A stretch of 38,580 nucleotides of DNA from a virus, in the IMG/VR virus record IMGVR_UViG_3300033134_000008, positions 1 through 38,580 of that record; one strand, 5' to 3'. The notes under the pieces are model-generated. The model was not told where the DNA came from. It searched no databases and was given only the letters and a program-made list of their open reading frames with translations. This document shows positions 1 through 38,580 of this stretch, one piece after another; positions within the stretch are counted from its first letter, which is position 1, and each line of letters starts with the position of its first letter. The position numbers were made by a program, and so were the translations under genes.

Positions 1-191
1 AAGATTACTGTTTTTGGCTTAATCTTTGCCTGAAAATTTTTTGCCTCTTCGAGCGTCTCATGTTCGCATCCTAGAGGCTCAAATCCGTCTGCAAGCGGAA
101 AGGCAATCTGAAAGGTTTCTGTGGTGTGGTTCGCTTTTGAAAATATGCTCAAGGTTTCTGTGGTGTAGTTCGCTTTTGAAAATATGCTCAT
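1..191 (-). CDS. Unknown protein, 3' part beyond the left edge
   Basis: A minus-strand frame starts at ATG (189-191) and stays open to base 1, giving at least 63 residues. An AGGGAG ribosome-binding site lies 8 nt upstream and a near-consensus promoter lies at 235-263, so this strand, not the plus-strand frame over the same bases, is the likely gene. Residues 1-26 are a tandem duplication of a 13-residue unit (core SIFSKAN then TTET), mirrored by two 39-bp DNA repeats at 112-150 and 151-189 that differ at one base. I do not recognise the family. The protein is cut by the window edge. Confidence 0.6.
   Translation of the reverse strand, partial: MSIFSKANYTTETLSIFSKANHTTETFQIAFPLADGFEPLGCEHETLEEAKNFQAKIKPKTVI
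112..189. repeat. Two 39-bp tandem repeats
   Basis: Units 112-150 and 151-189 differ at one position. The unit length is a multiple of three, so it duplicates 13 residues at the start of the minus-strand gene without breaking the frame. The near identity suggests a recent slippage or recombination event. Confidence 0.85.
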
Positions 192-234
192 TGCTTCATC
201 TCCCTAAAAGTTAAAATCTCAACATCACAAAACA

Positions 235-263
235 ATAATACGACATTTTGTCGTGTTTGTCAA
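235..263 (-). promoter_or_regulatory. Sigma70-type promoter with palindromic operator
   Basis: On the minus strand TTGACA (258-263) and TATTAT (235-240) are 17 bp apart, an almost ideal promoter for the gene at 1-191. Inside the spacer and touching the -10 is a perfect inverted repeat, ACGACA (240-245), three bases, TGTCGT (249-254). A palindrome in the spacer is a typical repressor-operator arrangement. The binding protein is unknown. Confidence 0.7.
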
Positions 264-305
264 GAGGTTTTTGAAGATATTTTTAAAAAAAGATAAAAAA
301 TATCC

Positions 306-716
306 TTAAGAGGGCAGATTTCTGTTTTTTGTGCCGCACATGAGCGCGCCGCCTATCCATGCCTTGGCTGAATTCAGGTATTGTCGAAATGCCGCATAAG
401 ATATGTTTTGAAGCCTTAACTTTTCCTTTATCTTTGAATTTGGGGTCGTATATCGCAGTATGATTGTTTTGGCGAGAACGGGACGGTAAAGCGAAAGAGA
501 GATAATAGCCTCCTCCGTCTCTTCGGCTTCAGGGTCTTCATAACATAGCGAATTTTTTGAAAACGTCTCTTGTCTTGGCGTTCTTTCCATTATTCTGACA
601 AGCGTGGAGCGCGACGGGAATCCAAGACCTCCGGTCAAATTTTTTTCGCTCCACGTTGCCCACCTGCGAAGTCTTTCGTCAACATACAAATCGATGCTTA
701 AGTTTTCTGCGCCCAA
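306..716 (-). CDS. Q-like late transcription antiterminator (putative)
   Basis: This 136-residue protein resembles phage antitermination Q proteins of the P22 type. It has an N-terminal W..W segment (residues 19-22) and a GGLGFPS stretch, and its C-terminal third (KIKEKLRLQ...YAAFRQYLNSA) reads like a sigma-region-4-type helix-turn-helix. In that family the protein loads on RNA polymerase near the late promoter and lets it read through terminators. The start is TTG (714-716), with AGGAG 7 nt upstream; no ATG fits better. It sits beside the late operon but is transcribed away from it, unlike lambda Q. The family assignment is from remembered pattern, so moderate. Confidence 0.6.
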   Translation of the reverse strand: MGAENLSIDLYVDERLRRWATWSEKNLTGGLGFPSRSTLVRIMERTPRQETFSKNSLCYEDPEAEETEEAIISLSLYRPVLAKTIILRYTTPNSKIKEKLRLQNISYAAFRQYLNSAKAWIGGALMCGTKNRNLPS

Positions 717-747
717 TAAAATTCTCCTGCGAATTTATAAAACAATC

Positions 748-774
748 AAAAAATTGACATGATATCAATTTTTT
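748..774. promoter_or_regulatory. Inverted repeat overlapping the late promoter -35
   Basis: Perfect 10-bp arms AAAAAATTGA (748-757) and TCAATTTTTT (765-774) flank a 7-bp spacer and cover the -35 hexamer at 754-759. This could be an operator for a regulator of late transcription, though the arms are AT-rich and could partly be chance. Confidence 0.4.
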
Positions 775-782
775 TGTATAAA
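754..782 (+). promoter_or_regulatory. Late operon promoter
   Basis: TTGACA (754-759) and TATAAA (777-782) are 17 bp apart and point into the virion gene operon that begins at 825. It is the only strong plus-strand promoter I see upstream of the structural genes. It lies between the divergent Q-like gene and the late genes, a reasonable place for a Q-controlled late promoter. Confidence 0.7.
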
Positions 783-824
783 TCAGTAGCGTGTAAACTT
801 TTTCTTTAAATTTTGAGCGAAAAA

Positions 825-1187
825 ATGGCGACCCTCCAAAATTATCCCGTTAAACTTGTGAATGGCGGCAGTCCTTCTGTTTCTATTGCCGCCGGTCAAT
901 CGCCTTCAACTTCTCTATGCTTGTTGGGCGCTTCTATTTTGGGATTTTTGATGCCGCCAAACTTAACTGCTTGTAATTTTACGTTTAACGCCTCTCTGGA
1001 CGGTGTTAATTTTTATTCTCTGGTGGATGCTTACACCAATAACCCAATTTCTATTTTTGGGGCTGCCGGAAATCATGCCCGCGTTTATCCCAATGATTTT
1101 GTCGGCGTTAATTATATTCAGATGATTTCAAGCGTGACGCAAGCGCAGGCGGTCTCAATTGGTTTGGTCGCAGGTCCCATATTATGA
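825..1187 (+). CDS. Small virion-associated protein (putative)
   Basis: A 120-residue protein from ATG 825; a TTG at 813 would add four residues but is less likely. It is predicted all-beta, with a pattern seen in small phage structural proteins: NFTFNASLDGVNFYSL in the middle, then a VYPNDFVGVNYIQ segment. It overlaps the next gene by 4 bp, which couples it to the terminase genes. A head decoration or fibre-type role is plausible from position, but I have no direct functional motif. Confidence 0.6.
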   Translation: MATLQNYPVKLVNGGSPSVSIAAGQSPSTSLCLLGASILGFLMPPNLTACNFTFNASLDGVNFYSLVDAYTNNPISIFGAAGNHARVYPNDFVGVNYIQMISSVTQAQAVSIGLVAGPIL

Positions 1188-1705
1188 AGGGGGGAAATCC
1201 AAGAAATAAAAAAAACGGATGCAAGGGAGGACGCAATCCTTTTCCGTATACAAATAAGCTTGGAGAGAAAATCTGCGAAGCCGTTAAAAATACTGTTAGA
1301 AGTTTAAACTGGATTTGCGAAAATAACCCTGATTTTCCGTCTGTTCAGACTATTAGAATGTGGTTATCTAAGAATGTATATCCAGAATTTTCGTCTATGT
1401 ACGCTGAGGCTAAGCAGTTCCAAGCTGATTGTTTTGCAGAGGAAATTGTAACAGTTGCATACGAAGCTGAACCTCACCAAAAGAATGGATTTGTTGAAAA
1501 AGCGAAGCTTCAGGTTGATGCTCTAAAGTGGTGCGCAGCCAGATTAAATAGAAGAAAGTACAGCGAGAAACACATGGTTCAGGAAATTGAGATGAATCTT
1601 AGAGAAAGATTTACGGATGAGCAAATTAAAGAAAAGTTGGGCTCTATCCTAAAAGATGTAGAGCATAGAATTAAAGAGAATAAAAATAAAAACCAAAATA
1701 AATGA
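1184..1705 (+). CDS. terS: Terminase small subunit
   Basis: A 173-residue protein resembling Sf6-type small terminases, which recognise phage DNA and guide the large subunit to it. The N-terminal half has a helix-turn-helix-like region (GEKICEAVKN... then SVQTIRMWL). Next comes a helical YAEAKQFQADCFAEEIV segment and the family-typical LQVDALKWCAARLNRRKYS. The tail is highly charged. It overlaps the gene before by 4 bp and the large subunit by 4 bp. The order small then large terminase then portal fixes the identity well. Confidence 0.88.
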   Translation: MKGGNPRNKKNGCKGGRNPFPYTNKLGEKICEAVKNTVRSLNWICENNPDFPSVQTIRMWLSKNVYPEFSSMYAEAKQFQADCFAEEIVTVAYEAEPHQKNGFVEKAKLQVDALKWCAARLNRRKYSEKHMVQEIEMNLRERFTDEQIKEKLGSILKDVEHRIKENKNKNQNK

Positions 1706-3225
1706 ACATAGATTATATTTTTGAAAATCTTACTCCCTTTGAAAAAAAACAAATTTCTGAATGCCTTGAGGCATTAGATGATATAGAGAAAGAATGGAAG
1801 CCGCTGCCCGGACCTCAAACGCAAGCATACCATAGCGAAGCCGATATTTTGTTTTATGGAGGCAGCGCAGGCGCAGGAAAAAGCGATCTTCTGCTTGGGC
1901 TTTCCTCTAAGGAACACCAAAAAAGCATTATCTTTAGAAGAGAATATACGCAGCTTCAGGGATTAATAGAAAGAGGGCGGGAAATTTTTGAAAAAACTGG
2001 GATAGCCTCTTTTAATCAGGTTAAAAATATCTGGCGATTTAAGGATGGGCGCATTATCCAGCTTGGCGCGTGCGCTCATTTGGGCAGTGAGAGCAAATTT
2101 CAGGGTCTTGCGCATGATTTTAAGGGATTTGATGAGATAACGCACTATCATGAGTCGCAATTCAGGTTTTTGTGCGGATGGCTCAGGAGCACGGATAAGT
2201 CTCAAAGAAAGAGAATAGTGTGCGCAGGAAACCCGCCAACCACCGCCGAGGGAGATTGGGTCATAAAATACTGGTCTCCATGGATTGATGAACATCATCC
2301 AAATCCAGCGCGCCCGGGAGAACTTAGGTATTTTACGACAATAAAAGGAGAGGACATTGAATGCCAGTCGGGAGAACCATTTTATGAAAAAAATGAACTT
2401 ATTTCTCCAAAAAGCAGGACTTTTATACCGGGAACAGTTAATGACAATCCTTATCTATTGGAATCTGGCTATAAATCCACGCTTCAATCTCTTCCTGAGC
2501 CGCTTCGTTCAAAGATGCTTTATGGGGATTTTGGCGCAGGAAGAGAGGACGATGATTGGCAGGTCATACCAACGGAATGGGTAAGAATCGCGCAAGAAAG
2601 AGGAAAAGAAAGAAAAAGACCGGATTCTCAAATCACCTCTATTGGCGTTGACGTAGCGAGAGGCGGTTCAGACAAGACCGTTATTACATTAAGATATCTA
2701 AATTACGTTGAAAAACAGATTTGTTATCCTGGCAAGAATACGCCGGATGGCGATGCCGTTTCGCATCTTGTTCTAAAAGAAATGAAAAATAATTGTCACG
2801 TTTTTGTTGACGTTATTGGCGTAGGATCGTCCGTTTATGACGCTTTACGTCGGCATTTTCAAAACGACCCGCGACAAAAATCGATGATTTTCGGATTTAA
2901 CAGTGCGCATTCTTCATCGCGAACAGACAGAACAAAAATGCTTTCTTTTTACAATAAACGCGCGGAAGCTTACTGGACATTAAGAGAGATGCTTGATCCC
3001 GCATCTGGAGACGACGTCTGTCTTCCTGACGACAGAGAATTGCTTGCAGACCTCTGTGCCGCAAGATGGGATTTTAGAAGCCGCGGTATTCTCATAGAAG
3101 ATAAGGATGACATTATAAAAAGAATAGGAAGAAGCCCAGATAAGGCGGATTCCCTTGCTTACGCTTTTGCGTTTCCAGAGATTTCTGCGCATGCAGACAG
3201 AAATTTAAACACTTTTGGGAGATAA
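1702..3225 (+). CDS. terL: Terminase large subunit
   Basis: A 507-residue packaging ATPase/nuclease. The Walker A loop is GGSAGAGKS (residues 53-61, Lys60) and the Walker B acidic pair is D144-E145 in KGFDEIT. The RNase-H-like nuclease domain starts near residue 313 with GVDVARGGSDKT, where D317 and D324 are the likely metal ligands. A second acidic strand (FVDVIGVGSSVYDAL) and the C-terminal DKADSLAYAFAFPE complete it. It pumps DNA into the prohead through the portal and cuts it. Length is normal for the family and no key residue is missing. Confidence 0.96.
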   Translation: MNIDYIFENLTPFEKKQISECLEALDDIEKEWKPLPGPQTQAYHSEADILFYGGSAGAGKSDLLLGLSSKEHQKSIIFRREYTQLQGLIERGREIFEKTGIASFNQVKNIWRFKDGRIIQLGACAHLGSESKFQGLAHDFKGFDEITHYHESQFRFLCGWLRSTDKSQRKRIVCAGNPPTTAEGDWVIKYWSPWIDEHHPNPARPGELRYFTTIKGEDIECQSGEPFYEKNELISPKSRTFIPGTVNDNPYLLESGYKSTLQSLPEPLRSKMLYGDFGAGREDDDWQVIPTEWVRIAQERGKERKRPDSQITSIGVDVARGGSDKTVITLRYLNYVEKQICYPGKNTPDGDAVSHLVLKEMKNNCHVFVDVIGVGSSVYDALRRHFQNDPRQKSMIFGFNSAHSSSRTDRTKMLSFYNKRAEAYWTLREMLDPASGDDVCLPDDRELLADLCAARWDFRSRGILIEDKDDIIKRIGRSPDKADSLAYAFAFPEISAHADRNLNTFGR

Positions 3226-3231
3226 AACCAA

Positions 3232-3414
3232 ATGGCGAATTTTATAAAGCGAGCAATCAAAAAACCTGGCCAGCTTCATAAAGACCTAAAGATTAAAAAA
3301 GGAAAAAAAATTCCCATCGCAAAAATAAAGGCGGCCGCCAAAAAGAAAGGAAAAGTAGGACAAAGAGCGAGATTTGCTCTAACGCTTCAGAAGATTAGAA
3401 AAAAGAAAAAATGA
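3232..3414 (+). CDS. Small highly basic protein between terL and portal
   Basis: A 60-residue protein, over one third Lys/Arg, starting at ATG 3232 behind a GGGAGA site. It has an N-terminal IKRAIKKPGQLHKDL motif, then PIAKIKAAAKKKGKVGQRARFALTL, and a lysine tail. I recall similar short basic proteins in phage head modules but no proven function. The charge suggests nucleic acid or capsid-interior binding. It overlaps the portal start by 4 bp. Confidence 0.7.
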   Translation: MANFIKRAIKKPGQLHKDLKIKKGKKIPIAKIKAAAKKKGKVGQRARFALTLQKIRKKKK

Positions 3415-4889
3415 AGATAGACGGTATTTGTCAAAGATTTCAGCTTTCGTTTCCGGATTATTATACAGAAAGAGCCAGACGGCTTTCTGTTTTTGAGATG
3501 TTTTTGAATGGAGAGATTTACGATAATCTTTCTCCTTTTTATATGGAATACAACGGCTCTTCGGGTTATGTTCCCCTTTGCGAAAGAAAGCCAAGCATTA
3601 TTTTTAATATTTATGCCGTCATTGTTTCACAGATATGCTCTTTTTTGTTTGGAGACAATCATTTTCCATCAGTAAAATGCGACGAAAGCAATCATTCGGG
3701 AACGGCGGCGGTTTTGGAAAAAATAGCCGATCAGTCTTCATTAAAGCTAAAAATGATTAATGCGGTGAGAAGCGGCGCGGTTGGTAGCGTTGCTATTATC
3801 GTAAAATATATAAAAGGAAAATATTTATACGAGATACTTAAAACAAAATATCTTTCTCCGGTCTTTGAAGATTGCGATGAAAATACGCTTTCCTTTCTGA
3901 GAGAAAAAATATATTACTCTGGAGAGGAATTGTCTGAAAACGGATATAAAATACCGCCGGAAAATTACAATAAGTCATATTGCGTGATAAGGGAATGGAC
4001 GAATAACGCCGAGATATATTATCAGCCTTTTGAAAAGGGAGAAGACGGGGATGATAATTTTAAATTGCTAATAGACACGCAAAGAAGCTGTCAGCACAAT
4101 CTTGGCTTTATTCCGGTTGTATGGATAAAGAATCCTCACGAATCCAAAAGCTTTCAAGACGGTAGATGTCTTTTCGAGGACATCATCGATATCGGGATAG
4201 AAATTGATTATCAGCTAAGTCAGCATGGAAGAGGATTAAAATATAACTCAGACCCAACCCTTGTAATAAAAGACCCCGGTCGACTTGAGAACGAACAATT
4301 AATCAAGGGAACCGGCGCATTAATGCTTGGTCAAGATGGAGACGCAAAGCTCTTACAGATTGATGGGTCAGCCACAAAGGCAGTCATCGATTACGTAGAC
4401 AAAATTAGACAATTTGCGCTAGAAGTTATCAGAGGAGATCGGGGGAATCCCGATAAGCTTTTGTCTTCTCATTCTGGGCGCGCGCTAAAGATTTTAAATA
4501 AAGCGATCATCTCTCTTGTGAGCGAACTTAGAGTATCTTATGGGGATTTGGGGCTTAAAAAAATATATCAAATGATATTAAAAATAGAATCCTGCGAATC
4601 CATCGAAAAATTTGGAAGAGACTCTAAAATTGATTGTGATTCCTGTTGCGATCATCTCATGCTTGACTGGCCTTCTTTTTATGAGGAAACGGAAGAAGAA
4701 AAGCAAGCGTGTGCCAATACGCTAAAGACGTTAGCGGACGCAGAGATTTTAAGCAGAGAAACCGCCACCAAAGAAATATCTCAAAAATACAATATCACGG
4801 ATGTTGGCGCGGAAAGAACGGCAATAGAAAAAGACAAACAAGAAATTAAAGATCAGTCTCCGCAGATTAAAGAAAACATTAACCTATGA
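3411..4889 (+). CDS. Portal protein
   Basis: A 492-residue portal, the dodecameric ring through which DNA enters and leaves the head. Evidence is its position after terL, its length, and family-like segments: an N-terminal RRLSVFEMFLNGEIYDN..., a central LGFIPVVWIKNPHE followed by DIIDIGIEIDYQLSQHGRGLKYNSDP, and a C-terminal SHSGRALKILNKAI helix. The acidic, helical tail (EETEEEKQA) is typical of SPP1 gp6-like portals. Confidence 0.9.
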   Translation: MKIDGICQRFQLSFPDYYTERARRLSVFEMFLNGEIYDNLSPFYMEYNGSSGYVPLCERKPSIIFNIYAVIVSQICSFLFGDNHFPSVKCDESNHSGTAAVLEKIADQSSLKLKMINAVRSGAVGSVAIIVKYIKGKYLYEILKTKYLSPVFEDCDENTLSFLREKIYYSGEELSENGYKIPPENYNKSYCVIREWTNNAEIYYQPFEKGEDGDDNFKLLIDTQRSCQHNLGFIPVVWIKNPHESKSFQDGRCLFEDIIDIGIEIDYQLSQHGRGLKYNSDPTLVIKDPGRLENEQLIKGTGALMLGQDGDAKLLQIDGSATKAVIDYVDKIRQFALEVIRGDRGNPDKLLSSHSGRALKILNKAIISLVSELRVSYGDLGLKKIYQMILKIESCESIEKFGRDSKIDCDSCCDHLMLDWPSFYEETEEEKQACANTLKTLADAEILSRETATKEISQKYNITDVGAERTAIEKDKQEIKDQSPQIKENINL

Positions 4890-4900
4890 GGTAATTTATT

Positions 4901-5497
4901 ATGTCTGACGCAGATGCAACAGATGTAAAAGATTCAAAAAAGGCTGAAGCCCATACTGATTCAAGAGAAAATAATAGAGATGAAGATTTAAAGCTTGACT
5001 CAAAATCAATGGAAATGATAAGGGAACTTAGAGAAGAAGCAAAAGCAAATCGTCTTAAGCATAAAGCCGTAAAATCAGAATTTGATCTGTATAAATCAGA
5101 AGTTGATTCAAAAATAAAAACCATTGAATCCGAAAAGGAAACTTTAAATTCTCGGGTTCAAAAATTAACTTCTTTTGAGAAAAGGATAGTCGAGGCTGAA
5201 GTTAAAACAGAGGCTGTTCTTTTTGGCATTAAAGATACGGATTTGATAAAGCTTATAGATATTGAAGATATAAAGATATCAGAAGACGGCTCTATAGACA
5301 GGGAAGTCGTTAAAAATAAGATATCTGAGCTTAAGGAAAAAAAGCCTTTCCTTTTTGGGGAAGAAAAAAGAACCTTAACGTCTACAAATTCATCAATAAA
5401 AAATTCTCCTGAAAATAAAAAGCCCGATGCGCTTGCGATGACAGATTCAGAATATTCGGAAGCAAAAAAGAGACTTTTAACTAAACGATACAGATAG
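4901..5497 (+). CDS. Capsid scaffolding protein
   Basis: A 198-residue, very charged, mostly helical protein. Residues about 35-110 form a coiled coil (REEAKANRLKHKAVKSEFDL... VDSKIKTIESEKE). The segment after it (GIKDTDLIKLIDIEDIKISEDGSID, then ISELKEKKPFLFG) matches GP20-type scaffolds. These fill the prohead, guide shell assembly and leave before packaging. It lies directly between portal and major capsid genes, as expected. Confidence 0.85.
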   Translation: MSDADATDVKDSKKAEAHTDSRENNRDEDLKLDSKSMEMIRELREEAKANRLKHKAVKSEFDLYKSEVDSKIKTIESEKETLNSRVQKLTSFEKRIVEAEVKTEAVLFGIKDTDLIKLIDIEDIKISEDGSIDREVVKNKISELKEKKPFLFGEEKRTLTSTNSSIKNSPENKKPDALAMTDSEYSEAKKRLLTKRYR

Positions 5498-5547
5498 ATT
5501 CTAAAAGTTACAAAAAGGCCAGGTCGCCAACCCGAAAAGATAGATAT

Positions 5548-5583
5548 CCAATCGGAAATTAAATTTAATCAATTTCTAATTGG
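5548..5583 (+). promoter_or_regulatory. Imperfect hairpin over the capsid gene ribosome-binding site
   Basis: Segments 5548-5559 and 5572-5583 can pair (CCAAT with ATTGG, GAAAT with ATTTC, with two or three internal mismatches). The 3' arm ends in the GG that begins the GGAG ribosome-binding site of the major capsid gene (ATG 5593). It could tune translation of the most abundant late protein. It is inferred by eye only. Confidence 0.35.
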
Positions 5584-5592
5584 AGACTACCC

Positions 5593-6963
5593 ATGGGATT
5601 CGGTCCTTTACCACAAGCAGTTATAAACGCCATACAGCAGAATTTTCTGCAAAAAGAATTTCAAAAGCCTCTTGAATCTTCGCTAAAATACAGACTTTTA
5701 GCTGAGCGCATTGTTTTCCCGGGACGAATCGGTGATACAATCACGCAAACCCGCGTAGGCTTAATGATCCCAAATACTACGCCCCTTGATCCTTCAACAA
5801 ATACAAATCTTGATAACGGGTTAACCGCTCAAAATTACACTTCAGAACAGTATACGCTTGGCATCAATCAGTATGCCCAGCTTGCGCCCGACATAAATCT
5901 TATCGACGATGAAACCACAATCGCAAGGTTTTTGTTAAAAAATACTTATAACCTGGGATACGCTTCTTCTCAGACAACTGATAGGCTTTCAAAACAAGCC
6001 CTTTTTAACGCATACATGTCAGGCAATACCAGAATCACCGTAACGCTTGGCTCTCCAAACGTAACCGTCAACGTGGATGACGTGCGCGGATTTCAAACTG
6101 TCGTTGTCGGCGGAATAGTCACGCCGATCAGCAACACAAACCCTCTGCCAGTCACCATTAACGGAAGCGCATACAATATCGTTTCCTTTACCATTGACGG
6201 CACAAACACGTCAAGCGCAGCAATTACCGGCGGCCAATCCGGCACAATTACCGCATCCGCCGCAATCAGTGTAGCAAACGGAACCGCCGGAAATGCTGTG
6301 GTTGGTAATTTTGCGCCCACTATTTTAAGACCTAACGCAAGAGCGACAACCGCAGCTTTAATATCCGGCGATACGCTTTCAATGCCTATTCTTTTCAGCG
6401 CCGTAGGTCTTTTAAGAAGCAATGGGGTGCCGACGCTTAATGGATTTTATAATATTTACCTTGCGCCGAATTCCATGGTTCAGCTTTATAACGATCCTGA
6501 ATTCCAGATATTGAACCGCGGTGTTGGTACCGAAGACCCCGCTTACAAAAAACTTCGCGTGACTGAATTTTTGGATATGCGGTTCATCGAAACCACGGAA
6601 GCTTTTGTTCAGCCTGCCGGCAATGGGGTTGGCGTGACGGTTCAGCGTCCTATTGTTTGCGGAGCGGAATGTCTGGTTGAGGGTCATTTTGAGGCGGGTC
6701 AAGACGCTATTCTTGAAATGGCAAGAAAAGACGGATTTGCGGATATCTCTAACAGCGATGTCGGAGGGATTGTCGCCGGATATGAGGATATCTTTCTTTA
6801 TATGCGCCGTCCTTTAGATAGGCTCGGTCAAATAATCTCTCAGACTTCAAACTGGATTGGCGGATATACCGTCCCAACGGATGTGGGCACCACAAGCTCA
6901 ATTATCCCGACCGCCTCAAATGCTTACTACAAACGCGCCGTTGTCATTGAAACAGCTACCTAA
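5593..6963 (+). CDS. Major capsid protein
   Basis: A 456-residue shell protein, identified by position after the scaffold and by its segments: an N-terminal arm (QAVINAIQQNFLQKEF), TQTRVGLMIPNTTPL, LAPDINLIDDETTIARFLL, and a C-terminal DIFLYMRRPLDRLGQI. Residues about 145-240 are a Thr/Ser/Val-rich, all-beta stretch (for example TVTLGSPNVTVNVDDV and AITGGQSGTITASAAI). It looks like an inserted surface domain in an otherwise HK97-type fold. The 95-bp gap before it holds a possible control hairpin. Confidence 0.9.
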   Translation: MGFGPLPQAVINAIQQNFLQKEFQKPLESSLKYRLLAERIVFPGRIGDTITQTRVGLMIPNTTPLDPSTNTNLDNGLTAQNYTSEQYTLGINQYAQLAPDINLIDDETTIARFLLKNTYNLGYASSQTTDRLSKQALFNAYMSGNTRITVTLGSPNVTVNVDDVRGFQTVVVGGIVTPISNTNPLPVTINGSAYNIVSFTIDGTNTSSAAITGGQSGTITASAAISVANGTAGNAVVGNFAPTILRPNARATTAALISGDTLSMPILFSAVGLLRSNGVPTLNGFYNIYLAPNSMVQLYNDPEFQILNRGVGTEDPAYKKLRVTEFLDMRFIETTEAFVQPAGNGVGVTVQRPIVCGAECLVEGHFEAGQDAILEMARKDGFADISNSDVGGIVAGYEDIFLYMRRPLDRLGQIISQTSNWIGGYTVPTDVGTTSSIIPTASNAYYKRAVVIETAT

Positions 6964-6974
6964 GGATATTTTTT

Positions 6975-7223
6975 ATGGCAAAAAAACTTGATAGAGAGCG
7001 CGCAGTCGAGCTTCGGATTTCCAATAAGCTTGATAATAAAAATAAAAGGACTCGTCTTGTTTTGTTTGCAAATAGACATGTTCACTCCAAATCATGGGGC
7101 GCAAATACCTACCATACCTATAATCAGATATTTGCGGCTGGAGAGTATACGACGGATGAATCGCTGATAGATGAACTAATAAAATCAAAAGCGGATGTAG
7201 AGATTTACGAACGTGTTGGATGA
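6975..7223 (+). CDS. Unknown small protein in head-tail joining region
   Basis: An 82-residue protein with a basic N-terminus (MAKKLDRERAVELRI) and a central FANRHVHSKSWGANTYHTYNQIF segment, ending acidic. It lies between capsid and the head completion gene and overlaps the latter by 11 bp. No family recognised. Position suggests a head or connector accessory protein. Confidence 0.75.
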   Translation: MAKKLDRERAVELRISNKLDNKNKRTRLVLFANRHVHSKSWGANTYHTYNQIFAAGEYTTDESLIDELIKSKADVEIYERVG

Positions 7224-7587
7224 TACCGATAAGACAGATTTGCGAAGATTCATGGGTTTTCCCATTTTTGGAGATACGCTTTCGCCTGGATTTGGCTATC
7301 GCTATACGCAGCAATATCTTCTGGTAGAGTATCGATTTAACAATCTGTCGGATGCGGAAATCACTGTATTACAGAACAATTTTTTGCCGAATTTAAGGCA
7401 GCTTGAGCAAGATATTTACGGAGTTCGAGACAATTCAGACACTTCTCAGGCTGCCGTTTGGTACAGAAACAAGCTTGAGCTTGCTGAGCGCGTAAATAAT
7501 TATAACTGGTGGAGGCAGCAACTTTGCAATTTCTTCGGCATAAAATCAATTTATCCGCCGGGAAGCTCAGTCAGGCTTTACGTGTGA
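7213..7587 (+). CDS. Head completion / connector protein (putative)
   Basis: A 124-residue protein from a GTG start (7213-7215) inside the end of the previous gene. Segments MGFPIFGD, QQYLLVEYRFNNLSDAEI, QAAVWYRNKLELAERVNNY and WWRQQLCNFFGI fit a family of short proteins found after capsid genes in proteobacterial myophages. It probably caps the portal or helps join head and tail. The role is inferred from order. Confidence 0.7.
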   Translation: MLDDTDKTDLRRFMGFPIFGDTLSPGFGYRYTQQYLLVEYRFNNLSDAEITVLQNNFLPNLRQLEQDIYGVRDNSDTSQAAVWYRNKLELAERVNNYNWWRQQLCNFFGIKSIYPPGSSVRLYV

Positions 7588-7588
7588 A

Positions 7589-8236
7589 ATGGTTAGTTAT
7601 TCCTACGTTCAGGAAAAGGTAAATTATGGCTATGGAAAGTGCGCGCTAAAAATAGGAATTTTGACGAATGTTTATCGCGCGTCAAATGGAATAAATCCGC
7701 TTGATCCGCTGAACAACGTAGGTCAGGTTTATTTAAGTCAAAACGTTTCATGGAATTACATGAAAGCCAATAAGTTTGGCAATCTTATTTGGCAGCTTGT
7801 CGTAGACAGAACGACGCTCGAGCCTTACGACTTTTTACAAAACGAACAGTTTACTTTTTATGTTGACGAGATGGAGCCGATTGTTCCAACAAACGGAATA
7901 GAATGCAACAGAATGGTTTCTCTTATAAGACCAAATCAAACCTATTCCGCCGGCAATAACAGTTACGGCGGATTTGACTCAACAAATATTATTCAGATTT
8001 TGCAAAACTGCCCAGTAGGCATTTTGCAGGCGACGGGGAAAAGGAATAAAAATGATTTTTCTTTGCCGCTTGATACCGGAGAACCCGCTTATATAGTCTA
8101 TATTCCAGCATTGCCGGATGTAGAGCCAAGAATAGGCGATCTTATGGATGACGACAGGGGCGTTCGCATTGCTTTAACCTCTGTTGAAAAAACGTCTCTT
8201 GGATTTAGATGTCTTGCCGTTTCGGTACAGGTTTAG
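7589..8236 (+). CDS. Head-tail joining protein (putative)
   Basis: A 215-residue protein starting at ATG 7589, 1 bp after the previous stop. It shows a pattern I associate with neck-region phage proteins: IGILTNVYRASNGINPLDPLN near the start, YDFLQNEQFTFYVDEMEPIVP in the middle, and PRIGDLMDDDRGVRIAL near the end. Predicted mostly beta. Function is inferred from position. Confidence 0.65.
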   Translation: MVSYSYVQEKVNYGYGKCALKIGILTNVYRASNGINPLDPLNNVGQVYLSQNVSWNYMKANKFGNLIWQLVVDRTTLEPYDFLQNEQFTFYVDEMEPIVPTNGIECNRMVSLIRPNQTYSAGNNSYGGFDSTNIIQILQNCPVGILQATGKRNKNDFSLPLDTGEPAYIVYIPALPDVEPRIGDLMDDDRGVRIALTSVEKTSLGFRCLAVSVQV

Positions 8237-8237
8237 C

Positions 8238-9050
8238 ATGTCAAATCTTTCGGATATAGAAGATACGCTTGTTAATGTCGTTACGGGGATTTTATACCCC
8301 AATGGCATAGATAATCCCTCCATCGTTCCAAGCGTCAATAATATAAGGATATATGCGGGGTGGCCTGTACCTCCTGCATTTGAGGCGGATTTTCAACTAA
8401 ACAATTCTCACGTGACGATATTTCCTCAGGGCGCGGCAAGAAACACGACAAGATTTAGAGAAGACTGGCAAACAATACAAACAAATTCGCCAACGATTGT
8501 TTTAACACTCTCTGATAACGTGATAACGATAACCGGTACGGTAAGCGTCCCTCAAGGAGTCATGATTATCGTAAACGGCATAGGATACGCCTATCTCTTG
8601 CAGGAATCGGATACGCTTGAATCTATCGCCGAAAATACGGCGGCGCTCATTCCGTCCGCTTTTTCTGAAAGCAATACGATAACGATACCTGACGCATACT
8701 CCATAATTCCCCGCGTAACGTTTTACGGAATGGCTTCAAAAGAAATAAAAAGACAGGAAATTATCTTTAGCGTTATTACATGGTCAAACAGCAGAAACAA
8801 CCGAACGCTTATTTCGGATGCGCTTGAATCTTCTCTTGGAGAACTTAGAAGATTCCTTGTGCCGACAGACAATTATTACGCAATGATTTGTTATGCCGGC
8901 ATAAAAGATCACGAGGAATTTCAAAAAACCTATTCAATTTATCGTCGCGATCTCATGTTCAAAATAGAGTATGCGACCACTGTAAGCATGGAGTGTCCGT
9001 CTATCTCGGATACGATATCCAATATTTCAATCGTCAATACACTATCTTAG
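8238..9050 (+). CDS. Tail terminator-like protein (putative)
   Basis: A 270-residue protein from ATG 8238; an upstream in-frame start would overlap the previous gene by over 50 bp. Segments GWPVPPAFEADFQLNNSHV, FPQGAARNTTRF and ASKEIKRQEIIFSVITWSN suit tail completion proteins, which cap the finished tail tube and sheath and bind the neck. Residues about 120-165 contain a short peptidoglycan-hydrolase-binding-like fold pattern (VNGIGYAYLLQESDTLESIA). It sits just upstream of the sheath gene, as in other myophages. Confidence 0.65.
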   Translation: MSNLSDIEDTLVNVVTGILYPNGIDNPSIVPSVNNIRIYAGWPVPPAFEADFQLNNSHVTIFPQGAARNTTRFREDWQTIQTNSPTIVLTLSDNVITITGTVSVPQGVMIIVNGIGYAYLLQESDTLESIAENTAALIPSAFSESNTITIPDAYSIIPRVTFYGMASKEIKRQEIIFSVITWSNSRNNRTLISDALESSLGELRRFLVPTDNYYAMICYAGIKDHEEFQKTYSIYRRDLMFKIEYATTVSMECPSISDTISNISIVNTLS

Positions 9051-9059
9051 GGGGTTATT

Positions 9060-9215
9060 GTGGAAAAAGGCATTAGAGTCATTGTTAAGGAAGCGTTTAA
9101 CAATTATAGGCGAGGCGATGAAATAAAAGAACCGACAGAAATGGAAAACGCGCTTAAAAAGTTTCCAAAGCATGTTATTAAGCTAAACAATTCTCAATCA
9201 AAAGAGGGTAAATAA
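9060..9215 (+). CDS. Short protein before the sheath gene
   Basis: A 51-residue frame from GTG 9060 to TAA 9213-9215, with GGGG just upstream. It begins EKGIRVIVKEAFNNYRRGDE and ends KKFPKHVIKLNNSQSK. Myophages often carry a 40-60-residue gene exactly here. The 1-bp spacing to the sheath gene supports translation. Function unknown. Confidence 0.7.
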   Translation: MEKGIRVIVKEAFNNYRRGDEIKEPTEMENALKKFPKHVIKLNNSQSKEGK

Positions 9216-9216
9216 A

Positions 9217-10785
9217 ATGGCTCAGGTTATTCCCTATGGAAGTTTAAACACACAGGCAATATTAGCGCCCGGCGCAATTGTTCAGATAAAGCCTCCCGCC
9301 GTTACCACGATTAACGGGGTGCCAACCAATATTATTGGCGCGGTGGGCAGCGCAACGTGGGGAGCCGTCAACACGCCCGTCATTTGCGGAAGCATGAATG
9401 AATTTGTGAGAAATTTTGGCTATCCAGTCGCAAGACAGTATGACTTGGGCACATTCGTCAACGCCGCAACAATAAATTTCGCAAGCTATATTTTGGGCGT
9501 TCGCGTCACAGACGGCACGGACACGGCGGCAAGCGCAACTGTTTTGGACGTCACAACTCCAACGCCGGTCACCGGCATGACCGTCACCGCCATTTACACC
9601 GGCTCTCTTGGAAATACTATCAGTGTAATATTAAGTCAGGGTTCTGCGCAGAACACTTTTAAAGTAACCGTCGCTATGCCAAATAATCCGATCACCGAAA
9701 TATTTGATAACATCTCAGGAAGCGGGGCAACACTTTGGGCAAATATCGTCGCCGCCATCAATATGGGTCAAAACAGCGTTCGCGGACCTTCTCGCCTTAT
9801 TGTTGCAACAGTGGGAAGTTCAACCGCTGCGCCTGCGATAGCATCTTATACGCTTTCCGGAGGCACGGACGGGGCTTCTTCAATAACGGCTGCGGACATG
9901 ATAGGGCTTGATACATCCCCTCGCAGCGGTATGTACGCCTTGCGCGGAAGTCAGGCAAGCGTTGTTTCTCTTGTTGATCTGGATACGCCGTCTACTTATC
10001 CAACGCAGCAGGCGTATGGAGATTCTGAAGGGTCATTTATGATGCTCGTGGGTCCTCCCGGTCAAACGCTTTCGCAAGCGCAAACCGCTAAGAATACTGC
10101 GGGACTTAATGATTATAACGTTAAGTTTTTGGTGGGCGACTGGTGCTACTTCTTTGATTCTTTTAACAACGTCACGAGGCTTATTTCTCCGCAGGGATTT
10201 GTAGCGGGAGCCTATTCTGCGCTTGCCCCAAACGACTCATTGCTTAACAAGCAATTGCTTGGAATTGTCGCCACGCAAACCACGATGAGCGGCACGCCGT
10301 ACACGCAAGCTGATATTGTCTTTGCATGTTCAAATGGTCTTGATTTTATCTTTAACCCTTCTCCTGGAGGAAATTATTTTGCGCTTCAGACGGGTCAAAA
10401 TACCTCAAGCAATGCGCTTGAAAGAATGGATGCCTTTACGCGTCTTACGAATTATCTGGCTTATTCTATAGCTTCCGCGATAGGCGCATATATCGGTCAG
10501 CTTCAAAATCCAACTGTACGAAATGACGCAGCCGCCGCGATTCGCTCATTTCTTTTGTCTCTTTATCAATTGGGTTACATTGGAGACGTTAATTTTCCGA
10601 CGCAGGCGGCAAAGGCGTTTAGCGTCATTTTGGATTCTTCCAACAATCCATCGATTCGCGTTTCAGAGGGATACATGCAGGCTGATATTCAGGTGGTTGA
10701 TTACGCCGTTATCAGGAACTTTATCGTTAATCTTCAAAACGGCGTGCCTTCATTAAATTCTGTTATCCGCGCCCCCGTCAATTAA
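9217..10785 (+). CDS. Tail sheath protein
   Basis: A 522-residue contractile sheath subunit. The N-terminal third has LAPGAIVQIKPP and repeated small beta domains. The conserved C-terminal half includes PRSGMYALRG, VKFLVGDWCYFFDS, ERMDAFTRLTNYLAYSIASAIGAYIGQLQN and ADIQVVDYAVIRNFIVN, typical of P2 FI / Mu L-like sheaths. It is followed at once by the tube gene. The sheath contracts to drive the tube through the cell envelope. Confidence 0.93.
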   Translation: MAQVIPYGSLNTQAILAPGAIVQIKPPAVTTINGVPTNIIGAVGSATWGAVNTPVICGSMNEFVRNFGYPVARQYDLGTFVNAATINFASYILGVRVTDGTDTAASATVLDVTTPTPVTGMTVTAIYTGSLGNTISVILSQGSAQNTFKVTVAMPNNPITEIFDNISGSGATLWANIVAAINMGQNSVRGPSRLIVATVGSSTAAPAIASYTLSGGTDGASSITAADMIGLDTSPRSGMYALRGSQASVVSLVDLDTPSTYPTQQAYGDSEGSFMMLVGPPGQTLSQAQTAKNTAGLNDYNVKFLVGDWCYFFDSFNNVTRLISPQGFVAGAYSALAPNDSLLNKQLLGIVATQTTMSGTPYTQADIVFACSNGLDFIFNPSPGGNYFALQTGQNTSSNALERMDAFTRLTNYLAYSIASAIGAYIGQLQNPTVRNDAAAAIRSFLLSLYQLGYIGDVNFPTQAAKAFSVILDSSNNPSIRVSEGYMQADIQVVDYAVIRNFIVNLQNGVPSLNSVIRAPVN

Positions 10786-10811
10786 TTTTTAAACTTTTTT
10801 AGGAGAAAAAC

Positions 10812-11249
10812 ATGTCCGCAGGTCCTTTAACGGTTGCGCGAGACGTATCGCTTGTCATAACGCTGCCTGCCTTTCAGTTTTTGCTCTCGCCCGATTACAT
10901 CGAAGATTTTGAAGCAAAGCCTGACGCAAAGGTTGATAAGTTTCTTGGCGTAAGCGGCATCATTACGCCCTATATGGTATTTGAGGGCGGCATGTTTGAC
11001 ATGACTATCGCAAGAACAGATGCGCAGGTTGAGCAATACTGGTCTTTACTTGAGGCAGAATGGTATGCCGGTACAAATATCCCCGGCGGCACAATCCATG
11101 AAACCATTACCGAAGTCAACGGATCGGTTTCGCAAAATATCTACACCAATGTTCAGCTTAAAGTGGATACTTTTGGCATGAGAAAAGGAAACGAACTTAT
11201 TAGACAAAAGCTTTCCGGGTACTTTTCAAGATTTGAACGATTAACTTAA
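10812..11249 (+). CDS. Tail tube protein
   Basis: A 145-residue tube subunit, directly after the sheath gene with an AGGAG site. GVSGIITPYMVFEGGMFDMTIARTDAQ and LKVDTFGMRKGNELIRQKLSGYFSRFERL match the compact beta-barrel tube proteins of myophages, whose hexamers stack inside the sheath to form the DNA channel. Length and order both fit. Confidence 0.88.
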   Translation: MSAGPLTVARDVSLVITLPAFQFLLSPDYIEDFEAKPDAKVDKFLGVSGIITPYMVFEGGMFDMTIARTDAQVEQYWSLLEAEWYAGTNIPGGTIHETITEVNGSVSQNIYTNVQLKVDTFGMRKGNELIRQKLSGYFSRFERLT

Positions 11250-11266
11250 ATCAGGGGATTTTAAAG

Positions 11267-11647
11267 ATGCAGGAAACTAAAAACGCAGCATTTAACGCGA
11301 TAGAGTCGCCGACACAGGAAATTATAAAATCAGCTGCACAGATTACAGTCATAGAAGACAAAAAAGGAAGGAAAATAACGCTTAAAAAGCCAAATGTTTT
11401 GATGCAATATCGCCTTGTTGAAATGATGGGAGATTCATCAAAAAACGAGGTCTACATGCGCATGGTATTGCCGCTTATGTTTGTGCAGTCAATTGACGGA
11501 ATTCCGGTTTCTTTAAACAAAAAGAGCGAAGTGGAGGCGTTAATTCAGCGTCTTGATGAGGCGGTTGATGACGTGATTATTGCCGTTAATGAAAAGTTTG
11601 CGGCGCGCGCCTCAGAGGAGGAAGAAAAAGAAAAAATAAAAAAATAG
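11267..11647 (+). CDS. Tail assembly chaperone, short form (G-like)
   Basis: A 126-residue protein with a conserved core (KITLKKPNVLMQYRLVEMMG, then VLPLMFVQSIDGIPV) and an acidic-basic end. In lambda and P2-type phages this position holds the chaperone that coats the tape measure protein. The stop at 11645-11647 directly follows a slippery run, so some ribosomes would continue in the -1 frame (separate entry). Confidence 0.85.
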   Translation: MQETKNAAFNAIESPTQEIIKSAAQITVIEDKKGRKITLKKPNVLMQYRLVEMMGDSSKNEVYMRMVLPLMFVQSIDGIPVSLNKKSEVEALIQRLDEAVDDVIIAVNEKFAARASEEEEKEKIKK

Positions 11648-11823
11648 TTAATTTCGAGCCGATGCGGCAAACGCTTTGGCTTGTTAAAAATGGTATGGAT
11701 TTTGATGTAGCCGTAAGTCTTGATGAAGTCGAAAGAGTTTCTTTTTCTATTATATTTTCAGAGCTTGACGGCAGAAAATTTAACTTTAGCAAATGGGAGT
11801 TTGAAAAGGAGAATGAAAAATGA
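11267..11823 (+). CDS. Tail assembly chaperone, -1 frameshift form (GT-like)
   Basis: Slipping back one base at A_AAA_AAA (11638-11644) takes ribosomes past the TAG at 11645 into a frame open to TGA 11821-11823. The product would be 185 residues: 126 from frame 0 and 59 from the -1 frame. The extension (FEPMRQTLWLVKNGMDFDVA ... SFSIIFSELDGRKFNF) looks like real conserved protein but has no start or ribosome-binding site of its own. Its stop overlaps the next ATG at 11820. The short and long forms are known to be needed in fixed ratio for tail length in lambda. Confidence 0.82.
11638..11644 (+). other. -1 ribosomal frameshift slippery site
   Basis: Frame-0 codons ATA AAA AAA TAG give the heptamer A AAA AAA, among the most slip-prone in bacteria, with the stop in the next codon. 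A Shine-Dalgarno-like AGGAGG (11616-11621) lies 16 nt upstream and could stimulate slipping, as in dnaX. A small GC hairpin (GCCG/CGGC, about 11657-11667) lies downstream. Confidence 0.82.
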
Positions 11824-12320
11824 AAATTTTTAGCCCCGGACAATTTTCAAGACATCTTTTGAGCATTATTCCTGCGGAACTCACGGCTATGCGGGAAGGA
11901 TTAAAAATTGTCGCCAAAGGCATTCAGAAAACAGCCAAAAGCGAGATTTCTCATTATCAGAAATCGGTTGGCGCATTTCCAGCGTGGGCGCCGCTTGCTG
12001 AAAGCACTGTCTCTCAAAAAGAAAGTCTTGGCTATTCCCCTCCAGATAACCCTCTTTTGAGAACGGGAGAATATAGGGATTCGATAGAGTATGAGGTAGG
12101 CGCGTTAGAGGCGGTTATCGGATCAAAGCTTCAAAAAGCGGCATGGTTTGAGTTTGGAACATCAAAAATGCCGATGCGCCCTGTTATTGGACCCGCAGCC
12201 TTCAGAAATAAAAAGAAAATTCAGAAAACGCTTGGCATCGCTGTGGTTTCAGGATTTTATCAAAACGGAAATAGAATACATGAATCTCTGGGGTATGATT
12301 TTGAAACGCAAGGCGAATAA
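11820..12320 (+). CDS. HK97 gp10-like / virion morphogenesis protein
   Basis: A 166-residue protein whose start overlaps the stop of the frameshifted chaperone frame (ATGA). It has the pattern of HK97 gp10-like tail completion proteins: a helical N-terminus, WAPLAESTVSQKESLGY, NPLLRTGEYRDSIEY, and KAAWFEFGTSKMPMRPVIGPA. These proteins attach at the head-tail joint. The position between chaperone and tape measure is slightly unusual but seen in Mu-like tail modules. Confidence 0.75.
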   Translation: MKIFSPGQFSRHLLSIIPAELTAMREGLKIVAKGIQKTAKSEISHYQKSVGAFPAWAPLAESTVSQKESLGYSPPDNPLLRTGEYRDSIEYEVGALEAVIGSKLQKAAWFEFGTSKMPMRPVIGPAAFRNKKKIQKTLGIAVVSGFYQNGNRIHESLGYDFETQGE

Positions 12321-12322
12321 CG

Positions 12323-14095
12323 ATGGCGTTTGAGGCTTATCAGGTTGCCGTAAAAGTTGCCCTGCATGATGGCGTCAGCAAAGCGTTGCTTGGCATGTCT
12401 GCGCAATTTGGAATACTGCAAAAAGAAGCGGACAGGTTTCAAAAAAAGCTTGAGGGAATAAAAAGGATAGCCATAATCGGCGCAGGCATCGGAGGCGCAG
12501 GTTTTTTAGGTTTGGGCATGATCTCAAAAGCTTTAAAGCCAGCAGAAGAATACGCGCACCAATTAAATATCATGAATATGGCTGGGCTTAAGCATCAGGA
12601 GATTGCGCAAGCGATAAGTACGGCATGGAAAACAACGAATACGGTCATTACAAGCACGGCGGTCGGAAACCTCAAAACCTTTATGGATTTGAGAAACATA
12701 TTCGGCAAATCCGATGAAGCCATAAAATATTTGCCGGAACTTGCAAGAATTCAAGGCGTGCTTGGCGCATCTTCAAACGGATCAATAAGTCAGAATTCAG
12801 AAAATCTTGTTTATTCTCTGGCGAAGGCGCTCGATATTCGAGGCGCGGTTAATAGCAGTGCTCAATTTAACGCGCAGGCGGAAATGATGGCGAAAGTCAT
12901 CATGGCAACACAGGGACGCGTGCTTCCTCAGGATTATCAGATGCTTTTCAAATACGGAAGGCAAGGCGTTCCCGGACTTTCAAACAGATTTCTGTATGAA
13001 GAATTGCCAACCCTGATGCAGCAGATGAAAGGGACAGGAGGCGGCGGATCAAGCGGCGGTTTCGGAACGTCAATAGCGGCGTTTTATAAATTCTTTGTTC
13101 AGGGGATCATGACAAAGGCTGCGCTTCAGGGAATGATAGGACTTGGACTCATAGATTCTCATGCGGGACTTAAAACAAGCACGCGCGGCACTCAATTGAT
13201 GCAGGGTGAGCACGTAAGGCAGGTAGGTCTTGCGCAATCTGACCCATTTCAATACGTTCAAAGCGTTTTGTTGCCCGCCATCAGAAAAAAATACGGCGAT
13301 AATCTTACAAAAAATCAGCTATCCCTTGCGATTGGAGACGCGATGCGCGGCGCATCGGTTACCGCAATTTTTGGCGTATTGCAATATGCCCTGAAAGCGC
13401 AACAAATTTATCGAGATCAGGGATTGATTCAAAGAGCCAGAAATCCAATGGAAGCCTATAGAATGGCGATATCCAACGATCCAAATACGATAAAAACCGC
13501 ATTTTCAGCGCAGTGGGAAAACTTTAAAACAGCTTTCACAGTTGGTGCGCTCCCGATAATTATGTCCGGCATGATAACACTAACACATGGTCTAAATATT
13601 CTTGCGCTCGCGCTAAAGAATCATCCCATGCTTGCAAAGACGCTTGCGCTCGGATTTATTGCGCTATTTTCTTCAATGGTTGCTGTAGGCTCTATTCTTT
13701 TAGTGGGCGCCGCCGGTCAGGGACTTGTCGCAGGCTTTAAAGTATTAAGGCTTGCGCTTATTCCGCTTCTTACGCCGCTTAGCGGACTTGCGATTGCTTT
13801 AACCGCCATAGGGATTGCGGCTTATGAAATATATAAGCATTGGGGCGCGATAAAATCCGGCGCTTCATCTGCGGAGGACTGGGTAAAGTCAAAATTCGGA
13901 TTCGATGCGGGAGGCGCGCAGTCAAATCATGCCGTCATTCATAATCATATATTTCTGGATGGGCGACAGATATCTTCATCCGTGACAAAAGCGCAATCGA
14001 GGGAATTTAATAGACAGCCTGCGCACGGCTCCTCTTTCAATTCAAATCTCAATCTTGGCTCTAACATGAATAATTACCCGGGATACAATTTTTAA
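12323..14095 (+). CDS. Tail tape measure protein
   Basis: A 590-residue protein, the longest between tube and hub genes. It has an N-terminal helical part with a Gly-rich hydrophobic stretch (about residues 50-70), a mixed helical middle with a GGGGSSGG turn (about 239-246), and two or three hydrophobic segments between about 410 and 500. It sets tail length and is ejected with the DNA. At 590 residues the predicted tail would be short, if the usual rough length scaling holds. The C-terminal end is Asn/Ser-rich. Confidence 0.85.
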   Translation: MAFEAYQVAVKVALHDGVSKALLGMSAQFGILQKEADRFQKKLEGIKRIAIIGAGIGGAGFLGLGMISKALKPAEEYAHQLNIMNMAGLKHQEIAQAISTAWKTTNTVITSTAVGNLKTFMDLRNIFGKSDEAIKYLPELARIQGVLGASSNGSISQNSENLVYSLAKALDIRGAVNSSAQFNAQAEMMAKVIMATQGRVLPQDYQMLFKYGRQGVPGLSNRFLYEELPTLMQQMKGTGGGGSSGGFGTSIAAFYKFFVQGIMTKAALQGMIGLGLIDSHAGLKTSTRGTQLMQGEHVRQVGLAQSDPFQYVQSVLLPAIRKKYGDNLTKNQLSLAIGDAMRGASVTAIFGVLQYALKAQQIYRDQGLIQRARNPMEAYRMAISNDPNTIKTAFSAQWENFKTAFTVGALPIIMSGMITLTHGLNILALALKNHPMLAKTLALGFIALFSSMVAVGSILLVGAAGQGLVAGFKVLRLALIPLLTPLSGLAIALTAIGIAAYEIYKHWGAIKSGASSAEDWVKSKFGFDAGGAQSNHAVIHNHIFLDGRQISSSVTKAQSREFNRQPAHGSSFNSNLNLGSNMNNYPGYNF

Positions 14096-14697
14096 TGATC
14101 ATCGTAAGACTTGGCGAGATTATTTTCAATGCGACCGAAGTGCCTCAGCGCATCAATGGAGGTGGCGAGCAGCTTGAAAAGGTGACGCAATGCGTTGGCG
14201 GTCTTCGCGTTGTTGATACGCTTGGACGATCTGATGACGATATCGTATTTAGCGGTCTATTTACGGGAATACTTTCGCTTGCCCGCGTAAAATATCTGGA
14301 TACGCTAAGAGCAAACGGCGATCAGGTCTCTTTTTCCTATTCCGCTTTTAATTATAATGTGATAGTAAAAAGCTTTAAATTTACCATGCGAATAGGTTAC
14401 CAGATTGACTATTCCATAACGCTGACCGTCGTGCAGGATTTAACCATTCCGGTTAATATTGCAATCCCCATATCTTTTTCTGACGCCATACAATCTGCCT
14501 ACACAGAGGCTCTGGATTTGGCGCAATTTCTGTCGATAGGCGGCGTTCTTGGAAAGATAAGCGCTGTCGGTCTTGCAATTGAAGCAGCACAGGATTTAAA
14601 CAATCTAACAATTTCTGAAATATCATCTATCAGCAATGCAATATCCGGCGCAGTTTCTGAAATAGATAGCGTGATAAATTCAATCCCGGTAAGTTAA
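14095..14697 (+). CDS. Baseplate/tail protein (gpU-like, putative)
   Basis: A 200-residue protein overlapping the tape measure stop by 1 bp. The first 120 residues have a family-like pattern (IIFNATEVPQRINGGGEQL, GGLRVVDTLGRSDDDIVFSG, RVKYLDTLRANGDQVSF). The last 70 are Ala/Ile/Ser-rich and helical. In related phages this gene lies between tape measure and hub and encodes a baseplate-adjacent or tail-completion protein. The exact role is uncertain. Confidence 0.65.
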   Translation: MIIVRLGEIIFNATEVPQRINGGGEQLEKVTQCVGGLRVVDTLGRSDDDIVFSGLFTGILSLARVKYLDTLRANGDQVSFSYSAFNYNVIVKSFKFTMRIGYQIDYSITLTVVQDLTIPVNIAIPISFSDAIQSAYTEALDLAQFLSIGGVLGKISAVGLAIEAAQDLNNLTISEISSISNAISGAVSEIDSVINSIPVS

Positions 14698-14698
14698 A

Positions 14699-15037
14699 AT
14701 GTCTTTAGTCCAAAATACATTATATCAGTCTGCGCAAAATGAGATAGAGCTTTCAAACCTTTATCATCTGATAGATATATTAAACGTAATTCAGCAAAAT
14801 CTTAATTCTCAATTATTGATCAATCAGGGGAATAATTTAACGACTGCGTCCGGAAATCTTTTTGCTATAGCATCCCAAAGTTATGGAGACGCAACGCTCT
14901 GGACAGAAATACTTGACGCAAATTCTTTTCAAATGAGAGACGAAAATGGATTTTTTACGCCAAACATTTCCTCTCTTTTGAGCTTAACCATTCCTCCCAA
15001 GCCTTCGGCTCCAAGCGGGGGCATATTAAGTGTTTGA
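14699..15037 (+). CDS. Tail protein X-like with LysM-type domain
   Basis: A 112-residue protein with an N-terminal helical region (residues 1-45) and a LysM-like segment (about 50-100): GNLFAIASQSYGDATLWTEIL, an ANSFQ turn and a final SLTIPPKP. LysM modules bind peptidoglycan, and gpX-type proteins sit at the hub. Its end overlaps the GTG start of the hub gene by 8 bp. Confidence 0.75.
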   Translation: MSLVQNTLYQSAQNEIELSNLYHLIDILNVIQQNLNSQLLINQGNNLTTASGNLFAIASQSYGDATLWTEILDANSFQMRDENGFFTPNISSLLSLTIPPKPSAPSGGILSV

Positions 15038-16160
15038 AAACAAAATATCTTTTCAGTCTATCGCCAGAAAACCCAGAGGAATTGTAACGATTAACGGAAT
15101 TTCCGCGAATTTTATAAAAGCGCAAGTAAACTCTACAACAAACTTCTTAGCCGATACCTTTAGTCTTGAGCTTCCTATAAGCGGTCAAAATCCGCAATTG
15201 AGTCAGCAGTATTTTTCTTCAGAAAGCGCAATTATGGCGCAGATTTACGTGGGATTTCCGGCAAACGTAAATAATTATACAAAAGATCAACTAACGAGCC
15301 TGATAGAAGGACAGGTTGATGAAGTAGAGATTGATTTTGTCAACAGGAAATATATCTTAACGGGAAGGGATTTGACGGCAAAATTTATAGACAATAAAAC
15401 CACAAACAAATTTCCAAATCTCACATCTTCACAAATAGTGCAAAAATTTGCGAAAGAGCAGGGATTATCTTCTGACGTTACGCCGACAAATACGTTGGCG
15501 GGCGTTTATTATGCGGGGGATAGAGCGGCAATGACCGCAGAGCTTCCAGAATGGGACTTGATTACGTTTCTTTCTCAGCAGGAAAATTTTATCGCCTACA
15601 TAGAAGGTACAACGCTGCATTTTCACCCTGCGCCTTCTCAAAACGATACGCCTTATCTTATTCGGTATAATCAGGCGCTCAATGATGGCGAAGCGGCTTA
15701 TACGTCATTTAATGGGATAAGCCTTAATGCCTTTAGAAGCCTAACTGTTGCAAGAGACGTAATTGTTATCGTCAGAAGCTGGAACAACGCATCAAAGAAG
15801 GCTTTTAACGTGCGCGTTCGTAGAACGCCAAACAAAAAAACTTTTTTGGCTTCTCAGGCGCAGCCCATAGGAGACGCCCAAGTTTATACCTATACAAAGC
15901 CCGGGCTTTCAAAAGAACAGGCGCTTAATCTTGCACAGCAATATTTAAGAGAAAAAAGTCAGCATGAAAGAAAAATCGAAGCAGAGATTATCCCGGATGT
16001 AAGCTTAAAAAAAACAAGCGTCATTAAGCTTTCGGGTACCAATACGGATTTTGATCAGATTTACTTTACTTACAGCATCAATCGCGAGATAACGCCAACC
16101 GATTTTAGAATGGTCATTGAAGCCAAAAATCACTCTCCCAATAGCGAGGTTATTTTTTAG
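15030..16160 (+). CDS. Baseplate hub protein (gpD / Mu gp44-like)
   Basis: A 376-residue hub protein from a GTG start at 15030. It has an N-terminal beta domain (NGISANFIKAQVNSTTNFLADTF), VDEVEIDFVNRKYILTGRDLTAKFIDN, a FAKEQGL insert and WDLITFLSQQENFIAYIEG, which are the pattern of gpD/T4 gp27-type hubs. It joins tube to spike. It lies between the LysM protein and the spike, as expected. Confidence 0.85.
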   Translation: MFENKISFQSIARKPRGIVTINGISANFIKAQVNSTTNFLADTFSLELPISGQNPQLSQQYFSSESAIMAQIYVGFPANVNNYTKDQLTSLIEGQVDEVEIDFVNRKYILTGRDLTAKFIDNKTTNKFPNLTSSQIVQKFAKEQGLSSDVTPTNTLAGVYYAGDRAAMTAELPEWDLITFLSQQENFIAYIEGTTLHFHPAPSQNDTPYLIRYNQALNDGEAAYTSFNGISLNAFRSLTVARDVIVIVRSWNNASKKAFNVRVRRTPNKKTFLASQAQPIGDAQVYTYTKPGLSKEQALNLAQQYLREKSQHERKIEAEIIPDVSLKKTSVIKLSGTNTDFDQIYFTYSINREITPTDFRMVIEAKNHSPNSEVIF

Positions 16161-16780
16161 TGCACGCATTATTGAACTCAATGCGCTTTCAGGGCGCAAT
16201 TGGTCAAAATTTGAATTCTCAGACAAGAATAGGACTGGTGACCTCCTATAATCCAGACGATTGCACAGTCAAGGTATCGTTACAGCCTGAAGACGCAGAT
16301 GCGCCGGGGAGCGGTCAAACCGGATGGATTCCTCTTGCGACAAGCTTCTACGGATTAGTGGGCGCACCGAATATCGATGATCAAGTGATTGTTGTATTTC
16401 AGGAAGGAAGCCTAAATAGCGGGATCGTGGTCGGAAAGATTTACAGCGGCGAAGATGTTCCTCCTTCTGTTCCGGCAGGAGAGTGGTGGATTGTGCATCC
16501 ATCAGGCTCTTTCATTAAAATAAAAAATGATGGGGATGTTGATATTGCGGCGTCTGGAAACATCAATATAAATTGTCAAAACGCCTCCGTTAATGCCAGC
16601 GCATCAGCGGTCATTTCATCGCCTGCAATCAATCTTTCTAATGGGGGGTCGCTTCAAAGTCTTGTAAATGCGGCTTTTGAAAATCTTTACAATAATCACA
16701 CGCATGGGGGTGGCGCGCCCCCCGACCGTCCTTATCAGATGACCGGCGCAGAGCTTACCAGCGTTTTAAAGGCACAATAA
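16160..16780 (+). CDS. Baseplate spike protein (gpV-like)
   Basis: A 206-residue spike from a GTG start overlapping the previous stop by 1 bp. Residues about 20-95 form the OB-fold (RIGLVTSYNPDDCTVKVSL, GAPNIDDQVIVVFQEG, GIVVGKIYS). Residues about 100-165 are a short beta-helix with repeating I/V positions. Near the end is NNHTHGGG, whose HxH pair matches the metal-binding tip of P2 gpV-type spikes. It is the membrane-piercing tip. Confidence 0.88.
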   Translation: MHALLNSMRFQGAIGQNLNSQTRIGLVTSYNPDDCTVKVSLQPEDADAPGSGQTGWIPLATSFYGLVGAPNIDDQVIVVFQEGSLNSGIVVGKIYSGEDVPPSVPAGEWWIVHPSGSFIKIKNDGDVDIAASGNININCQNASVNASASAVISSPAINLSNGGSLQSLVNAAFENLYNNHTHGGGAPPDRPYQMTGAELTSVLKAQ

Positions 16781-17154
16781 TGCAGCTTCAGCAATTTTTT
16801 GGAAATGATCTCATTCTTAATTCTCAAGGGGACTTGATGGTCTCTGACGGAGATGAATTGACCAATGAATTGATTGTGAGAAGACTTTTAACAAATCCGG
16901 GAACTTACATATGGCATCCGAAATACGGCGCAGGTATCGGAAGATTTATCGGGGAAGCGTTAAGTTCTTCAAACTTTGATTATATAAAGACAATTATTAT
17001 TTCCAATATTTTTATGGAAAGCGGCGTTTCCCAATTTCCCTCTCCGCAGATTGATTTTACGCCGTTGGGGAACAATATTTTGCAGTGCGATATATTTTAT
17101 ACGAGCGCTTTGACCAAAAATCCCGTCAGCGTTTCTTTTCCGGTGAACTATTAG
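16780..17154 (+). CDS. Baseplate wedge protein W (gp25-like)
   Basis: A 124-residue protein with the gp25-like pattern: NELIVRRLLTNPGTYIWHPKYGAGIGRFIGE and a C-terminal beta part. The gp25/W fold starts sheath assembly on the baseplate. The start overlaps the spike stop by 1 bp, and W then J then I is the standard order. Confidence 0.9.
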   Translation: MQLQQFFGNDLILNSQGDLMVSDGDELTNELIVRRLLTNPGTYIWHPKYGAGIGRFIGEALSSSNFDYIKTIIISNIFMESGVSQFPSPQIDFTPLGNNILQCDIFYTSALTKNPVSVSFPVNY

Positions 17155-18282
17155 ATGCCATTAACGACAAAACCCTATGATCGGATAGTTTCTGATCAGG
17201 TTGCCTCTATGCAGGCAAACAATCCAAACATGCAATTTCCGGAAGGTTCCGTATTGTTATCTATTGTTGAAAGCAACGCCGGCGTTGCGCTCTGGATGCA
17301 GGGAATTGTTTCTCAGGTTGCCGCCTTGACGCGCGCATCTTCAAGTACGGGCTCTGATTTGGATTCTTTTTATGCGCAATTCAACTTTCCGAGAAATTTA
17401 GCGCAGTTTGCGTCAGGACAGGTCGTCTTCTCAAGAATAACCGCCACAAATCAGGCGACTGTTCCGGTTACTTCAGCTGTACAAACTTCCGCCGGCGATA
17501 TTCAGTTTTACGTTTATCCCGACCCTACAAATATAAACTTTAATCCTTCATTGAATGCTTATGTTCTCGCGCCAAGCGTTGTTGATATTTCTGTGCCCGT
17601 TATCGCATTTTTGGCGGGAACGTCGGGAAATGTAAGCGCGGGCGCCATTAATCAGATATCAAGCAATATCCCTGGCATTGATTCGGTTAATAATCCCGAT
17701 GCGTTTACAAATGGCGCGGATCAGGAAAGCGATAATGATTATAGACAAAGATTTATTCCGTATATTAACTCATTAAGTCTTGCAACGCTTTTGGCGTATC
17801 AAACAGCGATCACAAACGGAACGCCTTCAATATTTTACAATATCGCTGAAAATACAAATAATATAGGAAACCCGCAGCTTGGACTTAACACAATTATCAT
17901 AGACGACGGGTCTGGATCGCCGCCGTCTTCTCTCATAAATTCCGTTTATCAAAAGCTTAACATGACAAGGGCGCTTGGCATTCAAATAGGCGTATATGCG
18001 GTTACTGTATTAACGGTTAATATAGCGGTGACCGTAAGCCTAAACCCGCTTTACGATCAGCCAACGCTATTGACGCAAATTAAAAATGGGCTTAGCGCAT
18101 ACTTTGCAAGTCTTCAGATAGCGCAATCCGTCATCTTCACGCAGATTTATCAGGTCATTTATAACTCTTCCGTAGGCGTTATAGAGGCAACGGGACTGCT
18201 TTTAAATTCAGCGACTTCTGATATTGCATGCGGCTTTAATCAGCGCGCCTATGTTGGCGCAGTTAATATTATCGTGAGCTAA
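17155..18282 (+). CDS. Baseplate wedge protein J
   Basis: A 375-residue J-type wedge protein. The typical patterns are SSTGSDLDSFYAQFNFPR near residue 65, GTSGNVSAGAINQISSNIPGIDSVNNPDAFTNGADQESDNDYRQRF around 150-200, and a C-terminal half with VLTVNIAVTVSLNP. J bridges W and I and forms the baseplate ring. It starts directly after the W stop. Confidence 0.92.
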   Translation: MPLTTKPYDRIVSDQVASMQANNPNMQFPEGSVLLSIVESNAGVALWMQGIVSQVAALTRASSSTGSDLDSFYAQFNFPRNLAQFASGQVVFSRITATNQATVPVTSAVQTSAGDIQFYVYPDPTNINFNPSLNAYVLAPSVVDISVPVIAFLAGTSGNVSAGAINQISSNIPGIDSVNNPDAFTNGADQESDNDYRQRFIPYINSLSLATLLAYQTAITNGTPSIFYNIAENTNNIGNPQLGLNTIIIDDGSGSPPSSLINSVYQKLNMTRALGIQIGVYAVTVLTVNIAVTVSLNPLYDQPTLLTQIKNGLSAYFASLQIAQSVIFTQIYQVIYNSSVGVIEATGLLLNSATSDIACGFNQRAYVGAVNIIVS

Positions 18283-18283
18283 A

Positions 18284-18931
18284 ATGAGATCAACCTCTGA
18301 AGAAGATATTATTAATTTTTTATTCCAGTATTCAGCGCCATGGTTTAATCAAAACGAAAACCCTGTTTTATATGGCGTTTTTACGGGATTTGCGAGCATC
18401 GCCTACTTTATCTATGGGCTTCTCGTTTACGTAAAGGCGCAAACCAGAATACAAACCTCTACAGATATTTTTCTTGATTTTACGGCAGAGGATTTTTTTG
18501 GGGATATCCTCACAAGATGCCCAAATCAAGGCGATTCATCGTTTCGCGCATTGATATTAAAGTTATTGCTCGCCCCACGCGTCACGCGGCAAAACATGAT
18601 AAACAGAATAACGGATATTACGGGAAGAACGCCAATCGTTTACGAAGAATTTTATGATTCTGGATTTTATGACGTTTCTTTTTACGATGAAGACATGTAT
18701 TACGGGTCTGGCGGCAATGCGCCATATCAGGCATGGATAACGGCATATAGACCATTGCCGCCAACTTCAAATAACTCCATTTTTCTTGATCAAACATATT
18801 TTTACGATGAAGTCAGTTATTACGGGGCTGGAAACATTACAAATCCCTGCATAACGGATGAAGAAATTTTAAACACAATTGAAATTACAAAAGCTGCTGG
18901 CACTTTAATGCACGTAACGCTTTCAGACTGA
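18284..18931 (+). CDS. Baseplate wedge protein I-like
   Basis: A 215-residue protein in the gpI position. The N-terminus is helical, the middle has TDIFLDFTAEDFFGDILTRCPN and a helical RVTRQNMINRITDITGR, and the second half is Tyr/Asp-rich (YDSGFYDVSFYDEDMYY, then EVSYYGAGN). gpI-type proteins link J to tail fibres. The order supports it more than sequence does. Confidence 0.75.
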   Translation: MRSTSEEDIINFLFQYSAPWFNQNENPVLYGVFTGFASIAYFIYGLLVYVKAQTRIQTSTDIFLDFTAEDFFGDILTRCPNQGDSSFRALILKLLLAPRVTRQNMINRITDITGRTPIVYEEFYDSGFYDVSFYDEDMYYGSGGNAPYQAWITAYRPLPPTSNNSIFLDQTYFYDEVSYYGAGNITNPCITDEEILNTIEITKAAGTLMHVTLSD

Positions 18932-18940
18932 GGAGCAAAA

Positions 18941-19921
18941 ATGGATAGAGCAATTGCCTATTTGGGCGAACAAGCAAGCGCATACGACATATGCTATTCC
19001 AATCTTTTTCAAATGATATCCGTCGCTAAGCTTGCGCAGGCGGTTTTGGGAAACGGTCCCTGGATTAACAACTTAAGCTGCATTCCAACTTCACCCGCTT
19101 CTCTTAACGTAACGCTTAATCCCGGAGAAATTTACAGCATTCAAAACATTGATAATACCGCGTATGGAATATTGCCGGACGATACGACGCATCAGATTTT
19201 AAAAGGCGGCATAATGCTTGATCCTGCAACAATCGCAATTACGCCGCCTTTAACGCCAGGACAAAGCATTGATTATCTTATTCAGGTTATTTATCAGGAT
19301 GTGGATTCAGATCAGCAAAACAGACCGTTTTTTGGTTCGTCGCCCGCGCTTGTTTATACAACAAGACGCGGAAATCTTATATACGGGCTTAAGGCTGGCA
19401 TTCCCGCAACAACAGGCACGCAGGTTCCGCCTTCTCCAGATGTGGGCTATACGGGCGCGTGGGTGATCACGTGCGCAAACGGACAGACGCAAATTATGTC
19501 AGGCGATATAGCCGAATATTCGGCGTCTCCTTTCATCCTTGAGAATCTTAATCAAAAGATAAGCGAGCCAACCGCTGACGCAAGGTATGTTCTTCAAGCT
19601 TCAATGCAAAACTCAATCGCAGCAAATGGATATCAATATTTTCCCGGCGGACTGTTGATGCAGTGGCTTACGGCTACAACCCCTGTAACTGGCGGGGGAA
19701 ATATTTCAACCTCTTCGCCATCTTTTCCGATTGCTTTTCCAAACAATTGTTTTGTATGTCTTGCAACAAATAATCAGATGGCTGGAACAACGAGAGGAAT
19801 AAACGTATCGGTATATAATGTTACACAGACAGGATTTACATTTGATCTTTCATGCACTCCGGCAAATCCATTTGGAGAAACAACAAATATTCCTGTGGCG
19901 TTTTATGCAATAGGAAATTAG
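18941..19921 (+). CDS. Tail fibre protein
   Basis: A 326-residue protein after the I-like gene. An N-terminal part (about 1-200) resembles baseplate-attaching fibre bases (LNPGEIYSIQNIDNT). After a short helical linker (about 205-225) comes a C-terminal knob (GGLLMQWLTATTPVTGGG, SPSFPIAFPNNCFVCLA, ending PVAFYAIGN) that fits the gp53-like receptor-binding domain. It probably binds the host surface. Confidence 0.78.
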   Translation: MDRAIAYLGEQASAYDICYSNLFQMISVAKLAQAVLGNGPWINNLSCIPTSPASLNVTLNPGEIYSIQNIDNTAYGILPDDTTHQILKGGIMLDPATIAITPPLTPGQSIDYLIQVIYQDVDSDQQNRPFFGSSPALVYTTRRGNLIYGLKAGIPATTGTQVPPSPDVGYTGAWVITCANGQTQIMSGDIAEYSASPFILENLNQKISEPTADARYVLQASMQNSIAANGYQYFPGGLLMQWLTATTPVTGGGNISTSSPSFPIAFPNNCFVCLATNNQMAGTTRGINVSVYNVTQTGFTFDLSCTPANPFGETTNIPVAFYAIGN

Positions 19922-20086
19922 ATGAGTCAACCGATAAAATCCTTATCAAGCAAATCCGCGATTCTTGTTACCGTTTTGAATTTTCCCGATTTCGCCCCTC
20001 CTCCTGCCGGCGCAAATTTTCTTGTCGATGACAACGGGTTAAACATTGGCGATGACGACGGAAATTATTTAATTGACGATAATTGA
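19922..20086 (+). CDS. Small Asp/Asn-rich protein between fibre genes
   Basis: A 54-residue frame, ATG 19922 overlapping the tail fibre stop by one base pair region (TAGATG), TGA at 20084-20086. The second half repeats an LVDDNG / IGDDDG / LIDDN theme, seen in other small phage proteins near fibres. Function unknown. The next ATG (20094) is only 7 nt downstream. Confidence 0.6.
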   Translation: MSQPIKSLSSKSAILVTVLNFPDFAPPPAGANFLVDDNGLNIGDDDGNYLIDDN

Positions 20087-20093
20087 GGTTTTT

Positions 20094-22370
20094 ATGAAAG
20101 ATAAAGTTTTTGGAATTGATAAACAAAAAGAAGATGAGATCATTAGCAGAATTACAGAAAAAGTGGTAAGCATCTTTTCTCAAAAGTCATTGAAACCTGC
20201 GCGCCCTTCTGCAAATAACCCGTTTAATTCTTACTCGGACGGAGGCGTTTTGCAGTCTTCTGATTTATTTCTCATCTCGCGCGCGCCGCATTCCGGCGCA
20301 ACTACCTTTAAAACAACATTAAACAGCGTGCTTGCAAGCGTCGCCGGAGGATTAAATTTGCAGGGAAGTTGGGACGCAAGCGGCGGGAGCGTGCCCTCTT
20401 TAACGCCGTCTCAGGGGGACTTCTGGATAATCAGCGTTGCGGGCACAATACTTGGTGTTTCCTATTCTGTTGGCGACTGGATAGCGTGGAATGGGAGCGC
20501 ATGGTTTAGGGTTCTTAATTCAAACCCTGATCTTTCCACGAAAACAGTAAAATACGTTTCTTCTGACGGAAGCGATACGACAGGCACAGGCTCTGTTCTT
20601 AATCCGTGGGCAACCGTTTCTCACGCCATGTCTCAAATAACGACAAACTCCTCCACGAGCCCATTTGTTATAAGCATTTCTGGTTATATCAACGATAGCG
20701 GAACAATAAATTACAAGCCATGGGTTGGACTCAAAGGAGAAACAGTTTTAGCGACATTAAATAATTCCAATCCTATTGTTCCCGATAACTCTTGGCAGTC
20801 CAACGTCAACGGAAATGCCGAAATACAAGATTTAACGATTAATGGCGATATGACGCTGGATTTTAGCGCGATGACATTTGCGTCCGCCGGTTCGCCAAAC
20901 ATTGGTTTTAATAACGTTGGAATATTCGGAACATTTTCATTGGCGGGAGCCGTAAATTGTCAACCCGTTTTATTTACATATGACAATTATATTCCAACAG
21001 CCTATTTTGATAATGCGTCAATAATTTCATACGCCGGAGATGAATTTGACAACATCTCTTTTGGAACATTAAAACCTGCCGTTTCTGGAGACGGATTGGG
21101 CTGTCAAATAACGGCGGCGCAATTAGGAAATGTTACGTTCTCGCCGCCTTCCGCATTAACCTATACGCCGGGGTTTCAAATAAAATCAAGCATTATACAA
21201 GGGACTCTTTCAGGAAATGGCTCTAATTGCAATATTGTTATCGATCCGGATAGTTACGTAACGCCAACACTTACTGACGACGCAACAATAACCCTGTTAA
21301 GCGCTGGGGTCTCGGTATGTCCCGTAGGAGGAGATTTATCGGGCGAGGTGGGGAGCGCTGCCGTTGCAACAGTGGGAGGCGCAACAGCCGCCAACATCGC
21401 CTCTGGGATATCCGTCGTTAATGCCGCTACAAGCTTAAACACCGCAAATACGCTTGTGCTGAGAGGAGTTGGCGGAAATTTTAGCGCAGGAACGATCACA
21501 GCGTCTCTTAATGGAAACGCTTCAACCGCAACATCGGCAACGTCCGCAACAAGCGTCACGGGTTCTTTTGCTGGAGACGTTACCGGCACGCAAAGCGCAA
21601 TGAGCGTTTCCTTAGTAGGGGGGGTAACTGCCTCCAATGTAGCCTCGGGCGCGAATATCGCGAATGCGGCAACCTCATCAAATACCGCAAACACGATAAT
21701 GAAGAGAGACGGATCGGGAGATTTTAGCGCAACAGTCGGAAACTTTAGCGGAGGGACGGGCGCTGTTGCTATTAGCGGCAGTAATGGTGCATTAACTATA
21801 GGATCACCGTGCACCGTTGGGCTGGGATCAAATTCAGGCGCATTTTTTTCAAATGCAACCACCGGCGACATGTGTATTAGAAACACCAACGCAGGGAACT
21901 CGATCTATCTAGGAATAGGATCAACTGCATGGGGTTTTGCGGTAAGAGCTTCAACAGTTGTAAGCGCATACCCTTTTTATCTTCCTACAACGGGCGGCAC
22001 AGCCAGCGGAATGAGCTATTATGAATCAAATAGCTTTGCGACGCTATTAAGCGGAGCCGCAACAATATCAAGCTATACAATCACAGTAACAAGAAGAGAC
22101 AACGATGTAACGCTTTATTTGCCGACGTGGTCGGAAACCGCAACAGCGAGCGCAAATCAGACTAACGGATCGCTGATTCCCGCAAGATGGTGTCCAGCTT
22201 CAACCGTAAAAAAAGTGTGTAGCGGAATGAATGGGGGTACAATTCAAGCAATTACTGTTGAGGTTGATCCTAGCGGATTAATTACGTGGTATGGCAGCAC
22301 TGCGCAGACATCTTTTACAGATTTAACAGCTATTGGCTTTGATGGCGACAGCATTACTTATCAGGTTTAA
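20094..22370 (+). CDS. Large tail fibre / receptor-binding protein
   Basis: A 758-residue protein from ATG 20094; an upstream in-frame TTG lies within the previous gene. The N-terminus is a short charged helix. Residues about 60-140 form a compact domain with GDFWIISVAGTILGVSYSVGDWIAWNGSAWF. Residues about 155-405 look like a beta-helix. Residues about 410-555 hold two copies of a fibre repeat (GD(L/V)..., VGG.TA.N(I/V)AS, NAATS.NTANT, G(N/D)FSA). A C-terminal knob ends DGDSITYQV. This is a trimeric-fibre pattern and a likely host-range determinant. Confidence 0.8.
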   Translation: MKDKVFGIDKQKEDEIISRITEKVVSIFSQKSLKPARPSANNPFNSYSDGGVLQSSDLFLISRAPHSGATTFKTTLNSVLASVAGGLNLQGSWDASGGSVPSLTPSQGDFWIISVAGTILGVSYSVGDWIAWNGSAWFRVLNSNPDLSTKTVKYVSSDGSDTTGTGSVLNPWATVSHAMSQITTNSSTSPFVISISGYINDSGTINYKPWVGLKGETVLATLNNSNPIVPDNSWQSNVNGNAEIQDLTINGDMTLDFSAMTFASAGSPNIGFNNVGIFGTFSLAGAVNCQPVLFTYDNYIPTAYFDNASIISYAGDEFDNISFGTLKPAVSGDGLGCQITAAQLGNVTFSPPSALTYTPGFQIKSSIIQGTLSGNGSNCNIVIDPDSYVTPTLTDDATITLLSAGVSVCPVGGDLSGEVGSAAVATVGGATAANIASGISVVNAATSLNTANTLVLRGVGGNFSAGTITASLNGNASTATSATSATSVTGSFAGDVTGTQSAMSVSLVGGVTASNVASGANIANAATSSNTANTIMKRDGSGDFSATVGNFSGGTGAVAISGSNGALTIGSPCTVGLGSNSGAFFSNATTGDMCIRNTNAGNSIYLGIGSTAWGFAVRASTVVSAYPFYLPTTGGTASGMSYYESNSFATLLSGAATISSYTITVTRRDNDVTLYLPTWSETATASANQTNGSLIPARWCPASTVKKVCSGMNGGTIQAITVEVDPSGLITWYGSTAQTSFTDLTAIGFDGDSITYQV

Positions 22371-22385
22371 CGAGAGGGTAAATTT

Positions 22386-22916
22386 ATGAGCATTAAATAC
22401 AGGCTTTCAAGCTTAAAAGACGGCGTTAAAAAGTCAACTCAATCCGTAATCCCGGATTATTCTTTAGCGGATACTATCGCTTGGTTAACAACTAATTACA
22501 CGCCGCTTGATACGAATTCGATAGCTCAGCTAAATGAAATCATCAATAACAATGCTGAATTTTCTAATTATATTATGCTATTGGCGGGAATAACGCCTGA
22601 TAATAGCGTTACATATGTACAGGTTCTTAATCAGGTACTAAACAATGATGACTTTTGGAATATTGCAATAGAGATCACCATACCCACTACGCTTTTTATG
22701 TATCTCTCATATATGACATGGAATAATATCAATGCGGACGCAAACGTGATTTCAACTCTTTTTACTGTTCTTAACGCTATTCCGCAATTTGCGCCCTTGC
22801 TTGCGCAATTCGACGGCATAACCCCCGAAAATAGTCAGAATTATACAGGCGCAATGATAAACGCTTTTCAAGTTCCTATGTTTATGATTTTGGCGGCTCA
22901 ATACGAGGTAACCTAA
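22386..22916 (+). CDS. Unknown protein with internal duplication
   Basis: A 176-residue protein after the large fibre gene. Two halves share a pattern ending in GITPDNSVTYVQVLNQV (residues about 68-84) and GITPENSQNYTGAMINAF (about 143-160), each preceded by a helical N..I....F....L segment. I do not recognise the family. By position it could be a fibre assembly factor or an additional fibre-associated protein. Confidence 0.7.
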   Translation: MSIKYRLSSLKDGVKKSTQSVIPDYSLADTIAWLTTNYTPLDTNSIAQLNEIINNNAEFSNYIMLLAGITPDNSVTYVQVLNQVLNNDDFWNIAIEITIPTTLFMYLSYMTWNNINADANVISTLFTVLNAIPQFAPLLAQFDGITPENSQNYTGAMINAFQVPMFMILAAQYEVT

Positions 22917-22918
22917 TC

Positions 22919-23359
22919 GTGGAAGAAGGCGCAGATCATCATAATGTTGCGATTCAGATTTTAAAAGAAGGACTTACGGAAGTCAGGCAAGAGACAAAAT
23001 CGCTTCGCGAAAGAATAAATCAGATTGAAGCCTCGTCGCAGGGGTTTCAATCTGCAATTACGGCATGCAACGAAAAGCTTTCGTTTATCTTCAGTTCGCT
23101 TCAAAGACAAACCGATTCAATTGAAAGCATATCAAAGTCTCAAGCATCATCAACGGAATGCCTTATCAAAATCCAGACAAAAATGGACATGCTCTCAGGC
23201 ATGGAGTCGTCTTTTCGCGAGATTCAGGAATCTCATCGCTTAAAAAAGCTCATCTGGGAATTGCTGTCTTCTTCAAAGTTCTGGGCGCTGTGCGCAATTT
23301 TAACTGCAATAATCGTCTACTACGCAAACGATATCAAAAACATAAAGGGGATTTTGTAA
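22919..23359 (+). CDS. XhlA-like holin or lysis accessory protein (putative)
   Basis: A 146-residue protein from GTG 22919. It is acidic at the start, has a long coiled coil (about 10-105, rich in heptads such as LTEVRQETKSLRERINQIE), and a single C-terminal transmembrane segment (about 119-135, FWALCAILTAIIVYY) followed by a short tail. Coiled coil plus C-terminal anchor matches XhlA-type holins and similar lysis proteins. It is directly followed (TAATG overlap) by the start of the endolysin gene, which supports a lysis role. Confidence 0.65.
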   Translation: MEEGADHHNVAIQILKEGLTEVRQETKSLRERINQIEASSQGFQSAITACNEKLSFIFSSLQRQTDSIESISKSQASSTECLIKIQTKMDMLSGMESSFREIQESHRLKKLIWELLSSSKFWALCAILTAIIVYYANDIKNIKGIL

Positions 23360-23472
23360 TGCCGTCATTTAGCCAGGCTTCTCTCGATAAGCTCAAAACT
23401 TGTCACCCTGATCTTCAGAAAATATTTTATCAAATTCGCCGTAAAACTCCGCCATTCATGGCGGAGATGTAA
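23359..23472 (+). pseudogene. M15-family endolysin, N-terminal remnant
   Basis: An ATG overlapping the holin-like gene stop starts a 37-38-residue frame. Its first 26 residues (FSQASLDKL..., then TCHPDLQKIFYQ) match the start of the M15 (VanY-like) Zn peptidase endolysins common in phages, which run about 130-150 residues. The match then stops at about 23440, where an IS200/IS605-type end begins, and a stop follows at 23470. The zinc-binding SKH...D part is absent. A C-terminal fragment of the same family lies on the other strand at 24349-24531. Confidence 0.8.
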
Positions 23473-23726
23473 GGCGAGTAAACGTATGATAATATCAAAA
23501 TCTATTTGCAGTACCGCAGGATATGCGGGAAGGGTTTCCCCGAAAGGGTCTTACAGAATACGCAAATAAAAAATTAACCCACAGCCTTGGAAACTGAGGC
23601 TGCATAAAACGAAAGTTGCCTCGAATTGAGGTTGCAGCGGACTAAAGGAACCCACTGAAGTGAGTCAGGCTGCTTTTGCCTGAACACCGTAGGAATCCTC
23701 CGACTTTAGGCGGAGGAGGATGTCAA
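23440..23726 (+). mobile_element. IS200/IS605-type non-autonomous element with omega-RNA-like body
   Basis: About 287 bp without an open frame. The left end has a perfect hairpin CTCCGCC-ATTCAT-GGCGGAG (23447-23466). The right end has CCTCCG/CGGAGG around a TTTA loop (about 23696-23715) and finishes GGATGTCAA (23726). The right end shares the plan of TnpB omega-RNA ends, GGAATC..GACTTTAG..GAGG..TCAA. The body between has several stems. No TnpA, TnpB or IscB frame is present, so it could move or act only with proteins from elsewhere. Left boundary approximate. Confidence 0.75.
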
Positions 23727-23749
23727 AATACCTCAATAACTTACATCCG

Positions 23750-24352
23750 CTAATTTAAAATAGAAAACACCGCTTTAATCTTCGGGTCTCTTGCAAAATC
23801 CGCGGGCGCAACAAATCCTCTTTGATCATGACAGATAGATATTCCAACAGACTGAAAGCATTCGTAAGCATATTCAGAGCAAATATAGCCATTTCCAGAC
23901 TGTCTTAAAGCCTCGCTTTTTATTGCCCACCACAGAGCTACCCTTCCTGCGATGCGCGCTATTTCAGTCCATCCATAGGGATAACCGAATAAATCTACGG
24001 CGCATTGCGACAAATGCTTAACGTTAGTTTCTTTAAAATCATCGTGTCTTGCGATGATAAATCTTCCGTCATAAGGCTTTCCGCTGCCGCAATAATCCCT
24101 GACATAACTCGATAGCGGGACTGTCCTTACGCCTATGGTTTCAACGCTTTCAAGAACCATTATGCGGTCAATTAAGGGAATGGGAAGGATAAACGCCACA
24201 TGCGACCACACGCTTTGCGTTGCGCGCTTGATAAGCGATGAAAACAGCCCATTTCCAGAACACAGCAGTATGTCGCCCGCGCGGATATCTCCCCTTATCT
24301 TTGAGTAAGTCATTGGGGAAATATTGGGGAATTTATCGCAGGGTATTGTCAT
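23750..24352 (-). CDS. Papain-like (YiiX / NlpC-P60 type) hydrolase
   Basis: A 200-residue protein with a permuted NlpC/P60 pattern: GDILLCSGNGLFSSLIKRATQ (residues about 27-47), the SHVAFI His just after, and near the C-terminus GYICSEYAYECFQ, where the Cys in ICSEY is the likely nucleophile. Family members cut amide or ester bonds, some in peptidoglycan. It is the last gene of the minus operon, and its ATG overlaps the previous stop (ATGA). It could serve in lysis now that the M15 gene is broken, but that is inference. Confidence 0.72.
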   Translation of the reverse strand: MTIPCDKFPNISPMTYSKIRGDIRAGDILLCSGNGLFSSLIKRATQSVWSHVAFILPIPLIDRIMVLESVETIGVRTVPLSSYVRDYCGSGKPYDGRFIIARHDDFKETNVKHLSQCAVDLFGYPYGWTEIARIAGRVALWWAIKSEALRQSGNGYICSEYAYECFQSVGISICHDQRGFVAPADFARDPKIKAVFSILN

Positions 24353-24531
24353 GGCAAGATAAGCTCAAAATGCCCAAAATCCTTAAAGTCTTCATCTTTA
24401 ATATGCGTGTTTTGATTCCAGTCTCCGCCCCAGCGAAGCGCATGAGATATCTTTCCTTCCTCTTTTAAGGATACCGCCCTCTGCATGACGTATCCCGCAA
24501 ATTGACAAATCAGAATGAATAGGCTCATCAT
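24349..24531 (-). CDS. C-terminal fragment of an M15-family endolysin
   Basis: A 60-residue frame. After a hydrophobic start it reads QFAGYVMQRA, then EGKISHALRWGGDWNQN and KDEDFKDFGHFEL, the final third of M15 phage endolysins; the HFEL His is a zinc ligand in that family. The catalytic N-terminal two thirds are missing. Both ends overlap neighbouring genes by 4 bp, as in an evolved operon, so it may be translated. The first 15 residues could insert in a membrane. It may be a remnant, or a reused fragment. Confidence 0.7.
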   Translation of the reverse strand: MMSLFILICQFAGYVMQRAVSLKEEGKISHALRWGGDWNQNTHIKDEDFKDFGHFELILP

Positions 24532-24785
24532 TTTAATGGTTCCTCAAGATTATCGATTCTTGTATATAATTTCACGATTGAATGATTAAGAATCTCTATG
24601 GCTTTTGATATACGCGATATACATTCCGCGTTTGTAACTCCAGTTGATTCCGAATTCTTTTCTTTGTTTTCAGGCAGATCAAAATACCCATCCTCAATCA
24701 ATACCAAAATATAAGAAGCAGGATAAGGATTTATTCTTTTCTCTGCATTTTCAATGAAGCGAATGACTTTCTCTTTATCTAACAT
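24528..24785 (-). CDS. Unknown 85-residue protein
   Basis: Starts at ATG 24785, with GAGG upstream; a TTG at 24800 would add five residues. Helical, with a basic VIRFIENAEKRINPYPASYIL N-terminal half and a C-terminal amphipathic helix (SRISKAIEILNHSIVKLYTR). No family recognised. Its stop overlaps the next ATG. Confidence 0.65.
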   Translation of the reverse strand: MLDKEKVIRFIENAEKRINPYPASYILVLIEDGYFDLPENKEKNSESTGVTNAECISRISKAIEILNHSIVKLYTRIDNLEEPLK

Positions 24786-24796
24786 TTTAAATATCC

Positions 24797-24892
24797 TCAA
24801 AAGTTTTGTTTTCTATATCTATTCGGATTATTTTTTTTGATTCCGTTTTTTGATACTTTAATGCCGCTATAGTTATTTGTGCAATTTCTCAT
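24797..24892 (-). CDS. Possible 31-residue protein
   Basis: A frame from ATG 24892 to TGA 24797-24799, rich in Asn and Lys. It fills most of a gap of about 110 bp, and its stop lies just ahead of the next gene. There is no clear ribosome-binding site, so this may be chance. Confidence 0.25.
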   Translation of the reverse strand: MRNCTNNYSGIKVSKNGIKKNNPNRYRKQNF

Positions 24893-24914
24893 TTGTAGGA
24901 AGATTACACAAGCA

Positions 24915-25130
24915 TTATCTCATCCTCACTATAAATTTACCCTTGTATGGAATGCTCTCGACATACGCCTCCCTTTGCTGCTCTGGAATTCCATTAAGAA
25001 GCATTTCAAAGATTTTGCTTTGAATAACGGCGCGCTTCACGCCATAGGAGAAAACCTTTCTTATTTGTTTTAACAAGTCTTTTCCTTCTCTGCTTAAATT
25101 TATTTCATGGATGGGCGTATATTCTTCCAT
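24915..25130 (-). CDS. Unknown 71-residue protein
   Basis: A charged, helical protein (LSREGKDLLKQIRKVFSYGV, ending GKFIVRMR). Its start overlaps the stop of the preceding gene by 1 bp. It may be a small regulator, but no motif proves this. Confidence 0.65.
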   Translation of the reverse strand: MEEYTPIHEINLSREGKDLLKQIRKVFSYGVKRAVIQSKIFEMLLNGIPEQQREAYVESIPYKGKFIVRMR

Positions 25131-25462
25131 TAAAATACGCCATATTCTTTAAGAATACCGTGATATAAATCCGTTACGATTTCTGCGCATTTCTCTGCTC
25201 TCAAAAGATCAATATTTTTTTTATTTTCTTCATTTGAGGAGACTTCTTTTTTTTCTGATCGATCAGTCAATGTACGAAAGCTTTCCGATCTTATCGCAAC
25301 CTCAAATAATTTAGTAAGCTCAACAAGCTTAACGTTAAATTTTTGCAACGCCGATAAATAGAGTTCTGATTTTTTATAAATATCATATCTTCTTTGTCCT
25401 TCAGGCGTAGACATATCAAATATCGCTTTATTTATACAAACTTCATGAACCGGTATCGCCAT
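25130..25462 (-). CDS. Unknown 110-residue protein
   Basis: The best start is ATG 25462, with AGGG 9 nt upstream; an earlier ATG at 25477 is possible. Both lie inside the end of the zinc-finger gene. The first part has VHEVCINKAIFDMSTPEGQRRYD; the rest is helical and charged. No family recognised. Confidence 0.62.
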   Translation of the reverse strand: MAIPVHEVCINKAIFDMSTPEGQRRYDIYKKSELYLSALQKFNVKLVELTKLFEVAIRSESFRTLTDRSEKKEVSSNEENKKNIDLLRAEKCAEIVTDLYHGILKEYGVF

Positions 25463-25766
25463 TTGTATCGCCCTCATATGAATTTGATCTGTTAAAATTA
25501 TCGAGTATATTAAAAGCCTGGTCAAATGTTTTTTTCATGTTTTTCTCAATAAATTCATGACATTGATTGCATGTTACATTTTTTCTGCTGTTTCTGAAAA
25601 AATCCCCGTTTGACTTAATATTTTTACAGTGAACGCACAGAGACGATCTTAACAAATTACAGTCGGCGCAAATTTTATGGTTTTTGCAATTCCAGAAAAA
25701 ATTGCGTTTATCTTTTTTCTCTAAGCACATTGAGCAAATTTTTAAAGACATTTCTCTTTCTGACAC
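25443..25766 (-). CDS. Zinc-ribbon protein
   Basis: A 107-residue protein from a GTG start at 25766 with AGGAG 7 nt upstream. Four CxxC pairs (CSMC, CADC, CVHC, CNQC) occur within the first 80 residues with spacing suited to two zinc sites. The C-terminal third is helical. Likely binds nucleic acid or protein; target unknown. It overlaps both neighbours. Confidence 0.7.
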   Translation of the reverse strand: MSEREMSLKICSMCLEKKDKRNFFWNCKNHKICADCNLLRSSLCVHCKNIKSNGDFFRNSRKNVTCNQCHEFIEKNMKKTFDQAFNILDNFNRSNSYEGDTNGDTGS

Positions 25767-25992
25767 AGGAAATCTCCTCTTGTTTATCTGAATACTTTAC
25801 CACAGTAAATAGAAAATTATGATGTAAAAGACTACAGTTTATATATTTGCTTTTATGAATTGATAATATTTCATATCCTAAATCAAGAAACGTCTCTAGC
25901 GGTAAATCGTTCCCATCTGATACAATATAGTACTTAGATATTATTTTTCCTTTTCGTTTGTTATAAAATATAAGTTTATCAAACTTTTCCAT
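25708..25992 (-). CDS. Unknown 94-residue protein
   Basis: Begins ATG 25992 inside the end of the VRR-NUC gene and ends inside the zinc-ribbon gene. Basic (FYNKRKGKIISKYYIVS) with a mixed alpha/beta pattern and a hydrophobic NFLFTVV strand. No family recognised. Overlaps on both sides suggest an operon member. Confidence 0.6.
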   Translation of the reverse strand: MEKFDKLIFYNKRKGKIISKYYIVSDGNDLPLETFLDLGYEILSIHKSKYINCSLLHHNFLFTVVKYSDKQEEISCVRKRNVFKNLLNVLREKR

Positions 25993-26428
25993 CTTTTTTT
26001 ATTCCCAAATAATCCTCAATAATCAATATTCCCTCATCAACGCTTCTAATGCAGGCGACCCTATATCCTCGGGAATTCATTAAAATTTTCCATCTTTCTT
26101 GCTCTTTGGACATTCTTCCTTTTGACGTTTTTATCTCTAACCAAAACCCGCTTTCTGTATAAATTACGCCGCGTTTATTCAGCCTCGCAATGGGAATCGC
26201 AAGAAAAAGATCGCTAACGCCCTTTTTAACGCCTTCTCTTTTAAGTCTCGAAGCCTCTTTTTTGTTTCTCCAGCCGCCGTTTGGTATGGCAATAAGAAAG
26301 TCGCCGACAAAATTAGCGCGATAATCATCTTCATAGCGACGCTCATATTCTTTATGCGAAGCCCACTCAACAATTGCCTGCTGTATTTGAGTTTCTGATG
26401 GTTTATATGCGCAAGATGATGATTTCAA
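25979..26428 (-). CDS. VRR-NUC domain nuclease
   Basis: A 149-residue protein with the PD-(D/E)XK-type VRR-NUC pattern: an N-terminal SETQIQQAIVEW helix, FLIAIPNGGWRN, KREGVKKGVSDLFLAIP (Asp acidic residue), GFWLEIKTSKGRMSKEQERW (E.K pair) and GYRVACIRSVDEGI. Phage VRR-NUC proteins act as DNA junction or repair nucleases. It sits in the same operon as Bet and the DNA methylase and overlaps its neighbours. Confidence 0.88.
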   Translation of the reverse strand: MKSSSCAYKPSETQIQQAIVEWASHKEYERRYEDDYRANFVGDFLIAIPNGGWRNKKEASRLKREGVKKGVSDLFLAIPIARLNKRGVIYTESGFWLEIKTSKGRMSKEQERWKILMNSRGYRVACIRSVDEGILIIEDYLGIKKDGKV

Positions 26429-27777
26429 GTTTCTTCTCCGGTCTCATATTCTTTTTCTGTTTTTTTAAAAGTCCATGCAATAGCTTCACGCGGTGTTTTT
26501 ATGTCAGGCGGGACACGTAAAAAATAATTCTTAAAGCTTCCGTCTGGCTCTCGCGTGCTGTTTATGACGCTTACCATAACTATTGGCTCATCTCCTTCAA
26601 TTTCTTTTCTATATAGAACTCTTTCTCTGCCGTGTATATCAAAATCTTTTGAAATTACATCTGCACCAGAATCCTTTAAATATCTTCCTCTTGAATCTCT
26701 ATCATATCTTTCTATCATCACCCTTCTTATTTCTGCGTTTTTTTCTTTTGTTATTAAGTCTATCGTTATTTTTTCTGGGTTTTTAATCACATATTCGGGA
26801 ACCCTAACGCCGTGAACAGCATATATAGACCATCCGTCAGGATACATAACTGCCGCATCTACCAAAGAGTGAAGCCTGCCAGTTTCGTCTCTTTTTAGAA
26901 TTGAATGCCTTTCTGATGCAAAGCATATATTTTTGTGAGGCAAAATCCATCCGCAATTTTTTGACAGCTCAATAAGTCCTCTAATTTTTTCTGTTTCAGA
27001 TTTCAAATTAAGCTCTTCTCTAAAAAAGCTGTAAAACGCCATAACCTCTGAATCATGCTGTCCATAACAAGAATCCCCGACGGAATCCCAGACGGAATCC
27101 CCGACGGAAGCCCAGACGGACTCCCCGACGGAATCCCAGACGGAATCCCAGACGGAATCCCAGACGGAATCCCAGACGGAATCCCTGACGGAATCCCTGA
27201 CGGAATCCCTGGCGGAATCCCTGACGGAATCCCTGACGGAATCCCTGGCGGAAGCCCAGACGGAAGCCCAGACGGAAGCCCTGACGGAAGCCCTGACGGA
27301 AGCCCCGACGGAATCCCTGACGGAAGCCCCGACGGAAGCCCAGACGGAAGCCCTGACGCAAGACCTGGCGGAAGCCCTGACGGAAGCCCTGACGGAATCC
27401 CCGACGGAATCCCAGACGGAAGCCCTGACGGAATCCCAGACGGACTCCCCGACGGAATCCCAGACGGAATCCCAGACGGAATCCCAGACGGAATCCCTGA
27501 CGGAAGCCCCGACGGAAGCCCTGACGGAATCCCAGACGGAAGCCAGGATATTTTCCTTAATGATAATTGCTCTCGTTAATCCCTGAGATAATGGAGAACC
27601 GCACCAAACTATTTTCTTTGGTGGACTTAACCCAGTAAGAACATAAGATTCATTAATCGCCGATTCCGCTTTTTTTCTGTCTGCAGGAAGCGTGCATAGT
27701 CCTATTTCCGTCCATTTTTTAACATATTCTGGAAATAATGCAATCTGTCTGTCCGTTAAATGCTCAATCTTGTACAT
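26425..27777 (-). CDS. DUF6745-like protein with 39 tetrapeptide repeats
   Basis: A 450-residue protein. The N-terminus (about 1-78) and the C-terminal 210 residues (PHKNICFASERHS, MYPDGWSIYAVHGVRVP, then IVMVSVINSTREPDGS) look like DUF6745, an uncharacterised phage and bacterial family. Between them, residues about 79-236 are 39 copies of a four-residue unit, (A/D/E)S(V/A)(W/R/G), ending CYGQHDSE. This is not the five-residue pentapeptide repeat. The copy number can be expected to vary. It overlaps its neighbours by 4 and 14 bp. Confidence 0.72.
   Translation of the reverse strand: MYKIEHLTDRQIALFPEYVKKWTEIGLCTLPADRKKAESAINESYVLTGLSPPKKIVWCGSPLSQGLTRAIIIKENILASVWDSVRASVGASVRDSVWDSVWDSVWDSVGESVWDSVRASVWDSVGDSVRASVRASARSCVRASVWASVGASVRDSVGASVRASVRASVWASVWASARDSVRDSVRDSARDSVRDSVRDSVWDSVWDSVWDSVWDSVGESVWASVGDSVWDSVGDSCYGQHDSEVMAFYSFFREELNLKSETEKIRGLIELSKNCGWILPHKNICFASERHSILKRDETGRLHSLVDAAVMYPDGWSIYAVHGVRVPEYVIKNPEKITIDLITKEKNAEIRRVMIERYDRDSRGRYLKDSGADVISKDFDIHGRERVLYRKEIEGDEPIVMVSVINSTREPDGSFKNYFLRVPPDIKTPREAIAWTFKKTEKEYETGEET
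27071..27544. repeat. 12-bp minisatellite encoding tetrapeptides
   Basis: Thirty-nine and a half units of 12 bp (plus-strand core GACGGAATCCC or GACGGAAGCCC, with variants). Units differ at a few positions that switch W, R, G and A/D. It is the largest tandem array in the window. It lies in frame inside the gene at 26425-27777. Plus-strand frames over it (GIPDG repeats) are shadows. Confidence 0.9.
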
Positions 27778-28078
27778 TTCTTATTCCTTCTGGAGAATAT
27801 TCTCTTTGTATTGTCACTTCATAGTTTCCCGCAGGTAAGAAAATTGAGGCGTGTTCTTGATGCTCAAGATTTGTTTGTTTTTTTATAATTAAAAATGTCT
27901 TATCTCCAATTTTAACCATTATAGCGTCTTTTGCATAAACAGAGTGAGAATGACCCGTCGATTCTCCATACGCAAGTATAACTCTTTCACCTGTTGGCGG
28001 AATTTCTTCATAATTTTCTATGTCAAAAAAAACAGGCTCCAATAAAACATCTCCTTGTCTGATAAGCTTAGATTTCAT
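27764..28078 (-). CDS. Conserved phage protein, unknown function
   Basis: A 104-residue protein, ATG 28078 with GGAG 9 nt upstream; an upstream TTG is weaker. Pattern LIRQGDVLLEPV, LAYGESTGHSHSVYA, LIIKKQTNLEHQEHASIFLPAGNYEVTIQREY is shared by small proteins I recall near DUF6745 genes in other genomes. The His-rich HEH..H pattern hints at metal binding. Mechanism unknown. Confidence 0.68.
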   Translation of the reverse strand: MKSKLIRQGDVLLEPVFFDIENYEEIPPTGERVILAYGESTGHSHSVYAKDAIMVKIGDKTFLIIKKQTNLEHQEHASIFLPAGNYEVTIQREYSPEGIRNVQD

Positions 28079-28119
28079 AATACAGTTCTCCAATCGTTAC
28101 GTTTTAAAAAAATAAAAAA

Positions 28120-28380
28120 TCATAAATAATCATCGTAATCAATATCTTCAGAAATATCCATTGCGATCTCGTTAAGCCATGCGGCAATAAAACATAAATC
28201 TGCTGCAGTTAGTCCAGCATGTGCCTTACGCCATATTCCAGAACAATCCTTGCTTAGGTATAAAAATTTAACAGTTTTTTCTTCTTGTATGTTTTTAATA
28301 ACTGATTTTGAAATTTCTATTTTTTTATCTAAAAATTCCTGATTAATTTTAACAATTTTAATATTATTTTTTTTGTTCAT
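28120..28380 (-). CDS. Unknown 86-residue protein
   Basis: Basic N-terminus (KKNNIKIVKINQEF), then a helical part and an acidic end (DISEDIDYDDYL). Its ATG overlaps the stop of the upstream gene (ATGA). No family recognised. Confidence 0.6.
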   Translation of the reverse strand: MNKKNNIKIVKINQEFLDKKIEISKSVIKNIQEEKTVKFLYLSKDCSGIWRKAHAGLTAADLCFIAAWLNEIAMDISEDIDYDDYL

Positions 28381-28544
28381 GCCGATTTCTCAAGCTTCTT
28401 GATTATTTTTTCAAGAGTTTCTATATGCTCATCATAAAAATTTTTATCTATTTTTGTATTCTCAGAAATTAAAATCTGCTTCTCAACCATAAAGTATAGG
28501 AGAATCCCCCTTAACCCCAGAATATCTTTTTTTGACAGTTTCAT
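28377..28544 (-). CDS. Unknown 55-residue protein
   Basis: ATG 28544 overlaps the upstream stop, and TGA 28377-28379 overlaps the next ATG, so it fits the operon exactly. Hydrophobic first half (ILGLRGILLYFMVEK) and a charged coiled-coil-like end (ETLEKIIKKLEK). Function unknown. Confidence 0.6.
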   Translation of the reverse strand: MKLSKKDILGLRGILLYFMVEKQILISENTKIDKNFYDEHIETLEKIIKKLEKSA

Positions 28545-29155
28545 TTCTTTTCGTCCATTTTTTCATGAAGCTCAATCATTAACTTAAGGGTTTCTGATGT
28601 TATTTTCTGAAGAACCTCCTGAAGCATTTCGATGTTTTCGAGACGGCCTGATATTTTTTTGTATTGAATTTCTTCATCAGAAACGATATGTTCAATTTCC
28701 TCATCGCACCAAGCGCAACGATTAAACATATCCGGCAAAATTCCCTCTCTATAATATTTAAAAGATTTTCCGCAAGATGTTTTAGCTATTTTATAGTCTG
28801 TGGCGCACGAATGGAAAAAGCATCTTATCCATTTGCACGTCTTGTTTTTATCTACCTCTTTTGGATTTTCCAATAATTTTTTCTCTTCTTCCTCTATTTC
28901 TATTTTCAAAAATTCATAACATGCAAATACTTTGCTTCCGAGCGTCAATCCTCTAATAAAAAAATCCAACTCATAAATATGATAAAATGTTTCATTTTCT
29001 TTATTATGGATAACGTACACGCAAAAATCTTCATCATTGACGCATTCCATACTATTTTTATCAATACCTAATTTTGTAATCTTTTTTTCTATTTCTTTTC
29101 GTTGTTCTGGCGAAACAATAATAATAAACATTTCCGGCAATTCCGATAACTTCAT
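28541..29155 (-). CDS. Unknown protein with zinc-ribbon-like C-terminal half
   Basis: A 204-residue protein. Residues about 105-155 hold Cys pairs (CKWIRC, CGKSF, CAWCDEEI) with a W...CG...C.WC pattern similar to the protein at 30265-30474. The last 40 residues are a helix (LENIEMLQEVLQKITS). No full family recognised. Confidence 0.6.
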   Translation of the reverse strand: MKLSELPEMFIIIVSPEQRKEIEKKITKLGIDKNSMECVNDEDFCVYVIHNKENETFYHIYELDFFIRGLTLGSKVFACYEFLKIEIEEEEKKLLENPKEVDKNKTCKWIRCFFHSCATDYKIAKTSCGKSFKYYREGILPDMFNRCAWCDEEIEHIVSDEEIQYKKISGRLENIEMLQEVLQKITSETLKLMIELHEKMDEKK

Positions 29156-29158
29156 ATT

Positions 29159-29410
29159 TCAATCCTCATCAGAGTCAATATCTTTGTCAATTTCAGAATA
29201 ACTATCATCGTAAAATTCATCTCTCATTGATGTTTTAAAGTATTTACGACATTCAAATTTTTCTCCATAATAGGCGCACATTTTACCCTTCTCTATTGTT
29301 TTGATTGTTTTTGGCTTATCTGAATTTATACATAGAGATGTAATGCAAACGCAAATCACGCACGCAAAAATTATCGCTATGTAATCAAGCGGAAATTTAT
29401 CAAATTTCAT
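29159..29410 (-). CDS. Small membrane protein
   Basis: An 83-residue protein with one predicted transmembrane segment (about 9-27, YIAIIFACVICVCITSL) and an acidic tail (EIDKDIDSDED). First of three membrane proteins in a row. Function unknown. Confidence 0.62.
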   Translation of the reverse strand: MKFDKFPLDYIAIIFACVICVCITSLCINSDKPKTIKTIEKGKMCAYYGEKFECRKYFKTSMRDEFYDDSYSEIDKDIDSDED

Positions 29411-29619
29411 TAATCATGCTCCTGAGCGCAGGTTACCGGTTTTGCATTTTTATCGACTTCTAATGTATAATAAATGCCGTATCCTTCATGGTTGTATAAA
29501 TACAAGACTTCATGACGGCATGTTTCGTCGGGGTTCATCGACACAGAGTGATTTGTGCTAAGTCTAATGAATGAATAAGCCACAAGAACCACTAAAAAAA
29601 TTATAAAAAAATCCTTCAC
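29410..29619 (-). CDS. Small membrane protein
   Basis: A 69-residue protein from GTG 29619, which overlaps the previous stop (GTGA); a longer GTG start at 29640 is less likely. One transmembrane segment near the start (FFIIFLVVLVAYSFIRL) and a soluble tail with CRHEVLYLYNHEG. Function unknown. Confidence 0.58.
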   Translation of the reverse strand: MKDFFIIFLVVLVAYSFIRLSTNHSVSMNPDETCRHEVLYLYNHEGYGIYYTLEVDKNAKPVTCAQEHD

Positions 29620-29801
29620 TCCATCTCTCCAAAAACGCACAATAAAAAAAACATTACTGAAAACCCTACGAAAACAGAAATAAAAAAAGACTCAAATATT
29701 CCGCAGTTCTCATAAAGATAAGACATTGCGCCGATAAGTACAGAAAGAAAAAAAGAAGCAACCGATAATATCGCCAAGGTTCTATCTACAATCAGTTTCA
29801 T
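29616..29801 (-). CDS. Small membrane protein
   Basis: A 61-residue protein with two predicted transmembrane segments (about 9-30 and 38-58, SVFVGFSVMFFLLCVF) and almost no soluble part. Starts inside the end of the DNA methylase gene. Possible inner-membrane effector such as an exclusion protein, but nothing direct. Confidence 0.58.
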   Translation of the reverse strand: MKLIVDRTLAILSVASFFLSVLIGAMSYLYENCGIFESFFISVFVGFSVMFFLLCVFGEME

Positions 29802-30244
29802 ATTCCCTCCTTTTTATGATCATAAGTAATTGGGTTGTAAATAACAATCATCGAAGGAAACGGCGCGCTATTTTTTGATTCGCTAAATTTAAGTCTTCCC
29901 TTTAAAAATCTAATCTCAAAATATTCTTTTTTATAAATAAGATAATGAAACATTTTTGTATCAGTTATTGCAAGCAACAAAAATACAGTAGGAATTTTAT
30001 TTTTGATACTGAATTCAATAAATTTTCTTTGCGAAGAATATGGCGGATTGCAGAAAGCAAAGCCATCAAATTCAGGGATAAATTCGCAATCCTCAATATC
30101 TTCTATAAACAAATCGCATTTAGAATTTTTATTAGTCGCGCCAATATCCAAATTAAAGCTAAATTCTCTGGAAAGACAATCAAATAACTCCTGAGGCGTT
30201 TCCCAATCATCTTTTTCGTGAGAATATATTGATTTGTTAAGCAT
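29798..30244 (-). CDS. DNA adenine methyltransferase (phage Dam-like)
   Basis: A 148-residue protein with the pattern of phage N6-adenine methylases: DDWETPQELFDCLSREF at the start, LDIGATN, and NPPY at 66-69 (catalytic (D/N)PPY motif), then AITDTKMFHYL and RFLKGRLKF ... APFPSM. It methylates adenine in a target sequence, often to evade restriction. It lies in the early minus operon. Confidence 0.87.
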   Translation of the reverse strand: MLNKSIYSHEKDDWETPQELFDCLSREFSFNLDIGATNKNSKCDLFIEDIEDCEFIPEFDGFAFCNPPYSSQRKFIEFSIKNKIPTVFLLLAITDTKMFHYLIYKKEYFEIRFLKGRLKFSESKNSAPFPSMIVIYNPITYDHKKEGI

Positions 30245-30264
30245 TTTAAAACTCCGTTAAAATA

Positions 30265-30474
30265 TTAATCGTAATATCTATGATTGCATTCTTTAATTTC
30301 ATTTCTGTATTCTTCAATTTGCTTTCCGCAATAAGGGCAATGTTTGAAAAGATTAAATTTAATATCTCCTTCGGTAAACATATATGTCGTTCCGCACAAA
30401 GTTAAATAATATTCATCATCAAAAGAATTATAGCTTTTTACCCACTCGCATGTTTCAATTGAATTTACATCCAT
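30265..30474 (-). CDS. Small zinc-ribbon protein
   Basis: A 69-residue protein; the start is probably ATG 30474, with GAGG upstream, rather than the longer frame. Pattern C.W...(YYLTLCG)...KHCPYCGKQIEE gives two pairs of likely zinc ligands. Similar to the C-terminal part of the protein at 28541-29155. Role unknown. Confidence 0.62.
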   Translation of the reverse strand: MDVNSIETCEWVKSYNSFDDEYYLTLCGTTYMFTEGDIKFNLFKHCPYCGKQIEEYRNEIKECNHRYYD

Positions 30475-30503
30475 TATTTCTTTCCTCTTCAAAAAATTCT
30501 GGA

Positions 30504-30550
30504 GCGGCGCACTCATTTACGATTAAGCAGAGGCTGAATGAATGCGCCGC
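30504..30550. other. 14-bp inverted repeat
   Basis: Arms 30504-30517 (GCGGCGCACTCATT) and 30537-30550 pair with one mismatch around a 19-nt loop. It lies just outside the IS right-end copy, between small genes. It could be a terminator or a processing site, but no strong T-run follows. Confidence 0.45.
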
Positions 30551-30592
30551 ATATTTAACTGTCAAACCCAAAGATTATTCTAAAGTCAGTAA

Positions 30593-30665
30593 TTGACATC
30601 CTCCTCCGCCTAAAGTCGGAGGATTCCTACGGTGTTCAGGCAAAAGCAGCCTGACTCACTTCAGT
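30593..30665 (-). mobile_element. 73-bp inverted copy of the IS right end
   Basis: The reverse complement of 23654-23726, identical over all 73 bases by eye, with unrelated flanks. It ends at the same TCAA. No left end or body accompanies it. It cuts off a small frame at 30656-30685 (next entry). Confidence 0.85.
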
Positions 30666-30685
30666 TCAGTGATTTTATTTTCCAT
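30656..30685 (-). pseudogene. Interrupted small frame next to the IS end
   Basis: Behind GGAGG, ATG 30685 starts a short frame (about seven codons) which then runs into the IS right-end copy and stops at its first TGA. A strong ribosome-binding site for a ten-codon frame suggests the original gene was broken by the insertion. It overlaps the end of the 30675 gene. Confidence 0.4.
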
Positions 30686-30980
30686 TGTTATCCTCCTTTA
30701 ATCCTGAAATAAACTCATTTAATATTTGATTAAATATAAACCCAGCACGTTCAGAAAATTCTATTTTTTCTGATTCAATGTCCATACAATTAACAATGTG
30801 GCACAATAAAGTAAAATAACATTTGTTTAATGAATCAAGCATAATTGAAACAGAAGCAATAAAATTCCCATCAATCGATTTATCATCAATAAATTTTGCG
30901 AACACTTTAATAAGATTATTTGAAAGTTCGTCTGATTTTTTAAACACACTGTCAGTGTCAGTTAGATTAATGTCAATCAT
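30675..30980 (-). CDS. Unknown 101-residue protein
   Basis: Acidic helical protein (KSDELSNNLIKVFAKFIDD, then KIEFSERAGFIFNQILNEF), ATG 30980 with GGAG upstream, overlapping the Gp157-like gene by 8 bp. No family recognised. The operon context suggests an accessory to recombination or replication. Confidence 0.62.
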   Translation of the reverse strand: MIDINLTDTDSVFKKSDELSNNLIKVFAKFIDDKSIDGNFIASVSIMLDSLNKCYFTLLCHIVNCMDIESEKIEFSERAGFIFNQILNEFISGLKEDNNGK

Positions 30981-31497
30981 TTTTATTCTCCAATCTTCTT
31001 CTCCCTGTGCATGTTATTTTTAACGCCTTATTTTCCTTAAGATAAATTCCTTCAATTACCCTTCCATTTTTTATATCATTCTTTAATCTTTGGTTATCAA
31101 GAACAAGCTCCACCTTCTCGGTATAGTATTCTGTCGGGATGTTTAGCTCATCTTCTTTTATTAAAGTTGGCGTAGTATTCGTTAAATATATATCAAAAAA
31201 TGGGCAGCTTATTTTATTTATTGAGCAAGCAATCATATTATCTTTAAGATAATTTCTGTAATTTTCGTGTTCTTGCTTATACGACTTTATTCTCGACTCT
31301 ATATTAGACTTATGCTCTTGAAGCGATAAAATGTCTTGCTCAAGATTCTTGATATACGCAACTATATTTTTTGCCTTTTCATCAAAAGACTTTTCTATAG
31401 GCTCCATAGTATTTTTTATAGTGTCAGAATCGAATCCCTGCTTGCTTATTTCGTCAAATACAGACAGATATTCCTGTGTTATTTCATAAAGCTTCAT
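30973..31497 (-). CDS. Gp157-like protein (siphovirus Gp157 family)
   Basis: A 174-residue protein with a long central coiled coil ([20 protein letters not shown]) and a C-terminal conserved part ([40 protein letters not shown]) that matches the Gp157 family, often next to Bet/RecT in phages. Exact mechanism is unclear; a role in recombination or resistance to host defence has been proposed for the family. It overlaps Bet by 4 bp. Confidence 0.8.
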
Positions 31498-32375
31498 TGT
31501 TGTCCTCCTTTGTTTTCTATGAGATGAGATTTTAAAGACTCTTTTATCATATCTTTAAGATTTGTCATATTTTCCTCGAGAGTATTGTTTCCAGAAGTTC
31601 TTGCAAACGCTATAGCGTTTTTATATCTTATTTTAAGCTCATCAAGCGTTGATGCTGTTTCTATAAATTCAAGGTGCATCTTTGACATTTCATCATTATC
31701 TAATTTTATGTTTTTATATGCGTCAGATGATTTCTGCTCAGAAATGATGACGTTTTCCGCCTGACCCATTTCTTCATCTGTATAAATTCCAGACATCTCA
31801 TTCGGGAAAGCTTTTCGAAGCGCCTGCGCTTCTGCGCACTTTGCAAGCATTACATCCGGCATTGTTGACCATATATTTGTTGGTGTTCCGTCAGATTTTT
31901 TCTGCACGAAAGAATCGTATCTTGCGATTCCGATCACGGCATCTTTAAATCCTTCACGATAAACTCCCGTTTTTGCAGCAGCCGGCGGAGTCTTTTTAAG
32001 CCACACGTCTCGCCATATTCCGTCAACGTCACACCACTGCGGGGATGTTTGTCCCAGATACTTTCCGGTTCTATCTGCTATCAAACGCAACCCGTCAATC
32101 CCAACCTGATGAGACATCTTCTCTATCCACTTATCGCCTTCCTTCGATTTTCTTTTGACTGCATGAATCTGTCTGAGAAAAGGATCAAGCCCCGTCCTTT
32201 TGCATTGCTGAATAAATAGCATTAGCTCATCGTCTGTCGAGCCTACGCAGATAGTTTTTTTGATAAGATCAACCTGCTCAGCCGTGAAATTATTTGATAT
32301 TGAGTTCATCTGATTTTCTGAGCTAGTACCATCGCGTAGATTTAATGAATTTGGACTTATAACCTGATTTGACAT
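31494..32375 (-). CDS. bet: Bet/RecT single-strand annealing protein
   Basis: A 293-residue protein with the lambda-Bet pattern: [85 protein letters not shown]. It anneals single-stranded DNA during phage recombination and replication. Usually paired with an exonuclease; none of the RecE/Exo type is obvious here, though the VRR-NUC gene may help. Confidence 0.92.
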
Positions 32376-32376
32376 T

Positions 32377-32568
32377 TTAAAATCCTCCTTTTACAGGCTT
32401 ACAAAATCTGCTCTCAGAATTTAGAATCTTTAGGTTATCGACATATCTTTCCCACACGCGATTTATTTTTTCTTTATCGCTTATTTCTTTCAGAGAAACG
32501 GTTTCTCTCGCTGCGTTCACAATCCAGTCCTGACCGCACTTTGAGGCGTAATCTTGCATGATAAACAT
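32377..32568 (-). CDS. Unknown 63-residue protein
   Basis: Begins ATG 32568, 2 bp after the CsrA stop, with GAGGGAG upstream, and ends just ahead of Bet. Helical ([23 protein letters not shown]). No family recognised; the tight spacing supports translation. Confidence 0.65.
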
Positions 32569-32570
32569 AT

Positions 32571-32807
32571 TTACTCTCCCTCATCTATAATATCTGGATG
32601 CTGATCTATCTCTGTAAGTTTAGAAACTTCCTCGCTTATTTGTCTTTCCTTAAGAATTCTTTTGTATATTTCCTCTCTGTGTATTGTTATATCTTTTGGC
32701 GCAGTAATGCCGAGTCTGGCCTTATTTCCCTTTACGCCTAAAATCACAACAGAGACATCATCCCCTATAATCATAACTTCACCAACACGTCTCGTTAAAA
32801 TAAGCAT
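32571..32807 (-). CDS. csrA: CsrA-family carbon storage regulator
   Basis: A 78-residue protein; the canonical start [10 protein letters not shown] is ATG 32807, with AGGGAG 8 nt upstream, better than an ATG two codons earlier. RNA-binding residues L4 and R44 are both present, as are ITVHR-like [12 protein letters not shown] and the final extension. CsrA dimers bind GGA motifs and block or stabilise mRNAs. A phage copy could alter host metabolism or virulence control, or regulate phage transcripts. Confidence 0.93.
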
Positions 32808-32826
32808 TTCCATGGCTCCCTAAAAG

Positions 32827-32997
32827 TTAAATAATGATCCCGTTTTCAAATTTAAAATCTTCTAACGCCGCCTCTCTTATTTCTTTTTCGCACTTGTCGC
32901 AAAAATTAACGCTAAATATATTTCCTGCCCGATCCTTTCTTCTTGCTATAAGCTCATTTCCGCAATGTGCGCACTCAAGAAAAAATTCAAGTTCCAT
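32827..32997 (-). CDS. Small zinc-ribbon protein
   Basis: A 56-residue protein from ATG 32997, with AAGGAG 8 nt upstream. Contains CAHCGNEL and FCDKCEKEI, two CxxC pairs 23 residues apart, so one zinc site. Overlaps the next zinc protein gene. Function unknown. Confidence 0.65.
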   Translation of the reverse strand: MELEFFLECAHCGNELIARRKDRAGNIFSVNFCDKCEKEIREAALEDFKFENGIII

Positions 32998-33214
32998 ACG
33001 GATAACTCCTTGCGTCATTCATAGACATAACCCTTTCTCTTTCATCAAGCGATCTTTCAAGGCTATCGAAATTATCTTCTTCATGATAATGACTTTTTGA
33101 TTTACATTTTTTACACTCGCTGACAAATATTATTAAGCATTCTCCATCAGATGTAATTTTTGTGTTTGCGTTTAAGAATTCTCCGCATTCTTCGCACGCA
33201 GCATAAATTTCCAT
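32987..33214 (-). CDS. Small zinc-ribbon protein
   Basis: A 75-residue protein with CEECGEF near the start and CKKCKSKSHYH further on. The end is basic and charged. It overlaps the other zinc-ribbon gene by 11 bp. A pair of small zinc proteins next to CsrA is unusual. Confidence 0.62.
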   Translation of the reverse strand: MEIYAACEECGEFLNANTKITSDGECLIIFVSECKKCKSKSHYHEEDNFDSLERSLDERERVMSMNDARSYPYGT

Positions 33215-33240
33215 GACTCAATCTCCATAATTAAAAAAGC

Positions 33241-33374
33241 GGAGCGATCTTGGAATCGAACCAAGTCCAGACATCGGTTTTTCCGGCGCACGCGTGCGTG
33301 TACAAATACAAAGTTTAAATGTCTGCGCGTCATAACAAACCCCAATGCGTTTCCCCATGAACGTCCATCGCTCC
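33241..33374 (-). ncRNA. tRNA-like structured RNA (putative)
   Basis: On the minus strand GGAGCGAT (33367-33374) pairs with ATCGCTCC (33241-33248). Immediately before the 3' arm is a canonical T arm, CTTGG-TTCGATT-CCAAG (33249-33265). A D-like hairpin CGTT...AACG (33348-33363) with a GGGG loop follows the 5' arm, and a 7-bp stem, CAGACAT (33319-33325) with ATGTCTG (33268-33274), joins them with an insert of about 44 nt. I cannot fit a normal anticodon arm. At 134 nt it is longer than a tRNA. It may be a degenerate tRNA, a tmRNA-like or other tRNA-like element, or an attachment site. Confidence 0.42.
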
Positions 33375-33440
33375 ATCTACCAGAATTTATTGCGCGCTTC
33401 CGGCAAAGCGCTCCCGAGGCTCTAATAATCGCCCTGCAAT

Positions 33441-33707
33441 TCAATAACCAAATCCCGTAAGCCTTTTAGATAATGTATCCATATTATTGCTGTGAAGTTC
33501 TTCCATTTTATAAGCGTTTGTCTTTAGGTTAAGCCTCCTGCATGTGTCAGCCCATCGCTCAGATAGCCAGCAAAAATACTTATAGCCACCTCTGTCTCTT
33601 CGCCATGTTTCTTTAACGCTTTTCCCTTTTGTTTCTATTACATAAGCGATAAAGTAAGGATTAACATGCAAGCGTCCTGCTATTTCATTAAGCTCTGTAG
33701 AAGTCAT
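33441..33707 (-). CDS. Unknown 88-residue protein
   Basis: Several start codons lie together (TTG 33713, ATG 33710, ATG 33707); the AGGGAG site suits the last two. N-terminal TELNEIAGRLHVNPYFIAYVIE could be a small DNA-binding helix pair. C-terminal part basic. Function unknown. Confidence 0.58.
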   Translation of the reverse strand: MTSTELNEIAGRLHVNPYFIAYVIETKGKSVKETWRRDRGGYKYFCWLSERWADTCRRLNLKTNAYKMEELHSNNMDTLSKRLTGFGY

Positions 33708-33739
33708 CATCAAACTCCCTAAATATCAAAAAGTTCAGT

Positions 33740-33763
33740 GCGCGATTCGAGGATGCGTCGCGC
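33740..33763 (-). terminator. Possible terminator hairpin
   Basis: GCGCGA (33740-33745) and TCGCGC (33758-33763) pair. On the minus strand a short T-run (TTTTT, near 33728-33733) follows after about 7 nt. This could attenuate the early operon after its first gene. Confidence 0.3.
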
Positions 33764-33785
33764 GCGCATTTTCCACCTTTCCCCA

Positions 33786-34442
33786 TTAATCAGTTTGGTT
33801 TCGAACGAGTTCTATTAATTTTTCTGAAATCATTACCCAAAATCTTTCTGTGACGCTGTCATCGTTGTTATAATTACAGGAATCACAAACCTCTCTGGCG
33901 GCATTGCGTACAATGGGATTATATATATCCGTAAAAGCCCAAAAAATAGTCCGAACGACATCCAAATAACGACGGAGAAAATTAACGTTTTTATAACAAC
34001 GATTATAACGATTTGAAAGATTGGCGTTATTGGGATTTTTAAAAAAATCAATAGCCAAATCTATCGTTTTTTTTAAGCCATAAAATTTTTCTTCCTGTAA
34101 TTTTTTTAAAATATATTCAAGAAGAAATATAAGAAAATGCGTTCTTATTTTTTCTAAATCAGAGTCTACGTTTATTGCTTTAAATAGTCTTAGCGTAAAT
34201 TCTTTAGACTCTATATTTGGAAGCCTTTTAAATATTTCATCTTGTAAATACGCAAACCACACAGGCAATCCGATAAGATCTTCATAATCTTCATGATATG
34301 AAGAATGCAAGACACACCCAATAGAGCCCCCCTTTCCGTCCTCCCAATATTTCCCCTTAATAATCTCGTCCGCATCCATATGTGATTTAATCTGATCAAT
34401 ATACTTCTGCTTCAATGCCAAATCCCCGTGAAACGCTTTCAT
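33786..34442 (-). CDS. Conserved protein of unknown function
   Basis: A 218-residue protein, the first gene of the leftward early operon. The N-terminus (MKAFHGDLALKQKYIDQIKS, KGKYWEDGKGGSIGCVLHSSYHEDYEDLIGLPVWFA) belongs to a family I recall in phages and bacteria without known function. The second half is helical. It follows a leader of about 120 nt after the promoter at 34568-34596. Confidence 0.7.
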   Translation of the reverse strand: MKAFHGDLALKQKYIDQIKSHMDADEIIKGKYWEDGKGGSIGCVLHSSYHEDYEDLIGLPVWFAYLQDEIFKRLPNIESKEFTLRLFKAINVDSDLEKIRTHFLIFLLEYILKKLQEEKFYGLKKTIDLAIDFFKNPNNANLSNRYNRCYKNVNFLRRYLDVVRTIFWAFTDIYNPIVRNAAREVCDSCNYNNDDSVTERFWVMISEKLIELVRNQTD

Positions 34443-34567
34443 CTAAATCTCCCGTTAGTCCCATTAAATTCTGTGCCGGCTTATCGCCCACCGCCGGCGA
34501 GTGGAAGGAAAGCGAGAAGCACACGCGCATGCGATCTCGTTTTCTGTTTTTCTTCATCATTAAAAGC

Positions 34568-34596
34568 AGTGTATCAGGGTTTTATTCTTTTGTCAA
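34568..34596 (-). promoter_or_regulatory. Leftward early promoter
   Basis: TTGACA (34591-34596) and TACACT (34568-34573) are 17 bp apart, with TG in the extended -10 position (TGATACACT). It would drive the minus operon from 34442 down to 23750. It lies just left of the repressor gene. Confidence 0.7.
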
Positions 34597-34621
34597 CTTT
34601 TTTTTCGAAAAAATTATAAAA

Positions 34622-35020
34622 TTATTTTATTAGGGCAGAAATGAAATCTTGACGACAATCTGAATCTATTTTAATTCTCAGTTCCCTATCGCCGCTGGGC
34701 AGCTTTCTTATAGAGATAAAGTCATTGACGGCGGAGATTGTTTTATAGGCGTCATTATCTATCTTTAGCGCGTCTGGATAATATCTTTTACTATCAAATC
34801 CGCCTGTCATTTCTCCGTACTCATCGCCCATTTTAAGCCACTCATAAGGCACATCAAGCTTCTCAGCAATCCCCACCAGCGTAGAGCCTCTGGGCACCTT
34901 TCTGCCGAGGCAATATTGAGAGACCATTGCCTTTGTAATCCCCGTTTGCTCCGCCAGAGCGCTTTGACTAAAGCCTCTGTAGTCTAAAGCCTTTTTTAGC
35001 CTGTCTTTTAAATCACTCAT
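34622..35020 (-). CDS. CI-like XRE-family repressor
   Basis: A 132-residue protein from ATG 35020, with GGAG upstream. Residues about 16-50 are a helix-turn-helix (GFSQSALAEQTGITKAMVSQY). The C-terminal part (DKRYYPD... FISIRKLPSGDRELRI) has no peptidase active-site pattern, so cleavage like lambda CI is not indicated. Position between left and right early operons fits the lysogeny repressor. Confidence 0.82.
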   Translation of the reverse strand: MSDLKDRLKKALDYRGFSQSALAEQTGITKAMVSQYCLGRKVPRGSTLVGIAEKLDVPYEWLKMGDEYGEMTGGFDSKRYYPDALKIDNDAYKTISAVNDFISIRKLPSGDRELRIKIDSDCRQDFISALIK

Positions 35021-35044
35021 AAGTTTCTCCAAAGTTATAAAAAT

Positions 35045-35073
35045 AGTATACGTGTTACAGAAAATAAAGTAAA
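35045..35073 (-). promoter_or_regulatory. Repressor gene promoter
   Basis: TTTACT (35068-35073) and TATACT (35045-35050) are 17 bp apart on the minus strand, directly ahead of the repressor. I found no equally good rightward promoter in 35021-35150, so the rightward promoter may need an activator. Confidence 0.6.
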
Positions 35074-35152
35074 CTGCTTTTTTGGCTTACATAAAAAAAC
35101 ATACTTCCATGTTTTGAAATGTATCCTCATCCATCCCCAGGAGACCCATCGA

Positions 35153-35563
35153 ATGGAAATCCATTGTTTAATTTCAGCGGAGAACGCAAAAATGATAGAG
35201 CTTGTAAAAGTACTGGATAGTTTTCATGACTGCTTGCGAGCAGCAATACGGGAAGCCGCAACTCTCAAGATACAAGAAAAGCAGTTTTATTTGGAACTTG
35301 GAATAGATCAGGGAAATTGGTCAAGGATGATCACAGGGAAAGCCAATTTTCCTCCAGAATTAATCCCGAAGTTTTGCCAAATTGCCCAAAATAATCTGCT
35401 AATTCACTGGCTTGCATATCAGCGCGGTTTTGAACTTCGCATCATCCCAAAAGAGCTTGAAGAGAGACTTAGCGAAAAAGAGGCGCAGCTTGAAGAAAAA
35501 GACCGAGAGATTACCTACCTTAAGAGCCTGATTTCAGTCAAAAAAGAGGAGGTTAAGGAATAA
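35153..35563 (+). CDS. Cro/CII-like regulator with coiled-coil tail
   Basis: A 136-residue protein from ATG 35153, with AGGAG 9 nt upstream; a TTG upstream is weaker. The middle (QFYLELGIDQGNWSRMITGK...) reads as a helix-turn-helix, followed by a coiled coil (LEERLSEKEAQLEEKDREIT) that would make dimers. As first gene of the right operon it would regulate early transcription. Confidence 0.7.
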   Translation: MEIHCLISAENAKMIELVKVLDSFHDCLRAAIREAATLKIQEKQFYLELGIDQGNWSRMITGKANFPPELIPKFCQIAQNNLLIHWLAYQRGFELRIIPKELEERLSEKEAQLEEKDREITYLKSLISVKKEEVKE

Positions 35564-35847
35564 TGGCGGCAAAGCCCTATTTTAAGTTTTATTTTGGCGA
35601 CTATCTGGCTGATACGATGCACTTAAGCACGCGGGAGCACGGCGCATATCTTCTCCTGATCGCCGCTTATTTTCATACGCAATCCCCTCTCCCCGATGAT
35701 AATAAGCGACTCTCAAACATCGTTAAGGTCAGCCCAAAAGTATGGGGTCAAATGCGTTTGACCCTTTCCAAAATGTTCGTCATAAAAGACGGTTTTTGGT
35801 ACCACAACATAATAGAAAAAGAACTGAAAGGGGAGAGCGGAAAATAA
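35563..35847 (+). CDS. DUF1376-like protein, short
   Basis: A 94-residue protein (MAAKPYFKFYFGDYLADTMHLSTREHGAYLLL...) equal to the N-terminal domain of the next gene's product. Both begin MAAKPY. It lacks the linker and C-terminal part. DUF1376 proteins occur in phage replication modules. The stop overlaps the next start (TAATG). Confidence 0.78.
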   Translation: MAAKPYFKFYFGDYLADTMHLSTREHGAYLLLIAAYFHTQSPLPDDNKRLSNIVKVSPKVWGQMRLTLSKMFVIKDGFWYHNIIEKELKGESGK

Positions 35848-36818
35848 TGGCGGCTAAACCTTATATGCCTTTTTACTTCGCCGACTACGATGCTGACACC
35901 TATGATCTGACGACTCTTGAGCATGGCGCATACTTTTTACTCATCAAAACTTACTGGCAAAGCGGTAAGCCTTTACCCGCAAATGAAAAAAAATTAGCCG
36001 CAATTGTGAAACTTTCTGAAAAAAAATTTCAAAAAGTGATTTCAAGAATAAAAGAATTTTTTATCGTTAATGAAAAATTTTGGGTGCACCCGCGTCTTGA
36101 AAAAGAACTGGCTGAATTTCAAAAAAAGTCCGATTTGGCGCGCTCGGCGATTAATTCAAGATGGAAAAAAGAGGGAAAAAATGCCCCAAAAAATTCATAC
36201 GGACGTATTACGGACGTATTTCATTCGAATTACGTTCGTAATACGGACGTAATACCATCAGATACAGATACAGAAGCAGACACAGAACTTGAGCAAGAAA
36301 TACCCAAACATAAAAACTTAAAAACTGAGGATTCTCTTGTGTGTATTAAGCGCGCGCGTGCTCATATAGTTGTTTCCGAATTAACTCCTCCCGAATCTCA
36401 GGAACCTGACCCAAAAACACAAACACAAAAAAACCAAGAAAAAGAAAATTCTGAAAATCTGAATTTGATTCAAAGCTACATCGACATCCTGCTGCCCCGA
36501 TTCCAGTCGCTTCACTTTTCCGGCTTTTCAAAAAAAGCGTCGGCGATGATGGCGGCATGGGCAAAGCTTGGCGTGCTGCCTGAGGACGTACTTGAAGCGA
36601 TAAAGTTTTGCGAGCAGCGGGGAGACCACGTCACCTCGCCAGCGTGGTATGCGCAAGACGCAATAAATTTTTTTGAGGAGAGAACGAAGCTTGGAAGTTA
36701 CCGCATCCGCGGATCGCCGTCGTCGCAAAAAAAATCTAAACGAGATTTGAGGAATGAAGAGAACAGATTGAAGATTGAAAAATTTTTGAAAGAGGAAAGT
36801 GAAGATGCAAAGAGGTGA
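35847..36818 (+). CDS. DUF1376 replication-type protein
   Basis: A 323-residue protein with an N-terminal DUF1376 winged-helix-like domain (about 1-90, FYFADYDADTYDLTTLEHGAYFLL), a low-complexity linker (about 105-215) and a C-terminal helical domain (MMAAWAKLGVLPEDVLEAIKFCEQRG...). With the loader and DnaB genes just downstream, it is probably an initiator, like lambda O in layout. The linker DNA contains phased repeats (36198-36251) that may be the origin. Confidence 0.75.
   Translation: MAAKPYMPFYFADYDADTYDLTTLEHGAYFLLIKTYWQSGKPLPANEKKLAAIVKLSEKKFQKVISRIKEFFIVNEKFWVHPRLEKELAEFQKKSDLARSAINSRWKKEGKNAPKNSYGRITDVFHSNYVRNTDVIPSDTDTEADTELEQEIPKHKNLKTEDSLVCIKRARAHIVVSELTPPESQEPDPKTQTQKNQEKENSENLNLIQSYIDILLPRFQSLHFSGFSKKASAMMAAWAKLGVLPEDVLEAIKFCEQRGDHVTSPAWYAQDAINFFEERTKLGSYRIRGSPSSQKKSKRDLRNEENRLKIEKFLKEESEDAKR
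36198..36251. repeat. Iteron-like repeats in the DUF1376 gene (possible origin)
   Basis: Four 10-mers of the palindrome-like form TACG(G/T)(A/T)CGTA start at 36198, 36209, 36231 and 36242, spaced 11, 22 and 11 bp. The skipped slot at 36220 has a weak match. Three are identical (TACGGACGTA) and one is TACGTTCGTA. The 11-bp phase puts sites on the same helix face. As in oriLambda they lie within the initiator gene's linker. An A/T-rich stretch follows at about 36300. Confidence 0.55.
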
Positions 36819-37218
36819 GCTTTTAAAACTTATTTACGAATATGCGGATTATTACAGTCATACGATAGAGGACATTGATCTAAAAGTTCTAATCAATGAA
36901 CTTCTAAGCTTCGACGAGCAAGAGGTAAAATCCGCATTCCAAAAAATAACCGCAGCGCCCGATTCAGAATTCTTTCCAAAGATTGGAAAGATATTGAAAG
37001 CGATTCGTGAGATTAGAAACGCAGAAGAAGAAAAAAAGGAAAAGCCCGCAATCAAACATCCGTGCCAAGTTAGGCTTGGAGATTCATATTGCGGGGCTGA
37101 GTCATTTTGTAATATTGGATATTGCTGGAAGCCCAAGCGAATATTTTTTATTTGTTACGACTGTTTTCAAATTAAGCAAGAGGAGCAGCTAAATGCAAAA
37201 CGCAAAATCAATTCTTGA
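36805..37218 (+). CDS. Helicase loader (G39P-like, putative)
   Basis: A 137-residue protein from ATG 36805, with GAGG 9 nt upstream. The first 70 residues (LLKLIYEYADYY, LINELLSFDEQEVKSAFQKI, SEFFPKIGKILKAI) have the helical pattern of phage helicase loaders. The C-terminal half is Cys-rich (YCGAESFCNIGYC, then ICYDC), probably a zinc site. It overlaps the DnaB gene by 26 bp. Confidence 0.65.
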   Translation: MQRGELLKLIYEYADYYSHTIEDIDLKVLINELLSFDEQEVKSAFQKITAAPDSEFFPKIGKILKAIREIRNAEEEKKEKPAIKHPCQVRLGDSYCGAESFCNIGYCWKPKRIFFICYDCFQIKQEEQLNAKRKINS

Positions 37219-38580
37219 CGGCAAACATATTCCACACAATATCTCAGCCGAGCAATCCGTTATTGGAGGGTTGATGATTAATCCTTCAATGCTCGATGAA
37301 ATTAAATTAATTATTTGCGCAACGGATTTTTATCACGTGCAGCATCGAAATATTTTTGAAGCTATTGAAATCGCGTGTCTTAAAAAAATTCCAGTGGATG
37401 GATTAACGATTATCGAACAGCTTAAAAAATCAAACCGGCTTTTGGAAAGTGGGGGCGAAAGTTTTATATTTGAAACAATTCATAACACGCCCTCTGCTTC
37501 AAACATAAAAGCTTATGCACAGATTGTGAAAGAAAACAGTTCTCTTAGAAAACTGCTTGAAGCTTCTCGCGAAATTCAAAACATTGTTTACGATGCGAAA
37601 TATCTATCTTTAACAATCCAGGAAAAAATAAACGCAGCTGAGAAATTAATTTTTGAAGTTGGGCAAAGCTATCGTGGCAATGCAATGTCAGCGCAAAGAA
37701 TTTATCCGCTGGTTGAGAAAGCGATTAAGAAGTTAGACGATCTATCGCAATCTCCGTCTCGCATATGCGGCTTAGAGTCAGGATATAAATCTCTCGATGA
37801 CTTAACCTCCGGTTTTCAAAAACAGGAATTGATTATTTTGGCGGCTCGCCCCGCCATGGGAAAAACTTCATTTGCCATGAATATCGCAGAGCATGTTTCA
37901 AACAATAAAAAAAATGTTCTGGCGTTTAGCATGGAGATGAGCGCAATGAGCCTAACTTCAAGATTGATGTCTTCAGCGTCCAAAGTCTCTCTAAGCAAAC
38001 TGAGAAGCGGCATGTTAAGCGAATGGCAATGGAAGAAAGTCGCAGGTACGTTAATTTACTTTTTTGAAAAAAACATTTTCATCGACGAGTCTCCATGCTT
38101 AAAGCCGTTAGAGCTTATAGCTCGAGCAAGAAGCGTTGCAAGAGAATGCAAAGGACTTGATTTGATAATCGTGGATTATTTGCAGTTGATGCAGTCGGAT
38201 GCAAAACACTCTAACCGCGTGATGGAAGTTGGAGAAATATCGCGCTCTCTAAAATCGATGGCGAAAGAACTTGATTGTCCGGTGATTGCGCTTTCTCAAT
38301 TAAACAGAAACTTAGAGCTTAGACAAGACAAGCGTCCCCAGATGAGCGACCTCAGGGATTCTGGAAATTTAGAGCAAGACGCGGACGTCATCATTTTCAT
38401 CTACCGCGACGACGTTTACTTCCCCGATTCCGAGGCGCAAGGGATTGCCGAGATAATTGTTGCAAAGCAGCGTAACGGGGAGAGGGGCGTTGTGCTTTTG
38501 CCATACTTTGGGAAATTTACTCGTTTTGAGAACCCAATTGACGAATTTTGGGATTTCGGTGAGAGGGGGGTCAAAAAATA
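37193..38580 (+). CDS. dnaB: Replicative DNA helicase DnaB, cut by right edge
   Basis: A frame from ATG 37193 (AGGAG upstream) stays open to the edge, giving 462 residues; the next bases TA suggest the stop is just outside. The N-terminal domain (HNISAEQSVIGGLMINPSMLD) and the RecA domain are complete: Walker A ARPAMGKT at 218-225, and Walker B LDLIIVDYLQLM around residue 325. QLNR and KQRNGERG motifs follow. It unwinds the replication fork. Confidence 0.94.
   Translation, partial: MQNAKSILDGKHIPHNISAEQSVIGGLMINPSMLDEIKLIICATDFYHVQHRNIFEAIEIACLKKIPVDGLTIIEQLKKSNRLLESGGESFIFETIHNTPSASNIKAYAQIVKENSSLRKLLEASREIQNIVYDAKYLSLTIQEKINAAEKLIFEVGQSYRGNAMSAQRIYPLVEKAIKKLDDLSQSPSRICGLESGYKSLDDLTSGFQKQELIILAARPAMGKTSFAMNIAEHVSNNKKNVLAFSMEMSAMSLTSRLMSSASKVSLSKLRSGMLSEWQWKKVAGTLIYFFEKNIFIDESPCLKPLELIARARSVARECKGLDLIIVDYLQLMQSDAKHSNRVMEVGEISRSLKSMAKELDCPVIALSQLNRNLELRQDKRPQMSDLRDSGNLEQDADVIIFIYRDDVYFPDSEAQGIAEIIVAKQRNGERGVVLLPYFGKFTRFENPIDEFWDFGERGVKK

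Follow-up and report, generated by a model that had tools for sequence, protein, structure and literature searches.

A tRNA-shaped element without a canonical anticodon arm in the early operon of a tailed phage, and over-long tRNA-like RNAs of similar design in other phages

What kind of RNA, if any, is encoded by a structured stretch of 134 nt that separates two early genes of a tailed phage and resembles a tRNA in its upper half? The window, that is the whole stretch of DNA analysed here (38,580 bases, an IMG/VR virus record), is assigned to a tailed phage by its terminase, portal, sheath and baseplate genes. Its terminase is nearest to those of phages of Limnohabitans, Acidovorax and Bordetella (42–48% identity). 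The early operon is on the minus strand, downstream of a CI-like repressor gene (34622–35032), and includes genes for a CsrA-like regulator and a RecT-type annealing protein. Within this operon a gap of 226 nt separates a small gene, for whose product the search returned no relatives, from the next gene. The element lies in this gap, 26 nt ahead of the start codon of the next gene. The first-pass annotation had offered four readings for it: a degenerate tRNA, a tmRNA-like domain, an RNA-processing signal or an attachment site.

The features of the locus are as follows.
33441..33713, minus strand: preceding small gene, 90-residue protein, positive codon score
33411–33394, minus strand: upstream hairpin GCGCTT-TGCCGG-AAGCGC
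33218..33376, minus strand: 52-residue ORF over the element, judged spurious (negative codon score, no Pfam match)
33241..33374, minus strand: 134-nt tRNA-shaped element, found with a T-arm and acceptor descriptor
33367..33374, minus strand: 5′ strand of the acceptor-type helix, GGAGCGAT, pairing over 8 bp with ATCGCTCC
33326..33363, minus strand: "D-like hairpin" of the minimum-energy fold, not above chance
33346..33355, minus strand: D-loop-like GGGAAACGCA, D stem poorly formed
33325–33319 / 33274–33268, minus strand: second stem of 7 bp, CAGACAT/ATGTCTG, pair probabilities 0.87–0.99
33249..33265, minus strand: T arm with a standard T loop
33241..33248, minus strand: 3′ strand of the acceptor-type helix, ATCGCTCC, directly after the T stem
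33233..33240, minus strand: GC + TTTTTT tail directly 3′ of the acceptor helix, a weak terminator-like feature
32987..33214, minus strand: next gene, 75-residue protein with CxxC pairs, positive codon score

The proposal that 33215–33440 is noncoding was supported, every frame having a negative codon score where nearly all neighbouring genes score positive. The 52- and 90-residue ORFs that run over the element were rejected, since the codon score gives no coding signal and neither has a Pfam match. The G+C content of the element is 51%, against an operon mean of 37%. A CsrA sponge was considered because of the CsrA-like gene downstream, and was not supported: the gap holds 8 GGA motifs against a mean of 4.5, and about 10% of operon windows are equally high.

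Other parts of the window were recorded in passing. Two overlapping plus-strand ORFs (35563–35847 and 35742–36818) both match an N-terminal DUF1376/primosomal domain, the short copy preceding the full one as after a tandem duplication. The early operon also encodes a DUF6745 protein (26425–27777, minus strand). The protein encoded at 33786–34442 has homologues in contigs L002, L003 and L004 (at about 5430–5730) with long alanine-rich tracts, written in different triplet repeats (GGC-, GCT- and GCC-type); the copy in the window is devoid of such a tract.

Architecture of the element and comparison with chance

Read 5′ to 3′ on the minus strand (33374 to 33241), the element consists of GGAGCGAT, 101 nt of interior, the T arm CTTGG TTCGATT CCAAG and ATCGCTCC, followed by GC and six T. 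A perfect T arm adjoining an 8-bp acceptor-like stem, the central claim of the first-pass annotation, is indeed present. The two stems form a stack of 8+5 = 13 bp in which all pairs are perfect, with pair probabilities of 0.92–1.0. A descriptor made of general tRNA features rather than of this site (T loop, 5-bp T stem, 7-bp acceptor, at most one G-U pair) matched one site in the window, the element, in three registers. The same descriptor matched in only 1 of 200 dinucleotide-shuffled windows, and a stricter form in none of the 200. A similar descriptor spanning 95–150 nt gave 0 matches in 0.98 Mb of reversed phage sequence.

The second stem noted earlier is also there, although taken alone it reaches only a borderline p of about 0.05 against shuffles. 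It encloses 44 nt and ends 2 nt ahead of the T stem, a position best read as that of a giant variable arm, or else of an enlarged anticodon arm. The "D-like hairpin" did not hold up: it is at chance level and competes with the D-loop-like GGGAAACGCA, which matches the D loop of E. coli tRNA-Leu at 7 of 9 positions (p 0.01–0.02) and aligns with the tRNA-Leu-like GGTAGACGCA of other phages. The hairpin just upstream of the element (33394–33411) was found as described.

Such an arrangement might arise by accident, if a hairpin resembling a T arm happened to be flanked by complementary strands in the early-operon gap. The folding energy of the whole element is ordinary (z −1.0, with 33 of 200 shuffles equally good), as an accident would predict. 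However, the rarity of the descriptor in shuffled and reversed sequence and the additional match in the D loop make chance a very improbable explanation.

No CCA is encoded at the 3′ end of the element. The T run that follows is of a common kind, TTTTTT occurring 124 times on the minus strand of the window, and a terminator search called none at this tail. An intrinsic terminator was rejected because the acceptor helix is long-range and is not a short G+C-rich hairpin before the T run.

The element shares with canonical tRNAs a T arm with a standard loop and an acceptor of 7–8 bp. However, it contains no 5-bp anticodon stem with a 7-nt loop and a readable anticodon, and a canonical tRNA was rejected. 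With default settings ARAGORN reported neither a tRNA nor a tmRNA at the element, in agreement with the earlier remark that an ordinary anticodon arm is missing. Neither ARAGORN -m nor the Rfam tmRNA models gave a match, and the tmRNA reading is not supported. Rfam as a whole gave no gathering-level match, and none of relevance at E values up to 10. The attachment-site reading fared no better. A search of 84,980 genomes with the 3′ end of the element returned two stretches, neither of them a tRNA by ARAGORN, and no integrase was found among the annotated proteins of the window.

When introns were allowed, ARAGORN proposed a tRNA-Val(CAC) with an intron of 46 nt, so that the element could be a tRNA with a small anticodon-loop intron, spliced to a normal tRNA. 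An RNA of another contig (L087:11224–11346, plus strand) resembles a tRNA-Leu(UAA) whose anticodon loop contains an insert of about 40 nt; this insert can form a hairpin and is below the size of group I introns. However, the D arm called in the element is weak, the insertion point (32/33) is unusual, and the intron option is permissive, having proposed unlikely genes in test loci as well. Moreover, splicing of introns of this size is not known in phages. We consider a spliced tRNA highly unlikely.

Over-long tRNA-like RNAs in other phages

BLAST of the region against phages returned only short matches to tRNA 3′ ends and no T4-like record, and against nine related contigs a single chance match, inside a gene. 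A search by neighbouring proteins found no close relative of the phage; the distant relatives that it found have neither a comparable T arm nor a match to the covariance model R1 described below. In one contig, a degenerate tRNA-Ile-like stretch of about 112 nt with a CCA end (L003:6291–6402, plus strand) lies downstream of the homologue of the protein at 33786–34442; it was not counted as support, being recognised neither by Rfam nor by R1.

A scan for the letters of the acceptor and T arm found one other contig, L035, an independent viral contig. The RNA of 119 nt that it carries (L035:7456–7574, minus strand) matches the element in its 8-bp acceptor and T arm. Its D arm (TGGCGGAGTGGTAAACGCA) is that of a textbook tRNA-Leu; an arm of 8 bp presents CUA in its loop, and the variable arm measures 7 bp. 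The CUA in this enlarged anticodon-type loop may permit an amber reading, or none. This architecture suggests that the element be read as a class II tRNA shell in which GGGAAACGCA is the D loop and the 7-bp stem the variable arm. As in the window, the gene after the L035 RNA encodes a small CxxC protein. The same contig encodes an adenylosuccinate synthetase-like protein (3347–4456, minus strand) that appears PurZ-like by eye, and its phage may perhaps contain 2-aminoadenine.

A wider set was obtained by scanning viral sequences for T arms separated by 58–88 nt from a tRNA-Leu-type D loop, a spacing greater than any normal tRNA allows; the acceptor was not part of the pattern. The scan matched 81 uncultured viral contigs. 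Among 50 distinct interiors, 35 were flanked by a 7-bp acceptor in register, against 1.5 with shuffled and 7.5 with permuted flanks. In an alignment of 25 of these RNAs, picked for having an acceptor, all 7 acceptor pairs change on both sides, with a covariation score of 0.52 compared to 0.19 for shuffles and at most 0.13 for slid registers. The RNAs of the wider set are 95–150 nt long, with tRNA-Leu-like ends, including a tRNA-Leu-type D arm (GGCGGAA..GGTAGACGC, 3-bp D stem), and unrelated interiors that cannot be aligned between groups. Rescanning the fetched loci without fixed letters yielded further unique RNAs of 97–146 nt. The family sequences were sought in cultured phages and none was found.

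The acceptor strand CCTGACT (AGUCAGG) is common to 34 of 67 unique long RNAs and is also present in nine further shorter ones, whereas none of the acceptors of ordinary tRNAs from these contigs recurs more than twice. Several phages carry multiple AGUCAGG-type copies (six in L074, four in L045, three each in L078 and L115), which share acceptor and T arm and differ in unrelated interiors. In L074 (734–4500, plus strand), L045 (2743–3850, minus strand), L069, L078 and L115 such RNAs are interspersed with normal tRNAs. RNA ligase and polynucleotide-kinase-like genes lie just downstream of the tRNA-like RNA in L111 and L078, as would be expected if these RNAs were connected with tRNA cutting and repair. 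Nested tRNA-like RNAs with two T arms, the outer acceptor enclosing the inner T arm, were seen in L011 (2426–2554, minus strand) and L105 (7398–7572, plus strand).

The element in the window has the same general plan, an in-register acceptor and T arm around an over-long interior. In comparison with the tRNA-Leu-type D arm of the wider set, the letters of its D loop are partly kept and its D stem is poor. The L091 RNA is laid out as the element is, with a 13-bp stack and a giant arm that ends beside the T stem. Covariance model R1 placed the held-out element exactly, at 25.5 bits (E 2.9e-4; next best 12.8 bits), a result that is not a fair test, as the pattern used to fetch the sequences of R1 contained T-arm letters of the element itself. 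Model R2, made from sequences obtained without these letters, recovers L035, L064, L091, L067 and L103 and misses the element; with filters off, it yields only an 11-nt match to the T loop (E 8.8). Because R1 was ascertained on the letters of the element and R2 misses it, we claim a shared design rather than common descent: the element resembles the wider set as an outlier. The failure of R2 is what a chance origin would also predict, but the better-formed L035 RNA with the same acceptor and T arm argues against it.

The element could instead be the decaying pseudogene of a class II (Ser/Leu type) tRNA with an insertion, devoid of function. Its degenerate D loop and D stem, and its status as a lone copy and an outlier, would agree with this. 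However, mere decay fits less well with a perfect acceptor and T arm of 13 bp, and the middle is not tRNA-like, as in many of the other phage RNAs. Moreover, the compensated acceptor changes in the wider set are unlike neutral decay. Of the first readings, a degenerate tRNA survives, but a functionless relic is improbable.

A candidate non-decoding RNA and its known counterparts

The locus thus combines a tRNA-like upper half with the absence of a canonical anticodon arm and of coding signal, and RNAs of the same design exist in other phages. We moderately favour the view that the element is a tRNA-derived, non-decoding phage RNA, processed from the early transcript and serving as a stable RNA or decoy; its expression, processing and function are what we infer. 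In this view the acceptor helix, the T arm and remnants of a class II D loop descend from a tRNA whose functional anticodon arm has disappeared, and the sizeable structured interior, most readily taken for a giant variable arm, was acquired. An intact tRNA upper half is what RNase P, tRNA 3′ endonucleases and the CCA enzyme recognise. Transcribed together with the early operon, the element may be recognised through this half by host RNase P and tRNA 3′ endonuclease and released; its excision would at the same time cut the operon mRNA in two between 33441 and 33214. The product would be a stable non-translating RNA that either binds tRNA-handling proteins, as a decoy or sponge, or presents its interior. 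An RNA-processing signal, as first annotated, is among the readings that survive.

The fold might also be a mere cut site that separates early mRNAs, the released RNA having no role. tRNAs punctuate mitochondrial and some phage transcripts, and the element lies between operon genes, just ahead of a start codon; many of the other phage RNAs, too, are closely followed by an ORF. However, the downstream genes differ between phages, and punctuation does not call for the terminators of their own, the tRNA clusters or the multiple copies seen for some of these RNAs. We regard punctuation alone as rather unlikely. The variety of downstream genes and the repeated copies in single phages make action in trans more likely than regulation of the next gene in cis.

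More tentatively, phages may carry a class of natural "tRNA scaffolds" that has gone undescribed: a fixed tRNA-Leu-like shell, often with AGUCAGG, around hypervariable interiors of 55–85 nt, present several times per genome, both made and stabilised by the tRNA machinery of the host, and working either as decoys or in trans by way of their interiors. The element would be a diverged single-copy member with the acceptor GGAGCGAU. No description of such a long class was found in the literature searched, mostly outside subscription journals. If long non-decoding shells with one acceptor and varying interiors are common, a job outside translation is suggested, for example as a bait for tRNA-cutting defences or as a carrier of regulatory RNA, and they would provide many natural variants for testing function. 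This is also a warning that genes of this kind are missed or misannotated by standard tRNA finders.

Among known RNAs, class II tRNAs (tRNA-Leu/Ser) share with the element the acceptor helix, the T arm and letters of the D loop, and with L035 and the wider set the full tRNA-Leu-type D arm. Unlike them, the element lacks a canonical anticodon arm, is 134 nt long instead of about 85–90, and has a stack of 13 rather than 12 bp. tRNA-Sec (SelC) has an 8+5 bp acceptor/T stack, a G after the acceptor and a long variable arm, all of which recur in the element. However, the element has neither a UCA anticodon arm nor a 6-bp D stem, and Rfam does not find SelC there. In bacterial tRNA-Sec a stack of the same 13 bp impedes the binding of EF-Tu, and this length would fit a role outside translation. 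The element resembles tmRNA in its tRNA-like end and in an expanded domain replacing the anticodon arm, but has no room for the usual pseudoknots.

The closest known counterpart is the species 1 RNA of phage T4 (rnaC, 139 nt), which is likewise phage-encoded, of similar length and non-decoding, with a perfect T arm beside the closing stem. It differs in its location in a tRNA cluster, its interior and its imperfect acceptor, and it is a proven stable RNA whereas the element is known from sequence alone. Its match to R1 is weak (20 bits, E 0.05) and falls short of sequence homology. For the species 1 and 2 RNAs of T4 no function is known (PMC3014915), and the function of species 1 is likewise given as unknown in PMC9697503. 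The pseudo-tRNA tRNA-Other of Bacillus cereus, a non-translating tRNA-like element within a larger regulatory RNA (PMC3399842), is comparable by description, and is cellular and borders a genomic island. Published pseudo-tRNAs such as this one show that a tRNA-like shell can be put to regulatory use (PMC3399842).
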